The notes under the pieces were generated by a model. The model was not told the origin of the DNA, did no database searches, and worked only from the letters and a program-made list of their open reading frames with translations. Made by a program: the position numbers and the translations under genes. DNA of 53,580 nt from an uncultured Acetobacteraceae bacterium (GTDB taxonomy: Bacteria; Pseudomonadota; Alphaproteobacteria; Acetobacterales; Acetobacteraceae): NCBI GenBank assembly GCA_937873175.1, contig CALMVT010000476.1, positions 1-53,580 on the forward strand, written 5' to 3'. Shown one piece after another: positions 1-53,580 of this stretch. Within the stretch, counting starts at the first letter, position 1. Every line of letters starts with the position of its first letter.

Positions 1-618
1 GGCCGGGACAGCGCGGCGTTCCTGCCGCCGCCGGCCGATGGCGGCCTCGGCGCGACGGCGGCGTTTCAGGCCTTGGAGGCCAACCCGGGCGATCTTGCCG
101 GGGCGCAGGGCCGGGCGCTTGGCGCCGTCGCGCAATGGCGGCAGGGGGGCGGCGACCCGCAGGCGGTGCTGGCCGCGGCGCCGGCCAACGGGTCCTTGCC
201 GCCGTTGCCGGCTTCCACGGGGTTTGCCGTGCTCGACCGCAACGGCAACAGCGTCGCCTGCGCGGTCACGATGAACAACCTGTTCGGCACCGGGCGGATC
301 GCGCCGGGCACCGGCATCCTGCTTGCGGCCTCGCCACGGGCGGCGACGCCGCCTTTGCTTTCGGCGGCCATCGCCTGGAACACCAACGTTCGCGGTTTCC
401 GCGCCGCCGTCACCGGGTCCGGGCAGGAAGGCGCGGCCTTGGCGGTCGCCGCGGGCCTGACGAATGCTTTGCGATCCACCGTCCCCATGCCGGCCCCGGT
501 GCCGGATCCTGGCCGCGCCAACGCCATCGCCTGCGCGCGCTACCTGCCGGGCGACGAGGCCACCTGCAGCTCGGCGGTCGATCCGCGTAGCACCGGCCTT
601 GCGGTCGGGAGCAACTGA
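1..618 (+). CDS. Gamma-glutamyltransferase-like protein, C-terminal part (5' end outside window)
   Basis: The frame is open from base 1 to the TGA at 616-618, so only about the last 205 residues are present and the true start lies upstream. The piece resembles the small subunit of gamma-glutamyltranspeptidases, Ntn hydrolases that cleave glutathione and transfer the glutamyl group. It has a segment reading STGFAVLDRNGNSVA, matching the 'T-T-H-x-x-V-x-D-x-x-G-N' start of the mature beta chain in the family, followed by FGTGRIAPGTGILL, matching the family's FGSG...PGTGILLN region. The tail after about residue 130 is less typical and ends with a Cys-containing stretch. The next gene starts one base after this stop, so the two are probably co-transcribed. 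Family assignment is fairly secure; substrate is unknown. Confidence 0.7.
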   Translation, partial: GRDSAAFLPPPADGGLGATAAFQALEANPGDLAGAQGRALGAVAQWRQGGGDPQAVLAAAPANGSLPPLPASTGFAVLDRNGNSVACAVTMNNLFGTGRIAPGTGILLAASPRAATPPLLSAAIAWNTNVRGFRAAVTGSGQEGAALAVAAGLTNALRSTVPMPAPVPDPGRANAIACARYLPGDEATCSSAVDPRSTGLAVGSN

Positions 619-619
619 C

Positions 620-1780
620 GTGGCGTTGAAGATCGGTCGGGGGGCGCACGCGCCGGGGTTCCTGGTGATGGACGTGATCGCCGCCGCCAACGCCCGGCAG
701 GCGGCCTTGGCGCCCTCCGATCCGCGGGTCATCCGCATGGAGGTCGGCCAGCCCGGCACCGGCGCGCCCGCCGGCGCCCTCGCTGCAGCCGCGGCGGCGC
801 TGCGCGGCGCCGACCCGTTGGGCTACACGGAGGCGCTGGGCCGGCCTTCGCTGCGTGCCCGGATCGCGGCGCATTACCGGGATTGGTATGGCGCAGCGGT
901 GCCGACCCGCCGCATCGCCGTGACGATGGGCGCTAGCGCCGCGTTCCCGCTGGCCTTCCTTGCGGCCTTTGACCCTGGGGACCGCGTGGCGTTGGCGGCG
1001 CCGTTCTATCCGCCCTACGTCAACATCCTGACCGCGCTCGGCTTGCAGCCCGTGATTGTCGAGGCCGGGCCGGCAACGCGCTACCAGCCGACCGTTGCCT
1101 TGCTGGACCGGCTGGACCCGGCGCCGGACGGCTTGATCGTCGCCAGCCCCTGCAACCCTGCCGGCACGATGCTGGCGCCCGACGAACTGGCCGCCATCGC
1201 CGCCTGGTGCGATGCCCGCGGCGTGCGCCTGATCTCCGACGAGATCTACCACGGGCTGCATTACGGCCGTCCCATCGCGACGGCGGCGGCGCTCAGCCCG
1301 CATGCGGTGGTGATCAACAGCTTTTCCAAATATTTCAGCATGACCGGCTGGCGGGTCGGCTGGATGGCATTGCCGGAGGACCTGATGCGGCCGGTTGAGT
1401 GCCTGGCGCAGAACCTGTTCATCTCGGCGCCGCACATTTGCCAGGTGGCGGCGGAGGCGGCGTTCGACTGCACGGCCGAGCTGGATGCCAACGTGGCCCG
1501 CTACCGCCGGGTGCGCGACCATCTGCTCAAGGCTTTGCCGTGCGCCGGGTTCCCGGACATCGCGGCACCGGATGGAGCGTTCTACATCTATGCCGACGTT
1601 GGCGCACGGACCAACGACAGCGTAGCCTTTTGCGCGCGAATGATGACCGAGGCCGGCGTTGCCGCAAGCCCCGGCGTGGATTTCGACCGGACTCGCGGCA
1701 CCCGGACACTGCGGTTCAGCTACTGCGGTCCGGAAGCCGACATGATCGAGGCCGCCGACCGGCTGACCCGCTTCCGATAG
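620..1780 (+). CDS. Class I/II PLP-dependent aminotransferase
   Basis: A 386-residue fold-type I aminotransferase. The PLP-binding Lys is K237 in the motif NSFSKYFSMTGWRVGW, and the Asp-x-x-Tyr of the cofactor pocket is seen in ISDEIYHGL. The N-terminal PFLVMDV-like stretch followed by MEVGQPG is typical of aspartate/aromatic-type transaminases. I chose the GTG at 620 because GGGAG lies 7 bases upstream inside the end of the previous gene and the extra N-terminal residues match the family length. An ATG at 668 is an alternative but would remove conserved residues. The reaction is transfer of an amino group between an amino acid and a 2-oxo acid; the substrate cannot be read from the sequence. 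It sits directly behind a gamma-glutamyltransferase-like gene. Confidence 0.85.
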   Translation: MALKIGRGAHAPGFLVMDVIAAANARQAALAPSDPRVIRMEVGQPGTGAPAGALAAAAAALRGADPLGYTEALGRPSLRARIAAHYRDWYGAAVPTRRIAVTMGASAAFPLAFLAAFDPGDRVALAAPFYPPYVNILTALGLQPVIVEAGPATRYQPTVALLDRLDPAPDGLIVASPCNPAGTMLAPDELAAIAAWCDARGVRLISDEIYHGLHYGRPIATAAALSPHAVVINSFSKYFSMTGWRVGWMALPEDLMRPVECLAQNLFISAPHICQVAAEAAFDCTAELDANVARYRRVRDHLLKALPCAGFPDIAAPDGAFYIYADVGARTNDSVAFCARMMTEAGVAASPGVDFDRTRGTRTLRFSYCGPEADMIEAADRLTRFR

Positions 1781-1790
1781 CGCGCCAGCG

Positions 1791-1813
1791 GCGGGGCGCC
1801 ATTCGCGCCCCGC
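1791..1813. terminator. Shared stem-loop between convergent genes
   Basis: A perfect 9-bp stem (GCGGGGCGC at 1791-1799, GCGCCCCGC at 1805-1813) with a 5-base loop lies in the 52-base gap between the aminotransferase stop and the rne stop. The genes converge here, so the hairpin could end transcription from both sides. There is no strong T run on either strand. Confidence 0.5.
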
Positions 1814-1832
1814 TTCGGCCCAGCCTGCTTGT

Positions 1833-4800
1833 TCAGCGCCGCCACCAGCCACGCCGCTTTTCCCCGGGCGACGCGCTGCCGTCGATCAGCGTCGGGACGA
1901 TCAGCGGCCCGCCGACCGGCTCCGGCTCGGCCTCAGTCGCCGCGATGGGTTCAACCGCCGGCGGCACCGTGATCGGGGCTGCATCGGGCAGTTTGTCCCC
2001 AGGTGCCGATGCGGCGGTGTCGATGGCCGGGTCAGGCTCCTCGAGAGACACGGTTTCAGGGGCCATCGCAATCGGCTCGGCGATGACCGGCTCCGGCTCC
2101 GTTGGACCAACTTCCGTTGCAGGAAACGGAGCTGCGGGTTCGGACGAACGCCGCGCCGCCCCGGTGGCGGCGAGGGCGCGTTCCTGCTCGGCTTGCTCGA
2201 TGGCGTCGAAGATGTCGAAGGCGGTGCTGCCGCCGAACGGATTGGCCGGGGTCGGTCCGACGTAGGCGGGCGCCACGCGCTCAGCGAGGCCAGAGTCCGC
2301 CTGGGCCGGCTCCGCGGCCACGGGGGCCGCTTGGGCCTCATCCGGGTCGCGCCGGCGCCGGCGTCCCCCGCGGCGACCGCGCCGTTTGTTGCGTTCGGCC
2401 TCGTCCCCGGCGGTTTCGGGAGCCTCGGATGCTGTTGCCTCGGCAGCTTCGGACGCCGGCGCTTCAGCAGCCTCGGGCGCCGAGGGTTCGGCAGTCCCGA
2501 ACGACGGCGCCGTCGCTATGTCCGCCGCGGGCATGCCATCCTCGGGCAGTGCCTCCGAGACCTGCGCCGTGAGTTCCTCAAGCGGATGGTCGATCACGAT
2601 GTCGGACGGCGACGCGGTGGCCCCGTTCGGTTCGTCGGGCGTTTCGGTCACAGAACCCGCGCCGGCGGCCGCATTGTCCGCTCCATCCTCCCGCCGGCCG
2701 CCGCGCCGGCGCCGGCGGCGACGCCTGCTGCGCTGCTCGCCTTCCTCGGCTGTTTCGCCGGGACGGGGCGCGTCGTCCTCGTCCCCATCGTCCCCGGCAG
2801 CCGCATCGGCTCCGCGCTCCGCCACTTCCTCGTCGGGGTCCTCAAACGGTTCCGGCGGGGCGAGCTGCGAAATCGGCGTGGGCAGTTCCGACACGGTTTG
2901 CGCTCGCAGGCGCTCGATCCGCATCGTCGGCGGCAACAGCGTCTCATCCGCCGCAAACGAAACATGCATGTCGTAGCGGGCCTCGATCTCCGCGAGCCGC
3001 ACCCGCTTGTGGTTCAGCACATACAGCGCGATCGGCCCGGCCACGTGCACAACTATCTCGGCCGCGCGGCGCTTCGCGCCCTCCTCCTCGATGCCGCGCA
3101 GCACATGCAGCGCGGCGCTTTCGGTGCTGCGCACCTGGCCAGTCCCGGCGCAATGCGGGCACATGACCAGGCTGGTTTCGGCGAGCGACGGGCGCAAACG
3201 CTGCCGGCTCATCTCCATCAGGCCGAAGTGACTGATGGAGCCGACCTGGATGCGCGCCCGGTCGTTCTTGAGCGCGTCCTTGAGCCGCCGCTCCACCGCG
3301 GCGATGTTGCGCCGGTTCTCCATGTCGATGAAGTCGATCACGATCAGCCCGGCCAGGTCGCGCAGCCGAAGCTGGCGCGCCGCCTCCTCCGCCGCTTCCA
3401 TGTTGGTCTTGAGCGCGGTTTCCTCGATGCCCCGCTCCCGCGTGCTGCGGCCTGAGTTCACGTCGATGGCGACCAAGGCCTCGGTCTGGTTGATCACCAG
3501 GTAGCCGCCGGAGCGGAGCTGCACGGTGGGCGACAGCATGGCGTCGAGCTGTGCTTCGACCTGCGCCTTGACGAATAGCGGCTGCGGGTCCCGCCACAAC
3601 TGCACCTTGCGGGCGTGGGTCGGCATCAGCATGCGCATGAAGTCGCGCGCCGCCCGCCAGCCCTGCTCGCCGTCCACCAGGATGTCGTCGACATCGCGGG
3701 AGTACACGTCGCGGATGGCGCGCTTGATGAGGTTCGCTTCCTCGTAGATCAGCGCGGGCGCGACCGATTTCATCGTCAAGTCGCGGATCTGGTCCCATTG
3801 GTTGAGCAGGTACTCGCAATCCCGGATGATCTCGGGCTTCGGCCGGTTGGCGCCGGCGGTGCGGACGATCAGGCCCATGCCGCGCGGCAGGTCAAGCTCG
3901 GCGGTGACTTCCTTCAATCGGCGACGGTCGGCGGCGGAGGTGATCTTGCGCGAGATGCCACCGCCCCGGGGCGAGTTCGGCATCAGCACGGAGAACCGCC
4001 CGGCAAGCGAGATGTAGGTGGTCAGCGCCGCACCCTTTGTGCCGCGCTCTTCCTTCACGACCTGGACCAGCAGGATCTGCCGGCGGCGGATCACCTCTTG
4101 GATCTTGTAGTTGCGCAGGAAACGCGGGGTGGCCCGCTGCTCGCGCGGCTCCTCGGTTTCGCCGCCGATCGACTCTGGCGGCGGCTCGGCCGCTTCGAAA
4201 CCCGTTTCGATGGGCTGATCGGATGCAGCGCCGTTGGGAAGGGGGACTGCAGGCTCCGCGTCCAGCGCGGCCTCGCCATTCATCGACGGCTCCGGCATGG
4301 GCGCCGGGTCCGTGTCGGCTTCCGCCAAAGTCTCCGGCGCCATGTCGGCACCGACTTCCTCAGAAAGCTCCGCGACCGCCGTCTCGGGCGCCGGATCCGG
4401 AAACAGCGTCTCCGCCTCGTGCGGGGCGACAAGGATATCCTGGCTGACCGCAGCCGCCTGTGCGACCTGATCCTCGCGCGGCAGCGCTTCTTCGGCCAAT
4501 TCCGGATCGGCCTGAGCGGCGTAGGAGGCTTCCACGGCTGCATCCACCGCGTCCGCCGACGCGACCATATCGGGGATGTCGATCACGCCGGACACCTGGA
4601 CCACGTCGGGGGCGGTTGGCCGGGCCGCCAGGGCTGCGTCGCGGGCGGCAGCGCGGTCTTCGGCGTCCTCGTCTTCGCGCGCTTCCGCTTCCTGCATCTC
4701 CAGCAAACGCTGCCGGTCGGCGACGGGAATTTGGTAATAGTCTGGGTGGATCTCGCCAAAGGCCAGGAAGCCGTGCCGGCCACCCCCATACTCGATAAAG

Positions 4801-4970
4801 GCCGCTTGCAAGCTCGGCTCGACGCGGACGACCTTGGCGAGGTAGATGTTGCCCTTGAGCTGCTGCTTGGTGGATGTCTCGACGTCGAAGTCTTCGAGGC
4901 GGTTACCTTCCAGCACCACCACGCGGGTTTCTTCGGTGTGGGTGCTGTCGATCAGCATGCGTTTCGTCAT
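1833..4970 (-). CDS. rne: Ribonuclease E/G
   Basis: A 1045-residue single-strand endoribonuclease that starts mRNA decay and matures rRNA and tRNA. The N-terminal S1 domain begins near residue 35 (NIYLAKVVRVEPSLQAAFIEY) but is interrupted by an acidic Ala/Glu/Pro-rich insertion at about 85-283 and resumes at FLRNYKIQEVI. The catalytic Mg-binding Asp residues are D503 (AIDVNSGRST) and D546 (VIDFIDM), and the zinc-link is CPHC at 604-607. After about residue 690 the protein is low-complexity, with two Arg-rich blocks that probably bind RNA and an acidic/Pro scaffold; it ends in GWWRR. Alphaproteobacterial RNase E proteins commonly have both the S1 insertion and a disordered tail. ATG start; a long leader lies upstream, where RNase E autoregulation would be expected from other bacteria. 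Confidence 0.96.
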   Translation of the reverse strand: MTKRMLIDSTHTEETRVVVLEGNRLEDFDVETSTKQQLKGNIYLAKVVRVEPSLQAAFIEYGGGRHGFLAFGEIHPDYYQIPVADRQRLLEMQEAEAREDEDAEDRAAARDAALAARPTAPDVVQVSGVIDIPDMVASADAVDAAVEASYAAQADPELAEEALPREDQVAQAAAVSQDILVAPHEAETLFPDPAPETAVAELSEEVGADMAPETLAEADTDPAPMPEPSMNGEAALDAEPAVPLPNGAASDQPIETGFEAAEPPPESIGGETEEPREQRATPRFLRNYKIQEVIRRRQILLVQVVKEERGTKGAALTTYISLAGRFSVLMPNSPRGGGISRKITSAADRRRLKEVTAELDLPRGMGLIVRTAGANRPKPEIIRDCEYLLNQWDQIRDLTMKSVAPALIYEEANLIKRAIRDVYSRDVDDILVDGEQGWRAARDFMRMLMPTHARKVQLWRDPQPLFVKAQVEAQLDAMLSPTVQLRSGGYLVINQTEALVAIDVNSGRSTRERGIEETALKTNMEAAEEAARQLRLRDLAGLIVIDFIDMENRRNIAAVERRLKDALKNDRARIQVGSISHFGLMEMSRQRLRPSLAETSLVMCPHCAGTGQVRSTESAALHVLRGIEEEGAKRRAAEIVVHVAGPIALYVLNHKRVRLAEIEARYDMHVSFAADETLLPPTMRIERLRAQTVSELPTPISQLAPPEPFEDPDEEVAERGADAAAGDDGDEDDAPRPGETAEEGEQRSRRRRRRRRGGRREDGADNAAAGAGSVTETPDEPNGATASPSDIVIDHPLEELTAQVSEALPEDGMPAADIATAPSFGTAEPSAPEAAEAPASEAAEATASEAPETAGDEAERNKRRGRRGGRRRRRDPDEAQAAPVAAEPAQADSGLAERVAPAYVGPTPANPFGGSTAFDIFDAIEQAEQERALAATGAARRSSEPAAPFPATEVGPTEPEPVIAEPIAMAPETVSLEEPDPAIDTAASAPGDKLPDAAPITVPPAVEPIAATEAEPEPVGGPLIVPTLIDGSASPGEKRRGWWRR

Positions 4971-5463
4971 CGTGTGTTGAACTCCGGTGCGCCGGGGGCA
5001 CGCGCGTGCTGGGCACGGCGCGGCGGCGGCAGAAGGGGGGAAACGGGGTTCCGCTCCGGCCGAGGGCAGGCTGCGACGTGTTCAGTCCGGATGTTGGGTG
5101 GACGGGCACGGCGATCAGCATCGGCTTCCTGGCGAGCGGGCCAGCGCTGCCACGGATCGGCGGCGCTGCCCTGGTGAGGCATCAGCCCTCCTCCATGTAC
5201 CCGGTGCCTCAAGGCGAGGGGCCTGCTGGACGGACCCGGCGCGCGAAATCGCGCGGCGCGGGCGACGGTGCGATGGGGCAAGATCGCTACTCAGGATTGC
5301 AGCCGGGTCCATTCGGATCGGGCCGCAAGCAGGCTGTCTCGCCGGTGTCACATCGTCGGAGCGTTACGAACATGGCGCAATCCGGTTGTGTCTGCAAGGC
5401 TGCTCAACCGGGCGGCCATAAGAAGCGCGTGTGGACTGTCAAGCTCCTGTGATACTTAGCCCC
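4971..5463. other. Noncoding region between rne and the amidase (rne leader)
   Basis: These 493 bases between two divergent genes hold no convincing coding sequence; open frames here have no family resemblance. The minus strand would carry the rne 5' untranslated region. A weak sigma70-like pair on the minus strand (TTGCAG at 5397-5392, 17-base spacer, CATGTT at 5374-5369) would give a leader of roughly 390 bases. A 12-base perfect palindrome, GCACGCGCGTGC, occupies 4998-5009, close to the rne start, inside a very GC-rich stretch likely to fold. No clear promoter for the amidase was identified; GATACT at 5451-5456 is a possible -10 element but lacks a good -35. Confidence 0.45.
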
Positions 5464-6273
5464 ATGGCTCAAGCCTGCATCCTGTCCCGCCGAGCCTTGC
5501 TCGCCGCCATGGCGGCCCTGTCCGGCGGCTCCAGCCTTGCTGCCGCGCGCACGCCGCAGCGCCCGGCGCGCGTTGCGCCGCGCTTGCCGCTCGTCGTTCT
5601 GGACCCTGGACATGGCGGCAAGGACCCCGGTGCGATCGGCGTGTCCGGCACCTACGAGAAGCACGTGGCGTTCGCCGCCGCACTGGAGCTGAAGCGGCAG
5701 CTTGAGCGGTCAGGCCGATGCCAGGTGGCGTTGACGCGCAGCCGCGACGCCTTCATCCCGTTGCGCGACCGCGTCGGGTTCGCGCAAAGCCGGGGCGCCG
5801 CGCTATTCATGTCGCTGCATGCGGATGCGCTGGCCGATCCGCGGGTGCGCGGCGCCAGCGTTTACACCTTGTCCGACACCGCGTCCGACGCGCAGACCGA
5901 GGCGCTTGCCCGGCGGGAGAACAGCGCCGACCGCTTCGGCGGCCCGAACTTCCGGGACGTGCCGCCCGCCATCGCCAATATCCTGGGCAGCCTGGTGCGC
6001 CAGGAAACAAGGGCCGGCTCGGCACGGATGGCCCGCCGCCTCGTCGGTGCATTGCAGCCGGAGATCGGCATGCTTCCGCACCCGGCGCGTCAGGCCAAGT
6101 TCATGGTGCTGCGCGCGGCGGACATCCCGAGCGTGCTGGTCGAGATGGGCTTCATGTCGAATCTGCAGGACGAAGCCGCTTTGCGCCGTTCGGACCATCG
6201 CGTGCGCGTGGCGGCGGCGCTACAATGCGCCGTGGACGCCTTTTTGAGCAGCAGTGCGCGGGTCAGCGGCTGA
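5464..6273 (+). CDS. N-acetylmuramoyl-L-alanine amidase (Amidase_3), Tat-type signal
   Basis: A 269-residue zinc amidase that cuts the bond between N-acetylmuramate and L-alanine in peptidoglycan during cell separation. The N-terminus has SRRALLAAMAAL, a twin-arginine motif followed by a hydrophobic stretch and an Ala-rich cleavage region, so export through Tat is likely. The catalytic domain shows the first zinc ligand in LDPGHGGKDPGAIG, the second in the glutamate after EKHV, the third in MSLHADA, and the catalytic Glu in VLVEMGFMSN. I chose the ATG at 5464 over an upstream frame extension because it gives a clean signal peptide. It lacks a separate AMIN domain, so it is a short amidase. 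PBP1A follows after 15 bases, which fits a shared cell-wall transcription unit. Confidence 0.93.
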   Translation: MAQACILSRRALLAAMAALSGGSSLAAARTPQRPARVAPRLPLVVLDPGHGGKDPGAIGVSGTYEKHVAFAAALELKRQLERSGRCQVALTRSRDAFIPLRDRVGFAQSRGAALFMSLHADALADPRVRGASVYTLSDTASDAQTEALARRENSADRFGGPNFRDVPPAIANILGSLVRQETRAGSARMARRLVGALQPEIGMLPHPARQAKFMVLRAADIPSVLVEMGFMSNLQDEAALRRSDHRVRVAAALQCAVDAFLSSSARVSG

Positions 6274-6288
6274 AACAGAGGTAGGTTA

Positions 6289-8817
6289 ATGGACGGTCAT
6301 AATGAGGGCGGCCGGGCGCCAGTGTCGGGTAGTCCGGAGGTAAAGCCAAGGCGCCCGCGGTTCCGCTGGCTGCGCCGGGTGGCTGCCGGGCTGTTCGCTG
6401 TCGGGGTTTTGACGGCACTCGTCGGCGGCCTGTTCGCTTGGCAGACCTACGAACGCTACGCCGCCGACCTGCCGACGCTCGACGGGCTGCGCCATTACCA
6501 GCCGCGCGTCATGAGCCGGGTTTATGCTGGGGATAGCCGCCTCATCGCCGAATTTGCCACCGAGCGCCGCATCTTTGTGCCGATCAGCGCCATCCCGGAC
6601 GTGGTGAAGCAGGCCTTCCTGTCCGCCGAGGACCAGAAGTTCTGGAGCCATCGCGGCGTTGATCCCGTGGCAATTGCCCGCGCCGGCTGGATGGACCTAA
6701 TGCAGTACGGCCAGGGACGACGGCCCATTGGCGCCTCGACCATCACGCAGCAGGTCGCCAAGAACATGCTGCTGGGCAACGAGGTCTCGATAGCCCGCAA
6801 GATCAAGGAGCTGATCCTCGCGGTCCGCATCGATCAGTCGATGAGCAAGGAGCACGTGCTTGAGCTTTACCTGAACGAGATCTATCTCGGCTTGCAGACC
6901 TATGGCGTCGCCGCAGCCGCGCAGGGATATTTCAACAAGGGCCTTGATGAGCTGACCTTGCCGGAGGCCGCATTCCTCGCAGCGCTGCCCAAGGCGCCTA
7001 ACAATTACAACCCGTTCCGTTTTGCCGACGCCGCCAAGGCCCGGCGCGACTGGGTCATCGACCGCATGGCGGAGGACCGCGCGATCACGCCCGTCCAGGC
7101 CAGCGACGCCAAGGCCTCGCCGATCCGCCCCGCCGCGTTCCGTCGGCCGGAGACCGTCGCCGGCGCCGATTGGTTCGGCGAAGAGGTGCGCCGGCAACTG
7201 GTTGACCGCTTCGGCGCCGACGCGACGACGCAGGGCGGCTACGTGGTCCGCACTAGCCTTGATCCCGCCTTGCAGTCCGCAGCGGACCGGGCATTGCGCC
7301 GCGGCCTGCTGGCCTACGACCGCGCCCGCGGCGGCTGGCGCGGCGCCGTCGCGCATCTGGAAAGTGGGGCTGGCACCAGATCCGGCTGGAACTACCGCTT
7401 GGCGGCGCTGCCGCATCCGCCGGGCATGCTGCCGGAATGGACGCTGGCGGTGGTGCTGGAGGCCACGAACGACGAGGCGAAGCTCGGCTGGCTCGACCGC
7501 GGCTCCGGCAGCGCCATGCATGTGTCCCCCATGCTGCTGTCCGATCTCGCATGGGCACGCCCGGTGCAGGCCCAGGGGTTGGGGCCGGTGCCGCGCCGCA
7601 TGGGCGACGTGCTGCAGGTCGGCGATGTCGTCATGGCGGAACTAACGTCGGCCAGCGCCGCGCAGGGCCGCACCCCGAGCCGGCCGGAGCGTCTGCAACT
7701 GCGCCAGGTCCCGGCCGTGCAGGGCGCGCTGGTATCGCTCGATCCTGTGACCGGCCGCGTTCTGGCCATGTCCGGCGGTTGGAGCTTCGAGGCCAGCCAG
7801 TTCAACCGCGCGACCCAGGCGCAGCGGCAGCCCGGCAGCTCGTTCAAGCCGTTTGTTTACCTGGCGGCGTTGGAAATGGGCTTGTCGCCGAGCCAGCGCA
7901 TCCTGGATGCGCCTTACGTGCAGAACCTGGGCGCGGCCGGGCAGTGGCGGCCCAACAATTACGGCCTGACCTTCAACGGCCCGACGCCGATGCGCGTGGC
8001 CTTGGAGCGGTCGCTGAACCTCGTCACCGTACGCCTGGCGGAGCGGGTGGGCATGGAAACTGTGGCGCAAACGGCGGTCGCTTTCCATGTCGTGGACGGC
8101 ATGCCGCGGGTGCTGCCGGCATCGCTCGGCGCGGTGGAAACCACGGTGCTGCGCCAGGCTGCTGCCTATGCCGGGCTGGCGATGGGCGGCCGGGAAATCT
8201 TCCCGTCGATGGTGGACACCGTGCAAGACCGGGACGGCAAGGTCATCTGGCGGGCTGGCGGCCTGGAATGCCGTGGCTGCGGCGACGCCGGCAAGGCCCC
8301 GGCTATTTCCGACCTGCGCAAGCAGGTGGCCGACCCGGCGAGCACGTTCCAGTTGGTGACGATGATGCAGGGCGTCGTGTCGCGCGGGAGCGGCGTCGCG
8401 GCAGGCGCCGGGCTGAACCGGGCGATTGCCGGCAAAACCGGGACCAGCCAGGATTTCAACGACGCATGGTTCGTGGGCTTCACGCCCGACCTGGTCACCG
8501 CGGTCTGGGTGGGCTTCGACGACAACACCAGCCTCGGCGACAAGGAAACCGGCGGCGCCATCTCCGCCCCGATCTGGCACGACTACATGGCGGCGGCGCT
8601 CAAAACCCGGCCCTCGCTCGCGTTCCGGGCGCCGGACGGGGTGAGGATGGCGGCGTGGGACAGCGGCAGCGGCCGGGTGACCGATGCGTGGAAGCCCGGC
8701 CAGGAGCCTGGCGGGTCGCAGGGCACGGTCGGCGGCGGCGAAAGCTCCAGCGGCGGGGTGGCGGTCAGCGAAGGCCCGGGCCTTGGCATCGACAGCGGCG
8801 TGGGCGGACTGTATTAG
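6289..8817 (+). CDS. mrcA: Penicillin-binding protein 1A, bifunctional glycosyltransferase/transpeptidase
   Basis: An 842-residue class A PBP that polymerises lipid II into glycan strands and cross-links the peptides in the periplasm. A short cytoplasmic tail is followed by one membrane anchor (about residues 30-52). The GT51 domain has its catalytic Glu at E114 in SAEDQKFWSHRG, then GASTITQQVAKN and the ELYLNEIYLG block. The transpeptidase domain carries the active-site S517 in SSFK, then SLN in ERSLNLVTVR, and KTGT at 716-719. The C-terminal tail is Gly/Ser-rich and probably flexible. ATG start 15 bases after the amidase; prfB starts 27 bases after its stop. The order amidase-PBP1A-prfB is widespread in Alphaproteobacteria. 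Confidence 0.96.
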   Translation: MDGHNEGGRAPVSGSPEVKPRRPRFRWLRRVAAGLFAVGVLTALVGGLFAWQTYERYAADLPTLDGLRHYQPRVMSRVYAGDSRLIAEFATERRIFVPISAIPDVVKQAFLSAEDQKFWSHRGVDPVAIARAGWMDLMQYGQGRRPIGASTITQQVAKNMLLGNEVSIARKIKELILAVRIDQSMSKEHVLELYLNEIYLGLQTYGVAAAAQGYFNKGLDELTLPEAAFLAALPKAPNNYNPFRFADAAKARRDWVIDRMAEDRAITPVQASDAKASPIRPAAFRRPETVAGADWFGEEVRRQLVDRFGADATTQGGYVVRTSLDPALQSAADRALRRGLLAYDRARGGWRGAVAHLESGAGTRSGWNYRLAALPHPPGMLPEWTLAVVLEATNDEAKLGWLDRGSGSAMHVSPMLLSDLAWARPVQAQGLGPVPRRMGDVLQVGDVVMAELTSASAAQGRTPSRPERLQLRQVPAVQGALVSLDPVTGRVLAMSGGWSFEASQFNRATQAQRQPGSSFKPFVYLAALEMGLSPSQRILDAPYVQNLGAAGQWRPNNYGLTFNGPTPMRVALERSLNLVTVRLAERVGMETVAQTAVAFHVVDGMPRVLPASLGAVETTVLRQAAAYAGLAMGGREIFPSMVDTVQDRDGKVIWRAGGLECRGCGDAGKAPAISDLRKQVADPASTFQLVTMMQGVVSRGSGVAAGAGLNRAIAGKTGTSQDFNDAWFVGFTPDLVTAVWVGFDDNTSLGDKETGGAISAPIWHDYMAAALKTRPSLAFRAPDGVRMAAWDSGSGRVTDAWKPGQEPGGSQGTVGGGESSSGGVAVSEGPGLGIDSGVGGLY

Positions 8818-8844
8818 CGGCGGTCCCGCAATAGGCAACAGGCG

Positions 8845-9976
8845 ATGACGACTGAATCCGAAGCGTTGAATCAGCAGCTCAAGCAGACGTTCGCGCTGCT
8901 GAGGAGGCATCTTTGACTGGGATGCCTCCATTGCACGCCTAGACGAACTCAACGCGCTGTCCGAGGACCCGGCGTTGTGGAACGACGCGGCGGCGGCCCA
9001 AGCTTTGATGCGGGAACGCAACCGCCTGGCCGGTGCCATTGAGGGTTTGCAGAAGCTTGAGGGCGACGCGGCCGACACGCTTGACCTGATCGACATGGCC
9101 GATGCCGAGGGCGATCAGGCGATGATCTCAGATGGTATGACAACGCTGCGTACTTTGCTGGAGGAGGCGAAGCGGCGGGAGGTCGAAAGCCTGCTGTCCG
9201 GCGAGGCTGATGCCCGCGACGCCTTTCTGGAGGTCAACTCCGGCGCGGGCGGGACGGAGGCGCAGGACTGGGCCGAGATGCTGGCTCGCATGTACTCCCG
9301 CTGGGCCGAGCAGCACGGCTACAAGGTCCAGCTCATGGAGCAAAGCGAGGGCGAGCAGGCCGGCATCAAGTCGGCCACCATGCAGGTGAGCGGACCCAAC
9401 GCATATGGCTGGCTCAAGACCGAGGCCGGGGTGCATCGCCTGGTGCGGATCAGCCCATTCGACAGCGCGGCGCGGCGGCAGACGAGTTTTGCAAGCGTAT
9501 GGGTTTATCCGGTCGTGGACGACACCATCGAGATCGAGGTGAACGAGAGCGACCTGAAGGTTGACACCTTCCGGGCCAGCGGCGCCGGGGGGCAGCACGT
9601 CAACAAGACGGAAAGTGCCATCCGCATCACCCACGTACCCACCGGCATCGTCGTGGCCTGTCAAACCGACCGCAGCCAGCACCGCAACCGGGCGACAGCG
9701 ATGACCATGCTGAAAGCCCGGCTTTATGAGGCCGAGTTGCAACGCCGCGAAGCCGCCGCGACAGCGCAGGAGGATGCCAAAACCGACATCGGCTGGGGCC
9801 ACCAGATCCGCAGCTACGTGCTGGCGCCCTACCAATTGGTGAAGGACCTGCGCACCGGCGTCGAGACCGGCAACCCTGGGGCCGTGCTGGACGGGGCGTT
9901 GGACGGATTCATGGCCGCTGCCCTGGCCGCCCGCGTCGGCGCCACGCGCAGCGAAGCCAGCGCCACGGCGCAATAA
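8845..9976 (+). CDS. prfB: Peptide chain release factor 2, programmed +1 frameshift
   Basis: RF2 recognises UGA and UAA stop codons and triggers peptide release. The gene is in two frames: ATG at 8845 runs 23 codons to CTT (8911-8913) followed by an in-frame TGA at 8914-8916; skipping T8914 continues as GAC TGG GAT to the TAA at 9974-9976, giving 376 residues. The slippery site CTTTGAC is preceded by AGGAGG (8902-8907) three bases before CTT, the same arrangement as in Escherichia coli, so low RF2 favours frameshifting and restores RF2. The codon-recognition motif SPF is at 203-205 and the catalytic GGQ at 248-250. An annotation starting only at a downstream ATG would miss the N-terminal part. 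Confidence 0.97.
8902..8917 (+). promoter_or_regulatory. prfB recoding site (internal Shine-Dalgarno plus CTT-TGA-C)
   Basis: AGGAGG at 8902-8907, spacer CAT, then CTT TGA C. The Shine-Dalgarno-like hexamer, the three-base spacing and the C after the stop are all features known to stimulate +1 slippage of tRNA-Leu at the RF2 recoding site. Confidence 0.95.
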
Positions 9977-10019
9977 CAGTAACCCATGGCGCTCGGTGCC
10001 GCGTCGCTCAGTCCCCGGC

Positions 10020-10044
10020 GGAACCCTGCGGGGGAAGGCGCGTT
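10020..10044 (+). promoter_or_regulatory. EcfG-type general stress promoter upstream of csbD-like gene
   Basis: GGAAC at 10020-10024, a 16-base spacer and CGTT at 10041-10044 match the consensus recognised by the alphaproteobacterial general stress sigma factor EcfG (GGAAC-N16/17-CGTT). A transcript starting near 10051 would have a leader of about 30 bases before the ATG at 10083. Confidence 0.75.
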
Positions 10045-10082
10045 TCATCCACAGCAGCACGACGCTGCAAGGGAGCAAACTC

Positions 10083-10271
10083 ATGGTTGATGAAAACCGA
10101 GTGCAAGGCGCCTGGGACAAGGTCAAGGGTGCCGTCAAAGAAGGCGCCGGCAAGGTGACTGGCGACGAGAAGCTGGAAGCAGAGGGCAAGGCCGACAAGG
10201 TTGCCGGCAAGACCGAGAGCGCAGTTGGTGGTGCAAAGGACACAGTTCGCGACGCCGCAGACAAGCTCTAG
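10083..10271 (+). CDS. CsbD family stress-response protein
   Basis: A 62-residue hydrophilic protein rich in Lys, Ala, Gly and Glu, beginning MVDENRVQGAWDKVKGAVKE. The repeated 'GxxDKVxGKxxE' pattern is the CsbD-like signature; members form small helical bundles and accumulate under osmotic, desiccation or stationary-phase stress, with unknown biochemical role. The ATG at 10083 is preceded by AAGGGAG at a good distance; the longer open frame upstream has no Shine-Dalgarno and is not CsbD-like. It has its own EcfG-type promoter upstream and a hairpin-plus-T terminator downstream, so it is a single-gene unit. Confidence 0.88.
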   Translation: MVDENRVQGAWDKVKGAVKEGAGKVTGDEKLEAEGKADKVAGKTESAVGGAKDTVRDAADKL

Positions 10272-10291
10272 CGTTCCAAACGCAACGAGAT

Positions 10292-10325
10292 CGGGCGGGT
10301 GTCCTAACAGGGCGCCCGTTTTTGT
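10292..10325 (+). terminator. Rho-independent terminator of the csbD-like gene
   Basis: The stem CGGGCG (10292-10297) pairs perfectly with CGCCCG (10313-10318), followed at once by a run of five T bases. It begins 20 bases after the csbD stop. Confidence 0.8.
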
Positions 10326-10388
10326 TCGACCCCTTCTATTCCCGCCGCACCTTTGCCATTTTCTGACGGATGCAGACGAGGTGCAGGC

Positions 10389-10880
10389 TTGGTTGACCGG
10401 GAAAGCTACCGCAACGCAATGGCCCGGCTTGGAGCCGCAGTCAGCGTGATCACGTCGGACGGACCGGCTGGCCGATGCGCATTCACTGCCTCGGCCGTGT
10501 GCAGCGTCACCGACGACCCTCCGACGCTGCTGGTTTGCATGAACCGCAACAGCGACTCCAACGAGGCATTCAGAATCAACGCTGTTTTATGCGTCAACAC
10601 GCTTGCGGCCTCACAGGAGGCATTGTCGTCGATTTTTGCGGGCTTTACGCCGCATACGATGCCGGAGCGGTTTGCCAAAGCCGATTGGATTACTCTGGCA
10701 ACGGGCGCGCCGGTGCTGTCCGACGCGGTGGTGTCATTTGACTGCCGGATTGCCCAGGTGGCTGAGATCGGCACCCATAATGTCTTTTTCTGTGAGGTTG
10801 ATGCGATCCAGGCCAGCGGCGCGCATGAAGGCTTGATCTACTTCGGCCGCTCCTACCACCGCGTCACGGTCACGGCTTGA
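10389..10880 (+). CDS. Flavin reductase (HpaC/RutF-like), FMN-binding
   Basis: About 163 residues of a short-chain flavin reductase that uses NAD(P)H to reduce FMN or FAD for a partner monooxygenase. The family features are SVITSDGPAGRCAFTASAVCSVTDDPPTLLVC near the N-terminus (flavin-binding fold), LCVNTLA in the middle, and YFGRSYHRV at the C-terminus. The closest familiar pattern is HpaC, the reductase of 4-hydroxyphenylacetate 3-monooxygenase. I prefer the TTG at 10389 because GAGG lies 7 bases upstream and the product then aligns with HpaC from its first residues; a TTG at 10353 has no Shine-Dalgarno. No oxygenase gene is adjacent, so its partner and substrate are unknown. It converges on the liv operon with a hairpin between. 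Confidence 0.8.
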   Translation: MVDRESYRNAMARLGAAVSVITSDGPAGRCAFTASAVCSVTDDPPTLLVCMNRNSDSNEAFRINAVLCVNTLAASQEALSSIFAGFTPHTMPERFAKADWITLATGAPVLSDAVVSFDCRIAQVAEIGTHNVFFCEVDAIQASGAHEGLIYFGRSYHRVTVTA

Positions 10881-10885
10881 GGAGC

Positions 10886-10909
10886 GGCCCGGGACGTGCC
10901 CGGGCCTTT
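10886..10909. terminator. Stem-loop between flavin reductase and liv operon
   Basis: A perfect 8-bp stem GGCCCGGG (10886-10893) / CCCGGGCC (10899-10906) with a 5-base loop and a short T run, placed in the 41-base gap between convergent stops. It likely ends the flavin reductase transcript and could serve both strands. Confidence 0.75.
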
Positions 10910-10921
10910 GATGTATCCGCG

Positions 10922-12025
10922 TTAAAGCTCGGAATAGTTGCCGTTCTTCCAGACGTAGAACACATAATCAGCCGTGGTGATATCGCCCTTCTTGTCGAAG
11001 CTGATCTGCCCCAGCACGCTGTCCCAAGGCTGGCCGCCATGCAGGACATCAGCCACCTTCTTTCCGTCGATGCTGTTGGCCTTCTTGGCAGCCTCGGCCC
11101 AGATCTGGATCGCGCCGTAGGTATAAAGCGTGTAGCCCTCCGGGTCGAAGCCCTTCGCCTTGAACTCGGCGACGGCCGCAGCCGCCGTTGGGCGCTTCCG
11201 CGGATCGGACGGAAAAGTCATTAGCGTGTTCTCGCCGGCCGGGCCGGCAATCTGCCAGAATTCGTTGGTCACCAGCGCATCGCCGCCGACCATCGTGATG
11301 TTCATGCCTTGCTCTTTGGCCTGGCGCGCGATCAGCCCCGTTTCCGTGTGGTAGCCGCCGACATAGATGACATCGATCCCCGCCTGCTTCATGCGGCTGA
11401 CGATGGCGGAGTAATCGCGCTCGCCGGGCGTATAGGCGGCGTAGAGCGCCTCCGTGGCACCATTGGCGTTCAGGGACTTCTTGGTTTCGTCCGCCAGGCC
11501 TTTGCCGTAAGCCGAGTTGTCGTGCAGAATCGCAATCTTCTTGCCCTTGAACGTCGTGGCGAGATACTTGCCGGCTACAAGGCCCTGCTGGTCATCCCGG
11601 CCGCAAACGCGAAAGGTGTTCCAACCGCCCTTATCGGTGTAGGCGGGGTTGGTGCTGGCCGGGCTGATCTGCAACACGCCCTCCTCCCCATACACCTTGC
11701 TGGCCGGGATCGAACTGCCGGAGCAGTAATGCCCGGCCACCACCGCCACCTTGCGGCTGGCCATCTGGTTCGCCACCGACACCGCCTGGCGCGGGTCGCA
11801 GGCGTCGTCGCCGACCTCAAGCACGAGCTGCTGGCCGTTGACGCCGCCGGCCTTGTTGATGTCCGCGACGGCCTGCTCGGCCCCGGCTTTCATCTGCGCG
11901 CCGACTGCGGCGTAGGACCCGGTCATCGGCCCCACAGTCGCAATGCGAATTTGCGCCTGCGCCGCGGCGCCGGCGAGGGTGACGGCCAGCACGGCGGCAC
12001 TGGCGATCAGGGTTCTGCGAGACAT
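10922..12025 (-). CDS. livK: Branched-chain amino acid ABC transporter, periplasmic binding protein
   Basis: A 367-residue type I periplasmic binding protein that captures leucine, isoleucine, valine or a related amino acid and delivers it to LivHM. A signal peptide runs from MSRRTLIASAAVLAVTLAG to AQA. The mature part shows IRIATVGPMTGSYAAVGAQMK, the GDDACDPRQAV segment, and GHYCSGSSIPASKVY, where the two Cys residues are typical of LivJ/LivK. I chose the ATG at 12025 because AAAGGA lies 9 bases upstream and it starts the signal peptide cleanly; in-frame ATGs at 12034 and 12055 are less well placed. It is the last gene of the livHMGF-livK set, 64 bases after livF, an arrangement that allows extra expression of the binding protein. 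Confidence 0.93.
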   Translation of the reverse strand: MSRRTLIASAAVLAVTLAGAAAQAQIRIATVGPMTGSYAAVGAQMKAGAEQAVADINKAGGVNGQQLVLEVGDDACDPRQAVSVANQMASRKVAVVAGHYCSGSSIPASKVYGEEGVLQISPASTNPAYTDKGGWNTFRVCGRDDQQGLVAGKYLATTFKGKKIAILHDNSAYGKGLADETKKSLNANGATEALYAAYTPGERDYSAIVSRMKQAGIDVIYVGGYHTETGLIARQAKEQGMNITMVGGDALVTNEFWQIAGPAGENTLMTFPSDPRKRPTAAAAVAEFKAKGFDPEGYTLYTYGAIQIWAEAAKKANSIDGKKVADVLHGGQPWDSVLGQISFDKKGDITTADYVFYVWKNGNYSEL

Positions 12026-12089
12026 TGCAAGCATTCCTTTGTTGATACGCAACATACCCTATGCGGAAGCCGCAAAGCGGGGAAGGGTG

Positions 12090-12808
<719 letters not shown>

Positions 12809-12812
<4 letters not shown>

Positions 12813-13663
12813 GACGCGGCGGCAAGCGGCCCGTCGGACGCCGCCGCAAGCGGCACGTCGGGGTCGTCCTCGTCGCCCTCGCCGAGGTAGGCGGCGATCA
12901 CGTTCGGGTCGGCGCGGACATGGGCCGGGTCGCCATCGCTGATGCGCTGGCCGTGGTCGAGCACGACGATGTGGTCCGAGATGCGCATCACGACGCCCAT
13001 GTCGTGCTCGATCAGCAGCACCGAGCAGCCATCCGCCTGGATTGTTTTAAGCAGCTCCGCCAACGCATCGCTTTCCCGCGGATTCAGCCCGGCCGCGGGT
13101 TCATCCAGGCACAGCAGCACTGGGGCCGTGCACATGGCACGGGCGATCTCCAGCCGGCGCTGATCGCCGTAGGGCAGGGCGCCGGCCGGGTCGTCGGCGC
13201 GGGGCAGCAGGTTGATACGGTCAAGCCAGCCGCGGGCGCGGTCGATGGCGATGACCTCCGCCGCGCCGTGCCCGCCCAGGCCGAACACGGCGAGCAGCCC
13301 GGACGCTACGTTGGGCATCAGCGCGTTGTGCTGCGCCACCAGCAGGTTCTCCAGCACGGTCATGCCGGCAAACAGGCGAATGTTCTGGAAGGTGCGGGCG
13401 ACGCGGGCGCGCCGGGCGATGCGGTGCCCCGGCAGGGTCTGCAACTGAAACACCGCGCCGTCCGGATGCGTCAGCGCGATGCCGCCGGAGGTGGGGCGGT
13501 AGAAGCCGGTGATGCAATTGAACACCGTCGTCTTACCCGCGCCGTTCGGGCCGATGACCGAAGTGATCTCGCCACGCCGCGCCTCGAAGGACAAGGCGTT
13601 CACCGCCGTCAACCCGCCGAAGCGCATCGTCAGGTCCGTGACCTGCAGGAGGGGACTATCCAC
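12809..13663 (-). CDS. livG: Branched-chain amino acid ABC transporter ATP-binding protein LivG
   Basis: A 284-residue ABC ATPase. Walker A is GPNGAGKTT, the signature region is PYGDQRRLEIARAM, Walker B is VLLCLDEPAAGLNP, followed by LLIEHDMGVVM. The signature Gln/Asp differs from the usual LSGGQ, as is common in LivG proteins. I chose the GTG at 13663: GGAAGG lies 2-7 bases upstream and the start overlaps the livM stop (GTGGATAG), while the longer frame adds an unrelated Trp/Arg-rich leader. Coupled translation with both neighbours. Confidence 0.94.
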
Positions 13664-14921
13664 GGCCTTCCGCCACCAACTCGGCCGAGATTTCCCGGCG
13701 ACGGCCGAGCGCCACACTTGGCGTGCGGCCGGACACCAGGCCGCGCGGACGCAAAATCATGATCAGCACCAGCGCTGTGCCGAACAGCAGCATGCGGTAC
13801 TCGGCAAGGTCGCGGAACACCTCGAAGCCCCCAATCATCACGATGGCAGCGAGTGCCGTGCCGAGCTGGCTGCCCAAGCCCCCGAGCACCACGATCGCGA
13901 GCACGATGGCGCTCTCGATGAAGGTGAAGCTTTCTGGGCTGATGAAGGCGTTCCGGGTGGCGAAGAACGCACCGGCGAAACCGCCGAACGCCGCGCCGAT
14001 GGCGAACGCCGTGAGCTTGGTGACGGTGACGTTGATGCCGAGGGAGCGGCAGGCAATCTCGTCCTCCCGCAACGCTTCCCACGCGCGTCCGAGGGCGACA
14101 CGGCGGAGCCGGAGCGTCACCCAGTTGGTCAGCAGCGCCAACCCCAGGATCACGTAATAAAGAAAGGCGACACGCTGCGTCGGGCTGTACTCAAGGCCGA
14201 AGAAGCCCGAGAAGGTATCCGGACCGCCTGCGGCGGAAAATTGCAGGCCGAACAGCGTCGGGCGGGGGATGCCGGCGATGCCGTTCGGGCCGCCGGTGAT
14301 GCTGGTGGCATTCAGCAGGACGATGCGGATGATCTCGCCGAAGGCCAGCGTCACGATAGCAAGATAGTCGCCACGTAGCCGCAGCACGGGAAAGCCCAGC
14401 ATGACGCCCCAGGTCGCCGCGAACAGCCCGGCCAGCGGCAGGCAGGTCCAGAATCCCAGGCCGAACGTCTGCGACAGCAACGCGAAGGAGTAAGCGCCGA
14501 CGGCGTAGAACGCGACGTAGCCAAGGTCTAGCAGCCCGGCCAACCCGACGACAATGTTCAGCCCCCAGCCGAGCATCACGTAGGTCAGCACGAGAATGCC
14601 GAGGTCGATGCCGTAGCGACCGGAGATGAACGGCAACACGACGGCGAACGCCAGCAGAACCGGCGTCAGAAAGCGGCCCGACCGCTTCAGGGCTTCAGAC
14701 AGTCCGCGGTTTGCCCGATACCTGCCGGGCCGCCGCCCGCGCCAGGTCAGCAGGACGAGCCGGCCGAAGAACACGGCGGCCACCGCGGCGGCGAGGGCCA
14801 GGGGGCGTGGCACCAGGAACAAGCCGGTTGCGCTCGCCTCCGTCTTCAACCCGATCATCGGCCCGAACAGGCCCAGCGCCACCAGCGCCGATATGCCGGC
14901 GTCCTTCAGAATGGGGTTCAT
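13656..14921 (-). CDS. livM: Branched-chain amino acid ABC transporter permease LivM
   Basis: A 421-residue inner-membrane permease. After an N-terminal region with two predicted membrane segments, the core begins at GIDLGILVLTYVMLGWGLNIVVGLAGLLDLGYVAFYAVGAY, the typical LivM block. The conserved cytoplasmic loop GDYLAIVTLAFGEIIRI, which contacts the ATPases, is present. Overlaps the livH stop by four bases (ATGA) and the livG start by eight. It forms the channel with LivH. Confidence 0.94.
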   Translation of the reverse strand: MNPILKDAGISALVALGLFGPMIGLKTEASATGLFLVPRPLALAAAVAAVFFGRLVLLTWRGRRPGRYRANRGLSEALKRSGRFLTPVLLAFAVVLPFISGRYGIDLGILVLTYVMLGWGLNIVVGLAGLLDLGYVAFYAVGAYSFALLSQTFGLGFWTCLPLAGLFAATWGVMLGFPVLRLRGDYLAIVTLAFGEIIRIVLLNATSITGGPNGIAGIPRPTLFGLQFSAAGGPDTFSGFFGLEYSPTQRVAFLYYVILGLALLTNWVTLRLRRVALGRAWEALREDEIACRSLGINVTVTKLTAFAIGAAFGGFAGAFFATRNAFISPESFTFIESAIVLAIVVLGGLGSQLGTALAAIVMIGGFEVFRDLAEYRMLLFGTALVLIMILRPRGLVSGRTPSVALGRRREISAELVAEGRG

Positions 14922-15832
14922 ACCTTTTCAACGTCTGTGCGGCCCAGCAAGCCGGTCGGCAGGAAGATCAGCACGATGACCAGGATGCTGAATGCCGCCA
15001 CATCCTTGTATTGCACGCTGAAGTAGGCAGACCAGAAAGTTTCGATCAGCCCGATGGCGAGGCCGCCGAGCACGGCGCCGGGCAGAGACCCGATGCCGCC
15101 CAGCACGGCCGCGGTGAACGCCTTCACCCCGGCGACGAAGCCGATGAAGAAGTCGATCACGCCGTAATACAGGAGGAACATCAGCCCGGCTACGGCTGCA
15201 AGCGCTGCGCCGATAACGAAAGTCAGGCTGATGGTCTTGTCGGTGTCGATGCCCAGCAGTCCCGCCATTTTCTGGTCCTGCTCGCATGCGCGCATCGACC
15301 GGCCAAGCGGCGTGGCCGAAACCAAATATGTGAACACTCCAAGCACGGCCAGCGTCGTGACCACGATCACGATCTGCATCCAGGAAAGCTGCACCGCAAA
15401 GCCCTCGACGTTCATCAACTGGATACCGCCTGGGATCAAGGGTGCGATCGGCTTCACTCGCGCGCCCTGGCTCACCTGGGCAAAATTCTGCAGGACGATC
15501 GACATGCCGATGGCGCTGATGAGCGGTGCAAGCCGAAAGCTGCCACGCAACGGACGGTAAGCCACACGCTCGATGGTCCAGCCATACAGCGCCGCGATGC
15601 CGGCGGCGAACACCAGCGTGAGCGCGAGGGCGAGCGGCACGGAGGACAAACCTAAAACCGACAGGAGGGTGAGCGAGATCAGAGACAGGAACGCGCCGAT
15701 CATGAACACGTCGCCGTGTGCGAAATTGATCATCCCGATGATGCCGTACACCATGGTGTAGCCAACCGCGATCAGCCCGTAGATCATGCCCAGCGTGACG
15801 CCGTTGATAAGCTGTTGCAACGCGTAAGCCAC
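14918..15832 (-). CDS. livH: Branched-chain amino acid ABC transporter permease LivH
   Basis: A 304-residue inner-membrane permease, first gene of the liv operon. The N-terminus ALQQLINGVTLGMIYGLIAVGYTMVYGIIGMINFAHGD is diagnostic of LivH. Several hydrophobic segments follow and the Gly-rich cytoplasmic loop VLGGIGSLPGAVLGG is conserved. Two consecutive GTG codons (15835 and 15832) are possible starts; AAGGGGG lies only 1 base before the first and 4 before the second, so I prefer 15832. The longer open frame upstream encodes a Cys-rich leader unlike the family. Confidence 0.93.
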   Translation of the reverse strand: MAYALQQLINGVTLGMIYGLIAVGYTMVYGIIGMINFAHGDVFMIGAFLSLISLTLLSVLGLSSVPLALALTLVFAAGIAALYGWTIERVAYRPLRGSFRLAPLISAIGMSIVLQNFAQVSQGARVKPIAPLIPGGIQLMNVEGFAVQLSWMQIVIVVTTLAVLGVFTYLVSATPLGRSMRACEQDQKMAGLLGIDTDKTISLTFVIGAALAAVAGLMFLLYYGVIDFFIGFVAGVKAFTAAVLGGIGSLPGAVLGGLAIGLIETFWSAYFSVQYKDVAAFSILVIVLIFLPTGLLGRTDVEKV

Positions 15833-15922
15833 CACACCCCCTTGGATCGACGGCGAGATTGCGCCGGCATTGCAGCAAACACGGGGCTGCCTTGCGATGC
15901 AAGCCGTGATGAAGGGGTGACT

Positions 15923-15950
15923 TTGCAAGGCCGGGCGACGCTGCTATAGC
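15923..15950 (+). promoter_or_regulatory. Promoter of tRNA-Lys
   Basis: TTGCAA at 15923-15928 and TATAGC at 15945-15950 are separated by 16 bases and end 10 bases before the tRNA, so transcription would start a few bases upstream of the mature 5' end. No other gene lies between. Confidence 0.6.
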
Positions 15951-15960
15951 CGGGTCCAGC

Positions 15961-16036
<76 letters not shown>

Positions 16037-16041
16037 TCTCT

Positions 16042-16671
16042 TCAAATTGCCGTCCGCCCGATCACAGCCCAAAGCGGGTCGCTGCGGCGACCATCCCGCA
16101 GGGTGCGGCTTTCAATGGTCGGGAACCCGGCTCGGCGCAAATACAGGTCAACTAGCCGGCACTGATCAGGTCCGTCCAGCGCTTGCCAGATCGCCACGGC
16201 TTTCGTCGGAAAACAGCGGTTCGAGAACGTGATGACCGCCGGCGCGCCGGGGCGCAGAACGCCGGCAAGGCTAGCGAAAACCTCGGCCGGGCGCTGAAGA
16301 TATTGAACCGATACGCAGATGCAGGCGGCATCAACGCTGGCAGGCGGCAAGGGCAGCGCCGGGTCGGCGTTGAGGTCCTGAACGAACCATCGGTCCAGCC
16401 GGGGGTTCGCGGCCAATTCGCGCGCGTTCATGCCGTGGCCAGTCACCTTGGCGTAAGCGAGGTCCTCCGGCAAATGGCTGACCCAACTGGACATGAGGTC
16501 AAGCACGGTGCCCCCGGTCGGCAGCACGTCGCGGTAAAGCGCCGTCACCGCGGCGATGGCCGCGTCGTCGATATGCGTGACCAGCCTGGCCTGGGCATAG
16601 AACCGGGCGTCTGGGGACCGGTCAGCCTTCTCGAAGGCGCCGGCCGGAAGCTCGGGGAACGGCTGGTCCAT
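16042..16671 (-). CDS. Class I SAM-dependent methyltransferase, type 11-like
   Basis: About 209 residues with a Rossmann-type methyltransferase core: GGTVLDLMSSWVSHLP in the place of SAM motif I (with Met-Ser-Ser instead of the usual Gly-rich loop), the acidic GHGMNARELAANP segment, and LPLPPASVDAACICVSVQYL leading to VLRPGAPAVITFSNR. These patterns resemble an uncharacterised group of type 11 methyltransferases. The ATG at 16671 is 5 bases after the cupin stop, so the two genes form a unit; the longer frame overlaps cupin and is not conserved-looking. Substrate unknown. The altered motif I may alter SAM binding. Confidence 0.7.
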   Translation of the reverse strand: MDQPFPELPAGAFEKADRSPDARFYAQARLVTHIDDAAIAAVTALYRDVLPTGGTVLDLMSSWVSHLPEDLAYAKVTGHGMNARELAANPRLDRWFVQDLNADPALPLPPASVDAACICVSVQYLQRPAEVFASLAGVLRPGAPAVITFSNRCFPTKAVAIWQALDGPDQCRLVDLYLRRAGFPTIESRTLRDGRRSDPLWAVIGRTAI

Positions 16672-16676
16672 CCTGG

Positions 16677-17045
16677 TCAGGCCGGCTCGAAATCGAAGCT
16701 GCCGTCCTTTGATTGCCATTGCTGCACGGTCAGCACCTTGGCGCCGCCCCGGCTCTCATGCGGGCCGTGCACCTGGCCCGGCGCATGGGTCAGGAAACTG
16801 CCTTCACCCATCTCCTGCCCGGCTTCGATCAAGTCGCCTTCAAGCACGTAATGCATCTCGGCCCCGGCCTGGTGACGGTGCGCGGGGATCACGCCGCCGG
16901 GCGGCAGGTGCACGATGGTGGTCACGACGCCGCGGGCCTGGTCCTCGTTCAGGATTTGGATGCGGAACTCGCCCTGGGCGCCGGGGATCTGGAACGGCGT
17001 CGCCTCGATATCCGCGGCGGCAAGCTTGATAGCTTCGGTGTCCAT
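16677..17045 (-). CDS. Cupin-domain protein
   Basis: A 122-residue single-domain cupin beta-barrel. Metal ligands are suggested by PAHRHQAGAEMHYVLEG (two His, one Glu, one His pattern) in the first cupin motif and by PGQVHGPHES in the second. The ATG at 17045 has AGGAG 9 bases upstream. Cupins of this size are often metal-dependent dioxygenases, isomerases or small-molecule sensors; function here is unknown. It is followed 5 bases later by a methyltransferase gene on the same strand and diverges from metY across a 115-base gap that must hold promoters for both. Confidence 0.8.
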   Translation of the reverse strand: MDTEAIKLAAADIEATPFQIPGAQGEFRIQILNEDQARGVVTTIVHLPPGGVIPAHRHQAGAEMHYVLEGDLIEAGQEMGEGSFLTHAPGQVHGPHESRGGAKVLTVQQWQSKDGSFDFEPA

Positions 17046-17160
17046 AATCGCGTCTCCTGTGGTGCCGGACGCAACGCGGCGCGGCATTCCGGGTTCATGC
17101 TTCCGTGCGGGGTGCTCCCGCGGTTATGGTGCCGGGCACGACCAACAAGGGACCGTCCCG

Positions 17161-18465
17161 ATGAATTCCAAGCACCCCGAGACCCTGGCCCTGCACGCCG
17201 GGTGGCGCCATGACCCCGCAACAAACGCGGTCGCGGTTCCGATCTACCAGACGACCAGCTTCCAGTTCGACGATGCGGAGCACGCTGCCGACCTGTTCGC
17301 GCTGAAGCAGCTCGGCAACATCTACACCCGGATCATGAACCCGACTGCGGACGTGCTGGAAAAGCGGGTGGCGGCGCTGGAAGGCGGCGCCGCTGCGCTG
17401 GCGGTGGCGTCCGGGCAGGCGGCGTCGGCGCTTGCGGTGCAGAACCTGGCGCGGGTCGGTGACAATATCGTCAGCTCAACCAACCTGTATGGCGGCACCT
17501 GGAACCTGTTCGCCAACACGTTGCGCGACCAAGGCATCGAGGTCCGCTTTGTCGATCCGGCCGATCCCGAAGCTTTCGCCCGCGCGACGGATGACCGCAC
17601 CCGGGCCTACTACGCCGAAACCCTGCCGAACCCGAAGCTGGAAGTGTTTCCAATCGCCGAGGTTGCCGCCATCGGCCGGCGGTTCGGCGTTCCCCTGATC
17701 ATGGACAATACGGCGGCGCCGTTGCTGGTGCGCCCGTTCGACCATGGGGCGGCAATCATCATCTATTCCGGAACGAAGTACCTGGGCGGACACGGCACGT
17801 CGATTGCCGGGCTGATCGTCGATGGCGGCAACTTCGATTGGGCGGCTTACCCCGATCGGCAGCCGGCGCTGCATCAACCTGATGCCAGCTATCATGGCGC
17901 GGTCTGGGTGGAGGCGGCGAAGCCCCTTGGCCCCATCGCCTACATCCTGAAGGCGCGTGTGACCCTGCTGCGCGACCTCGGCCCGGCGCTCAGCCCATTC
18001 AACGCCTTTCTGGTGCTGCAGGGGATCGAGACGGTGGCGCTGCGCATGGAGCGGCATTGCAGCAATGCGCAGGCCGTCGTGGATTTCCTGCTAACCCGGC
18101 CGGAAGTGGCGCGGGTCATCCACCCCTCGCAACAGACCGGCGCCGCAGCCGAGCGGGCGACGCGCATTATGTGCGGCGGCTATGGCGGCCTAGTGGGGTT
18201 GGAACTTGCCGGGGGCGCCGATGCGGGCCGAGCGTTCATCGACCGGCTGCAGATGGTGCTGCACGTCGCCAACATCGGCGATGCGCGGACGCTGGCCATC
18301 CATCCCGCCAGCACAACGCACTCGCAACTGGAAGCGGAAGAGCAGATGGCGACCGGCGTCAGCCCCGGGTACGTGCGGCTGTCGGTCGGCATCGAGCACA
18401 TCGACGACATCCTGGCCGATCTCGGCCAAGCTCTGGACGCCGTGACGGTTCGGGTGGCGGCTTAA
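17161..18465 (+). CDS. metY: O-acetylhomoserine sulfhydrylase / Cys-Met metabolism PLP enzyme
   Basis: A 434-residue fold-type I PLP enzyme of the Cys/Met metabolism family, which would convert O-acetyl-homoserine and sulfide (or methanethiol) to homocysteine (or methionine). The start ETLALHAGWRHDPATNAVAVPIYQTTSF, the block YTRIMNPT, and the PLP Lys K206 in YSGTKYLGGHGTS are characteristic of MetY. The length of about 430 residues and the insert around FSPF-like 'LSPFNAFLVLQGIETVALRMERH' favour MetY over the shorter cystathionine synthases. The ATG at 17161 has AAGGGA 9 bases upstream; the long upstream open frame is antisense to cupin and not real. Confidence 0.92.
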   Translation: MNSKHPETLALHAGWRHDPATNAVAVPIYQTTSFQFDDAEHAADLFALKQLGNIYTRIMNPTADVLEKRVAALEGGAAALAVASGQAASALAVQNLARVGDNIVSSTNLYGGTWNLFANTLRDQGIEVRFVDPADPEAFARATDDRTRAYYAETLPNPKLEVFPIAEVAAIGRRFGVPLIMDNTAAPLLVRPFDHGAAIIIYSGTKYLGGHGTSIAGLIVDGGNFDWAAYPDRQPALHQPDASYHGAVWVEAAKPLGPIAYILKARVTLLRDLGPALSPFNAFLVLQGIETVALRMERHCSNAQAVVDFLLTRPEVARVIHPSQQTGAAAERATRIMCGGYGGLVGLELAGGADAGRAFIDRLQMVLHVANIGDARTLAIHPASTTHSQLEAEEQMATGVSPGYVRLSVGIEHIDDILADLGQALDAVTVRVAA

Positions 18466-18487
18466 AGGCGCTTGGATTCAGGGTGGT

Positions 18488-20044
18488 TCAAGGCGTGATG
18501 GCCTGTTCGGCCAGAAGCCGTTTCACGTCGGCCTTGACCACCTTGCCATAGCCGGATTTCGGCAGCGCGTCCCAGACTACGACGCGGGCGGGATGCTTGT
18601 ACTTCGCAAGCCGCCCCTCGCACTGCGCCAGAACCGCGGCAGCGTCGATGCGGGCGCCGTCGCGCGGCACCAGGACGGCCACGCCGGTTTCTCCCCACTT
18701 CGGGTGCGGCATGCCGACGACGCAAGCCTCGGCCACGGCCGGATACAGCATGAGCACCTCCTCGACCTCGCGCGGGTACACGTTGCTGCCACCGGAGATG
18801 TACATGTCCGATGCGCGCCCGGTGATGAACAGGAAGCCGCGCTCGTCGAGCCGGCCGACGTCGCCGGTGTGGAACCAGCCATAGCGGAACGCTTGCGCAG
18901 TGGCCTCCGGATTGTCGGCGTAGCCGAAAAACACGGCAGGGCCGCGCACGCCGATTTCCCCGGTCTCCCCTGACCTCAAGCGCGCGCCATCAGAACCCAA
19001 GATCGCGATCTCCATCCCGGTGCGGGCCTGGCCACAGGTGCCGGCCGGGATCGCCGGGTCATCATCGGCCGAATGCAGACGCGGCGGCAGCACGGTGATG
19101 TTGCCCGTCACCTCGCCCAACCCGAAATACTGCACGAGGACGCGGCCGAGCTTGCGCAGCGCGTGCTGCTGGTCAGCGCGGAACATCGGGGCGCCGGCAT
19201 ACACGACGTAGCGGAGCGGCGAATGGTCGTGCCGGTCCACCGCGGGATCGCGCGTCAGCATGGTCAGGATCGTGGGAACCGTGAACATATTGGTGACCCG
19301 GTGCCGCTCCACCAAACGCCAGGCTTCGGCGCAGTCAAGCGTTTCCGATTCAAGCAGAACGCTTGCGGCGCCTTGGGAAACCTGTGTAACGGCGTGGATG
19401 CCGGCGCCGTGGGACAGCGGGGCGACAACCAGGGACACGTCACGCTCGGTCGTGCCGGGCATCAAGTCGCAGAGGTGGCTCAGGGTAACGAAGGCCATCT
19501 GCCCATGGGTCAGCACCCCGGCCTTTGGCCGTCCGGTGGTGCCGGAGGTGTAGAACAGCCAGCATGGGTCGTCCCGGTCCACGTCTGCCGGGACCGCCAA
19601 GGCCGCTTGCTCCTCGATCAGCCCGTCCCAACTGAGCGCACCTTCGCCTATGGGGACGCTCAAGCGCCGTGCTGGGTTGGCGGCGGCTGCGGCCTCCGCA
19701 TGCCTCGGGAAGGCCGCGCCGATGACATGGACGGCGGCCTTGGACGATTGCGCGAGATAGGCGACCTCGACCGGGGTCAGCCGCACGTTGGTCGGCACCC
19801 AAACCGCGCCCAGCGTCCAAGCGGTCCACATCGTCTCGAACAGCGCTGGGCCGTTCACGGCGTGCACCAGCATGCGGTCGCCCTTGCCGATGCCCCGCGC
19901 CGCCAAGGCCGCGGCGGCCCGGCGGACGCGGGCGGCCAACTCGGCCCAGGTCCAAACCCGGTCGCCCCGCAATAGGCCGGGGCGGTCCGGATGACGCTGC
20001 GCGGCGTGGAACAGCAAGTTGGCGAGGTTGCTGGTCGGGATCAT
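18488..20044 (-). CDS. AMP-forming acyl-CoA synthetase
   Basis: A 518-residue member of the ANL superfamily that activates a carboxylic acid to acyl-AMP and then acyl-CoA. The phosphate-binding loop is YTSGTTGRPKAG, the hinge region reads YGWFHTGDVGRLDERGFLFITGR followed by DMYISGGSNVYPREVEEVL, and the C-terminal catalytic Lys is in KSGYGKVVKADV. These features are close to long-chain or aromatic acyl-CoA ligases; the substrate cannot be read. I chose the ATG at 20044 because the family-like sequence MIPTSNLANLLFHAAQRHPDRP starts there; the longer frame is Cys/Ser-rich and unrelated. It converges with metY and has no obvious operon partner. Confidence 0.9.
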   Translation of the reverse strand: MIPTSNLANLLFHAAQRHPDRPGLLRGDRVWTWAELAARVRRAAAALAARGIGKGDRMLVHAVNGPALFETMWTAWTLGAVWVPTNVRLTPVEVAYLAQSSKAAVHVIGAAFPRHAEAAAAANPARRLSVPIGEGALSWDGLIEEQAALAVPADVDRDDPCWLFYTSGTTGRPKAGVLTHGQMAFVTLSHLCDLMPGTTERDVSLVVAPLSHGAGIHAVTQVSQGAASVLLESETLDCAEAWRLVERHRVTNMFTVPTILTMLTRDPAVDRHDHSPLRYVVYAGAPMFRADQQHALRKLGRVLVQYFGLGEVTGNITVLPPRLHSADDDPAIPAGTCGQARTGMEIAILGSDGARLRSGETGEIGVRGPAVFFGYADNPEATAQAFRYGWFHTGDVGRLDERGFLFITGRASDMYISGGSNVYPREVEEVLMLYPAVAEACVVGMPHPKWGETGVAVLVPRDGARIDAAAVLAQCEGRLAKYKHPARVVVWDALPKSGYGKVVKADVKRLLAEQAITP

Positions 20045-20149
20045 GCCGTCATGGTGACAGGACTCACCGCTTGCGGGAAGCTGCGCTGGCGAACCGGCAC
20101 TGATCCCGGCCAACGATCGATGCGCTTCACAATGCGAACACGTGGATAA

Positions 20150-20225
20150 TGGAGCGGACGACGAGGTTCGAACTCGCGACATTCAGATTGGAAATCTGAC
20201 GCTCTACCAACTGAGCTACATCCGC
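20150..20225 (-). tRNA. tRNA-Gly (anticodon TCC)
   Basis: A 76-base cloverleaf on the minus strand: acceptor GCGGATG with CGTCCGC (one G-U pair), D-arm GCTCAGTTGGTAGAGC, anticodon loop TTTCCAA with TCC at 20192-20190, T-arm GAGTTCGAACCTC, discriminator U and encoded CCA. It reads GGA/GGG codons. Confidence 0.96.
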
Positions 20226-20233
20226 GCACTAAA

Positions 20234-20262
20234 AGATTACCAAACGGCACCGGCGTCTGCAA
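20234..20262 (-). promoter_or_regulatory. Promoter of tRNA-Gly
   Basis: On the minus strand TTGCAG (20262-20257) and TAATCT (20239-20234) are separated by 17 bases, and the -10 lies 8 bases upstream of the mature tRNA. Confidence 0.55.
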
Positions 20263-20285
20263 CGGGCCATGCAGGTCGCTCGAGG

Positions 20286-21425
20286 TCAGCGGATCAGCAG
20301 ATAATTGATGGTCAGCGGGATCGTGATGGTCGGGTCGGTGTTCTCAGCCGGCAATGGCGCCAATTGCGCGTTGCGCCAGGTGCCGACCGCGGCCATGTCG
20401 AGCCAGGGCGAGCCGGAGCGGCGCAAGATTTCTACCGCTTCAACCCGGCCCAGCCGGTTTACCACGATCTCAATCTCAACCGTCCCGTCCTCGCCGTTCT
20501 GGGCGGCTTGCTGCGGGTAGTAACGGTGCCGGCGCCAGTAAACTGCCAAGCCCTGTGCCCAGTCGGCGCCGATGTTCTTGGCCCGGATGTCAAAGAACGC
20601 CTCGCTCTTGTTGGGGCCGGGCTTCGGAGCGCCCAACGAAAAGTCGATGGCGCGGGACGACCCGGCGCCGCGGGGCGACGGCGCGCGGGCGGCCGCCCGA
20701 CCGAAATTCAGGTCCATCGGCGCTGCAAACGTGCCAGGGGCTGGGCGCTGCAGCGCCTGTTGCTGAGGCGGTGGCGGTGGCGCTGGCGGCAGCGGCGGCG
20801 GTGGAACCAAGAGCGGCAAATCGGGCGCGAGGGTTTGCGGCGACAGCGGCGGCGCCGTAGGCTCCGGCTCGGTGAGCCGCACTGCGGGCGGTTCCGGACT
20901 GGGCGCGGGTGCAGGCTCGGCAGCCTGCGGGACAGGCTCCGGTTGCGGCAGCTCCTCCGGCTCAGCCGTGTCCGGGGCAGAGTTCAGTTCAGGCTCGATA
21001 AGGTCGGGCAGCGAGGCCGAAGGCGCTGGGTTGGGCGTGGGGGTAGGCTCGGCAGGTTGCGGGGTCGCTTGCGATTGCGGCGGCTCGGGTGCAGGCGGTT
21101 CGGGCTGAATCAAATCGGGCTGCGGAACCGGCGGCTCGGCTTCAGGGATGGGTGGCAGATCGGCAGCCGGGGTTTCGGACGGCGTGTCGAGTGCCTGCTC
21201 CGGCGCGGTTGGCGGCGTGGAGGAACCGCCGTTCTCAAACAGCGAGTCATAGGTCGGCGCGATCGGCATCGGTGGTTCAGGCGCCCGCGCGATCAGCAAT
21301 GCGGAGAGCGCCAGAAGATGCAGCAAAACGGAGCCGATGACCGCCCAGCGCCGACGCGGATCACGGGCCGTGTCTGGCCGGCGTCGCATCGGCAGGGCGG
21401 GACTGGTCAGCGGCAGATGGGGCAT
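20286..21425 (-). CDS. TonB-family energy transducer, proline-rich
   Basis: About 379 residues. A basic stretch (RRRPDTARDPRRR) precedes one membrane segment (AVIGSVLLHLLALSALLIA), then a periplasmic region of more than 180 residues made almost entirely of Pro, Glu, Ala and Gln repeats, then a C-terminal domain of about 100 residues (AVYWRRHRYYPQQAAQNGEDGTVEIEIVVNRLGRVEAVEILRRSG) that matches the TonB C-terminal fold. TonB spans the periplasm and transmits energy from ExbB-ExbD to outer-membrane receptors. No exbB, exbD or receptor is nearby. The start is uncertain: ATG at 21425 or 21389; neither has a clear Shine-Dalgarno, and the longer frame from 21593 overlaps the tRNA-Trp promoter region. 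A TolA-like role is an alternative. Confidence 0.8.
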   Translation of the reverse strand: MPHLPLTSPALPMRRRPDTARDPRRRWAVIGSVLLHLLALSALLIARAPEPPMPIAPTYDSLFENGGSSTPPTAPEQALDTPSETPAADLPPIPEAEPPVPQPDLIQPEPPAPEPPQSQATPQPAEPTPTPNPAPSASLPDLIEPELNSAPDTAEPEELPQPEPVPQAAEPAPAPSPEPPAVRLTEPEPTAPPLSPQTLAPDLPLLVPPPPLPPAPPPPPQQQALQRPAPGTFAAPMDLNFGRAAARAPSPRGAGSSRAIDFSLGAPKPGPNKSEAFFDIRAKNIGADWAQGLAVYWRRHRYYPQQAAQNGEDGTVEIEIVVNRLGRVEAVEILRRSGSPWLDMAAVGTWRNAQLAPLPAENTDPTITIPLTINYLLIR

Positions 21426-21508
21426 CGGAACCGGATCATGCGGTGGCAGATATAGGGGTTCGCGGTCGGCTGTGGGTAGGTTCTCATCGTCTGGCCTGCC
21501 GTGAACAC

Positions 21509-21537
21509 TTGACAGAACGTCGCGCACGCTCTTTCTA
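21509..21537 (+). promoter_or_regulatory. Candidate promoter for tRNA-Trp-secE-nusG
   Basis: A perfect TTGACA at 21509-21514 is followed after 17 bases by TTTCTA (21532-21537), a poor -10. Transcription would start about 50 bases before tRNA-Trp. The -35 is convincing, the -10 is not. Confidence 0.45.
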
Positions 21538-21595
21538 CGCACTTCGCAAGGACGGCCGCGCCGGGCCGTCGTGCCGGATGGCTTTTCGGCCATGC

Positions 21596-21672
21596 AGGGG
21601 CGTAGCTCAATTGGCTAGAGCGCCGGTCTCCAAAACCGGAGGTTGAGAGTTCGAGACCCTCCGCCCCTGCCA
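21596..21672 (+). tRNA. tRNA-Trp (anticodon CCA)
   Basis: A 77-base cloverleaf: acceptor AGGGGCG with CGCCCCT, D-arm GCTCAATTGGCTAGAGC, anticodon loop CTCCAAA with CCA at 21630-21632, T-arm GAGTTCGAGACCCTC region, discriminator G and encoded CCA. tRNA-Trp just upstream of secE-nusG is a common proteobacterial arrangement. Confidence 0.97.
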
Positions 21673-21724
21673 GCCGGCATGCCGGCCTGCGGTAATGCAC
21701 GCTTCTCAAGAAAGTCTGGAATCC

Positions 21725-21925
21725 ATGGCGTTGGCGGTTGACCCGGTGAAGTTCCTCCGCGAAGTGCGGATCGAGGTCGGGAAGGTCACCTGGCCGTCCC
21801 GCAAAGAGACGCTGGTCACCACCGGCCTGGTGTTCGCCTTGTCGGGGCTGGCGGCCGTATTCTTCTTCGTCGCCGACCAGATTATCGGCGTCGGCGTCCG
21901 CGCGCTGTTCGGCGTCGGGTTTTAA
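21725..21925 (+). CDS. secE: Preprotein translocase subunit SecE
   Basis: A 66-residue single-span SecE that clamps SecY in the inner-membrane translocon. The amphipathic segment [20 protein letters not shown] carries the invariant W-P-S-R-K-E, followed by a membrane helix [21 protein letters not shown]. Length matches short alphaproteobacterial SecE. The ATG at 21725 is preferred because the product then matches the family; an in-frame ATG at 21695 would add 10 residues. nusG follows after 10 bases. Confidence 0.95.
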
Positions 21926-21935
21926 GGGACCAGTT

Positions 21936-22466
21936 ATGGCCAAGCGTTGGTATGTCGTGCACGTTTATTCCGGATTCGAGAAGAAAATTGCGCAGCAGGT
22001 CAAGGAACAGGCCGCTCAGAAGGGCTTGGCCGACATGGTTGACGAGGTGCTGGTCCCCGCCGAGGACGTAGTCGAGGTCCGGCGCGGGCAAAAGATCAAC
22101 GCGGAGCGCAAGTTCTTTCCCGGCTACGTGCTGGTCAAGATGGAGTTGACCGACCAGACTTGGCATTTGATCAAGGACACGCCCAAAGTCACAGGATTCC
22201 TCGGCACCAAGACCCGGCCGTCGCCCATCACCGATGCGGAGGCCGACCGCATCCTCAAGCAAAGTGCAGAAGGCGTCGAACGCGCGCGTCCGGCCGTCCT
22301 GTTCGAGGTCGGCGAGCAGATCCGCGTTGCCGACGGCCCGTTCACCAGCTTCAACGGCACGGTCGAGGAGGTGGACGAGGAAAAAGGCCGCGTGAAAGTC
22401 AGCGTGTCGATTTTTGGACGCTCAACCCCGGTCGAGCTTGAATACAGCCAGGTTGAAAAAGTCTGA
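21936..22466 (+). CDS. nusG: Transcription termination/antitermination factor NusG
   Basis: A 176-residue NusG that binds RNA polymerase and links it to Rho or the ribosome. The NGN domain begins [18 protein letters not shown] and contains [31 protein letters not shown]; the C-terminal KOW domain is [37 protein letters not shown]. Length and domains are normal. The usual next gene, rplK, is not present here. Confidence 0.97.
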
Positions 22467-22517
22467 CGTCGGCGCGCAGCAGGACCGCTTAGCAGCGCAT
22501 TCAGCCTGGCCTTGAAC

Positions 22518-22982
22518 GTGGTCACATTGTTCATCGACGCGGACGCTTGCCCGGTACGGGAAGAAGCATTCCGCGTCGCCACTCGCCTCAATCTTTCTGT
22601 CCGAGTCGTGTCGAATGGCTCTCGCCCGATCCGCCCGCCGGGCTTGCCCAATGTCGAGATGGTCACCGTGGGCGGAAAGCCGGACGAGTCCGACGATTGG
22701 ATCGCCGAACGCGTCGGCCCGACGGACGTATGCGTCACGGCCGATATTCCGCTTGCGTCCCGTTGCCTGGCGCGCGGGGCGCGGGCGCTGTCGCACAACG
22801 GCCATGTCTGGACGGCGGACAACATCGGCCCGGCGCTTGCCGGCCGGGAAGTCGCGAGGCACTTGCGCGAGATCGGGAGCGGCGGCGGCGGCCCGCCACC
22901 GCTGACAAAGGCGGACCGTTCCCGTTTCCTGTCAGCGCTGGACGCTTTGGTCCAAGCGGCCCTGCGTGGAGCACGCAGGTAA
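22518..22982 (+). CDS. YaiI/YqxD family (UPF0178, DUF188) protein
   Basis: A 154-residue protein with the family's hallmark N-terminus FIDADACPVREEAFRVATRL, a central VGGKPDESDDWIAERVGPTDVCVTADIPLA block and SHNGHVWTADNI. The conserved acidic residues resemble a PIN-like nuclease fold, but no activity is established for the family. I prefer the GTG at 22518; a TTG at 22512 would add two residues. Neither has a clear Shine-Dalgarno. It follows nusG by 51 bases and converges on the DUF2934 gene with 4 bases between stops. Confidence 0.85.
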   Translation: MVTLFIDADACPVREEAFRVATRLNLSVRVVSNGSRPIRPPGLPNVEMVTVGGKPDESDDWIAERVGPTDVCVTADIPLASRCLARGARALSHNGHVWTADNIGPALAGREVARHLREIGSGGGGPPPLTKADRSRFLSALDALVQAALRGARR

Positions 22983-22986
22983 ACGC

Positions 22987-23346
22987 TTAAGGCGCGTCGC
23001 CGCGGTCCGGTTGGGGGTCGCCGCCGTGGCGCAGTTCGTCGCGGGTCATCGGCGTTTCCCGCCATTCGCCTTGGTCCGCCACGCTGGAGCCGCCCGGGAA
23101 CTCGCCGAGGTTTTCCTGGATGCTCGCTTCCTCGACCATGACGCCTGGGATGGGCTCCTGCTTCGTCATCGGGTTGGGCATCTGGCCAGTGCCGGCGGCG
23201 TCCTCCATGCGAATCAGTTCGTCAGCCCGCTCGGTGAACTCGGCCATGCTCCCGGGCGGGCTGCCTGCCTCTTCCCAGAGGTGCCGGGCACGCGCCTCGA
23301 TACGCTGCGTGCGTTCCGGGGTGACTTCCAAAGGATTGTCAGACAT
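22987..23346 (-). CDS. DUF2934-domain protein
   Basis: A 119-residue hydrophilic protein. The region at about residues 12-46 (RTQRIEARARHLWEEAGSPPG...MAEFTERADELI) matches the DUF2934 pattern 'Ix(x)RAYxLWexaGxPxG...dWxxAexel', with the usual Trp in the second half replaced here. The C-terminal half is acidic and probably disordered (PMTKQEPIPG, GGDPQPDRGDAP). The ATG at 23346 gives the domain near the N-terminus; the longer frame adds a Cys/Ala-rich leader. Function unknown; such genes often occur in stress-associated contexts. It lies 92 bases downstream of the LuxR-type gene on the same strand. Confidence 0.75.
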   Translation of the reverse strand: MSDNPLEVTPERTQRIEARARHLWEEAGSPPGSMAEFTERADELIRMEDAAGTGQMPNPMTKQEPIPGVMVEEASIQENLGEFPGGSSVADQGEWRETPMTRDELRHGGDPQPDRGDAP

Positions 23347-23438
23347 CGCTCGTTCTTTCAGTGCTGTGGCGTAAGATAGCGCCGCAGCGCGGCACCGGGT
23401 TCCGGCCACGGCGCAATCAAGCGCAGGGAGGTGAGGCG

Positions 23439-23993
23439 CTAAAGCATCAGCAGCCCACGGCGCAGCCCTTTCGCCACGGCTTCCGCCCGGCTCGCCACGC
23501 CGAGCTTAGCAAATACGGCTTCCAGGTGAAACTTGACGGTGTGCGCGCTGATGCCGAGCTGCCGCGCGACGGTCTTGTTCGTCATGCCCTCGCCGAGCGC
23601 ACGCAGGATTTCCAGTTCCCGCGGGGTCAGCAAGGGGCGCGGCGGCGCAGCCTCGGCGAAGCCCGGCGCGGCCGCTTCCGGCAGACTGACGCGCAGCCCG
23701 GCTGCCACGGCGCGCAGCCCGGCATCGAGTTGCGCCGGCGTCAGCCCCGGGGGCAGCACGCTTGCCTCCTCGTCCTCACCCGCCGCGAGGCGGAGCACCG
23801 GCAAGTTTGCCGCCGTCGCCGCCGGCCCATCGGCCAGCACGACATCTGCCTCGGACATGGCCGCCAACGTGTGGCCAGCTAGGGCGACCCGGGCAGCCAA
23901 GTCCGCCTGGCGCACCGGCGACCGCGCCGCCACTGCAACCTGCAATCCCAGCCGCGTTGCGGCCGGCATCGCAAATGCGGCTGGCGGTTTCAT
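23439..23993 (-). CDS. LuxR/NarL-type transcriptional regulator with degenerate receiver
   Basis: A 184-residue regulator. The C-terminal helix-turn-helix is a clear GerE domain: LLTPRELEILRALGEGMTN then KTVARQLGISAHTVKFHLEA and VFAKLGVASRAEAVAKGL. The N-terminal part (about 15-110) is a short, weak receiver-like fold: EADVVLAD keeps a possible phospho-Asp (D55), but the acidic pair of beta-1 and the conserved Lys are not visible, so phosphorylation is doubtful. The ATG at 23993 overlaps the stop of the upstream HtrA-like gene as ATGA, so the two proteins are made together. The natural inference is that the HtrA-like partner controls this regulator or that both belong to one signal path. Confidence 0.85.
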   Translation of the reverse strand: MKPPAAFAMPAATRLGLQVAVAARSPVRQADLAARVALAGHTLAAMSEADVVLADGPAATAANLPVLRLAAGEDEEASVLPPGLTPAQLDAGLRAVAAGLRVSLPEAAAPGFAEAAPPRPLLTPRELEILRALGEGMTNKTVARQLGISAHTVKFHLEAVFAKLGVASRAEAVAKGLRRGLLML

Positions 23994-24880
23994 GCGGCAG
24001 GCCGCACTGCAGCCAGGACCGGGAGTTCGATCGGCGTTCCGCCCCGCAGCAAGCGCAGCGTCACGTCCATACCGGCGGCATGGCTGCCCAGCGCCCCCGC
24101 CATGGCCCGCATATGGGGTGCAGCCGCGCCGTCCACGGCCAGCAGGATGTCGCCGGGCAGCACGCCTGCCTGCTCGGCCGGACCGAGCGTCGCGAGATTG
24201 ATCACCATCAAGCCCGCGTCGAGGCCGGCCGCAGCCTGCCACCCCGTAGGGATTGACACCGGTTGCAGCCCCAGGCCCAGCCATCCACGCGGAACTTGGC
24301 CGTCCGCCAGCAAAGGCAGCAGCACGCGATCCACCGTCGCAGCTGGGATGACCAGGACGCACCGGCGCGGGCCGAGCGTTGACATGCCGAGGAGGCCGCC
24401 CGCGGCGTCCAGCACCGGCCCGCCCTCGTCCTGTCCCGACAAGCGGGCGTCCAGGCTGATGAGCTGGTCGATCCGGCCACCGTGCAGGCTGTCCCAGGCC
24501 GGGCCGACACGGTGCACCAGGCCCAGCCGGGCCGTCGGGCTGCCGTCCGCCGCGGCGCCCAGCATCAGCGCGAGGCCGCCGCTGTGCGGCGCGACGGGAG
24601 CTGGCAAGGCCGGCCCATCAAACTCCAGCCGCAACACGGCGACGTTGGTGCCGGAGTCGCGACCCGCGAGGTGGGCCTGCACGTGAGAACCATTGGGCAG
24701 CACGGTCGGCACCGCAGTATCCGGGGGCAGGCCCTGCTCGCTTGTCACCAGCACCCCTGGACGCCAAAGCGTCGCTGTGCGCTGCGCGCTGCTTCCGGGA
24801 TAAACGCAGACCAGCCCGGCGCCCGAGCCCGCCACGCGGGAGACGAGCGCATCGGAGAACGTCAGCAACGGGTCAAGCAT
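23990..24880 (-). CDS. HtrA-like trypsin-fold plus PDZ protein without catalytic triad
   Basis: A 296-residue protein with an HtrA/DegP-like trypsin fold (about 20-185) and one PDZ domain (about 200-290: PRGWLGLGLQPV...PAEQAGVLPGDILLAVDG). Aligned by eye with DegP, the catalytic His is Q49 (VLVTSEQG), the Asp is N79 (GTNVAVLRL) and the Ser is E152 (GQDEGGPVLD), so the whole triad is lost while the surrounding fold is kept. No signal peptide is visible, so the protein is probably cytoplasmic. GGAGG precedes the ATG at 24880 at good distance. It is translationally coupled (ATGA) to the LuxR-type regulator. Inference: a pseudo-protease acting as a ligand or peptide-binding sensor or scaffold. 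A residual activity by other residues cannot be excluded. Confidence 0.85.
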   Translation of the reverse strand: MLDPLLTFSDALVSRVAGSGAGLVCVYPGSSAQRTATLWRPGVLVTSEQGLPPDTAVPTVLPNGSHVQAHLAGRDSGTNVAVLRLEFDGPALPAPVAPHSGGLALMLGAAADGSPTARLGLVHRVGPAWDSLHGGRIDQLISLDARLSGQDEGGPVLDAAGGLLGMSTLGPRRCVLVIPAATVDRVLLPLLADGQVPRGWLGLGLQPVSIPTGWQAAAGLDAGLMVINLATLGPAEQAGVLPGDILLAVDGAAAPHMRAMAGALGSHAAGMDVTLRLLRGGTPIELPVLAAVRPAA

Positions 24881-25023
24881 CCAGGCACCTCCACCGCTCC
24901 ATCATATTGCCCTGCGGGGGCCACGCTGCCATAGGACGGATGGGGAGGATGGCCGGAAAGCCCCGCCTTGTTCCCCGCCCCGGCGGCCCGCATATGTCAG
25001 CGTCCTCCATGGAGTGACCACAT

Positions 25024-25518
25024 ATGCGACCGATATGCCTGGCCGTCCTGGCCGGACTGCTCGCGACACCGACCTTGCCGACGGCCCACGCGCTTGCGGC
25101 CGGCGACGATCCCACCCGTATCGGCGATGTCAGCACCACGTTCCGCGTGATCGGCCGCAACGACCGTATCGTGGTGGACCGGTACGACGATCCGAAGGTG
25201 GATGGCATAAGCTGCTACGTTTCCCGCGCCGAGACGGGCGGGATCAAGGGTACGGTCGGCCTCGCCACCGACCCCAGCCGCTTCAGCATCGCATGCCGTG
25301 CCACCGGCGTTATCGCCGTTCCGGACCGGCTGCCGGCGAACGAGGTCGTGTTTGGCGCTTCGGCCAACTGGCTGTTCAAGGAAATCCGCGTGAGCCGGAT
25401 GTGGGACCCGCAAAAGCGCGTGGTGGTGTACCTCGTCTGGTCAACGCAGGCGCTCAGTCCGGGCGGCAGCCCTTACAACAGCGTCAGCGTCGTCCCGGTC
25501 GGCACGCCTGCGCCGTGA
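25024..25518 (+). CDS. creA: CreA family protein
   Basis: A 164-residue exported protein of the CreA family. A signal peptide (MRPICLAVLAGLLATPTLPTAHALA) precedes RIGDVSTTFRVIGRNDRIVVDRYDDPKVDGISCYVSRAETGGIKG, which is the family's defining block, with conserved Cys residues in SCYVSRA and SIACRAT that may form a disulfide. Its role in the periplasm is not known despite the gene name from the E. coli cre locus. The ATG at 25024 has GGAG upstream. It diverges from the HtrA-like/LuxR unit. Confidence 0.9.
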   Translation: MRPICLAVLAGLLATPTLPTAHALAAGDDPTRIGDVSTTFRVIGRNDRIVVDRYDDPKVDGISCYVSRAETGGIKGTVGLATDPSRFSIACRATGVIAVPDRLPANEVVFGASANWLFKEIRVSRMWDPQKRVVVYLVWSTQALSPGGSPYNSVSVVPVGTPAP

Positions 25519-25640
25519 CCGCAGCGGCAAGACGGTCGCCAGCGGGCCAAAGGCGTCACGGCCAGCGGCGGCACAATGGCCGTTCGGGGCGATGACCAAG
25601 GCCGCCGAACGCTCCCATGGCCTCGTGCAGCAGCACGCGG

Positions 25641-26021
25641 CTACTGCGATTGGAGTGGCAAGCGGAGCTTGAGGCCGGCGCCGGGACGGATACGGCGCTC
25701 CTGTTCGGCCTGCGCTGTGGAGCCGGCTGAAAATCCCTCACCCCTATATTGCTCGCTGCGGGTGAAGAGGCCGGGCGCGAGTTGGGGAGCCGCCTTGGCG
25801 CGCGGGCCCGCGGGCACTTCCAGGTCACGGTTGGGCGTGGGTGCCAGGTCGTAATTGGGTCCGGTTCCCGGGGCGCCGCCAAGAGGGGGCGTTGGCGGCA
25901 GCGGCAAAGGCAGCGATGGCGGCGTCGCCTGCAGGTTCAACCCGCGATGCTGCGGCAAGGCCGGCGCCGGCAACAGCAGGGCCGGCAGAAGCGGAGCCAT
26001 GATCGACGCGAAGCGTCTCAT
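25641..26021 (-). CDS. Small exported proline-rich protein, unknown function
   Basis: A 126-residue protein starting MRRFASIMAPLLPALLLPAPALPQH, a likely Sec signal peptide. The mature part is rich in Pro, Gly and Ala, without recognised domain, and ends in Arg-rich segments (EQERRIRPGAGLKLRLPLQSQ). The ATG at 26021 overlaps the stop of the NUDIX gene as ATGA; the longer frame is out of family sense. I do not recognise it. The coupling supports that it is translated; a role in the envelope is only a guess. Confidence 0.6.
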   Translation of the reverse strand: MRRFASIMAPLLPALLLPAPALPQHRGLNLQATPPSLPLPLPPTPPLGGAPGTGPNYDLAPTPNRDLEVPAGPRAKAAPQLAPGLFTRSEQYRGEGFSAGSTAQAEQERRIRPGAGLKLRLPLQSQ

Positions 26022-26572
26022 GTTGCAGCCTCGTTGGGGATCTCGGGCGACGTGCCGCGCCGGTCGCCGGGCGGGTTGCCGGCGGGTGCGCCCAACGGCC
26101 TGTCGCCCACGGCATGCCAAGCATGCAGGGACCAGTTCACCGACGGAAACGCCAGTTCGGTCCAGGGAATATCCTTCCAATCAAAAAGCCGGGTTTCAAG
26201 GCTTTCCACACCGGGAGCAAAGGCCACTGCGCCGTCAAACCGGGCGCGGAAGATGACCTGCACCTGGCCGATACGGCTGATGCTGAACATCGCAAGGATG
26301 CCATCAAGGGCGATTCGCGCCTGAGCCTCCTCCAATGCTTCCCGTTGCGCGCCTTCTTCGACGGTTTCCTTCAGCTCAAGATACCCGGCCGGAAGCGTCC
26401 AGTAGCCTCGCCGCGGTTCAATCGCCCGGCGGCAAAGCAGCACTTGCCCGGCATAGACAACGACGGAACCGACGACGATCTTTGGATTCTCGTAAGCGAC
26501 ATAGCCGCAGTCATCGCAAACGGCGCGCTCGTGGGTATCGCCTTCGGGAACCTGATAGGAGAAGCGCACCAT
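26018..26572 (-). CDS. NUDIX hydrolase with zinc-ribbon-like start
   Basis: A 184-residue NUDIX enzyme. The Nudix box reads GYLELKETVEEGAQREALEEAQ, matching G-x5-E-x7-R-E-x2-E-E, with Ala-Gln in place of the usual x-Gly at the end. Upstream, CDDCGYVAYENPKIVVG resembles the second half of the NudC-type zinc ribbon, including the 'YxNPKxVVG' linker. The family hydrolyses nucleoside diphosphates linked to another group, such as ADP-ribose or NADH. The C-terminal 35 residues are Pro/Gly-rich and not conserved-looking. It belongs to the leftward run behind tkt-gap-pgk, 58 bases after a small ORF, which would suit a nucleotide-housekeeping role but is not proof. Confidence 0.85.
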   Translation of the reverse strand: MVRFSYQVPEGDTHERAVCDDCGYVAYENPKIVVGSVVVYAGQVLLCRRAIEPRRGYWTLPAGYLELKETVEEGAQREALEEAQARIALDGILAMFSISRIGQVQVIFRARFDGAVAFAPGVESLETRLFDWKDIPWTELAFPSVNWSLHAWHAVGDRPLGAPAGNPPGDRRGTSPEIPNEAAT

Positions 26573-26630
26573 GGTTACAGGGTGCTGCGACGCGCCCGCG
26601 GGATCAAGAGGCGCATCGAGTCCTGAACGA

Positions 26631-26843
26631 TTATACGGACAGGTTCAGCAACGAACCCCGTGGCGTGTGCCCGGGCGGGGCGGTGCCAGGCAGGGCTTGC
26701 TTGCCGGGCGGCAAGGCCGCAGCTGCTGGATTGGCCTCCCGCTGCTCGCGGACCGGCCGGATCGGGTTGGACTGCGGCAGCTTTGGAATGGACGCGGCGC
26801 CGGAGAAGGCCGAGAGCGAGTTTGTCGAGAGCATGGTCGTCAT
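26631..26843 (-). CDS. Small protein behind pgk, unknown function
   Basis: A 70-residue open frame starting MTTMLSTNSLSAFSGAASIP, rich in Pro, Ala, Ser and Asn, ending PRGSLLNLSV. It has no hydrophobic segment or recognised domain and looks disordered. It starts 26 bases downstream of pgk on the same strand and ends 58 bases before the NUDIX gene, so it would be co-transcribed. No strong Shine-Dalgarno is visible. An ATG nine bases further in is an alternative start. Coding status rests on position and reading-frame length only. Confidence 0.45.
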   Translation of the reverse strand: MTTMLSTNSLSAFSGAASIPKLPQSNPIRPVREQREANPAAAALPPGKQALPGTAPPGHTPRGSLLNLSV

Positions 26844-26869
26844 CTTAGGCCGAAAGAGTGACGGATTCG

Positions 26870-28065
26870 TTAAGAATCCGGCGATTGCAGCGCCGCGACG
26901 CCGGGCAGCGTCTTGCCTTCCAGCCACTCCAAGAATGCGCCGCCGGCGGTGCTGACATAGCTCAGCCGGTCCAGCACGCCCGCGTGCCGCAGGGCGGACA
27001 CAGTATCGCCGCCGCCCGCGACGCTGCGCAACGCACCCTGCGAAGTCGCTTCCGCGACCGAGCGGGCCAGTGCGGTCGTCGCCGCGTCGAAGGGTGGGGT
27101 CTCGAATGCGCCGAGCGGTCCGTTCCAGACCAGCGTGCGGATGTCGGGCAGGCGGTCCTGCAACGCTTGAACAGTGGCGGGTCCCACGTCGAGCATCATC
27201 GCGTCGGACGGGATGGACCTTACGGAAACGATCTCGGTGGGCGGGTCGGCCCGGAACTCCCGGGCGACCACGGCATCGGACGGCAGCACGACCTCACAGC
27301 CAGCCCGGTTCGCTTCCGCCAGAATGTCCCGAGCCGTCGCGTGCATGTCCGACTCTTGCAGGCTCTTGCCCACCGCCGTGCCCTGTGCCGCCAGGAACGT
27401 ATTCGCCATGGCGCCGCCGATCACCAGTACATCGACCCGGCCGGATAGGTTGCCCAGCATTTCGAGCTTGGTCGAGACCTTGGACCCGCCGACGATGGCG
27501 CAGACCGGCCGGGCCGGGCTGCCCAGCGCCGCATTGAGCGCTTCAAGCTCCGCCTGCATTAGACGGCCGGCATAGGCGGGCAGCAGGTGGGCGACCCCCT
27601 CCGTGCTGGCATGCGCCCGGTGTGCTGCGGAGAAAGCGTCATTGACATAAATGTCGGCCAGCGCGGCGAGCGCGCGCGCAAGGGCCGGGTCGTTGGCTTC
27701 CTCACCCGCATGGAACCGGGTGTTCTCCAACACGAGCACGTCGCCGTCGGCCATCGCGGCCACCGCGCCTTCCGCCTCGGGTCCGATGCAATCCGGCGCG
27801 AACGCCACGGCGCGGCCCAGCACCTGGCCTAGGGCCTCGGCCATCGGTGCCAGCGACATCGTCGGCACGCGCTTGCCCTTCGGCCGGTCGAAGTGGCTGC
27901 ACACGATCACCCGGGCGCCGGCGTCCGCCAGTTCCCGGATGGTGGGAGACAGCCGCTCGATCCGCGTTAGGTCGGTGATGCGCCCGTCGCGGACGGGCAC
28001 GTTGAGATCGGCGCGGAACAGAACGCGCTTCCCGGCCACACGGGCGTCGTCCAGCGTGCGGACGG

Positions 28066-28069
<4 letters not shown>
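26870..28069 (-). CDS. pgk: Phosphoglycerate kinase
   Basis: A 399-residue monomeric glycolytic kinase interconverting 1,3-bisphosphoglycerate and ADP with 3-phosphoglycerate and ATP. Substrate-binding motifs include [14 protein letters not shown], the basic patch SHFDRPKG, and [10 protein letters not shown]; the nucleotide site has [14 protein letters not shown] and the C-terminal [13 protein letters not shown]. The start is a GTG at 28069 that overlaps the gap stop (GTGA), preferred over an upstream ATG that would reach into gap. Length is normal. It forms an operon with tkt and gap. Confidence 0.96.
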
Positions 28070-29088
<1,019 letters not shown>

Positions 29089-29103
29089 GCGACTAAGCTC
29101 CCC

Positions 29104-31170
29104 CTAGTTTGCAGCGAGCCGCTTTTTCACGGCGGCGGTGACAGCCTCCGGCGTGATGCCGAAATGCCGGAACAGCGTGTCGCCCGGCGCGCTGGCGCCA
29201 AAGCCGGTCATGCCGATGAACGCCCCATCCGCGCCGAGCCAACGCTCCCAGCCGAAACTACAGGCGGCCTCGATGCCGAAGCGGGGGGCGCTGCCCAAGA
29301 CGCCGGCATGATAGCTCTCGACTTGTTGTGCGAACAGGTCCCAGCACGGCAGCGACACCACGGCGACTGGAATGCCCTCGTCGGCCAGCATGCGCCGGGC
29401 CTCAATGGCGACCGATACCTCGGACCCGGTGGCGATCAGCGTCGCCTGTCGCGCGCCGTTGGCCTCGGCCAGCACATAGCCGCCGCGGGCGCTACGGTTC
29501 TCGGCGGCGTCGCCGCGCAACGCCGGCAATGCCTGGCGCGACAGCACCAGCAGGGTTGGCCCGTCGGAGCGGCGGATTGCAAGTTCCCAGCATTCGGTGG
29601 TTTCGATCGCGTCTGCCGGGCGCATCAGGTGCAGGCCTGGCATGGCGCGAAGCGAGGCCAGCTGCTCCACCGGCTGGTGCGTCGCCCCATCCTCCCCCGC
29701 GCCGATGCTGTCATGCGTCAGGACGTGGACCACCCGCTGGCGCTGGATCGCCGCAAGGCGGAGCGCCGGGCGCATGTAGTCGCTGAACACCAGGTAGGTG
29801 CCGGCATAGGGCAGCAGCCCGCCGTGCAGGGCCAGGCCGTTCATGCACGCCGCCATGCCATGCTCGCGGATGCCATAATGCACATAGCGCCCGGCGTAGC
29901 TGCCAGGCGCGACCGGCGCCATGCCGGGGACCATTGTGAGGTTGCACTGCGTGAGGTCCGCCGACCCGCCGACCAGCTCTGGAACGGTCGGCGCGAGCGC
30001 CGCGAGCGTCCGCTGGCTGGCTTGCCGGGTGGCTAGCGCCGGGCGGGTGTCGGCAAGCTCGGCCTTGAGGGCCGCCATTGCCTCATGCCAGGCTTCCGGC
30101 AGGCGGCCCGCCACCACGCGCTCAAACTCGGCCCGCAACGGATGCTTGGCGAGCCGCTTCAACCACGCCCGGCGTGCGGCGGTTCCACGCCGGCCGGCAA
30201 CGGTCCAGCGCTGCGCCAGGTCCGGGGGAACGCTGAACGGGGGGTGGTGCCAGTCCATCGCCTGCTTCGCGGCCCGGGCCTCCGCGCGGCCCAGCGGCCT
30301 CCCATGACACGCCGCCGTGCCCGCCTTGGTGGGCGCCGCGAAGCCGATAATGGTGCGGCAGGCTATCAGGGTCGGCTTCTTCGACCGCAACGCCAGGGAC
30401 AGCGCCGCCTGCACTTGTTGGGCATCATGCCCGTCCACCCGCTTCGTCGCCCAGCCCAGCGCGGCAAACCGCTTGAGCTGATCGTCCGAGGACGACAGCG
30501 CCGCCTGCCCGTCCTGCGACGTGCCGTTGTCGTCCCACAGCACTGTCAGCTTCTCCAGCCGCAGATGCCCGGCCAGGCTCGCGGCCTCGTGGCTGATACC
30601 CTCCATCAAGTCGCCGTCGGACGCGACGACCCAGGTGCGGTGGTCCACCAGGCTCTTGCCGTAGCGCGCCGCCATCATGCGTTCGGCGAGCGCCATGCCG
30701 ACCGCGGTGGCCAGGCCCTGGCCGAGCGGTCCTGTCGTGGTCTCGATGGCCGGGTGCTCGCCGTGCTCGGGGTGTCCGGCGGCGGGGCTGTCGAGCTGGC
30801 GAAAGCGTTCCAGCACGTCGATTTCCATGCCGACGTGCCCGGTGAGGTGCAGCAGCGCGTAGAGCAGCATGGACCCGTGCCCGGCGGACAGCACGAACCG
30901 GTCTCGGTCCGGCCAGCGGGGGTCTGCGGCGTCGAAGCGCAGCAGCTTGGTCCAGAGCGCTGTGGCGGCATCCGCCATGCCCATCGGCATCCCCGGATGG
31001 CCGGAACCTGCTGTTTCGACGGCATCGATTGCCAAAGCGCGTATCGCGTCCGCCATTCGCCGCTCAACCGTGGCTGGCCGGGCCAGGATGTTCGCCTGGG
31101 CGCGAAGGGCTGGGGCATCCTGTCCTGCCCGGTCCCGAGTCAAACGGTCTGCAGCGCGAGTGCCTTGCAT
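29104..31170 (-). CDS. tkt: Transketolase
   Basis: A 688-residue ThDP enzyme that moves two-carbon units between sugar phosphates in the pentose phosphate (or Calvin-type) pathway. The N-terminal ADAIRALAIDAVETAGSGHPGMPMG and the GHGSMLLYALLHLTG block are diagnostic. The ThDP site reads SDGDLMEG then LTVLWDDNGTSQDG, and the proton-accepting Glu region is YGIREHGMAAC. The C-terminal part SLPCWDLFAQQ and SFGWERWLG is conserved. I chose the ATG at 31170 because GGAGG lies 5 bases upstream; the longer frame overlaps the promoter. The extra N-terminal 38 residues before the conserved core are longer than in E. coli. First gene of the tkt-gap-pgk operon. Confidence 0.96.
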   Translation of the reverse strand: MQGTRAADRLTRDRAGQDAPALRAQANILARPATVERRMADAIRALAIDAVETAGSGHPGMPMGMADAATALWTKLLRFDAADPRWPDRDRFVLSAGHGSMLLYALLHLTGHVGMEIDVLERFRQLDSPAAGHPEHGEHPAIETTTGPLGQGLATAVGMALAERMMAARYGKSLVDHRTWVVASDGDLMEGISHEAASLAGHLRLEKLTVLWDDNGTSQDGQAALSSSDDQLKRFAALGWATKRVDGHDAQQVQAALSLALRSKKPTLIACRTIIGFAAPTKAGTAACHGRPLGRAEARAAKQAMDWHHPPFSVPPDLAQRWTVAGRRGTAARRAWLKRLAKHPLRAEFERVVAGRLPEAWHEAMAALKAELADTRPALATRQASQRTLAALAPTVPELVGGSADLTQCNLTMVPGMAPVAPGSYAGRYVHYGIREHGMAACMNGLALHGGLLPYAGTYLVFSDYMRPALRLAAIQRQRVVHVLTHDSIGAGEDGATHQPVEQLASLRAMPGLHLMRPADAIETTECWELAIRRSDGPTLLVLSRQALPALRGDAAENRSARGGYVLAEANGARQATLIATGSEVSVAIEARRMLADEGIPVAVVSLPCWDLFAQQVESYHAGVLGSAPRFGIEAACSFGWERWLGADGAFIGMTGFGASAPGDTLFRHFGITPEAVTAAVKKRLAAN

Positions 31171-31212
31171 CAATCCTCCGCATGCCGCGGCCCAAGCGCC
31201 ACAGAGCAGGCC

Positions 31213-31241
31213 GCTATACGGGCGGAGTGGCGTGCGGGCAA
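31213..31241 (-). promoter_or_regulatory. Promoter of the tkt-gap-pgk operon
   Basis: On the minus strand TTGCCC (31241-31236) and TATAGC (31218-31213) are separated by exactly 17 bases; transcription would start near 31206, about 36 bases before the tkt ATG. The -10 has the same TATAGC form seen before tRNA-Lys. Confidence 0.6.
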
Positions 31242-31332
31242 CCCCTCTGACACGCATCGGGCCGTTGCGTTTCTGAGCCGATGGGACGGACGCGGCCACG
31301 GCCGCCCTTGCCGCCGGCCGTCTTGCCACGGC

Positions 31333-32586
31333 TCACCGCGGCTCCAACGTGCGATTTGCCCGTGCAACGACCGCCTCGAACAGCATCTGACAGCCGGCTT
31401 CGGCCTCCGCGGGTTCAATGCTTTCGGCCTCATTGTGGCTCAGCCCGTCTTTGCACGGCGTGAAGATCATCGCCGTCGGCACGTGCCGCGCAACGTAGAT
31501 GGCGTCGTGCGCAGCGCCGGACACGATCTCCCGGGCGGACAGCCCAAGGCGTGCTGCGGCCTGGCGCACCAGCTCGACGCAGGCCGGGTCGAACGGCTGG
31601 GCCGGGATGCGGAACAACTCGTGCAACTCAAGCGCCACGCCGCAGCCGCTGGCGATGGCGCCGGCTTCCTGCAGGAACTCCTCGGCCAGCCGGTCGATCT
31701 CGTTCTCATCCGGATGGCGGAACTCGACGCTGAACCGGACTTCGCCCGGCACCACGTTGCGGCTGTTGGGCAGTACCAGGAGCTGGCCCACGGTGCCGCG
31801 CCCGTCCTCGCCGCGGGCGCGCATCAGGCGATCCACCAGGTCGATCAACCGGGCGGCGCAAACCAGCGCGTCCCGCCGGGCGCCGGGCGGCGTGGTGCCG
31901 GCGTGGCTGTCCTGCCCGGTGCACACCGCATCATACCAAACCTGCGCCTGTCCGCCGGTCACGATGCCGACCTGCTTGCCCTCGCGTTCCAGAATTGGGC
32001 CTTGCTCGATGTGCAGCTCGAAATAAGCGTCGGCCGGGAAGGGGTGGGCGGGTTCCGGGCCGCGGTAGCCGATGCCGTCCAGCGCCGCGCCGACCGTGGT
32101 GCCCTCGGCATCCGTCAGCATTTCCATCGCCGCCTGCCCATACACCCCGGCCCAAACGCCGGACCCCATCAGGCTGTGGCCGAAGCGGCTGCCTTCCTCG
32201 TCGGTCCAGTTCACCAGCTCGACCGGCGCCTCGGTCGTGATGCCGAGGTCGTTCAGGCTGCGCATGACTTCAAGTCCGGCAATAACCCCAAGCGCGCCGT
32301 CGAACTTGCCGCCCGAGGGCTGGCTGTCCAAGTGGCTGCCGAACAATACGGGCAGGCGCGTGGGGTCCTGCCCGGCTCGGCGCGCAAACATGTTGCCCAT
32401 TGCGTCGATCCGCACCGCAAGCCCGGCCTGCTCGCACTCCGCGCGGAACCGGTCGCGCCCGGCACGGTCCACTTCGCTCAACGCCAAGCGCCGCACGCCG
32501 CCCTTCACGGTCGCGCCGATCTCGGCCATCGTCATCAGGCTGTCCCATAGGCGCCGGCCGTCGATCCGCTGGTTCGTGAAGCTCAT
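31333..32586 (-). CDS. Zn-dependent amidohydrolase (N-carbamoyl-L-amino acid hydrolase / allantoate amidohydrolase type)
   Basis: A 417-residue M20-family peptidase-like hydrolase. The metal sites are seen in GSHLDSQPSGGKFDGALGV, TDEEGSRF and HIEQGPILE, and the dimerisation domain has GQDSHAGTTPPGARRDAL with NVVPGEVRFSVEFRH. These are the patterns of N-carbamoyl-L-amino acid hydrolases and allantoate or ureidoglycolate hydrolases, which cut a C-N bond of a carbamoyl or ureido group and release ammonia and CO2 or ureidoglycolate. The exact substrate is not decidable from motifs. I prefer the ATG at 32586; upstream in-frame starts lie in the divergent promoter. It faces away from the class II aldolase gene across 84 bases. 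Confidence 0.88.
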   Translation of the reverse strand: MSFTNQRIDGRRLWDSLMTMAEIGATVKGGVRRLALSEVDRAGRDRFRAECEQAGLAVRIDAMGNMFARRAGQDPTRLPVLFGSHLDSQPSGGKFDGALGVIAGLEVMRSLNDLGITTEAPVELVNWTDEEGSRFGHSLMGSGVWAGVYGQAAMEMLTDAEGTTVGAALDGIGYRGPEPAHPFPADAYFELHIEQGPILEREGKQVGIVTGGQAQVWYDAVCTGQDSHAGTTPPGARRDALVCAARLIDLVDRLMRARGEDGRGTVGQLLVLPNSRNVVPGEVRFSVEFRHPDENEIDRLAEEFLQEAGAIASGCGVALELHELFRIPAQPFDPACVELVRQAAARLGLSAREIVSGAAHDAIYVARHVPTAMIFTPCKDGLSHNEAESIEPAEAEAGCQMLFEAVVARANRTLEPR

Positions 32587-32670
32587 TCCGTGCTGTCCAT
32601 CGTTGTCGTCCTGCCTGATCGCGGCCATCATGCCCGTCAACCTGTCGCCCGCAAACCCCGGAGGTCACCC

Positions 32671-33453
32671 TTGGCGCACGCCCTGCCGACTGCTCCCGCC
32701 ATCCTGCGCAACACGATCCTGGACCGGGAAGCGGTGTGGCAGGCCCGGGTGGACCTTGCCGCCTGCTTCCGCGCCGCGAGTCGCCTAGGCCTGCACGAGG
32801 GCATCTGCAACCACTTGTCGGCCATGGTGCCGGGGTCGGACGCGCTGTTCCTGGTGAACCCTTACGGCTGGGGCTTTCACGAGGTCACGGCGTCCCGCCT
32901 GCTGACCTGCGACTTCAACGGCAACGTCGTGGAAGGCGTGGGCGTGCCGGAATCGACGGCGTTCCACATCCATGCCCGCATCCACCTGCGGCTGCCGCGC
33001 GCCCGGGCGGCGTTCCACACCCACATGCCGAACGCGACGGCGCTCGCGATGCTAGACGGCGAGCCGCTGGCCTATGCCGGGCAGAGCGCGCTGAAGTTCC
33101 TGGGCCGGGTCGTCGTTGATGACAAATACAATGGTTTGGCGCTGGACGGGGCGGAAGGTGACCGCATCGCCGCCAGCATGGGCGATGCCGACGTGGCGTT
33201 CATGCGCAACCATGGCATCATGGTGCTGGGCCGCAGCATCGCCGAAGCGTGGGATGACCTGTATTACCTTGAGCGCGCGTGCGAGGCGCAGCGCCTGGCG
33301 ATGTCCACCGGGCGTGCGCTGCGTCCGGTGCCGCCGGCCGTGGCGGACGCGGCGGCGCGGCAGATGCGGGATGCCGGGGACGAGCCGGCGCGCCTGCACC
33401 TGGAAAGCATCAAGCGCACGCTTGACCGCGAAGCGCCGGATTACCGGCATTGA
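32671..33453 (+). CDS. Class II aldolase/adducin family protein
   Basis: A 260-residue protein of the class II aldolase/adducin fold. The zinc ligands are visible as FHIHARIHLRLP and AFHTHMPN, a further His in FMRNHGIMVLG, and the start GLHEGICNHLSAMVPG is typical. Members include fuculose-phosphate aldolase, ribulose-phosphate 4-epimerase and decarboxylases; the exact reaction is unknown. The start is TTG at 32671, supported by GGAGG 7 bases upstream; a longer frame from 32590 lacks this. Its stop overlaps the next gene (TTGA). A link with the divergent amidohydrolase, for example in purine or carbamoyl-compound breakdown, is possible but unproven. Confidence 0.87.
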   Translation: MAHALPTAPAILRNTILDREAVWQARVDLAACFRAASRLGLHEGICNHLSAMVPGSDALFLVNPYGWGFHEVTASRLLTCDFNGNVVEGVGVPESTAFHIHARIHLRLPRARAAFHTHMPNATALAMLDGEPLAYAGQSALKFLGRVVVDDKYNGLALDGAEGDRIAASMGDADVAFMRNHGIMVLGRSIAEAWDDLYYLERACEAQRLAMSTGRALRPVPPAVADAAARQMRDAGDEPARLHLESIKRTLDREAPDYRH

Positions 33454-33893
33454 TCCATCGTGCCTTGTGGTTGGCGGCGCTGGCCGGCGGCGCGTTGCCG
33501 GGCTGCACGCTGATCGACCAGAACACTTTCAATCCCAACGCCCGCGCAGTACCTGTCATTCCTGTGGCCCCCATCGCGGCGGCGGTTACGGCACCGCCAG
33601 GTCCTCCGCCGCTGCTGACGCTGCGGCCTGGCCAGCCGGTGCAGGACGCGGTGCGCCAGGCTGTTCTTGCGGCCCGTCGCCGCAAACCGGACGTGGTGTT
33701 CGACGTGGTGGCCATGCTGCCCGGCGGCACGGGCACGGACGCAGGGCCTGACGACCCGGCCTCCTCCAGCGCCGAAGCAGGCACCGTCGCTCGCGCCATC
33801 ACGGCGCAAGGCGTGCCGCCGGGCCGGGTGCGCCTGTTTGCCCGGCCCGAAGCCGGCCTTGCCGGGCGGGAGGTTCGCGTTTACGTCCGCTGA
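33450..33893 (+). CDS. Putative lipoprotein, unknown function
   Basis: A 147-residue protein starting with a TTG that overlaps the aldolase stop. The N-terminus HRALWLAALAGGALPGCTLIDQ looks like a lipoprotein signal with Cys at about position 19; LPGC deviates from the classical L-A-G-C lipobox by Pro at -2. The region after 70 has a pattern (PDVVFDVVAMLPGG...AGTVARAITAQGVPPGRVRLFARPE) that recalls the periplasmic OmpA-like or BON-type alpha/beta fold, with the ending VRVYVR, but I cannot place it in a family. Co-translated with the aldolase and followed 21 bases later by an RNA methyltransferase gene. Confidence 0.65.
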   Translation: MIHRALWLAALAGGALPGCTLIDQNTFNPNARAVPVIPVAPIAAAVTAPPGPPPLLTLRPGQPVQDAVRQAVLAARRRKPDVVFDVVAMLPGGTGTDAGPDDPASSSAEAGTVARAITAQGVPPGRVRLFARPEAGLAGREVRVYVR

Positions 33894-33914
33894 TCGGGCT
33901 GCTAACCCCGCGTC

Positions 33915-35096
33915 ATGCCGCATCCGCTGCTCCGCCTAAAGCCTGGGCACGACCGCCGCTTGAAAGCCGGACATCCTTGGGTATACAGCAACGAGGTCGT
34001 CATGGCGCCGGAGCACCGGGCCTGGCCCGCCGGTGCGCCGGTCCGCATCGAGGGCGATGGCGGCTGGCGCTACGGCACCTTCATGTTTAACCCGCACAGC
34101 CTGATCGCCGCCCGGTTGCTTGACCGTGACCCCGGCGCCGTCATCGACGCGGGCTGGGTTCGGACACGGATCGCGGATGCTGTCGCGTTCCGCGCCCGGG
34201 TTGCCCCGGGGACGCAGCACCGCCTGGTGCACGCCGAGGCTGATCGCCTGCCCGGGCTGGTCGTGGACCGCTTCGGCGATGTTGCTGTGGTGCAGGCCAA
34301 CACCGCCGGCACCGACCGCCTGTTGCCGGATGTGAGCGCGGCGCTGCTGGACCTGTTGCCGCTTCGCGCCATCGTGGCGCGCAACGACAGTGCCGCGCGC
34401 TTGCAGGAAAGACTGCCGCAGGATGTGGGGCTGCTGCACGGGACGAATGCTGAGGCCGTGGTGGTGGAGGGAGGCGTGCGCTTTCCAGTGGACCCGTTGT
34501 CGGGCCAGAAAACCGGCTTCTTCTTTGACCAAAAGCCCAACCGGGACCAGGTTGCTTCCCTTGCCGCCGGCGCCCGCGTGCTGGACGTGTTCTGCCATAC
34601 CGGTGCCTTCGGTTTGCGGGCCGCCACCTCCGGTGCCGTCGGCGTTCTCCTTGTGGACAGCAGCCAGCCCGCGCTGGAACTTGCGCTACGGGCGGCTGAG
34701 GCGAACGGGTTGGGCGACCGGGTTTCGGCGCGGCGCGGCGATGCCTTCGACGTGATGGCGGCGCTGGCCGCGGACGGCGAGCGGTTCGACATCGTCGTTT
34801 GCGACCCGCCGGCCTTTGCCAAGTCGCGCAAGGACCAGGACGCCGGCCTGCGCGCCTACCACCGCATGACCCGGCTCGCGGCGGCACTGGTCCAGCCCGG
34901 CGGGTTCCTGTTCGTGGCGTCATGCAGCCACCACGCGCCGCTGGATTTGTTCGCCGCCCAGGTGAGTTCGGCCATCCTGCGGGCCAGGCGGGACGCGCGC
35001 ATCGTCCACACTGGCGCGGCTGGCCCCGACCATCCCGTCCACCCCGGATTGCCGGAAAGCGCATACCTCAAATCGTTGCTATTGAACTTGTCTTGA
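33915..35096 (+). CDS. rlmI: RlmI-like rRNA (cytosine-C5) methyltransferase
   Basis: A 393-residue protein with an N-terminal PUA domain (LRLKPGHDRRLKAGHPWVYSNEV), a central domain, and a C-terminal Rossmann methyltransferase: VLDVFCHTGAFGLRAA is SAM motif I, LLVDSSQPALELA the ribose-binding acidic motif, and VVCDPPAFAKSRKD the catalytic D-P-P-x-F motif. RlmI methylates C1962 of 23S rRNA. The preceding KTGFFFDQKPNRDQV is also family-typical. The final part LFVASCSHHAPLDLF contains the conserved Cys of the S-C-S motif. ATG start; single-gene or last of the aldolase-lipoprotein run. Confidence 0.9.
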   Translation: MPHPLLRLKPGHDRRLKAGHPWVYSNEVVMAPEHRAWPAGAPVRIEGDGGWRYGTFMFNPHSLIAARLLDRDPGAVIDAGWVRTRIADAVAFRARVAPGTQHRLVHAEADRLPGLVVDRFGDVAVVQANTAGTDRLLPDVSAALLDLLPLRAIVARNDSAARLQERLPQDVGLLHGTNAEAVVVEGGVRFPVDPLSGQKTGFFFDQKPNRDQVASLAAGARVLDVFCHTGAFGLRAATSGAVGVLLVDSSQPALELALRAAEANGLGDRVSARRGDAFDVMAALAADGERFDIVVCDPPAFAKSRKDQDAGLRAYHRMTRLAAALVQPGGFLFVASCSHHAPLDLFAAQVSSAILRARRDARIVHTGAAGPDHPVHPGLPESAYLKSLLLNLS

Positions 35097-35220
35097 TGAG
35101 GACTTGCTTCCTCGGCTGCGCACCTAGATCGGATTGCATACTGTAGGGCCAGTGATTCACTCCCGCGACGGTGGTTCGTCGCTTACCCATCGGGTCGCCG
35201 TCCTTCAAGGAATCCTGGCT

Positions 35221-36291
35221 ATGTCATCTGCGTCTCATGCGGCGCCTCATTCCTCCGTGCCTGCTGATCCGTTGCCGGAAGGCAAGGCGTCCCGAGTGCC
35301 CGGCCGCTCCCTCCTGCGCCGAGCCGCCACGTTCCAATCGCCCGTTCTGGCGCATAGCATTTGGCAGTTCGCATCGACTGGCGCCGCCTATGTGGCGTTG
35401 CTGGCGTTGATGTATGTCGCCTATCACGTCTCGCCGTGGCTCAGCCTTGTGCTGGTCCTGCCGGCCGCCGGGTTGGTGGTGCGGCTGTTCATTATCCAGC
35501 ACGACTGCGGGCACGGCGCCTTCTTCCAATCACGGCGGGCCAACCTTGTGGTCGGCATGCTTTGCAGCTTGGCCACGCTGACGCCGTTCACCAACTGGCG
35601 CCGACACCACGCGCAACACCACGCAAGCTGGAACAACCTTGACCGCCGGGATATGACGAGCGACATCTACTCGACCTGCCTAACCGTCCAGGAATACGAC
35701 GCCATGTCGCCATGGCGGCGCTGGTTGGCCCGCACCGTGCGGCACCCGGTGATTGCCCATCTGATCATCCCGCCGGTCGTGTTCCTGGTGCTGTATCGCG
35801 TGCCGTTCGAAACGCCGCGGGCCTGGGTGCGTGAGCGGCGGGCGGTTTATGTCACGAACGCGCTGATTGCGGCCTTGCTTGCCGCGATGATCCTGCCTCT
35901 CGGCATTTGGCCCGTGCTTGTTGTCCAATTGCCCGTCATCGCGGTTGCAGCGATCATCGGTGTGTGGCTGTTCAGCATCCAGCACCGTTTCGAGGACTCT
36001 CATTGGGCTCATAACGCCGATTGGAGCGCGGTCGTTGCCGCAATCCGGGGCAGCTCGTTCCTGAAACTGCCTTCCGTGCTGCGCTGGTTCAGCGGCAATA
36101 TCGGCTACCATCACGTGCATCACCTCGTGCCGCGCGTGCCGAATTACCGCCTGCGCGCTTGTCATGAAGCCTGCGAGGAACTGTTTGGCACGGCTCGCGT
36201 GCTCACGTTGCGTGAGGCGCTGACGGCGCCGAGTTATGCCCTGTTCGACGAAGCGCTCGGTCGGATGGTGCAATTTCCACGCGGCCGTTAA
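35221..36291 (+). CDS. Membrane fatty acid desaturase
   Basis: A 356-residue integral membrane diiron desaturase. The three His boxes are HDCGHGAFF (I), WRRHHAQHH (II) and NIGYHHVHHL (III), the pattern H-x3-H, H-x2-HH, H-x2-HH of acyl-lipid desaturases. Four to five hydrophobic segments flank them. It introduces a double bond into membrane-lipid acyl chains, adjusting fluidity. The ATG at 35221 has AAGGA 9 bases upstream; the longer frame adds a His/Val-rich leader with no support. A 124-base gap in front should hold its promoter. Confidence 0.92.
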   Translation: MSSASHAAPHSSVPADPLPEGKASRVPGRSLLRRAATFQSPVLAHSIWQFASTGAAYVALLALMYVAYHVSPWLSLVLVLPAAGLVVRLFIIQHDCGHGAFFQSRRANLVVGMLCSLATLTPFTNWRRHHAQHHASWNNLDRRDMTSDIYSTCLTVQEYDAMSPWRRWLARTVRHPVIAHLIIPPVVFLVLYRVPFETPRAWVRERRAVYVTNALIAALLAAMILPLGIWPVLVVQLPVIAVAAIIGVWLFSIQHRFEDSHWAHNADWSAVVAAIRGSSFLKLPSVLRWFSGNIGYHHVHHLVPRVPNYRLRACHEACEELFGTARVLTLREALTAPSYALFDEALGRMVQFPRGR

Positions 36292-36450
36292 GTGATGCCT
36301 GGTTTCACCTTCTCTCATCGTTAATTCCGTGGGAACCTAACCAGAAGTTGAATACAACAAACTTTTAACGACTTTTCGGTAACATTTCACTGGGCCGAAC
36401 ACGTTTCCGTGATATCGTTCGCTTAACGTATCGGAACGGGAGTGTTGGCG

Positions 36451-37284
36451 ATGGGCACGGTGACGCTGGCTGCAGAAGGCTCCTTGATTGATCCAAAGGT
36501 GCTGCTGATCGAGTCCGACGTTTCCACTGTCCGCACCCTCGTGTCTGGCCTCGAAGAAGCCGGTATCCAGGCCGTGTGGGCACGGGACAGCACGACTGGA
36601 TTGGCGCTCAGCGCGCGGCTGTTGCCGGACATCGTGCTTGTGGGCTTGGGTCTGGCCGATGTCGATAGCGTCGTTTTGGTGGGGCACCTTGTGGAGCCGC
36701 GGAACTGCGGCGTCATCGTTTTGGCAGGCGCTGAAGACGAGGCGGCGCGAGTTGCGAGCCTTGAACTGGGGGCCGACGACTACCTGGCGAAACCGCCGAC
36801 CTTGCGCGACATGATCGCACGGATCCGCGCCGTGCATCGCCGGGTCAATGTCCGTAAAAGCCATTTCGCCTTGCCAAGCGCTGAGGCCGTGCTGGCCGTC
36901 GGGCCGATCCGCATCAACCTGCAGAACCGCAGCGTCCACACGCCGGATGGGAAGCGGATCAATCTTACGTCCGCAGAGTTCACGGCTTTGGAGACCTTTG
37001 CCCGCGCCGGCGGCAATGCGGTGACGCGCGACAGGCTGTCGGCAGCGGCGCTGCGCCGCCCCTGGCGGCCAGAAGACCGCAGCGTGGACCAGCTCGTGTT
37101 CAACTTGCGGCAGAAGCTGCCTTTGGACGTCGATGGCGGCGTGCTGATCCAAAGCATCCGCGGTTCCGGCTATTGGATGCGCGCGCCGGAGCGGCCGGCG
37201 CAGCAGCGGCCGGAGTTCGCGTGGTCGGCCGAAGACTCGGGCGCCCGCCCCGCCGCGAGCTTCGATCTCGTAAGGTCGGCGTAG
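36451..37284 (+). CDS. OmpR/PhoB-like response regulator lacking the phospho-acceptor Asp
   Basis: A 277-residue regulator with a receiver-like domain (about 15-130) and a winged-helix DNA-binding domain (about 150-245: INLTSAEFTALETFARAGGNAVTRDRL ... RSVDQLVFNLRQKL ... SIRGSGYWM). In the receiver the phospho-acceptor Asp is replaced: the alignable stretch PDIVLVGLGL has G65 where PhoB has Asp. The conserved Lys is kept (K114 in GADDYLAKPP) and an E/D pair stays at the first strand (LLIESDV). No histidine kinase gene is near. Inference: control is by another route, such as ligand binding, dimerisation or expression level. GGGAG lies upstream of the ATG. The 159-base AT-rich region before it probably holds the promoter. 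C-terminal about 30 residues are low-complexity. Confidence 0.85.
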   Translation: MGTVTLAAEGSLIDPKVLLIESDVSTVRTLVSGLEEAGIQAVWARDSTTGLALSARLLPDIVLVGLGLADVDSVVLVGHLVEPRNCGVIVLAGAEDEAARVASLELGADDYLAKPPTLRDMIARIRAVHRRVNVRKSHFALPSAEAVLAVGPIRINLQNRSVHTPDGKRINLTSAEFTALETFARAGGNAVTRDRLSAAALRRPWRPEDRSVDQLVFNLRQKLPLDVDGGVLIQSIRGSGYWMRAPERPAQQRPEFAWSAEDSGARPAASFDLVRSA

Positions 37285-37293
37285 CGCCAGTTC

Positions 37294-38196
37294 TTATTGG
37301 ATCAGCACCCGGCCGGAGCGGTACGAGATCCACACCCGATGTCGGCCGAGGTAATCCAGTCCGAGCAGCATGTCACCCCGGCCCAGCTGCAGGGGCGACA
37401 CGCTGATCGGCGCATCGGTGGTCACCTCTGTGCCAACCTGCATCCTGCGCACCCGCAAGTGCCGGATCGGCAGGGTTGACCCGTCCACCCCGCGCGCAAA
37501 GTTGGCGGAACCGGAGCCGCCAAGTCCCAGCCGTTCGGCTGCCTGCTCCGTGATGATCGATGCGCGTGAACCCGTGTCAACCAGCGCCAGCAGATCCTCG
37601 CCATTGATTTGGATTGTAACGAACACGTCGCCGTCGCGCGAGACGCTCAGCGGCAGGATGCTGTAGGGCAGGAGAAACGGCAGCACGGTGCAGCCAAAGG
37701 CGTCATAAAACGCCATGCGCCCATGTGGCACGTCGAGATCCAAGTCGTAGGTCCCGAGAAATTGGTCGCCCAGCAGCCCGGCAAGCGGAGGCTCGGTCCG
37801 CGGCACGCCGGGCAACGCCGCGACCGGGACGCTGCCGTCTGCCATGAGCACGTCACCGATCCTTAAACCGCGGAGCATCACGTTTGGGGCGTTCCGGACG
37901 CCGCCGGTGCCAAGCATGCGGGTGCCTGCATAGGGATCAACTGGCAGGCGAAGCGCCTCGACGATACTGGGCGTCAGCAGCATTCCTTGCGCGCCGGTGT
38001 CTAGCAGCAGCGTAACCGGCATGCTGCCGATGCTGGCCGGCACGAAGGCGAAGCCGTCGCGCAATTGCACAGGCAACTCGGCTCGCTTTCGCGGCACGCA
38101 GCCTTCTTGGACCGGCGCGGCGGAGGCAAAGGCGACTTGAAGCAGGAATGCAATCGCGAGGACGAGCAGACGTTTGCCCCCGCCCGGTCCCGTCAC
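37294..38196 (-). CDS. Exported retropepsin-like protein with two aspartyl-protease lobes
   Basis: A 300-residue protein with a likely signal peptide (KRLLVLAIAFLLQVAFASA). Two aspartyl-protease motifs are visible: D66-T-G-A in LLLDTGAQGMLL and D207-T-G-S in ALVDTGSRASII. Each lobe ends with a similar segment, GLLGDQFLGTYDLDLD in the first and LLGLDYLGRHRVWIS in the second. Retropepsins normally work as homodimers of one such lobe; here both lobes are in one chain, so the protein could form an intramolecular active site. Known bacterial clan-AA members are mostly uncharacterised. It is 2 bases downstream of the acyl-CoA dehydrogenase gene and converges with the response regulator. Confidence 0.85.
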   Translation of the reverse strand: MTGPGGGKRLLVLAIAFLLQVAFASAAPVQEGCVPRKRAELPVQLRDGFAFVPASIGSMPVTLLLDTGAQGMLLTPSIVEALRLPVDPYAGTRMLGTGGVRNAPNVMLRGLRIGDVLMADGSVPVAALPGVPRTEPPLAGLLGDQFLGTYDLDLDVPHGRMAFYDAFGCTVLPFLLPYSILPLSVSRDGDVFVTIQINGEDLLALVDTGSRASIITEQAAERLGLGGSGSANFARGVDGSTLPIRHLRVRRMQVGTEVTTDAPISVSPLQLGRGDMLLGLDYLGRHRVWISYRSGRVLIQ

Positions 38197-38198
38197 CC

Positions 38199-39329
38199 TT
38201 AGAGCATGCGCTGCAAGATGATCTTCTGCACGTCCGACGTGCCTTCATAAATCTGGCAGACCCGGACATCGCGGTAAATGCGCTCGACCGGATAGTCCGC
38301 CAGGTAGCCGTAGCCGCCCAGGGTCTGGATCGCGGCGGAGCAGATGCTTTCCGCGACCTCTGAGGCAAACAGCTTGGCCATTGCGGCGGCCTCCAACGCC
38401 GGCTGCCCGGCGTCCTTCAGCCGTGCAGCGCGCAGAGTCAGTTCTCGGGCGGCGGCAAGCTTGGTTTTCGCTTCGACAAGGCGGAATCCCACACCCTGAT
38501 GCTCGATGATCGCGCGGCCGAACTGTTTGCGCTCCTTGGCATAGCCGACCGCGTAATCGAACGCTGCCCGCGCCATGCCGACGCTCTGCGCCGCGATGCC
38601 GATGCGCCCGCTTTCCAGGGTGCTGAGCGCGATCTTGAGGCCCTGGCCCTCCTCGCCGATGCGCTGGTCATCGCTCACCTGCATGTCGTCGAACGCCAGC
38701 GCGCAACTGTCCGACGCTTTCTGGCCCAGCTTGTGCTCCACCCGCGCCACGGAGAAGCCCGGCGTGTCGTTCGCCACCACGAAGGCCGAGATGCCTTTCT
38801 TGCCGGCGGCCGGATCGGTCACGGCGAACAGGATCGTCGTCTTGCCGTAGGACGCGTTGGAGATGAACTGCTTCGACCCGTTGACGACGTAGCCGCTGTT
38901 GGTCCGCACCGCCCGCGTGCGAATAGCCGAAGCGTCTGACCCGGCGGCGGACTCGGTCAGTGCGAAGCTGCCGACTGCCTCGCCGCTGGCCATCGGGCGC
39001 AGCCAGCGTTCTTTTTGCGCCGGGGTGGCGAATTTTTCCAGGATTTCGCAGGTCGGCGCGTTGTGCACGCTGACCAGGGTGGACACCGAGCCATCCCCGG
39101 CGGCGATCTCTTCGACGACCTGGGCATAGGCGGCATAGCCGATCTCGCTCCCGCCCCATTCGGCGCTGTTGGTGGCGCCGAGGAAACCCATCTCGCCCAG
39201 TTCGCGGATGATCTCAGGCTCGATCCGGCCGGCCTGCTCGCGGGCGGCGGCATGCGGGGCCAGGCGCTCCTGCGCGAAACGGCGCGCGGCATCGACGATC
39301 AGAGCATTTGGGTCGGTGTGGTCGAGCAT
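38199..39329 (-). CDS. Acyl-CoA dehydrogenase
   Basis: A 376-residue FAD enzyme that introduces a 2,3-double bond into an acyl-CoA. Diagnostic parts are FALTESAAGSDASAIRT (FAD and substrate loop), YVVNGSKQFISNAS, YAKERKQFGRAI, LGGYGYLADYPVERIYRDVRV and the C-terminal catalytic Glu in QIYEGTSDVQKI. The pattern is close to short/branched-chain acyl-CoA dehydrogenases. Together with the indolepyruvate oxidoreductase gene just upstream on the same strand it suggests breakdown of amino acid-derived acyl-CoAs. Substrate is an inference. Confidence 0.92.
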   Translation of the reverse strand: MLDHTDPNALIVDAARRFAQERLAPHAAAREQAGRIEPEIIRELGEMGFLGATNSAEWGGSEIGYAAYAQVVEEIAAGDGSVSTLVSVHNAPTCEILEKFATPAQKERWLRPMASGEAVGSFALTESAAGSDASAIRTRAVRTNSGYVVNGSKQFISNASYGKTTILFAVTDPAAGKKGISAFVVANDTPGFSVARVEHKLGQKASDSCALAFDDMQVSDDQRIGEEGQGLKIALSTLESGRIGIAAQSVGMARAAFDYAVGYAKERKQFGRAIIEHQGVGFRLVEAKTKLAAARELTLRAARLKDAGQPALEAAAMAKLFASEVAESICSAAIQTLGGYGYLADYPVERIYRDVRVCQIYEGTSDVQKIILQRML

Positions 39330-39372
39330 GAGACGCTTCCTTCCGTTCTTTGGCGCACGATGGGCGCAGCCG

Positions 39373-42300
39373 CTACTCGGCGGCCACGCCCGGCGTCACG
39401 GAGATGGGCGCATTCAAGCGGCGCAGCAACGCTTCCCGTTTCGGGCATGCAGCTTCCAAGCTGGCCGCTTTCACCGGCCCGAAACCGCGGATGTCCTGCG
39501 GCAGCCTCGCAAGCGACACGGCATCCGCCAGCGTGTCCGGACGCACGCGGTCGAGCGCATGGCGCAGGTCTTGCTCGTATTCGTTGGCCAGCGCGCGTTC
39601 CATCCGTCGTTCGCGCTGCCAACCGAACGGGTCAAAGACGCTGCCGCGCAATGCCTTGCCATGGCGTAGCAAGCGGAACAGGGGCAGGGCGATGCGGCCG
39701 GAAATCTTGACCTTGCGCCGGCGTCCGGTCGCCGGGTCAAGCCGGCTGAGCAGCGGCGGCGCCATGTGGAACACCGGTTCGTCCCCGTATGTGCCAGCGG
39801 CGTGCAGCCGGGCCACCTCGTATTCGTCCTTGTAGGCGAGGACGCGGAAGAACCCTTCGGCCACCGCGCGGGTCATCGTGCCGCCCTTGCCGGCCAACGC
39901 GGTTTCGCGCGCCTGGGCCGCGTCCACCAGGGCGCGGTATCGTGTTGCGAGGGCCGGGCCTTGGTAGTCCACAAGCTCGCTTTCCCGGCGCGCGACCAGA
40001 GCTTCCAGCGTGTCCGGCGCCGATGCCGTGTCGGCCAGGATTTGGTCTGCCAGCGCCGGCTTCGCCGCCAGAATGCGGCCCCACAGGAACGCCCGCCGGT
40101 TCAGCGCGACGGCGGTGCCGTTCAGTTCCATGGCCCGCAGCAACGCGCCGCTGCCGACCGGCAGCAACCCCTGTTGCCACGCGATGCCCAGCAGCAGCGT
40201 GTTCATGGCCTGCGCGTTGCCGAACAGCCGCTCCGACAATGCGCTGCCACGCAGGAAGCGCGACCGCTCGGTGGAGGTGGCCCGGCTGATGGCCCGGCGG
40301 TGCAGCCCCGCGTCCACCTTCACGTCGCGGTCGCCCATGAAGGTCGCGCCCGCTTGCAGGTCGAGGTTGCCGATCACCGCCGCAGTCTTGGCGCAGCGCC
40401 CCAGCACATCCGACCCGGCGCTCACTGCCAGGTCCGCGGCCAGCAGCAAGTCCGCCGTGCCGCGCGGAATGCGTACGACATCCAGCCCGGCCTCGGCGAT
40501 CTGCACGTGCGACACCACCGCGCCGTTCTTCTGCGCAAGGCCGGTGAAATCCAGCGTGCTGACCTGGCGTCCTTCTAGGTGCGCCGCCATGGCGACGATG
40601 GCGCCGCAGGTCACGATCCCGCCGCCACCGATGCCGGCGAACAGGCCGCGCCAGGGCGTCCCGGCATCCGCCAGCCTCGGTTCGGGAAGGTCCGCGGCTA
40701 GCTCCGCTTCGCGTGCGGCCCACAGGGCGGCCGGGTCGCTGCCCGCGGCCTGCGGCGCATCGGACTTCGTGGTGACGAAGCTCGGGCAGAACCCCTTGAG
40801 GCAGGACAGGTCGGTGTTGCAGCTTGTTGGGCTGATACGGCGCTTGCGGCCATACTCGGTTTCGACCGGCTCAATGGCGATGCAATGGGATTGCACCGTG
40901 CAGTCGCCGCAATTCTCGCAAACCCGCTCGTTGATCACGACGCGGGTTTCGGCCACGGCCAGCTTGCCGCGCTTGCGGCGCCGACGCTTCTCGGTGGCGC
41001 AGACCTGGTCGTAGATGATTGCGCTGACGCCCGGGTGGGTGCGCATCCGCCGCTGCACCGCATCGAGATCGTCGCGTCCGTGGCGCAGCGTGCCCGGTGG
41101 CAGATCGGCCACGGCAGGAAGGCGCGCCGGGTCGTCGGCCACCACGGCGAGCAGGCCCACGCCCTCTGCCGCCAACTGCCGGGCGATCCCGAGCACCGTC
41201 GGCCCGCCCTCTGCCGGCTGGCCGCCGGTCATCGCCACGGCGTCGTTGAACAGGATCTTGTAGGTGATCGGCGCCCCAGCCGCGACCGCCTGGCGGATCG
41301 CCAGTAGGCCGGAATGCTGGTAGGTGCCATCCCCCATGTTGGCGAACATGTGCGGCACGGCGGTGAACGGCGCGAGGCCAACCCAAGGCACACCCTCGCC
41401 GCCCATCTGGCTGAATGTCTTGGTCCCCTCCGAGGTGGTCAGCGCCATGGTGTGGCAGCCGATTCCCGCCATGCCGAAGCTGCCGTCCGGCAAGCGAGTA
41501 CTGGTGCCATGCGGGCACCCGGCGCAGAACGTCGGGGCGCGTGCCAACAGGCCCGGCGTCCGGACAGGGGCCGCAACCGCCGCTGGCCCATCGATGTCCA
41601 TGCCGCAGCGGCTGAGCACGCGGACGAGGGCCGACATCGCAAGCTCCGGCGACAACTCCATGGTCGCCGGCAGCAACGACGTGCCGTCTCGGTCGAACTT
41701 GCCCTCGACGCTGGGCCGCTCCGCCAAGTCGTACAGCGCCGACCGGAGCTGGGTCTCGACATTCGACCGCTTTTCCTCAACGACCAAGATGGCGCGTTTG
41801 CCTTGGGCGAACTCCCGCACCCCTTCGGTTTCCAACGGCCAGGACAGCGCCACCTTGTAGATCGCGATGTCGGGATGCTGGTCGAGGCCCAGGCGGTGCA
41901 ACGCGTGCATCGCGTCATGGTGCGCCTTGCCGACCGTGACGATGCCAATGCTCGCCCCGGCCCGCCCATGAATCAACCGGTCCAGCCCGTTCGCCCGCGC
42001 CCAGGCCCGCGCCGCCGGCAACCGCTCTTCAACCATGCGGCGCTCGAGCTCGACGCGTTCGGCAGGCCAGGGAAGCTGCGAGTCAAGGTTGAGACCGTGC
42101 GGCGGCAGCAGACGGTCCGGAGTGACGAACTGCCGCCCACTCGGGACAGTCACGACCGCGGATTGCTCCGCCGTTTCCGCAATCGTCTTCAACGCCACCC
42201 AAAGCCCGGCGTAGCGCGACATGGCAATGCCGGCGAGGCCATAATCCAGGATTTCGCCGACATCCGCCGGTTGCAGCACCGGGATCTGCACGCTTTCAAA

Positions 42301-42795
42301 GATGCCGTCCGTTTGGTGCGGGAACACCGAGGAATGCGCCGCGTGGTCGTCGCCCGATACGGCCAGCACGCCGCCAAGCCGCGCGGTGCCGATCATGTTG
42401 GCGCAGCGCAGGGCGTCGGCGCTGCGGTCCACGCCGGGTCCCTTGCCGTACCACATGCCGAACACGCCATCGACGCGCTTGCCGGGGAAGGTGTCGATTT
42501 GCTGGCTGCCCCATAGCAGCGTCGCCGCCAGATCCTCGTTCAAGCCCGGCTGGAACCGGACGCCGTAGTCCGTGAGCAGCTTTTCCTTATGCCATAACTC
42601 CCGGTCCAGGCCGCCGAGCGGCGATCCGCGATAGCCCGACACCAGGCCGCCGGTTTGCAGCCCGGCCGCACGGTCCAGCCGTGCCTGTTCCAGCAACACG
42701 CGCACCAGCGCCTGTGTGCCGGTCAGCAGGGTGGGCTGATCCAAATCGGCGTAACGGCTGTCAAGCGTCGTCGTGGCAGCAAAACCGATATCCAT
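39373..42795 (-). CDS. Indolepyruvate ferredoxin oxidoreductase, fused alpha and beta subunits
   Basis: A 1140-residue 2-oxoacid oxidoreductase that decarboxylates aryl- or branched-chain pyruvates to acyl-CoA and reduces a carrier. Domain order: pyrimidine-binding domain starting near LVSGYRGSPLGGLDRELW; ThDP-binding domain with CAGCPHGTSTR and ANMGDGTYQHSG; a ferredoxin-type cluster motif CENCGDCTVQSHC followed by TSCNTDLSCLKGFCPSF; and a C-terminal gamma-like domain (FAGIGGGGIVTCGAIVAMAA) that in other bacteria is a separate IorB subunit. A fused one-chain form is known in some proteobacteria. I chose the ATG at 42795; the longer frame runs into the divergent promoter. It diverges from an Lrp/AsnC regulator with an inverted repeat between. 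Confidence 0.92.
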   Translation of the reverse strand: MDIGFAATTTLDSRYADLDQPTLLTGTQALVRVLLEQARLDRAAGLQTGGLVSGYRGSPLGGLDRELWHKEKLLTDYGVRFQPGLNEDLAATLLWGSQQIDTFPGKRVDGVFGMWYGKGPGVDRSADALRCANMIGTARLGGVLAVSGDDHAAHSSVFPHQTDGIFESVQIPVLQPADVGEILDYGLAGIAMSRYAGLWVALKTIAETAEQSAVVTVPSGRQFVTPDRLLPPHGLNLDSQLPWPAERVELERRMVEERLPAARAWARANGLDRLIHGRAGASIGIVTVGKAHHDAMHALHRLGLDQHPDIAIYKVALSWPLETEGVREFAQGKRAILVVEEKRSNVETQLRSALYDLAERPSVEGKFDRDGTSLLPATMELSPELAMSALVRVLSRCGMDIDGPAAVAAPVRTPGLLARAPTFCAGCPHGTSTRLPDGSFGMAGIGCHTMALTTSEGTKTFSQMGGEGVPWVGLAPFTAVPHMFANMGDGTYQHSGLLAIRQAVAAGAPITYKILFNDAVAMTGGQPAEGGPTVLGIARQLAAEGVGLLAVVADDPARLPAVADLPPGTLRHGRDDLDAVQRRMRTHPGVSAIIYDQVCATEKRRRRKRGKLAVAETRVVINERVCENCGDCTVQSHCIAIEPVETEYGRKRRISPTSCNTDLSCLKGFCPSFVTTKSDAPQAAGSDPAALWAAREAELAADLPEPRLADAGTPWRGLFAGIGGGGIVTCGAIVAMAAHLEGRQVSTLDFTGLAQKNGAVVSHVQIAEAGLDVVRIPRGTADLLLAADLAVSAGSDVLGRCAKTAAVIGNLDLQAGATFMGDRDVKVDAGLHRRAISRATSTERSRFLRGSALSERLFGNAQAMNTLLLGIAWQQGLLPVGSGALLRAMELNGTAVALNRRAFLWGRILAAKPALADQILADTASAPDTLEALVARRESELVDYQGPALATRYRALVDAAQARETALAGKGGTMTRAVAEGFFRVLAYKDEYEVARLHAAGTYGDEPVFHMAPPLLSRLDPATGRRRKVKISGRIALPLFRLLRHGKALRGSVFDPFGWQRERRMERALANEYEQDLRHALDRVRPDTLADAVSLARLPQDIRGFGPVKAASLEAACPKREALLRRLNAPISVTPGVAAE

Positions 42796-42878
42796 AGAAG
42801 AAGCCCCCCAGGAAGGCCGAGCACGCCTGATCGTCAACGGCACGGTGCAGCATAGACCCAAAATAGGTAGCGGGTGCT

Positions 42879-42907
42879 GCCATAGTTGCGATATGACGGA
42901 CCTTGAA
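42879..42907 (-). promoter_or_regulatory. Candidate promoter for the indolepyruvate oxidoreductase gene
   Basis: On the minus strand TTCAAG (42907-42902) and TATGGC (42884-42879) are 17 bases apart. Both hexamers are imperfect. The -35 touches the inverted repeat at 42907-42925. Confidence 0.4.
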
Positions 42908-42925
42908 TTGGCAGGAATTGCCAAT
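42907..42925. promoter_or_regulatory. Inverted repeat, candidate Lrp/AsnC operator
   Basis: ATTGGCA (42907-42913) and TGCCAAT (42919-42925) form a perfect 7-bp inverted repeat with a 5-base spacer between the divergent indolepyruvate oxidoreductase and Lrp/AsnC genes. A partial copy (AGCAGGATTGCCCA) follows at 42941-42954. It overlaps the -35 of the oxidoreductase promoter and lies just upstream of a TATAGC (42938-42943) that could serve the regulator. Confidence 0.6.
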
Positions 42926-42959
42926 GCTGCGCTGCGATATAGCAGGATTGCCCACGGCC

Positions 42960-43436
42960 ATGCGCCTTGACCGGATTGACCTCGCCATTTTGGACCATCT
43001 GCAGCGGGACGGCCGTGCGACCAGCAACGAGGTTGCCGACACCGCCGGGCTGTCGCCCAGCCCGGCGCACCGGCGGCAAAAGCTGCTGGAAGAGGGCGGG
43101 ATCATCCGTCGCTACGTGGCGCTGCTGGACCAGGACCGCGTCGGGCTGCCGGTGAACGTTTTCGTGTCGGTCAAGCTTTCCGCTCAAACTGACGAGCATC
43201 TGGCAGCGTTCGAGAACGCCATCGCTGGGTTCCCGGAGATCATGGAGTGCTATGTCATGTCGGGCGCCAGCGACTACCTTCTGCGGGTGGTCGCCCCCGA
43301 CCTCGGCGCCTACGAAGAATTCCTGCGCACCCAGTTGACCCGGATTCCCGGCGTGCGCGGGGTGGAAAGTGCGTTCGCGCTGAAGCGCGTAGTGTATCGC
43401 ACCAACCTGCCGATCCGCCGCAAGCCGCGGGCTTAG
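42960..43436 (+). CDS. Lrp/AsnC family transcriptional regulator
   Basis: A 158-residue feast/famine regulator. The N-terminal helix-turn-helix starts RLDRIDLAILDHLQRDGRATSNEVADTAGLSPSPAHRR, and the C-terminal RAM domain, which binds an amino acid effector, is seen in VNVFVSVKLSAQTDEHLAAFE and DYLLRVVAPDLGAYEEFL. The ATG at 42960 starts at the conserved N-terminus; longer starts add an unrelated leader. It is divergent from the indolepyruvate oxidoreductase gene, a common arrangement for local Lrp-type regulators such as BkdR, so it likely controls that gene in response to an aromatic or branched-chain amino acid. Confidence 0.92.
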   Translation: MRLDRIDLAILDHLQRDGRATSNEVADTAGLSPSPAHRRQKLLEEGGIIRRYVALLDQDRVGLPVNVFVSVKLSAQTDEHLAAFENAIAGFPEIMECYVMSGASDYLLRVVAPDLGAYEEFLRTQLTRIPGVRGVESAFALKRVVYRTNLPIRRKPRA

Positions 43437-43440
43437 CGCC

Positions 43441-44097
43441 GTGTTCGCGGCACTCCTGCTGGCCTTCCCCGCACTTTTCAGCATCATCAACCCCATCGCG
43501 GGCGCGTTCATTTTCCGGGGGGCTACCGCCGACCGGACTCACGATGAGCGCGTCAAGCTGGCCCGCCGGGTAGGGATGTACTCATTTTTGGTGATGCTGG
43601 TGGCGTTGTGGGCCGGGTCTTACGTGCTGGCGCTGTTTGGCGTTACCCTTGCCGCGTTGCGCATCGCCGGCGGCGTTGTGGTCGCGCTGTTCGCGTGGGA
43701 GTTGCTGGGCGCCCCCGAGAAGCGCGAAGGCCGCAAGCAGGAGCAGGCAGCCGACGCCGCCCCGGCGGTGGCGGAGGATGTAGCATTCTTTCCGTTGACG
43801 CTGCCCTTCACCACCGGGCCAGGCACGATCGCGGTGGCTGTGGCGCTGGGCGCCGGGGATCACAGGATGAGCGGGGCATGGGCCGGCTTCTATGTCGGCA
43901 CCGGCCTTGCTGCGGCGGCGATGGCGGGGGCGATCTGGCTGACCTACGCCAATGCGGACCGCTTGTCCGACCTGCTGGGCCGCACCGGCAGCAAGACTGT
44001 GACCCGGCTTTCGGCCTTCATGCTGCTCTGCATTGGCGTGCAGATGCTGATCAGCGGCGTGGAGGACGTATTGGGGCCGTTGCTGGGTGCGAAGTAG
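43441..44097 (+). CDS. MarC family integral membrane protein
   Basis: A 218-residue protein with six hydrophobic segments in two groups of three, as in MarC/UPF0056 proteins. The first helix carries FPALFSIINPIAGAFIF, with the 'NP' motif, and the second half has FPLTLPFTTGPGTIAVAVALG, the matching family signature. Transport function was proposed but is not established. A hydrophilic loop rich in Lys, Glu and Ala lies between the halves. GTG start at 43441, four bases after the Lrp stop, so possibly co-transcribed with it. Confidence 0.9.
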   Translation: MFAALLLAFPALFSIINPIAGAFIFRGATADRTHDERVKLARRVGMYSFLVMLVALWAGSYVLALFGVTLAALRIAGGVVVALFAWELLGAPEKREGRKQEQAADAAPAVAEDVAFFPLTLPFTTGPGTIAVAVALGAGDHRMSGAWAGFYVGTGLAAAAMAGAIWLTYANADRLSDLLGRTGSKTVTRLSAFMLLCIGVQMLISGVEDVLGPLLGAK

Positions 44098-44135
44098 CTG
44101 GGCAACTCCGAAAGCGAGGCGGCGTTGCCTGGCCA

Positions 44136-45080
44136 ATGAACGAAGTCAGACCAAACGACCTCGACGCCAAGCTGCTTGAGTTGGCCCGGGCCGTGCAATC
44201 CACGGGCTACGCATTCACCACTCCCACCCCGGCCACCCACGCCCGCGTCAATGCCCGCCCGGGTTCAGCGTGGGCGCAGGACTTGGCCGGCGTCCTCGGG
44301 TGGAGCCGCCCGTTCCACGAGGGCCTCCTGCCACCGCACATCCTGGCGCTGATGCGGGAAGCCGGCGTGCTCGTTCCCGGCGACGCCGGCCTTCGCAGCG
44401 CCGTGCGGCTGTCCAGTCTGGACGGATTGCTGTTCGTGCATTCCGCTTACCCGACCACCGCAGCGGATTCGGTGTTTTTCGGTCCCGACACTTACCGGTT
44501 CGCCCGCGCCATCCTGACCCGCCTCGAACAGGGTGGTCCAGTGCGCCGTGCTGTGGATATCGGCTGCGGCGCTGGACCCGGCGCCATCCTGGTGGCGCGG
44601 GCGTGCCCGAATGCCGAGGTCCTGGCGGTTGACATCAATCCTTCGGCTTTGCGCATGACTCGGGTGAACGCGGCCCTGGCCGGGGTGCAGGTGGCGGCGG
44701 TGGACAGCAACTTGCTGTCTGCTGTTCCCGGGTCGTTCGACCTGATCGTCTCGAACCCGCCTTACCTCGTCGATCCCGACGCGCGGGCGTATCGCCATGG
44801 CGGGGGGGCGCTCGGCGCCGGGCTGTCGCTTGCAATTCTGGACGCTGCGTTGGAGCGGCTGGCGCCAGGCGGCACACTTCTGCTGTACACCGGTGTCGCC
44901 ATCGTGAACGGGACTGACCCCTTTAAGACGGCTGTACTTGCCCAAATAGGCGGGTCCGGAGCGAGTTGGACATATGAGGAACTCGATCCCGACGTGTTCG
45001 GCGAGGAATTGGACGGCGGCGCTTATGCGGCTGCCGACCGGATTGCTGCCGTGATCCTGACATTCAAGAAATGGGAATGA
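44136..45080 (+). CDS. Class I SAM-dependent methyltransferase (PrmC/HemK-like core)
   Basis: A 314-residue protein. An N-terminal domain of about 120 residues (ends near SVFFGPDTYRFARAIL) precedes a Rossmann methyltransferase: AVDIGCGAGPGAILVAR is SAM motif I, VLAVDINPSALRM the ribose-binding motif and LIVSNPPYLVDPDARAY the catalytic N-P-P-Y motif, which in PrmC, HemK and related enzymes methylates an amide or amine nitrogen. It is not PrmC or the RNA methyltransferase RsmC in the full alignment I can make by eye, so the substrate is open. The next gene, a haem-oxygenase-like diiron protein, starts 6 bases after its stop, so the two are translated together. Confidence 0.82.
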   Translation: MNEVRPNDLDAKLLELARAVQSTGYAFTTPTPATHARVNARPGSAWAQDLAGVLGWSRPFHEGLLPPHILALMREAGVLVPGDAGLRSAVRLSSLDGLLFVHSAYPTTAADSVFFGPDTYRFARAILTRLEQGGPVRRAVDIGCGAGPGAILVARACPNAEVLAVDINPSALRMTRVNAALAGVQVAAVDSNLLSAVPGSFDLIVSNPPYLVDPDARAYRHGGGALGAGLSLAILDAALERLAPGGTLLLYTGVAIVNGTDPFKTAVLAQIGGSGASWTYEELDPDVFGEELDGGAYAAADRIAAVILTFKKWE

Positions 45081-45086
45081 AACGAC

Positions 45087-45971
45087 ATGCCTGACGGCAG
45101 CCTGCATCCTACGCTTTCGGCCGATGACCAATGGCACCGCCGGTTGGCGGCCTTCAACAACCGTCGGTTTGCTCCGGGGCTGCCCAGCCCGGATTGGCAG
45201 GCCGACATCGAGGCGCAGTCGAGGCTGCTGGTCGAAGAAGGGGCCTGGCTCGAAGCAGGGCGCGCCGCAGTCGCCGAACGGGCTGCTCAGGCTCCGCGTG
45301 ACCCCGATGGCTTCGTGGCGTGGTTTGAGGAGTTGGACCGCATTGGACCGGGGCAGAACGACGCCTTGTTCCCGTGGCTGGCCGAGACCGCCACGCGGGA
45401 AGAGATGTGCTGGTTCCTGACCCAAGAGGTCGCCGGCGAGGCCGGGTTCGAGGATTTGGCGGCGCTGACCCAAGTTCGGATGCCGCAGCGTCCCAAGCTG
45501 GAGGTCGCCCGGAACTACTGGGATGAGATGGGCCGCGGCAATCCCAAGGGCATGCACGGCCCGTTGCTTGAAACGCTGGCCCACCGCCTGGGCCTGACGC
45601 CGGAGGTCGAGACGACGGTTTGGGAAAGCCTGGCGCTGGCCAACACAATGGCCGGGCTTGCGGCGAACCGGCGATACGCTTTCCACTCCATGGGGGCGCT
45701 GGGCGTCATCGAGCAAACAGCGCCTGGTCGCGCGGCGCTGGTGGCGCAGGGCTTGAAGCGGTTGGGCGTGCCGGCCAGCGACCGGCACTACTTCGACCTG
45801 CATTCCGTGTTGGACGTGAAGCACTCGGCCGCCTGGAATGCCGAGGCGCTGCACCCGTTGGTCGCAGACAACCCTGAACTCGCGCCGGCCATTGCGGAAG
45901 GTGCGCTGATGCGGCTGGAATGCGGCGCGGCTTGCTTCCGGCGGTATCGCCTGGAATTTGGCCTAAACTGA
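45087..45971 (+). CDS. Iron-containing redox enzyme, haem-oxygenase-like diiron fold
   Basis: A 294-residue helical protein of the 'iron-containing redox enzyme' group (haem-oxygenase-like diiron oxidases, relatives of PqqC and of the non-haem oxygenases UndA and SznF). Candidate metal ligands sit in three helices: E114/E118 in TQEVAGEAGFED, D146/E147 with H157 in YWDEMGRGNPKGMH, and D237, H239, D243, H246 in HYFDLHSVLDVKH; E209 in GALGVIEQTAP is also conserved in the group. Members carry out O2-dependent oxidations of small molecules, often on natural-product paths. Its tight pairing with the methyltransferase suggests the two act on the same substrate. Confidence 0.8.
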   Translation: MPDGSLHPTLSADDQWHRRLAAFNNRRFAPGLPSPDWQADIEAQSRLLVEEGAWLEAGRAAVAERAAQAPRDPDGFVAWFEELDRIGPGQNDALFPWLAETATREEMCWFLTQEVAGEAGFEDLAALTQVRMPQRPKLEVARNYWDEMGRGNPKGMHGPLLETLAHRLGLTPEVETTVWESLALANTMAGLAANRRYAFHSMGALGVIEQTAPGRAALVAQGLKRLGVPASDRHYFDLHSVLDVKHSAAWNAEALHPLVADNPELAPAIAEGALMRLECGAACFRRYRLEFGLN

Positions 45972-46022
45972 CCGACCCGTCGCCGGATCTAGACATCAAC
46001 CCGGCGACCGATCGAGAGTGAT

Positions 46023-46055
46023 CAGGGCGGCGAGAGTCGATGTTCCGCCGCCCTG
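46023..46055. other. 10-bp stem-loop downstream of the diiron protein gene
   Basis: CAGGGCGGCG (46023-46032) and CGCCGCCCTG (46046-46055) form a perfect 10-bp stem with a 13-base loop, 51 bases after the stop. There is no T run after it on either strand, so it may be a weak terminator or an RNA stability element. The rest of the 229-base gap before the amidase holds a second 6-bp hairpin (46143-46158, tetraloop CGCC) and no supported gene. Confidence 0.4.
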
Positions 46056-46200
46056 CTGAATCCAAGCGGACACCAGCAACGGCCAGGTAATGCGAACGGC
46101 GGCGGCAATGTCTGGCGCCCATTGGATGGTATCGGTGCAGCGTGCAGGCGCCCCTGCATTGGGCGAAGATCTTAAGTCACAATTTTGATGGAATGGAACC

Positions 46201-47694
46201 GTGAACGAGCCTTGCGATCTTGATGCGGTTGAGGCCCGTCGGCTGATCGGCTGCAAAAGGCTTTCTGCGGCCGAGCTGACCGAAAGCTGCATCGCCCGCA
46301 TCCTCGCCGTTGACCCGGCGGTGAACGCCATGGTGGCCCGTGATTTCGACCGCGCCCGCGCCGCCGCGGCAGCCTGCGACACCGCCACGGTGCGTGGCGA
46401 GGCGTTGGGTCCCTTGCACGGTATACCTTTGGGCGTGAAGGATCTGGAGGACGTGGCGGGCCTGCGCACCACCTACGGCAGTGCCTTGTTCCGCGATCAC
46501 GTGCCCGAACAGGACGAACTCATCGTGCAGGCCGCCCGGCGGTCGGGCGCGATTGTGCTGGGTAAGACCAACACGCCGGAGTGGGGCGCTGGAGCCAACA
46601 CGCGGAATGCCGTGTATGGCGCGACGGGCAACCCGTTCGACCCTGTGCGGTCCGCGGCCGGATCGTCCGGCGGGTCGGCGGTGGCGCTCGCGACCGGGAT
46701 GGTGCCGCTCGCCACCGGGTCCGATATGGGCGGCTCGCTGCGCAACCCGGCCGCGTTCTGCGGCATCGTCGGGTTCCGTCCTACGCCGGGGCTGGTGCCG
46801 AGCGAGAAGCGGGCGCTGGGCTGGAACCCGCTCTCCGTGTTGGGGCCGATGGCGCGCACCGTGCCGGACCTTTGCCTGTTGCTGTCCTGCATGGCGTCAG
46901 ACGACGCCCGGGACCCGCTGGCCTACACGGTCGCCGGACGGTCAGTGCGATGCGGCGCAGATTTCGCCACGCCCGGCGGCGTCGATTTGGCTGGCCTGCG
47001 CGTGGCGCTCACCTCCGACTTTGGCATCGCGCCGACCGAACGGCACATTGCCGAGGTGTTCGCCGAGAAGACCATGCTGTTCCGCCATGTCTTTGCCCGT
47101 TGTGAGGAGGCATCGCCCGACTGCGCCGGCACGAACGAGGCGTTCGAGGCGTTGCGCGCCGCCGCGGCATTGGCAAGCCACCATGATCGGGTTCGCAACA
47201 CGCCGGACGCGGTTGGCCCCAACGTGCATGCGGACGTCGAGGCCGGGCTGCGGCTGAGCGCGCTAGATCTGGCACGGGCGATGCAGCACCAGACGGTGCT
47301 GTATCGCCGGTGGGTCCGGTTTTTCGACGATTTCGACATCATCCTGTCGCCTGCCGTCACCGTCAGCCCGCGGCCCTGGTCGGAGCTGTTTCCTGTCAGC
47401 ATCGATGGCACGCCGACCCGCACGTATTTCCATTGGCTGGCCTTGGCCTACGCCGTATCGATGGTAGGCCACCCCGCGGCGTCGCTGCCGGTCGGGCTGG
47501 ACAGCAACGGCATGCCGTTCGGCTTGCAGATCGTGGGCCGGCGCGGCGGTGATGCCCAGGTGCTGGCGGTCGCCGCGGCACTGGGGCGCCTGCTGGCCGA
47601 GGATCCGCGCACAGCCCGCCCTGTGCCCGACATCGCGGCGCTTGCCGCCGCGGCACCGTTGCGCGACGCCCCGGGGTTCCTCGGTTTCGGCTGA
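46201..47694 (+). CDS. Amidase signature family enzyme
   Basis: A 497-residue amidase. The catalytic Lys is in IPLGVKDLEDVAG, the cis-Ser in AAGSSGGSAVALATG and the nucleophilic Ser in GSDMGGSLRNPAAFCG, the complete Ser-cisSer-Lys triad of the family. The length is typical. Members hydrolyse amide or ester bonds in small molecules, such as acylamides, carbamates or nylon oligomers; the substrate is unknown. The start is GTG at 46201. A small gap of 225 bases separates it from the DUF35-thiolase-CoA ligase operon, so a link to that pathway is only a possibility. Confidence 0.9.
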   Translation: MNEPCDLDAVEARRLIGCKRLSAAELTESCIARILAVDPAVNAMVARDFDRARAAAAACDTATVRGEALGPLHGIPLGVKDLEDVAGLRTTYGSALFRDHVPEQDELIVQAARRSGAIVLGKTNTPEWGAGANTRNAVYGATGNPFDPVRSAAGSSGGSAVALATGMVPLATGSDMGGSLRNPAAFCGIVGFRPTPGLVPSEKRALGWNPLSVLGPMARTVPDLCLLLSCMASDDARDPLAYTVAGRSVRCGADFATPGGVDLAGLRVALTSDFGIAPTERHIAEVFAEKTMLFRHVFARCEEASPDCAGTNEAFEALRAAAALASHHDRVRNTPDAVGPNVHADVEAGLRLSALDLARAMQHQTVLYRRWVRFFDDFDIILSPAVTVSPRPWSELFPVSIDGTPTRTYFHWLALAYAVSMVGHPAASLPVGLDSNGMPFGLQIVGRRGGDAQVLAVAAALGRLLAEDPRTARPVPDIAALAAAAPLRDAPGFLGFG

Positions 47695-47919
47695 CTTAAA
47701 GCGGGTACGTCGCCTTATGAAAGCAGATAACTTTCGCAGAACTTGGTCGCGACGCCTACACGTTGCCCTTCAGACCTGGCATGGTTGCGGCAAGCAATTG
47801 GGAGGCGCATTTGTGACCCTGATCCGTCCCGATCAAAGCCGTTCCGTGTCGACCATGGCGGTGCTGCTGTTGTCAGCATGTCGCGCAGCCAAACACTCTG
47901 GCTGCAGCTTGGTGCAGGC
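47695..47919. other. Intergenic region between amidase and DUF35 gene
   Basis: 225 bases without a gene I can support. One open frame (from the ATG at 47717 to 47923) runs through and overlaps the DUF35 start, but its Arg/Trp-rich product has no family resemblance and no Shine-Dalgarno. The region probably contains the promoter of the downstream operon; I could not single out hexamers. Confidence 0.4.
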
Positions 47920-48282
47920 ATGACAGGTCCCGGGCCGGAGGCCGAGTACCGCGCCCACCTGCGGGAAGGGCGCTTCATGATACAGCGAAGCCGTGCGACT
48001 GGCGTTCACGTTTTCTACCCGCGCGTTGCCGTCCCAGGCACCGGGGAGCAGGATCTGGAATGGGTCGCGGCCAGCGGCCTCGCCACTGTTTATGCCATTA
48101 CAGTGAACCGCACGCGGGAAGGGTCCTACAACGTAGCCCTGGTGGATCTCGACGAGGGGCCGCGCATGATGACCCGCATCGACGGGATCGAGACCGTGCC
48201 CATCGGGGCCCGCGTTCGCGCCCGCATCATTGAGCAGGACGGCGCGCCGTTGGTGGTTTTCGTCCCGGAGCAGGCAGCATGA
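47920..48282 (+). CDS. DUF35 OB-fold protein without zinc-ribbon cysteines
   Basis: A 120-residue protein with the shape of acyl-CoA-associated DUF35 proteins: AEYRAHLREGRFMIQRS leads the ribbon region, HVFYPRV...DLEWVAASGLATVYAITVNR is the typical end of the ribbon and start of the OB fold, and VPIGARVRARI follows. The four Cys residues that normally bind zinc are replaced: S24 and T27 in the first knuckle (QRSRATG), V38 and T41 in the second (VPGTGE). DUF35 proteins form complexes with thiolase-like enzymes or hydratases. The ATG at 47920 gives a normal length; the longer frame is out of family. The stop overlaps the thiolase-like start (ATGA). Confidence 0.85.
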   Translation: MTGPGPEAEYRAHLREGRFMIQRSRATGVHVFYPRVAVPGTGEQDLEWVAASGLATVYAITVNRTREGSYNVALVDLDEGPRMMTRIDGIETVPIGARVRARIIEQDGAPLVVFVPEQAA

Positions 48283-49430
48283 CGCATCCGCTCCGTGGCC
48301 GGGCGGCGGTCGTCGGCATCGGCTCCGCTGGCTGCGGCGAGGCGCCGGGCCGCACCGCCAACGAACTGATGGCGGAGGCCGCGCTGGCCGCCGTCGCCGA
48401 CGCCGGGCTTGCGTTGCAGGACATTGACGGGATTTTCGCCGCAACCAGCACGCATGCCTTCCCGACGCTGTCCGTCGCCGAGTACCTCGGCATCCGGCCC
48501 CGCTACTTTGACGGCACCAACGTCGGTGGGTCGAGTTTTGAGGCGCACCTGCTCAGCGCCGCGCTGGCGTTGGACGCAGGGCTGTGCGACGCGGCGCTGA
48601 TCTGCTACGGCAGCAACCAGCGTACTGCGGGTGGCCGCCTGGTCTCCATGAGCGAGCCGCAGTTGCATGAGGCGCCCTATAAGCCGCGCCATCCCATCAC
48701 CGCTTACGCCTTGGCGGCCAGCCGGCACATGCACCAGTTCGGCACCACCCGCGCCATGCTGGCGGAGGTGGCCGTTGCCGCCCGTGCCTGGGCCAACCTG
48801 AACCCGGCTGCTTTCGCGCGTGGGCCGCTCTCGGTCGATGACGTGCTGGGCGCCCGCATGATCAGCGACCCGCTGACCACCGCCGATTGCTGCCTGGTGA
48901 CCGACGGCAGTGGTGCCTGCGTGCTGGTGCGGGCGGACCGCGCCCGCGATCTCAAGCACCCGCCGGCTTTTCTGCTGGGCGCGGCCGGGGCTGGCTGGCA
49001 CCGGGCCGTGATGTGCATGCCGGACCTCACGATCACCGCCGCCACCGACAGCGGGCCACGCGCATACGCCATGGCTGGCGTCCTGCCGTCCCACGTGCGG
49101 CTGGCCATGCTGTATGACGCCTTCACGATTAACACGCTGCTGTTCCTGGAAGACCTCGGCTTCTGCGCCAAAGGGGAGGGGGGGCCGTTCGTCCAAGGCG
49201 GCGCCATCGCGCCCGGCGGGCGGCTTGCGGTCAACACTAATGGCGGCGGGTTATCCTGCGTGCATCCCGGCATGTATGGCATGTTCCTGATACTGGAGGC
49301 TGTGACCCAACTGCGCGGCGATGCCGGGGAGCGGCAGATCGCGGGTCTCGATGTGGCCCTCGTGCACGGCAATGGCGGCACGCTGTCCAGCCAATGCACG
49401 GCGTTGCTGGGCACGGCGGCGGCGCTTTGA
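48279..49430 (+). CDS. Thiolase-like protein (SCP-x/Ltp2-type), catalytic Cys replaced
   Basis: A 383-residue thiolase-fold protein of the DUF35-associated group. The N-terminal half starts RGRAAVVGIGSAGCGEAPGRTANELMAEAA. The nucleophilic Cys of thiolases (GGSCAS) is not there; the aligned stretch is GTNVGGSSFEAHLL. The C-terminal half has YDAFTINTLLFLEDLGFC, the HPG of NGGGLSCVHPGMYGM, and GNGGTLSSQC. In steroid catabolism Ltp2-type members work with a DUF35 partner as aldol lyases, not thiolases, so a retro-aldol or aldol reaction on an acyl-CoA is as likely as thiolysis. ATG overlaps the DUF35 stop; the stop overlaps the next start (TTGA). Confidence 0.88.
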   Translation: MTHPLRGRAAVVGIGSAGCGEAPGRTANELMAEAALAAVADAGLALQDIDGIFAATSTHAFPTLSVAEYLGIRPRYFDGTNVGGSSFEAHLLSAALALDAGLCDAALICYGSNQRTAGGRLVSMSEPQLHEAPYKPRHPITAYALAASRHMHQFGTTRAMLAEVAVAARAWANLNPAAFARGPLSVDDVLGARMISDPLTTADCCLVTDGSGACVLVRADRARDLKHPPAFLLGAAGAGWHRAVMCMPDLTITAATDSGPRAYAMAGVLPSHVRLAMLYDAFTINTLLFLEDLGFCAKGEGGPFVQGGAIAPGGRLAVNTNGGGLSCVHPGMYGMFLILEAVTQLRGDAGERQIAGLDVALVHGNGGTLSSQCTALLGTAAAL

Positions 49431-51532
49431 GCAGCCGGTTCTCCAGCCTGGACAGCATGCTGCGGCCCCGCAGCATCGCCGTGCTGGGGGCGAGCAACGA
49501 TCCCACACGCATCGGCGGGCGGCCGATCTCCTATATGCTGTCACAGAAGTTCGCGGGCACCATCATGCCGGTGAACCCAAACCGCACGGAAGTGCAGGGT
49601 CTTCCGGCCTACGCCAGTGTTGCGGACCTGCCGAGCGTGCCGGACGCCGCCATCGTTGCAGTGCCCGCGGAGCTTGCGGTTCAGGCGGTGGACAATCTCG
49701 GAGCGCGAGGCGTGCGTTCGGCCATCGTGTTTACTGCCGGGTTTGCGGAAATGGACGGGGCAGGGTCCCTGGCGCAGAGCCGCATGCTGGCGGCGGCGAG
49801 GCGCCATGGCATGCGCCTGCTCGGCCCCAACTGCCTCGGCCTGTTCAACGCGCACATTGGCTTTTACCCGATCTTCTCCTCCTCGTTCGAGAATGGCTGG
49901 CCGCCGCCTGGGCGCATCGGCATCGCCAGCCAAAGCGGCGCCTACGGCACCCACATGTTCGCCACCGCGCGCAACCGCAACATCGGCACGCCGATCTGCG
50001 TCACCACGGGCAACGAGGGCGATGTCACGGTCGGCGATGTGATCGGCTGGCTGGCCGAGGACCCCGACACCGACGTGATCGCCGCCTACGCCGAGGGAAT
50101 CCGCGAGGCCGACAGCTTTCTCGCCGCCCTTGCGGTCGCGCGGGCCGCCCGCAAGCCGGTCGTGATGATGAAGGTGGGCACCAGCGCGCTCGGCGCGCAC
50201 GCCGCGCAGTCGCACACCGCGTCCATCGCCGGAAACGACGCCGTGACCAACGCCGTGCTGGCGGAATTCGGCGTCGTCCGCGCCCGCACCACCGAAGAAA
50301 TGCTGGACATCGCGACGACCGCGACCCGGCGGATCTACCCGGTGCGCAACACGTTGGGCGTGATCACCATCAGCGGCGGCGCCGGCGTGCTGATCTCGGA
50401 CGCGGCCGAGGCGCTGGGCTTGCCGATGCCGGAGATGCCGCCGGACGCGCAGGCGCGGCTCAAGGCCATGGTGCCCTTCGCCGCGCCGCGTAACCCCGTG
50501 GACTGCACCGCGCAGGCGTTCAACGACATGAGCCTGATCGGCCGCTTCACGGACTCGATGATCGAGGATGGCGGCTACACCTCGGTGCTCGGCTTCTTCA
50601 CCCAGGTCGGCGGGGCCGACAGCATCGCGCCGAGACTGCGCGAGCAGATGAATGCCTCCAAGGCCCGGCACCCGGACCGGCTGTTCGTGCTGTCGGTCGT
50701 GGCGCCGCCAGTACGCATTCGCGAGTACGAGGCGGACGGCTTCACGGTGTTCGAGGACCCAACCCGCGCCACGGTCGCCATCCACGCCATGGGCCAGTTC
50801 GGGGAAGCGTTCGCGCACCTCCCCGGCCTGCCGCCGCCGGCAGTCCCCGCCGTGGAGTTGCCGCCTGCCACCCCGTCCGAGGCCGCCGCCAAGCGCATGC
50901 TTGCACAGGCCGGCATACCCGCCGCGCCCGAGGCCGCCTGCGCCACCCCCGACGCCGCGGCGGAAGCCGCCGAGCGCATGGGCTTTCCAGTCGTGCTCAA
51001 GGTTCTCTCGCCTGACATCATCCACAAATCGGAGATCGGCGGCGTGATCCTGGACGTGCACGGCGCGGGGGCGGTGCGGGCCGGCTTCGCCACCTTGCTC
51101 CATAGGGCAGCAGCAGCCACACCGTCAGCTCGGATCGAAGGCGTCCTTGTTGCCAAGCAACTCCGTGGCGGCATCGAGTGCATTCTCGGCATCCAGCGCG
51201 ACCCGGTATTCGGACCCGTCGCCATGGTCGGCCTAGGCGGCATCTTTGTTGAAGTGCTGCGTGACGTTGCCCTGCACCGTTGCCCGTTCGGCCCCGATGT
51301 GGCGGAGCGGATGGTCCGCTCGCTCCGAGCCGTTCCGGTCCTGCTTGGCGCGCGCGGGCGGCCACCGGTGGACATCGCGGCCATTTCGGCGATGCTGTCC
51401 CGCTTGTCGGTGTTCGCGCATCAGGCCGGGCCGCGGCTCCGCTCGGTTGACCTCAACCCGGTGCTCGCCATGCCGAACGGGGAGGGGGCCTATGTTGCCG
51501 ATGCGGTGATCGAACTCGGAGAAGCCGCATGA
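49427..51532 (+). CDS. ADP-forming acyl-CoA synthetase (acetate-CoA ligase family), fused subunits
   Basis: A 701-residue CoA ligase. The N-terminal CoA-binding domain is seen in PRSIAVLGASNDPTRIGGRP, the succinyl-CoA ligase-like domain in IASQSGAYGTHMF and GNEGDVTVGDVIGWLAEDP, the catalytic phospho-His in AAQSHTASIAGND, and the ATP-grasp domain in the C-terminal third (FPVVLKVLSPDIIHKSEIGGV ... RDPVFGPVAMVGLGGIFVEVL). It interconverts an acyl-CoA, ADP and phosphate with the acid, ATP and CoA, or acts on aromatic acids, as in feruloyl-CoA synthetases. The start is TTG at 49427, overlapping the thiolase stop; an ATG at 49457 is an alternative. The ECH gene follows after 19 bases. Confidence 0.9.
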   Translation: MSSRFSSLDSMLRPRSIAVLGASNDPTRIGGRPISYMLSQKFAGTIMPVNPNRTEVQGLPAYASVADLPSVPDAAIVAVPAELAVQAVDNLGARGVRSAIVFTAGFAEMDGAGSLAQSRMLAAARRHGMRLLGPNCLGLFNAHIGFYPIFSSSFENGWPPPGRIGIASQSGAYGTHMFATARNRNIGTPICVTTGNEGDVTVGDVIGWLAEDPDTDVIAAYAEGIREADSFLAALAVARAARKPVVMMKVGTSALGAHAAQSHTASIAGNDAVTNAVLAEFGVVRARTTEEMLDIATTATRRIYPVRNTLGVITISGGAGVLISDAAEALGLPMPEMPPDAQARLKAMVPFAAPRNPVDCTAQAFNDMSLIGRFTDSMIEDGGYTSVLGFFTQVGGADSIAPRLREQMNASKARHPDRLFVLSVVAPPVRIREYEADGFTVFEDPTRATVAIHAMGQFGEAFAHLPGLPPPAVPAVELPPATPSEAAAKRMLAQAGIPAAPEAACATPDAAAEAAERMGFPVVLKVLSPDIIHKSEIGGVILDVHGAGAVRAGFATLLHRAAAATPSARIEGVLVAKQLRGGIECILGIQRDPVFGPVAMVGLGGIFVEVLRDVALHRCPFGPDVAERMVRSLRAVPVLLGARGRPPVDIAAISAMLSRLSVFAHQAGPRLRSVDLNPVLAMPNGEGAYVADAVIELGEAA

Positions 51533-51551
51533 CGGAGGCCCGGGGTCGCGT

Positions 51552-52307
51552 ATGTTAAGCGAAAGCCGCGACGGCGCGACCGCTGTTTTGACGCTTGACT
51601 ATCCGGAACGGCGCAATGCGCTGGCCATGCCCATGCGTCAACGCTTGGTGGACGCACTTGAAGCCATCGAGGCCGACCGGGCGTTGCGCGCCATCGTCAT
51701 CACCGGCGCCGGTAGGAATTTCAGCGCTGGGGGCGACATCAGCGGCATGGACGCGGCCGATCTGGCCGCTGGGCGGGAGCGGTTCCGCTTGACGCATCGG
51801 TTGGTGCGGCTGCTGATCAAAGGCAGCAAACCGGTGATTGCGGCGGTGGAGGGCTGGTGCGTCGGCGCCGGGCTGTCGGTCGCGATGTGCTGCGACACCG
51901 TGGTGGCCGCTGAGGATGCGCGGTTCGCCGCTGGGTTCGGCAAGATTGGCTTGGTCGCCGACCTGGGCCTGCTGCACACTTTGCCGGCGCGGGTCGGCCA
52001 GGGCCAGGCGCGGCAGATCCTGCTCTACGGCGAGCCAACCGATGCGGAGCGGGCCGTGGCGATCGGCATGGCGGACCACATCGTCCCATCCGGCACGGCG
52101 CTGGAAACAGCCCTGGCCCGCGCCGCGCTGTTTCATGGCGCCGCGCCCCTGCCGGCCGCGCTGACCAGGCAGTATCTCGCCGCCGGGCTAGACGCGGCGC
52201 TGGATTGGGAACGGGACACCCAATCTGCGCTGTTCCTGACGGCTGATCATATTGAGGGCAAGGCGGCGTTTATCGCGAAACGCGCACCTATGTTCAAGGG
52301 TGTTTAA
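51552..52307 (+). CDS. Enoyl-CoA hydratase/isomerase family protein
   Basis: A 251-residue crotonase-fold protein. The oxyanion-hole motifs are visible in AGRNFSAGGDISGM and VIAAVEGWCVGAGLSVAMCCD, followed by AEDARFAAGFGKIGLVADLGLLHTLPARVG. The Glu residues of classical hydratases are not clear: the position after FGKIGLV carries Ala-Asp instead of P-E, so hydratase, isomerase or lyase activity remains open. The product ends normally. It is the last gene of the DUF35-thiolase-ligase operon, so it probably supplies or uses a hydroxyacyl- or enoyl-CoA for the thiolase-like partner. ATG at 51552. Confidence 0.9.
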   Translation: MLSESRDGATAVLTLDYPERRNALAMPMRQRLVDALEAIEADRALRAIVITGAGRNFSAGGDISGMDAADLAAGRERFRLTHRLVRLLIKGSKPVIAAVEGWCVGAGLSVAMCCDTVVAAEDARFAAGFGKIGLVADLGLLHTLPARVGQGQARQILLYGEPTDAERAVAIGMADHIVPSGTALETALARAALFHGAAPLPAALTRQYLAAGLDAALDWERDTQSALFLTADHIEGKAAFIAKRAPMFKGV

Positions 52308-52316
52308 CAACCCACC

Positions 52317-52601
52317 TCAGCGAGAAAGATTGGGCGTCACCGAGTCGGTACCGGGTCCACCCCCGTCCCGCGTAATGTCGGTCGGCCTGCTGTCCAGTTG
52401 AGCGCCCAGCGGCCGGGAGCTGAACGGCGCCGAAGAGTCTGTCCCGGTCGCATTGCCGGCCCGATCCGCGGGAGGCGTGTTCGATGGCAGGTTGCCCGGC
52501 ACAGGCGCCGCGGTCCAGACTTTCTCATGAGGCTTGTTCGTTTGCGCCCATGCGGCACCGGGCAGCAGGTTAACAGCAAGCATCGCAATGATCAGTCGCA
52601 T
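52317..52601 (-). CDS. Small exported protein, unknown function
   Basis: A 94-residue protein with a clear Sec signal peptide (MRLIIAMLAVNLLPGAAWA) followed by a short Pro/Gly/Asn/Thr-rich chain without recognised domain. AAGGAG lies 9 bases upstream of the ATG at 52601, a strong sign that it is translated. The stop is 9 bases from the convergent enoyl-CoA hydratase stop. Function unknown. Confidence 0.65.
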   Translation of the reverse strand: MRLIIAMLAVNLLPGAAWAQTNKPHEKVWTAAPVPGNLPSNTPPADRAGNATGTDSSAPFSSRPLGAQLDSRPTDITRDGGGPGTDSVTPNLSR

Positions 52602-52624
52602 GGCTTCTGGCTCCTTGAGCAATC

Positions 52625-52649
52625 GGAACGCCACGCTTGCTACAAAGTT
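52625..52649 (+). promoter_or_regulatory. EcfG-like promoter candidate before the transporter gene
   Basis: GGAAC at 52625-52629, a 16-base spacer and AGTT at 52646-52649. The -10 differs from CGTT by one base. It lies 95 bases upstream of the DMT-type gene and points toward it. Confidence 0.35.
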
Positions 52650-52743
52650 GTCAACGCGTGTCCCATCCATCCATGGCGCTGTGCTCCCAACACAGGATGC
52701 AGGCAGGATGGGCTGTGCGCCGCTGGAAGGGGGTGAAACGTCG

Positions 52744-53580
52744 ATGCCGCTCTGGGTGCCATTCACGCTGGTCGCTGCGTTGTTCCAGACTTGGCGCACG
52801 GCCTTGCAGCAGCGCCTGCGCGGCCATCTCTCGGTCGGCACAGCCGGGCTTGTGCGCTACCTGTATGCCGTGCCGGTTGGGCTGGTGCTGTTGCTTTCTT
52901 ACTGGGCGGCAAGCGGTGCCGTGCTGCCAGTTCCTACCCTGGCCTTTGTTCTTGCCTGTGCGGCAGCGGGACTTGCCCAGGTCTTCGGTACGTCCTTGCT
53001 GATCATGGCGTTCGGACACCGCAACTTCGCGGTCGGCACGGCCTGTGCCAAGACCGACGCGGTGCAGGCGGCGCTGTTGTCTTGGCTGCTGTTAGGCGAG
53101 GCGCTGGCGCCAGTGGCGTGGTTCGGCATCGGCGTCGGCGCATGCGGCGTCCTGACCTTGTCGCTGGCCGGGCGCGGTTTGCAACTGGGAACACTGCTGC
53201 GCGCCACGGTGCAGCCGGCAGCATTGTGCGGCTTGGGAGCGGGCGCCGGCTTTGCCGTGGCCGGCGTTGGCATCAAAGCCGCGACGATGGCGCTTGCCGC
53301 CTCGAATGCCATTCTGGGAGCATTATTTGCTTTGGTGGTGACCAACATCCTGCAAACATTCATGCAGGGTGGATACATGGCTTGGCGCGCGCCGGAGGGC
53401 CTGCGTGCCGCGTTTTGGTCATGGCGCAGTTCGGCTTGGGTGGGTGCGCTCTCGGCCGGAGGCTCCGCATGCTGGTTCGCAAGCTTCGCCTTGGCGCCCG
53501 TAGCCCTTGTGCGGACTCTGGGCCAGGTGGAAATGGTGTTTACCTTGCTCTTCAGCCGGTTCTACCTGGCGGCAAACTGC
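52744..53580 (+). CDS. DMT/EamA-type membrane transporter, C-terminal end outside window
   Basis: An open frame of 279 codons runs from an ATG at 52744 to the window end without a stop. The product is very hydrophobic, with about eight membrane segments visible, and has the two-half organisation of EamA-type drug/metabolite transporters: FVLACAAAGLAQVFGTSLLIMAFGHRNFAVGTACAKTDAVQAALLSWLLLGEAL is the typical end of the first half (a helix followed by a 'L-G-E' motif). GGGGGTG lies about 9 bases before the ATG. Substrate unknown. It is only partly seen, so length and C-terminus cannot be judged. Confidence 0.85.
   Translation, partial: MPLWVPFTLVAALFQTWRTALQQRLRGHLSVGTAGLVRYLYAVPVGLVLLLSYWAASGAVLPVPTLAFVLACAAAGLAQVFGTSLLIMAFGHRNFAVGTACAKTDAVQAALLSWLLLGEALAPVAWFGIGVGACGVLTLSLAGRGLQLGTLLRATVQPAALCGLGAGAGFAVAGVGIKAATMALAASNAILGALFALVVTNILQTFMQGGYMAWRAPEGLRAAFWSWRSSAWVGALSAGGSACWFASFALAPVALVRTLGQVEMVFTLLFSRFYLAANC

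Follow-up and report, generated by a model that had tools for sequence, protein, structure and literature searches.

A leaderless HtrA-fold pseudo-protease overlapping a GerE-type regulator that ends in a PDZ-ligand-like tail

The window analyzed here is a 53,580-nucleotide stretch of DNA from an uncultured Acetobacteraceae bacterium (contig CALMVT010000476.1). Two overlapping genes on its reverse strand are considered. Gene A (23990-24880) encodes a leaderless HtrA-fold pseudo-protease of 296 amino acids with one C-terminal PDZ domain, and gene B (23439-23993) encodes a NarL/GerE-type regulator of 184 amino acids. The HtrA family is chiefly known for proteases of the envelope. The original prediction read A as a trypsin fold plus PDZ domain with Q49, N79 and E152 in place of the triad and no visible signal peptide, and B as a GerE-type regulator with a weak receiver whose start overlaps the stop of A in the sequence ATGA. 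These readings are all borne out, the overlap at positions 23990-23993 and the others as described below. What is added here is the C-terminal tail of B, a DNA element upstream of A, and an intact HtrA beside part of the pairs.

Pfam finds Trypsin_2 (E 5e-10) and PDZ_2 (E 9e-10, residues 221-287) in A, and the single-chain AlphaFold2 model of the protein is of high confidence (pLDDT 96.1, pTM 0.90). The closest structures to this model are DegS, AlgW, Deg1 and HtrA (Foldseek E ~1e-21), and HtrA-type structures superpose on it with a VIA Z of ~26-27 across 275-285 residues. From the Pfam matches and the model, the trypsin-fold domain covers approximately residues 1-192 (24305-24880) and the PDZ domain approximately residues 197-293 (24002-24292), the layout of the HtrA family (S1C). 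Alignment to the protease AlgW places Q49 (codon 24734-24736), N79 (24644-24646) and E152 (24425-24427, EGG for SGG) at the positions of the catalytic His, Asp and Ser. A therefore lacks the triad of active HtrA proteases, and it also lacks their export signal or membrane anchor, since the whole open frame has only 303 codons for 296 residues and leaves no room for a leader. Among the relatives of A, 3 of 158 exceed our hydropathy limit for a leader, at Ala-rich stretches, the limit being a coarse one that flags 17 of 34 comparison HtrA. Judged by its sequence, A is a non-catalytic relative of the active HtrA proteases and not one of them; its inactivity and a trimeric state are what the HtrA family leads us to expect. 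The carboxylate-binding loop of the PDZ domain reads R198-GWL-G-L-G-L (24266-24289). The motif R/K-XXX-G-Phi-G-Phi is given as the carboxylate-binding motif of PDZ domains in the excerpted text of PMC11642142, and with Ala allowed for the second Gly (R/K-XXX-G-Phi-[GA]-Phi) it is kept in 128 of the 132 A proteins that are paired with B.

B contains a GerE helix-turn-helix (23475-23633; Pfam GerE, E 1e-19), as NarL/FixJ response regulators do, preceded by a receiver-like domain (residues 15-111, 23661-23951). Pfam Response_reg does not match the B of the window and is below the cut-off or absent in all ten B proteins scanned, yet the N-terminal half of the B model (pLDDT 85.6, pTM 0.54) superposes on the receiver of DesR (5iuj_C; Z 11.3, 95 residues, 17% identity). 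A phosphorylatable receiver has an acidic pair, an Asp and a Lys; in the window, the acidic pair after strand 1, which we take to be part of the phosphorylation site, is missing (AARSP). Some relatives of B (in Microvirga and Bradyrhizobium) retain acidic residues at parts of this site, and the acidic receiver sites differ from clade to clade. The length of B varies from ~124 amino acids in Bradyrhizobium to more than 200 in cyanobacteria, and the N-terminal domain differs too. B shares the receiver-like plus GerE architecture of NarL/FixJ response regulators but departs from them in its short receiver, the absence of the acidic pair in the window, its PDZ-ligand-like tail and its pairing with A. 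As far as its residues tell, the B of the window is not a standard phosphorylated response regulator.

A-type proteins were classified in 213 loci, which gave 187 rows (score at least 180) and 159 after near copies were removed. In 132 of these 159, B follows A on the same strand; counting only loci with at least 900 bases of sequence after A, the figure is 129 of 145. The nearest start of B overlaps the stop of A by four bases in 88 of the 132 pairs. The same overlap recurs in many genera, and chance or artefact was dropped as the source of the pair. The active-site states of the paired A proteins are EDE (43), QNE (36), EDQ (30), EGE (8), EDA (7), HDS (4) and four others. Position 49 is Q or E in 126 of the 132, position 79 is N in the QNE clade and D in most others, and position 152 is E or Q in 120. 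Because the QNE, EDE and EDQ states are conserved across large groups, we do not regard A as a worn-out gene. E152 is not required everywhere, given that the cyanobacterial pairs have A or V at this position, and the idea that it is generally indispensable was dropped.

The original prediction proposed to look for conserved adjacency and conserved loss of the triad in other genomes, and both hold: homologues at the locus mostly lack the triad, with His-Asp-Ser kept by only 4 of the 132 A proteins that have B, and the pair extends far outside this genome, to Acetobacteraceae and several other groups. Among the best 80 of 501 confirmed candidates, several of them metagenome bins, the named carriers of A with B include Acidisphaera, Rhodopila, many Bradyrhizobium, Microvirga, Variovorax, Peristeroidobacter, and the cyanobacteria Nostoc, Calothrix, Scytonema and Brasilonema. 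Within the first 60 genomes (our own included), 8 others encode an A-like protein with E of 1e-47 or better, far above ordinary HtrA. In a sample of the same family, probably Acetobacteraceae by its closest named loci, 64 of 397 genomes have a match of more than 180 bits, B-less ones included. A match passing E 1e-55 is found in 4 of 385 genomes of a class sample and 17 of 398 of a phylum sample (own genome included), so the distribution of A is patchy.

The pair is also encoded on one plasmid each in Bradyrhizobium sp. Ash2021 and in Paraburkholderia sprentiae, annotated there as an S1C family serine protease with a LuxR-type or response regulator. When 9 kb of DNA that includes the pair were compared with plasmids, only short matches came up. 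A second copy of the A-B pair exists in our own genome, seemingly interrupted by contig ends (G000:C233:1-390 and C405:1-1815; L032 and L031). A search of the open-licence literature for the pair or its parts gave no title on the A-B pair among the matches listed, and LuxR has 0 occurrences in the excerpted part of the survey PMC2605481.

For the tree of A, 236 rows were thinned to 102 and a quick method with midpoint rooting was used. Near the base of the A group are intact-triad forms from a Paraburkholderia plasmid, a soil MAG, an Acetothermia MAG and a Synechococcales MAG. Dead A proteins occupy two branches. One is cyanobacterial and stands next to two of the intact-triad forms (support 98); the other is large, with 57 rows (support 96) that are mostly proteobacterial and a single cyanobacterial MAG as the deepest member. 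One odd dead, B-less row falls outside both. The dead label requires three changes on the tree, two of them forced by the starred branches. The root is unsure, because the split of A-type proteins from other HtrA is weak (75). From an intact triad to a pure binding protein, the relatives of A offer a series for comparing what has been retained. The B-less A proteins make up one derived subclade, one sister pair and the odd row. Of 16 strictly B-less forms, 13 have a residue other than E at position 152 (Q in 3), and the DNA element described below is missing from 15; any link between the loss of B and the loss of E152 and the element rests on few events, since B was lost perhaps only twice in the tree. 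A drifting triad (QNQ, RNQ, QNP, RNP, AGA and others) is seen in B-less A proteins at L036, L175, L180-L182, L184-L187 and L189-L192.

B of the window ends in L-M-L-COOH (23442-23450), a predicted PDZ ligand. In the B model these residues form a coil of low confidence (pLDDT ~65) directly after the last helix of the helix-turn-helix. Tail statistics were taken from 129 intact B proteins of the 132, leaving out L078, in which B is out of frame, and L101 and L037, which are cut by contig ends. The final residue is L, V or F in all 129, and 124 finish in the motif [IVL]-x-[LV]-COOH, hydrophobic at position -3, whereas position -2 is free (entropy 2.59 versus 0.63 at -1). The 8 B proteins with three extra tail residues all still finish in the motif, as do all 15 representatives of linked B thinned to less than 70% identity and the B of all four pairs with an intact triad. 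A hydrophobic C-terminal motif of this kind is the form of a class II PDZ ligand and is what would be sought in the partner of a PDZ domain.

The motif is rare in comparable proteins. Among the best-scoring GerE proteins taken as unlinked to A it occurs in 2 of 66. One of the two (L217) turns out to be the A-linked paralogue of our own genome, and no other locus among the 68 controls has an HtrA-like frame; without L217 the control is 1 of 65. The nearest unlinked regulators in the class have it in 2 of 28, so that the two controls together give 3 of 93 unlinked GerE-type regulators. Comparing the 15 of 15 linked representatives with the 28 nearest unlinked ones gives a Fisher p of 9e-10, a value that ignores shared descent. 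These controls replace an earlier one with 11 of 42 hydrophobic ends, in which L031, L064, L078 and L198 were read as A-linked. Taken together, the C-terminus of B suggests a PDZ-ligand-type tail, which would offer a concrete route by which a cytoplasmic PDZ shell controls a regulator; the interpretation in the original prediction is in this sense partly supported.

The hydrophobic end could instead be a packing feature of compact GerE domains, with A acting on B elsewhere or not at all. The tail might indeed pack on B itself, as the GerE structure 1fse superposes on B through its last residue (67 of 67 residues), and shared descent accounts for part of the tail signal. We consider this very improbable, however, because the tail is rare in the nearest unlinked regulators, survives the three-residue shift in every case, and is of low confidence in the model.

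Our preferred reading is that A keeps B bound through a contact of its PDZ domain with the tail, that competing C-termini release B, and that B then controls its own locus; we would give it about an even chance. In this scenario A would be a cytoplasmic HtrA shell that no longer cuts but is still able to grip a C-terminus, and the predicted ligand of its PDZ pocket is the Phi-x-Phi end of B. In NarL/GerE proteins, the last helix of the helix-turn-helix is the dimer helix. Given that the tail directly follows this helix, binding of A should block DNA binding by B. Hydrophobic protein C-termini, for instance those of fragments of misfolded proteins, would compete for the PDZ domain and free B, whose targets would then be the dyad-like element before A and, where present, a divergent HtrA. 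The module consists of an HtrA fold without leader and without catalysis that adjoins a transcription factor. If the reading is right, a PDZ domain gates gene expression through the regulator's own C-terminus, and the sensing of protein damage by C-terminal peptides extends from the envelope to the cytoplasm.

Several known systems share parts of this scheme. The stress-sensing proteins DegS and AlgW resemble A in fold and domain order, with a single PDZ domain. AlgW reads C-terminal peptides with its PDZ domain and stands upstream of a transcription switch. The same is described for DegS in the excerpt of PMC11642142, and this is the role that we propose for A. DegS, however, is anchored in the membrane, has the full triad and acts on the anti-sigma factor RseA, whereas A has neither leader nor triad and is paired with a NarL-type regulator. 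The magnetosome protein MamO is another HtrA-kind protease fold with a degenerate active site and, according to the excerpted part of PMC4794232, acts without cutting; unlike A, it binds metal ions and activates MamE, and that part of the paper mentions no regulator partner. A similar working principle is that of RapF-ComA-PhrF in Bacillus: RapF, itself under the control of a peptide, blocks both the dimerisation of a response regulator and its GerE-type DNA-binding half (PMC3246441, in excerpt). Only the principle is comparable, as A has an HtrA fold and not the repeat fold of Rap proteins. According to the same excerpt, RapF attaches to the DNA-contact surface, and PhrF serves as a dedicated signal that acts at a distance (PMC3246441), whereas the predicted contact between A and B is from the PDZ domain to the C-terminus of B, with direct competition. 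The pair most likely works like a peptide-released anti-activator.

The competing fragments may come from an intact leaderless HtrA like those found beside part of the pairs. DegP prefers to cut between hydrophobic residues, according to the excerpt of PMC11642142, so that an intact cytoplasmic HtrA would yield fragments with hydrophobic ends. In 89 loci the sequence reaches at least 3 kb to either side, and 22 of these have an intact HDS HtrA within that distance: 11 divergent, 10 downstream on the same strand and 1 downstream on the opposite strand. Within 1 kb, a divergent intact HtrA is found beside 21 of the 159 A relatives. In the tree, 12 neighbour HtrA rows group in a clade of their own (support 92), separate from 21 ordinary HtrA. 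The leader hydropathy limit, a coarse test that flags 17 of 34 proteins of the comparison set, is not reached by 37 of 46 neighbour HtrA. An intact HtrA without a visible leader adjoins the second pair of our own genome (L031).

These neighbours also fit a control by proteolysis, in which A is a non-cutting subunit or shield of the intact leaderless HtrA, both PDZ domains bind the tail of B, and A decides whether B is destroyed. Besides the neighbours, this is consistent with the tail already being present in the four pairs whose A has an intact triad, and it has a parallel in the activation of the protease MamE by the pseudo-protease MamO (PMC4794232, in excerpt). On the other hand, 67 of the 89 loci have no intact HtrA neighbour, and within the 22 that do, at least three neighbours (L075, L094 and L104) are of a different kind, with a hydrophobic leader and ~2.4 kb from A, and a fourth (L067) lies 1.7 kb away on the other strand. 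We think proteolytic control of this kind unlikely. Returning to the release of B from A by competing C-termini, a fuller version would be a new type of cytoplasmic peptide sensor. An ex-protease would hold a transcription factor by its PDZ-ligand tail and be displaced by hydrophobic C-termini from cuts that a sister leaderless HtrA makes in damaged proteins; an originally active pair would have lost catalysis two or three times, in proteobacteria and cyanobacteria, with tail and pocket kept. This fuller version is possible, if on balance rather doubtful.

Two further arrangements of HtrA-like genes occur near A. In cyanobacteria and two MAGs there is a three-gene form, with a second, intact HtrA-like gene between A and B (L086, L090, L093, L106, L108, L111, L114 and L118). 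Another HtrA-like protein, which lacks the triad by alignment and starts with MKN.DWEIPPNLQPD, lies near A in some genomes, also where B is missing (L035:3478-4452, L033:6991-7965, L184 and L194).

In several B-linked clades, a dyad-like element lies ~40-130 bases before A, which we read as a putative operator of B. Its form is CGGCC-N4-GGCCG in the QNE clade, where as many as 10 of 34 upstream regions share a dyad, and CTGCC-N6-GGCAG in the Bradyrhizobium-type clade, where as many as 9 of 29 do; in shuffled sequences the maximum is 4. With matrices, the best site lies 40-100 bases before A in 34 of 35 (QNE) and 29 of 29 (Bradyrhizobium-type) training sequences, and the 99% shuffle limit is passed by 30 of 35 and 28 of 29. 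In clades outside the training sets, all 8 EGE loci (a close group) pass with either matrix; of the cyanobacteria, 8 of 8 pass with the Bradyrhizobium matrix and 2 of 8 with the QNE matrix, and of the intact-triad pairs 1 of 4 and 0 of 4, respectively. The element is weak in one B-linked clade, the EDE Acetobacteraceae-type (4 of 20 with the QNE matrix and 9 of 20 with the Bradyrhizobium matrix). The two matrices recognise each other's clades poorly, with 4 of 35 QNE loci passing the Bradyrhizobium matrix and 12 of 29 Bradyrhizobium-type loci passing the QNE matrix. By eye, CTAGCCAT-N4-CTAGG is common to the intact-triad loci L086 and L110 and to cyanobacteria. Where a divergent intact HtrA is present, 8 of the 14 loci scanned have two dyads, 23-28 bases apart. 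The element passes in 1 of the 16 strictly B-less loci; among the 27 loci without a found B, contig-cut ones included, the QNE matrix passes 5 and the Bradyrhizobium matrix 2.

Palindromic matrices trained inside the A coding region score 17.9 and 15.1, versus 16.3 and 21.5 upstream, that is, nearly as high or higher, as related genes share codons. The score alone therefore proves little, and it is the position and the non-coding context that carry the argument. The element could also be part of a promoter for a special sigma factor instead of an operator of B. In the genus of the window, no dyad scores upstream of A. A 20-base block, CCTCCCCATCCGTCCTATGG (24929-24948, reverse strand), has the core CCATCCG and recurs unchanged in three species of the genus, one of which differs in the flanks. 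In the window it scores low, at -1.3 and -1.8 with the two matrices; we suspect that it is a derived form of the dyad found before A elsewhere. The second A copy in our own genome (L031/L032) has a full dyad upstream, with a score of 20.1.

An upstream element, overlapping genes and a kept PDZ loop would also be expected if A were the effector, a holdase-like shell for loose C-termini, and B its transcription switch, sensing through the receiver-like domain. The retention of A in B-less lineages speaks for this alternative as well. It leaves unexplained the PDZ-ligand tail of B, which is rare in other GerE regulators, and we judge it improbable. Under the preferred reading, in which B is held by its tail and released by competing C-termini, the element would be the site at which freed B acts.

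Genome-wide matches to the element bear on the extent of a possible regulon. In eight genomes of one genus other than Bradyrhizobium, the exact dyad occurs once per genome, at the A locus, in 8 of 8. With two mismatches allowed, the 17-base pattern has 46 matches in these genomes versus 20 for the reversed control, and CTTGACCAGATGGCCGG is a recurrent two-mismatch match, in 8 places in six of the eight (G946, G1024, G881, G821, G817 and G924). These sites may be a second target or a conserved coding stretch, and a wider regulon is possible. In eight Bradyrhizobium-like genomes, the 16-base pattern with one mismatch has 25 matches versus 23 for the reversed control; the A locus is matched in 6 of 8, exactly in 4, and one exact match lies elsewhere (G871:C173).

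Clustering of neighbour frames in 32 loci found no third gene common to all, although GC-rich DNA makes such clustering noisy and further shared genes may have gone unseen. It gave one big cluster in which HtrA, B and shadow frames are mixed, a cluster from 11 loci whose frames are unclear, and a third from 5 loci. The member of the third cluster at L038 (4517-6274, reverse strand) is a histidine kinase with HisKA and HATPase_c domains, divergent from A, and related frames occur in 5 of the 32 loci (L034, L038, L039, L066 and L072), which suggests that phosphorylation may add to the control in some lineages. In the window, the gene divergent from A (25024-25518, forward strand) encodes a CreA family protein (Pfam PF05981, E 4e-44).
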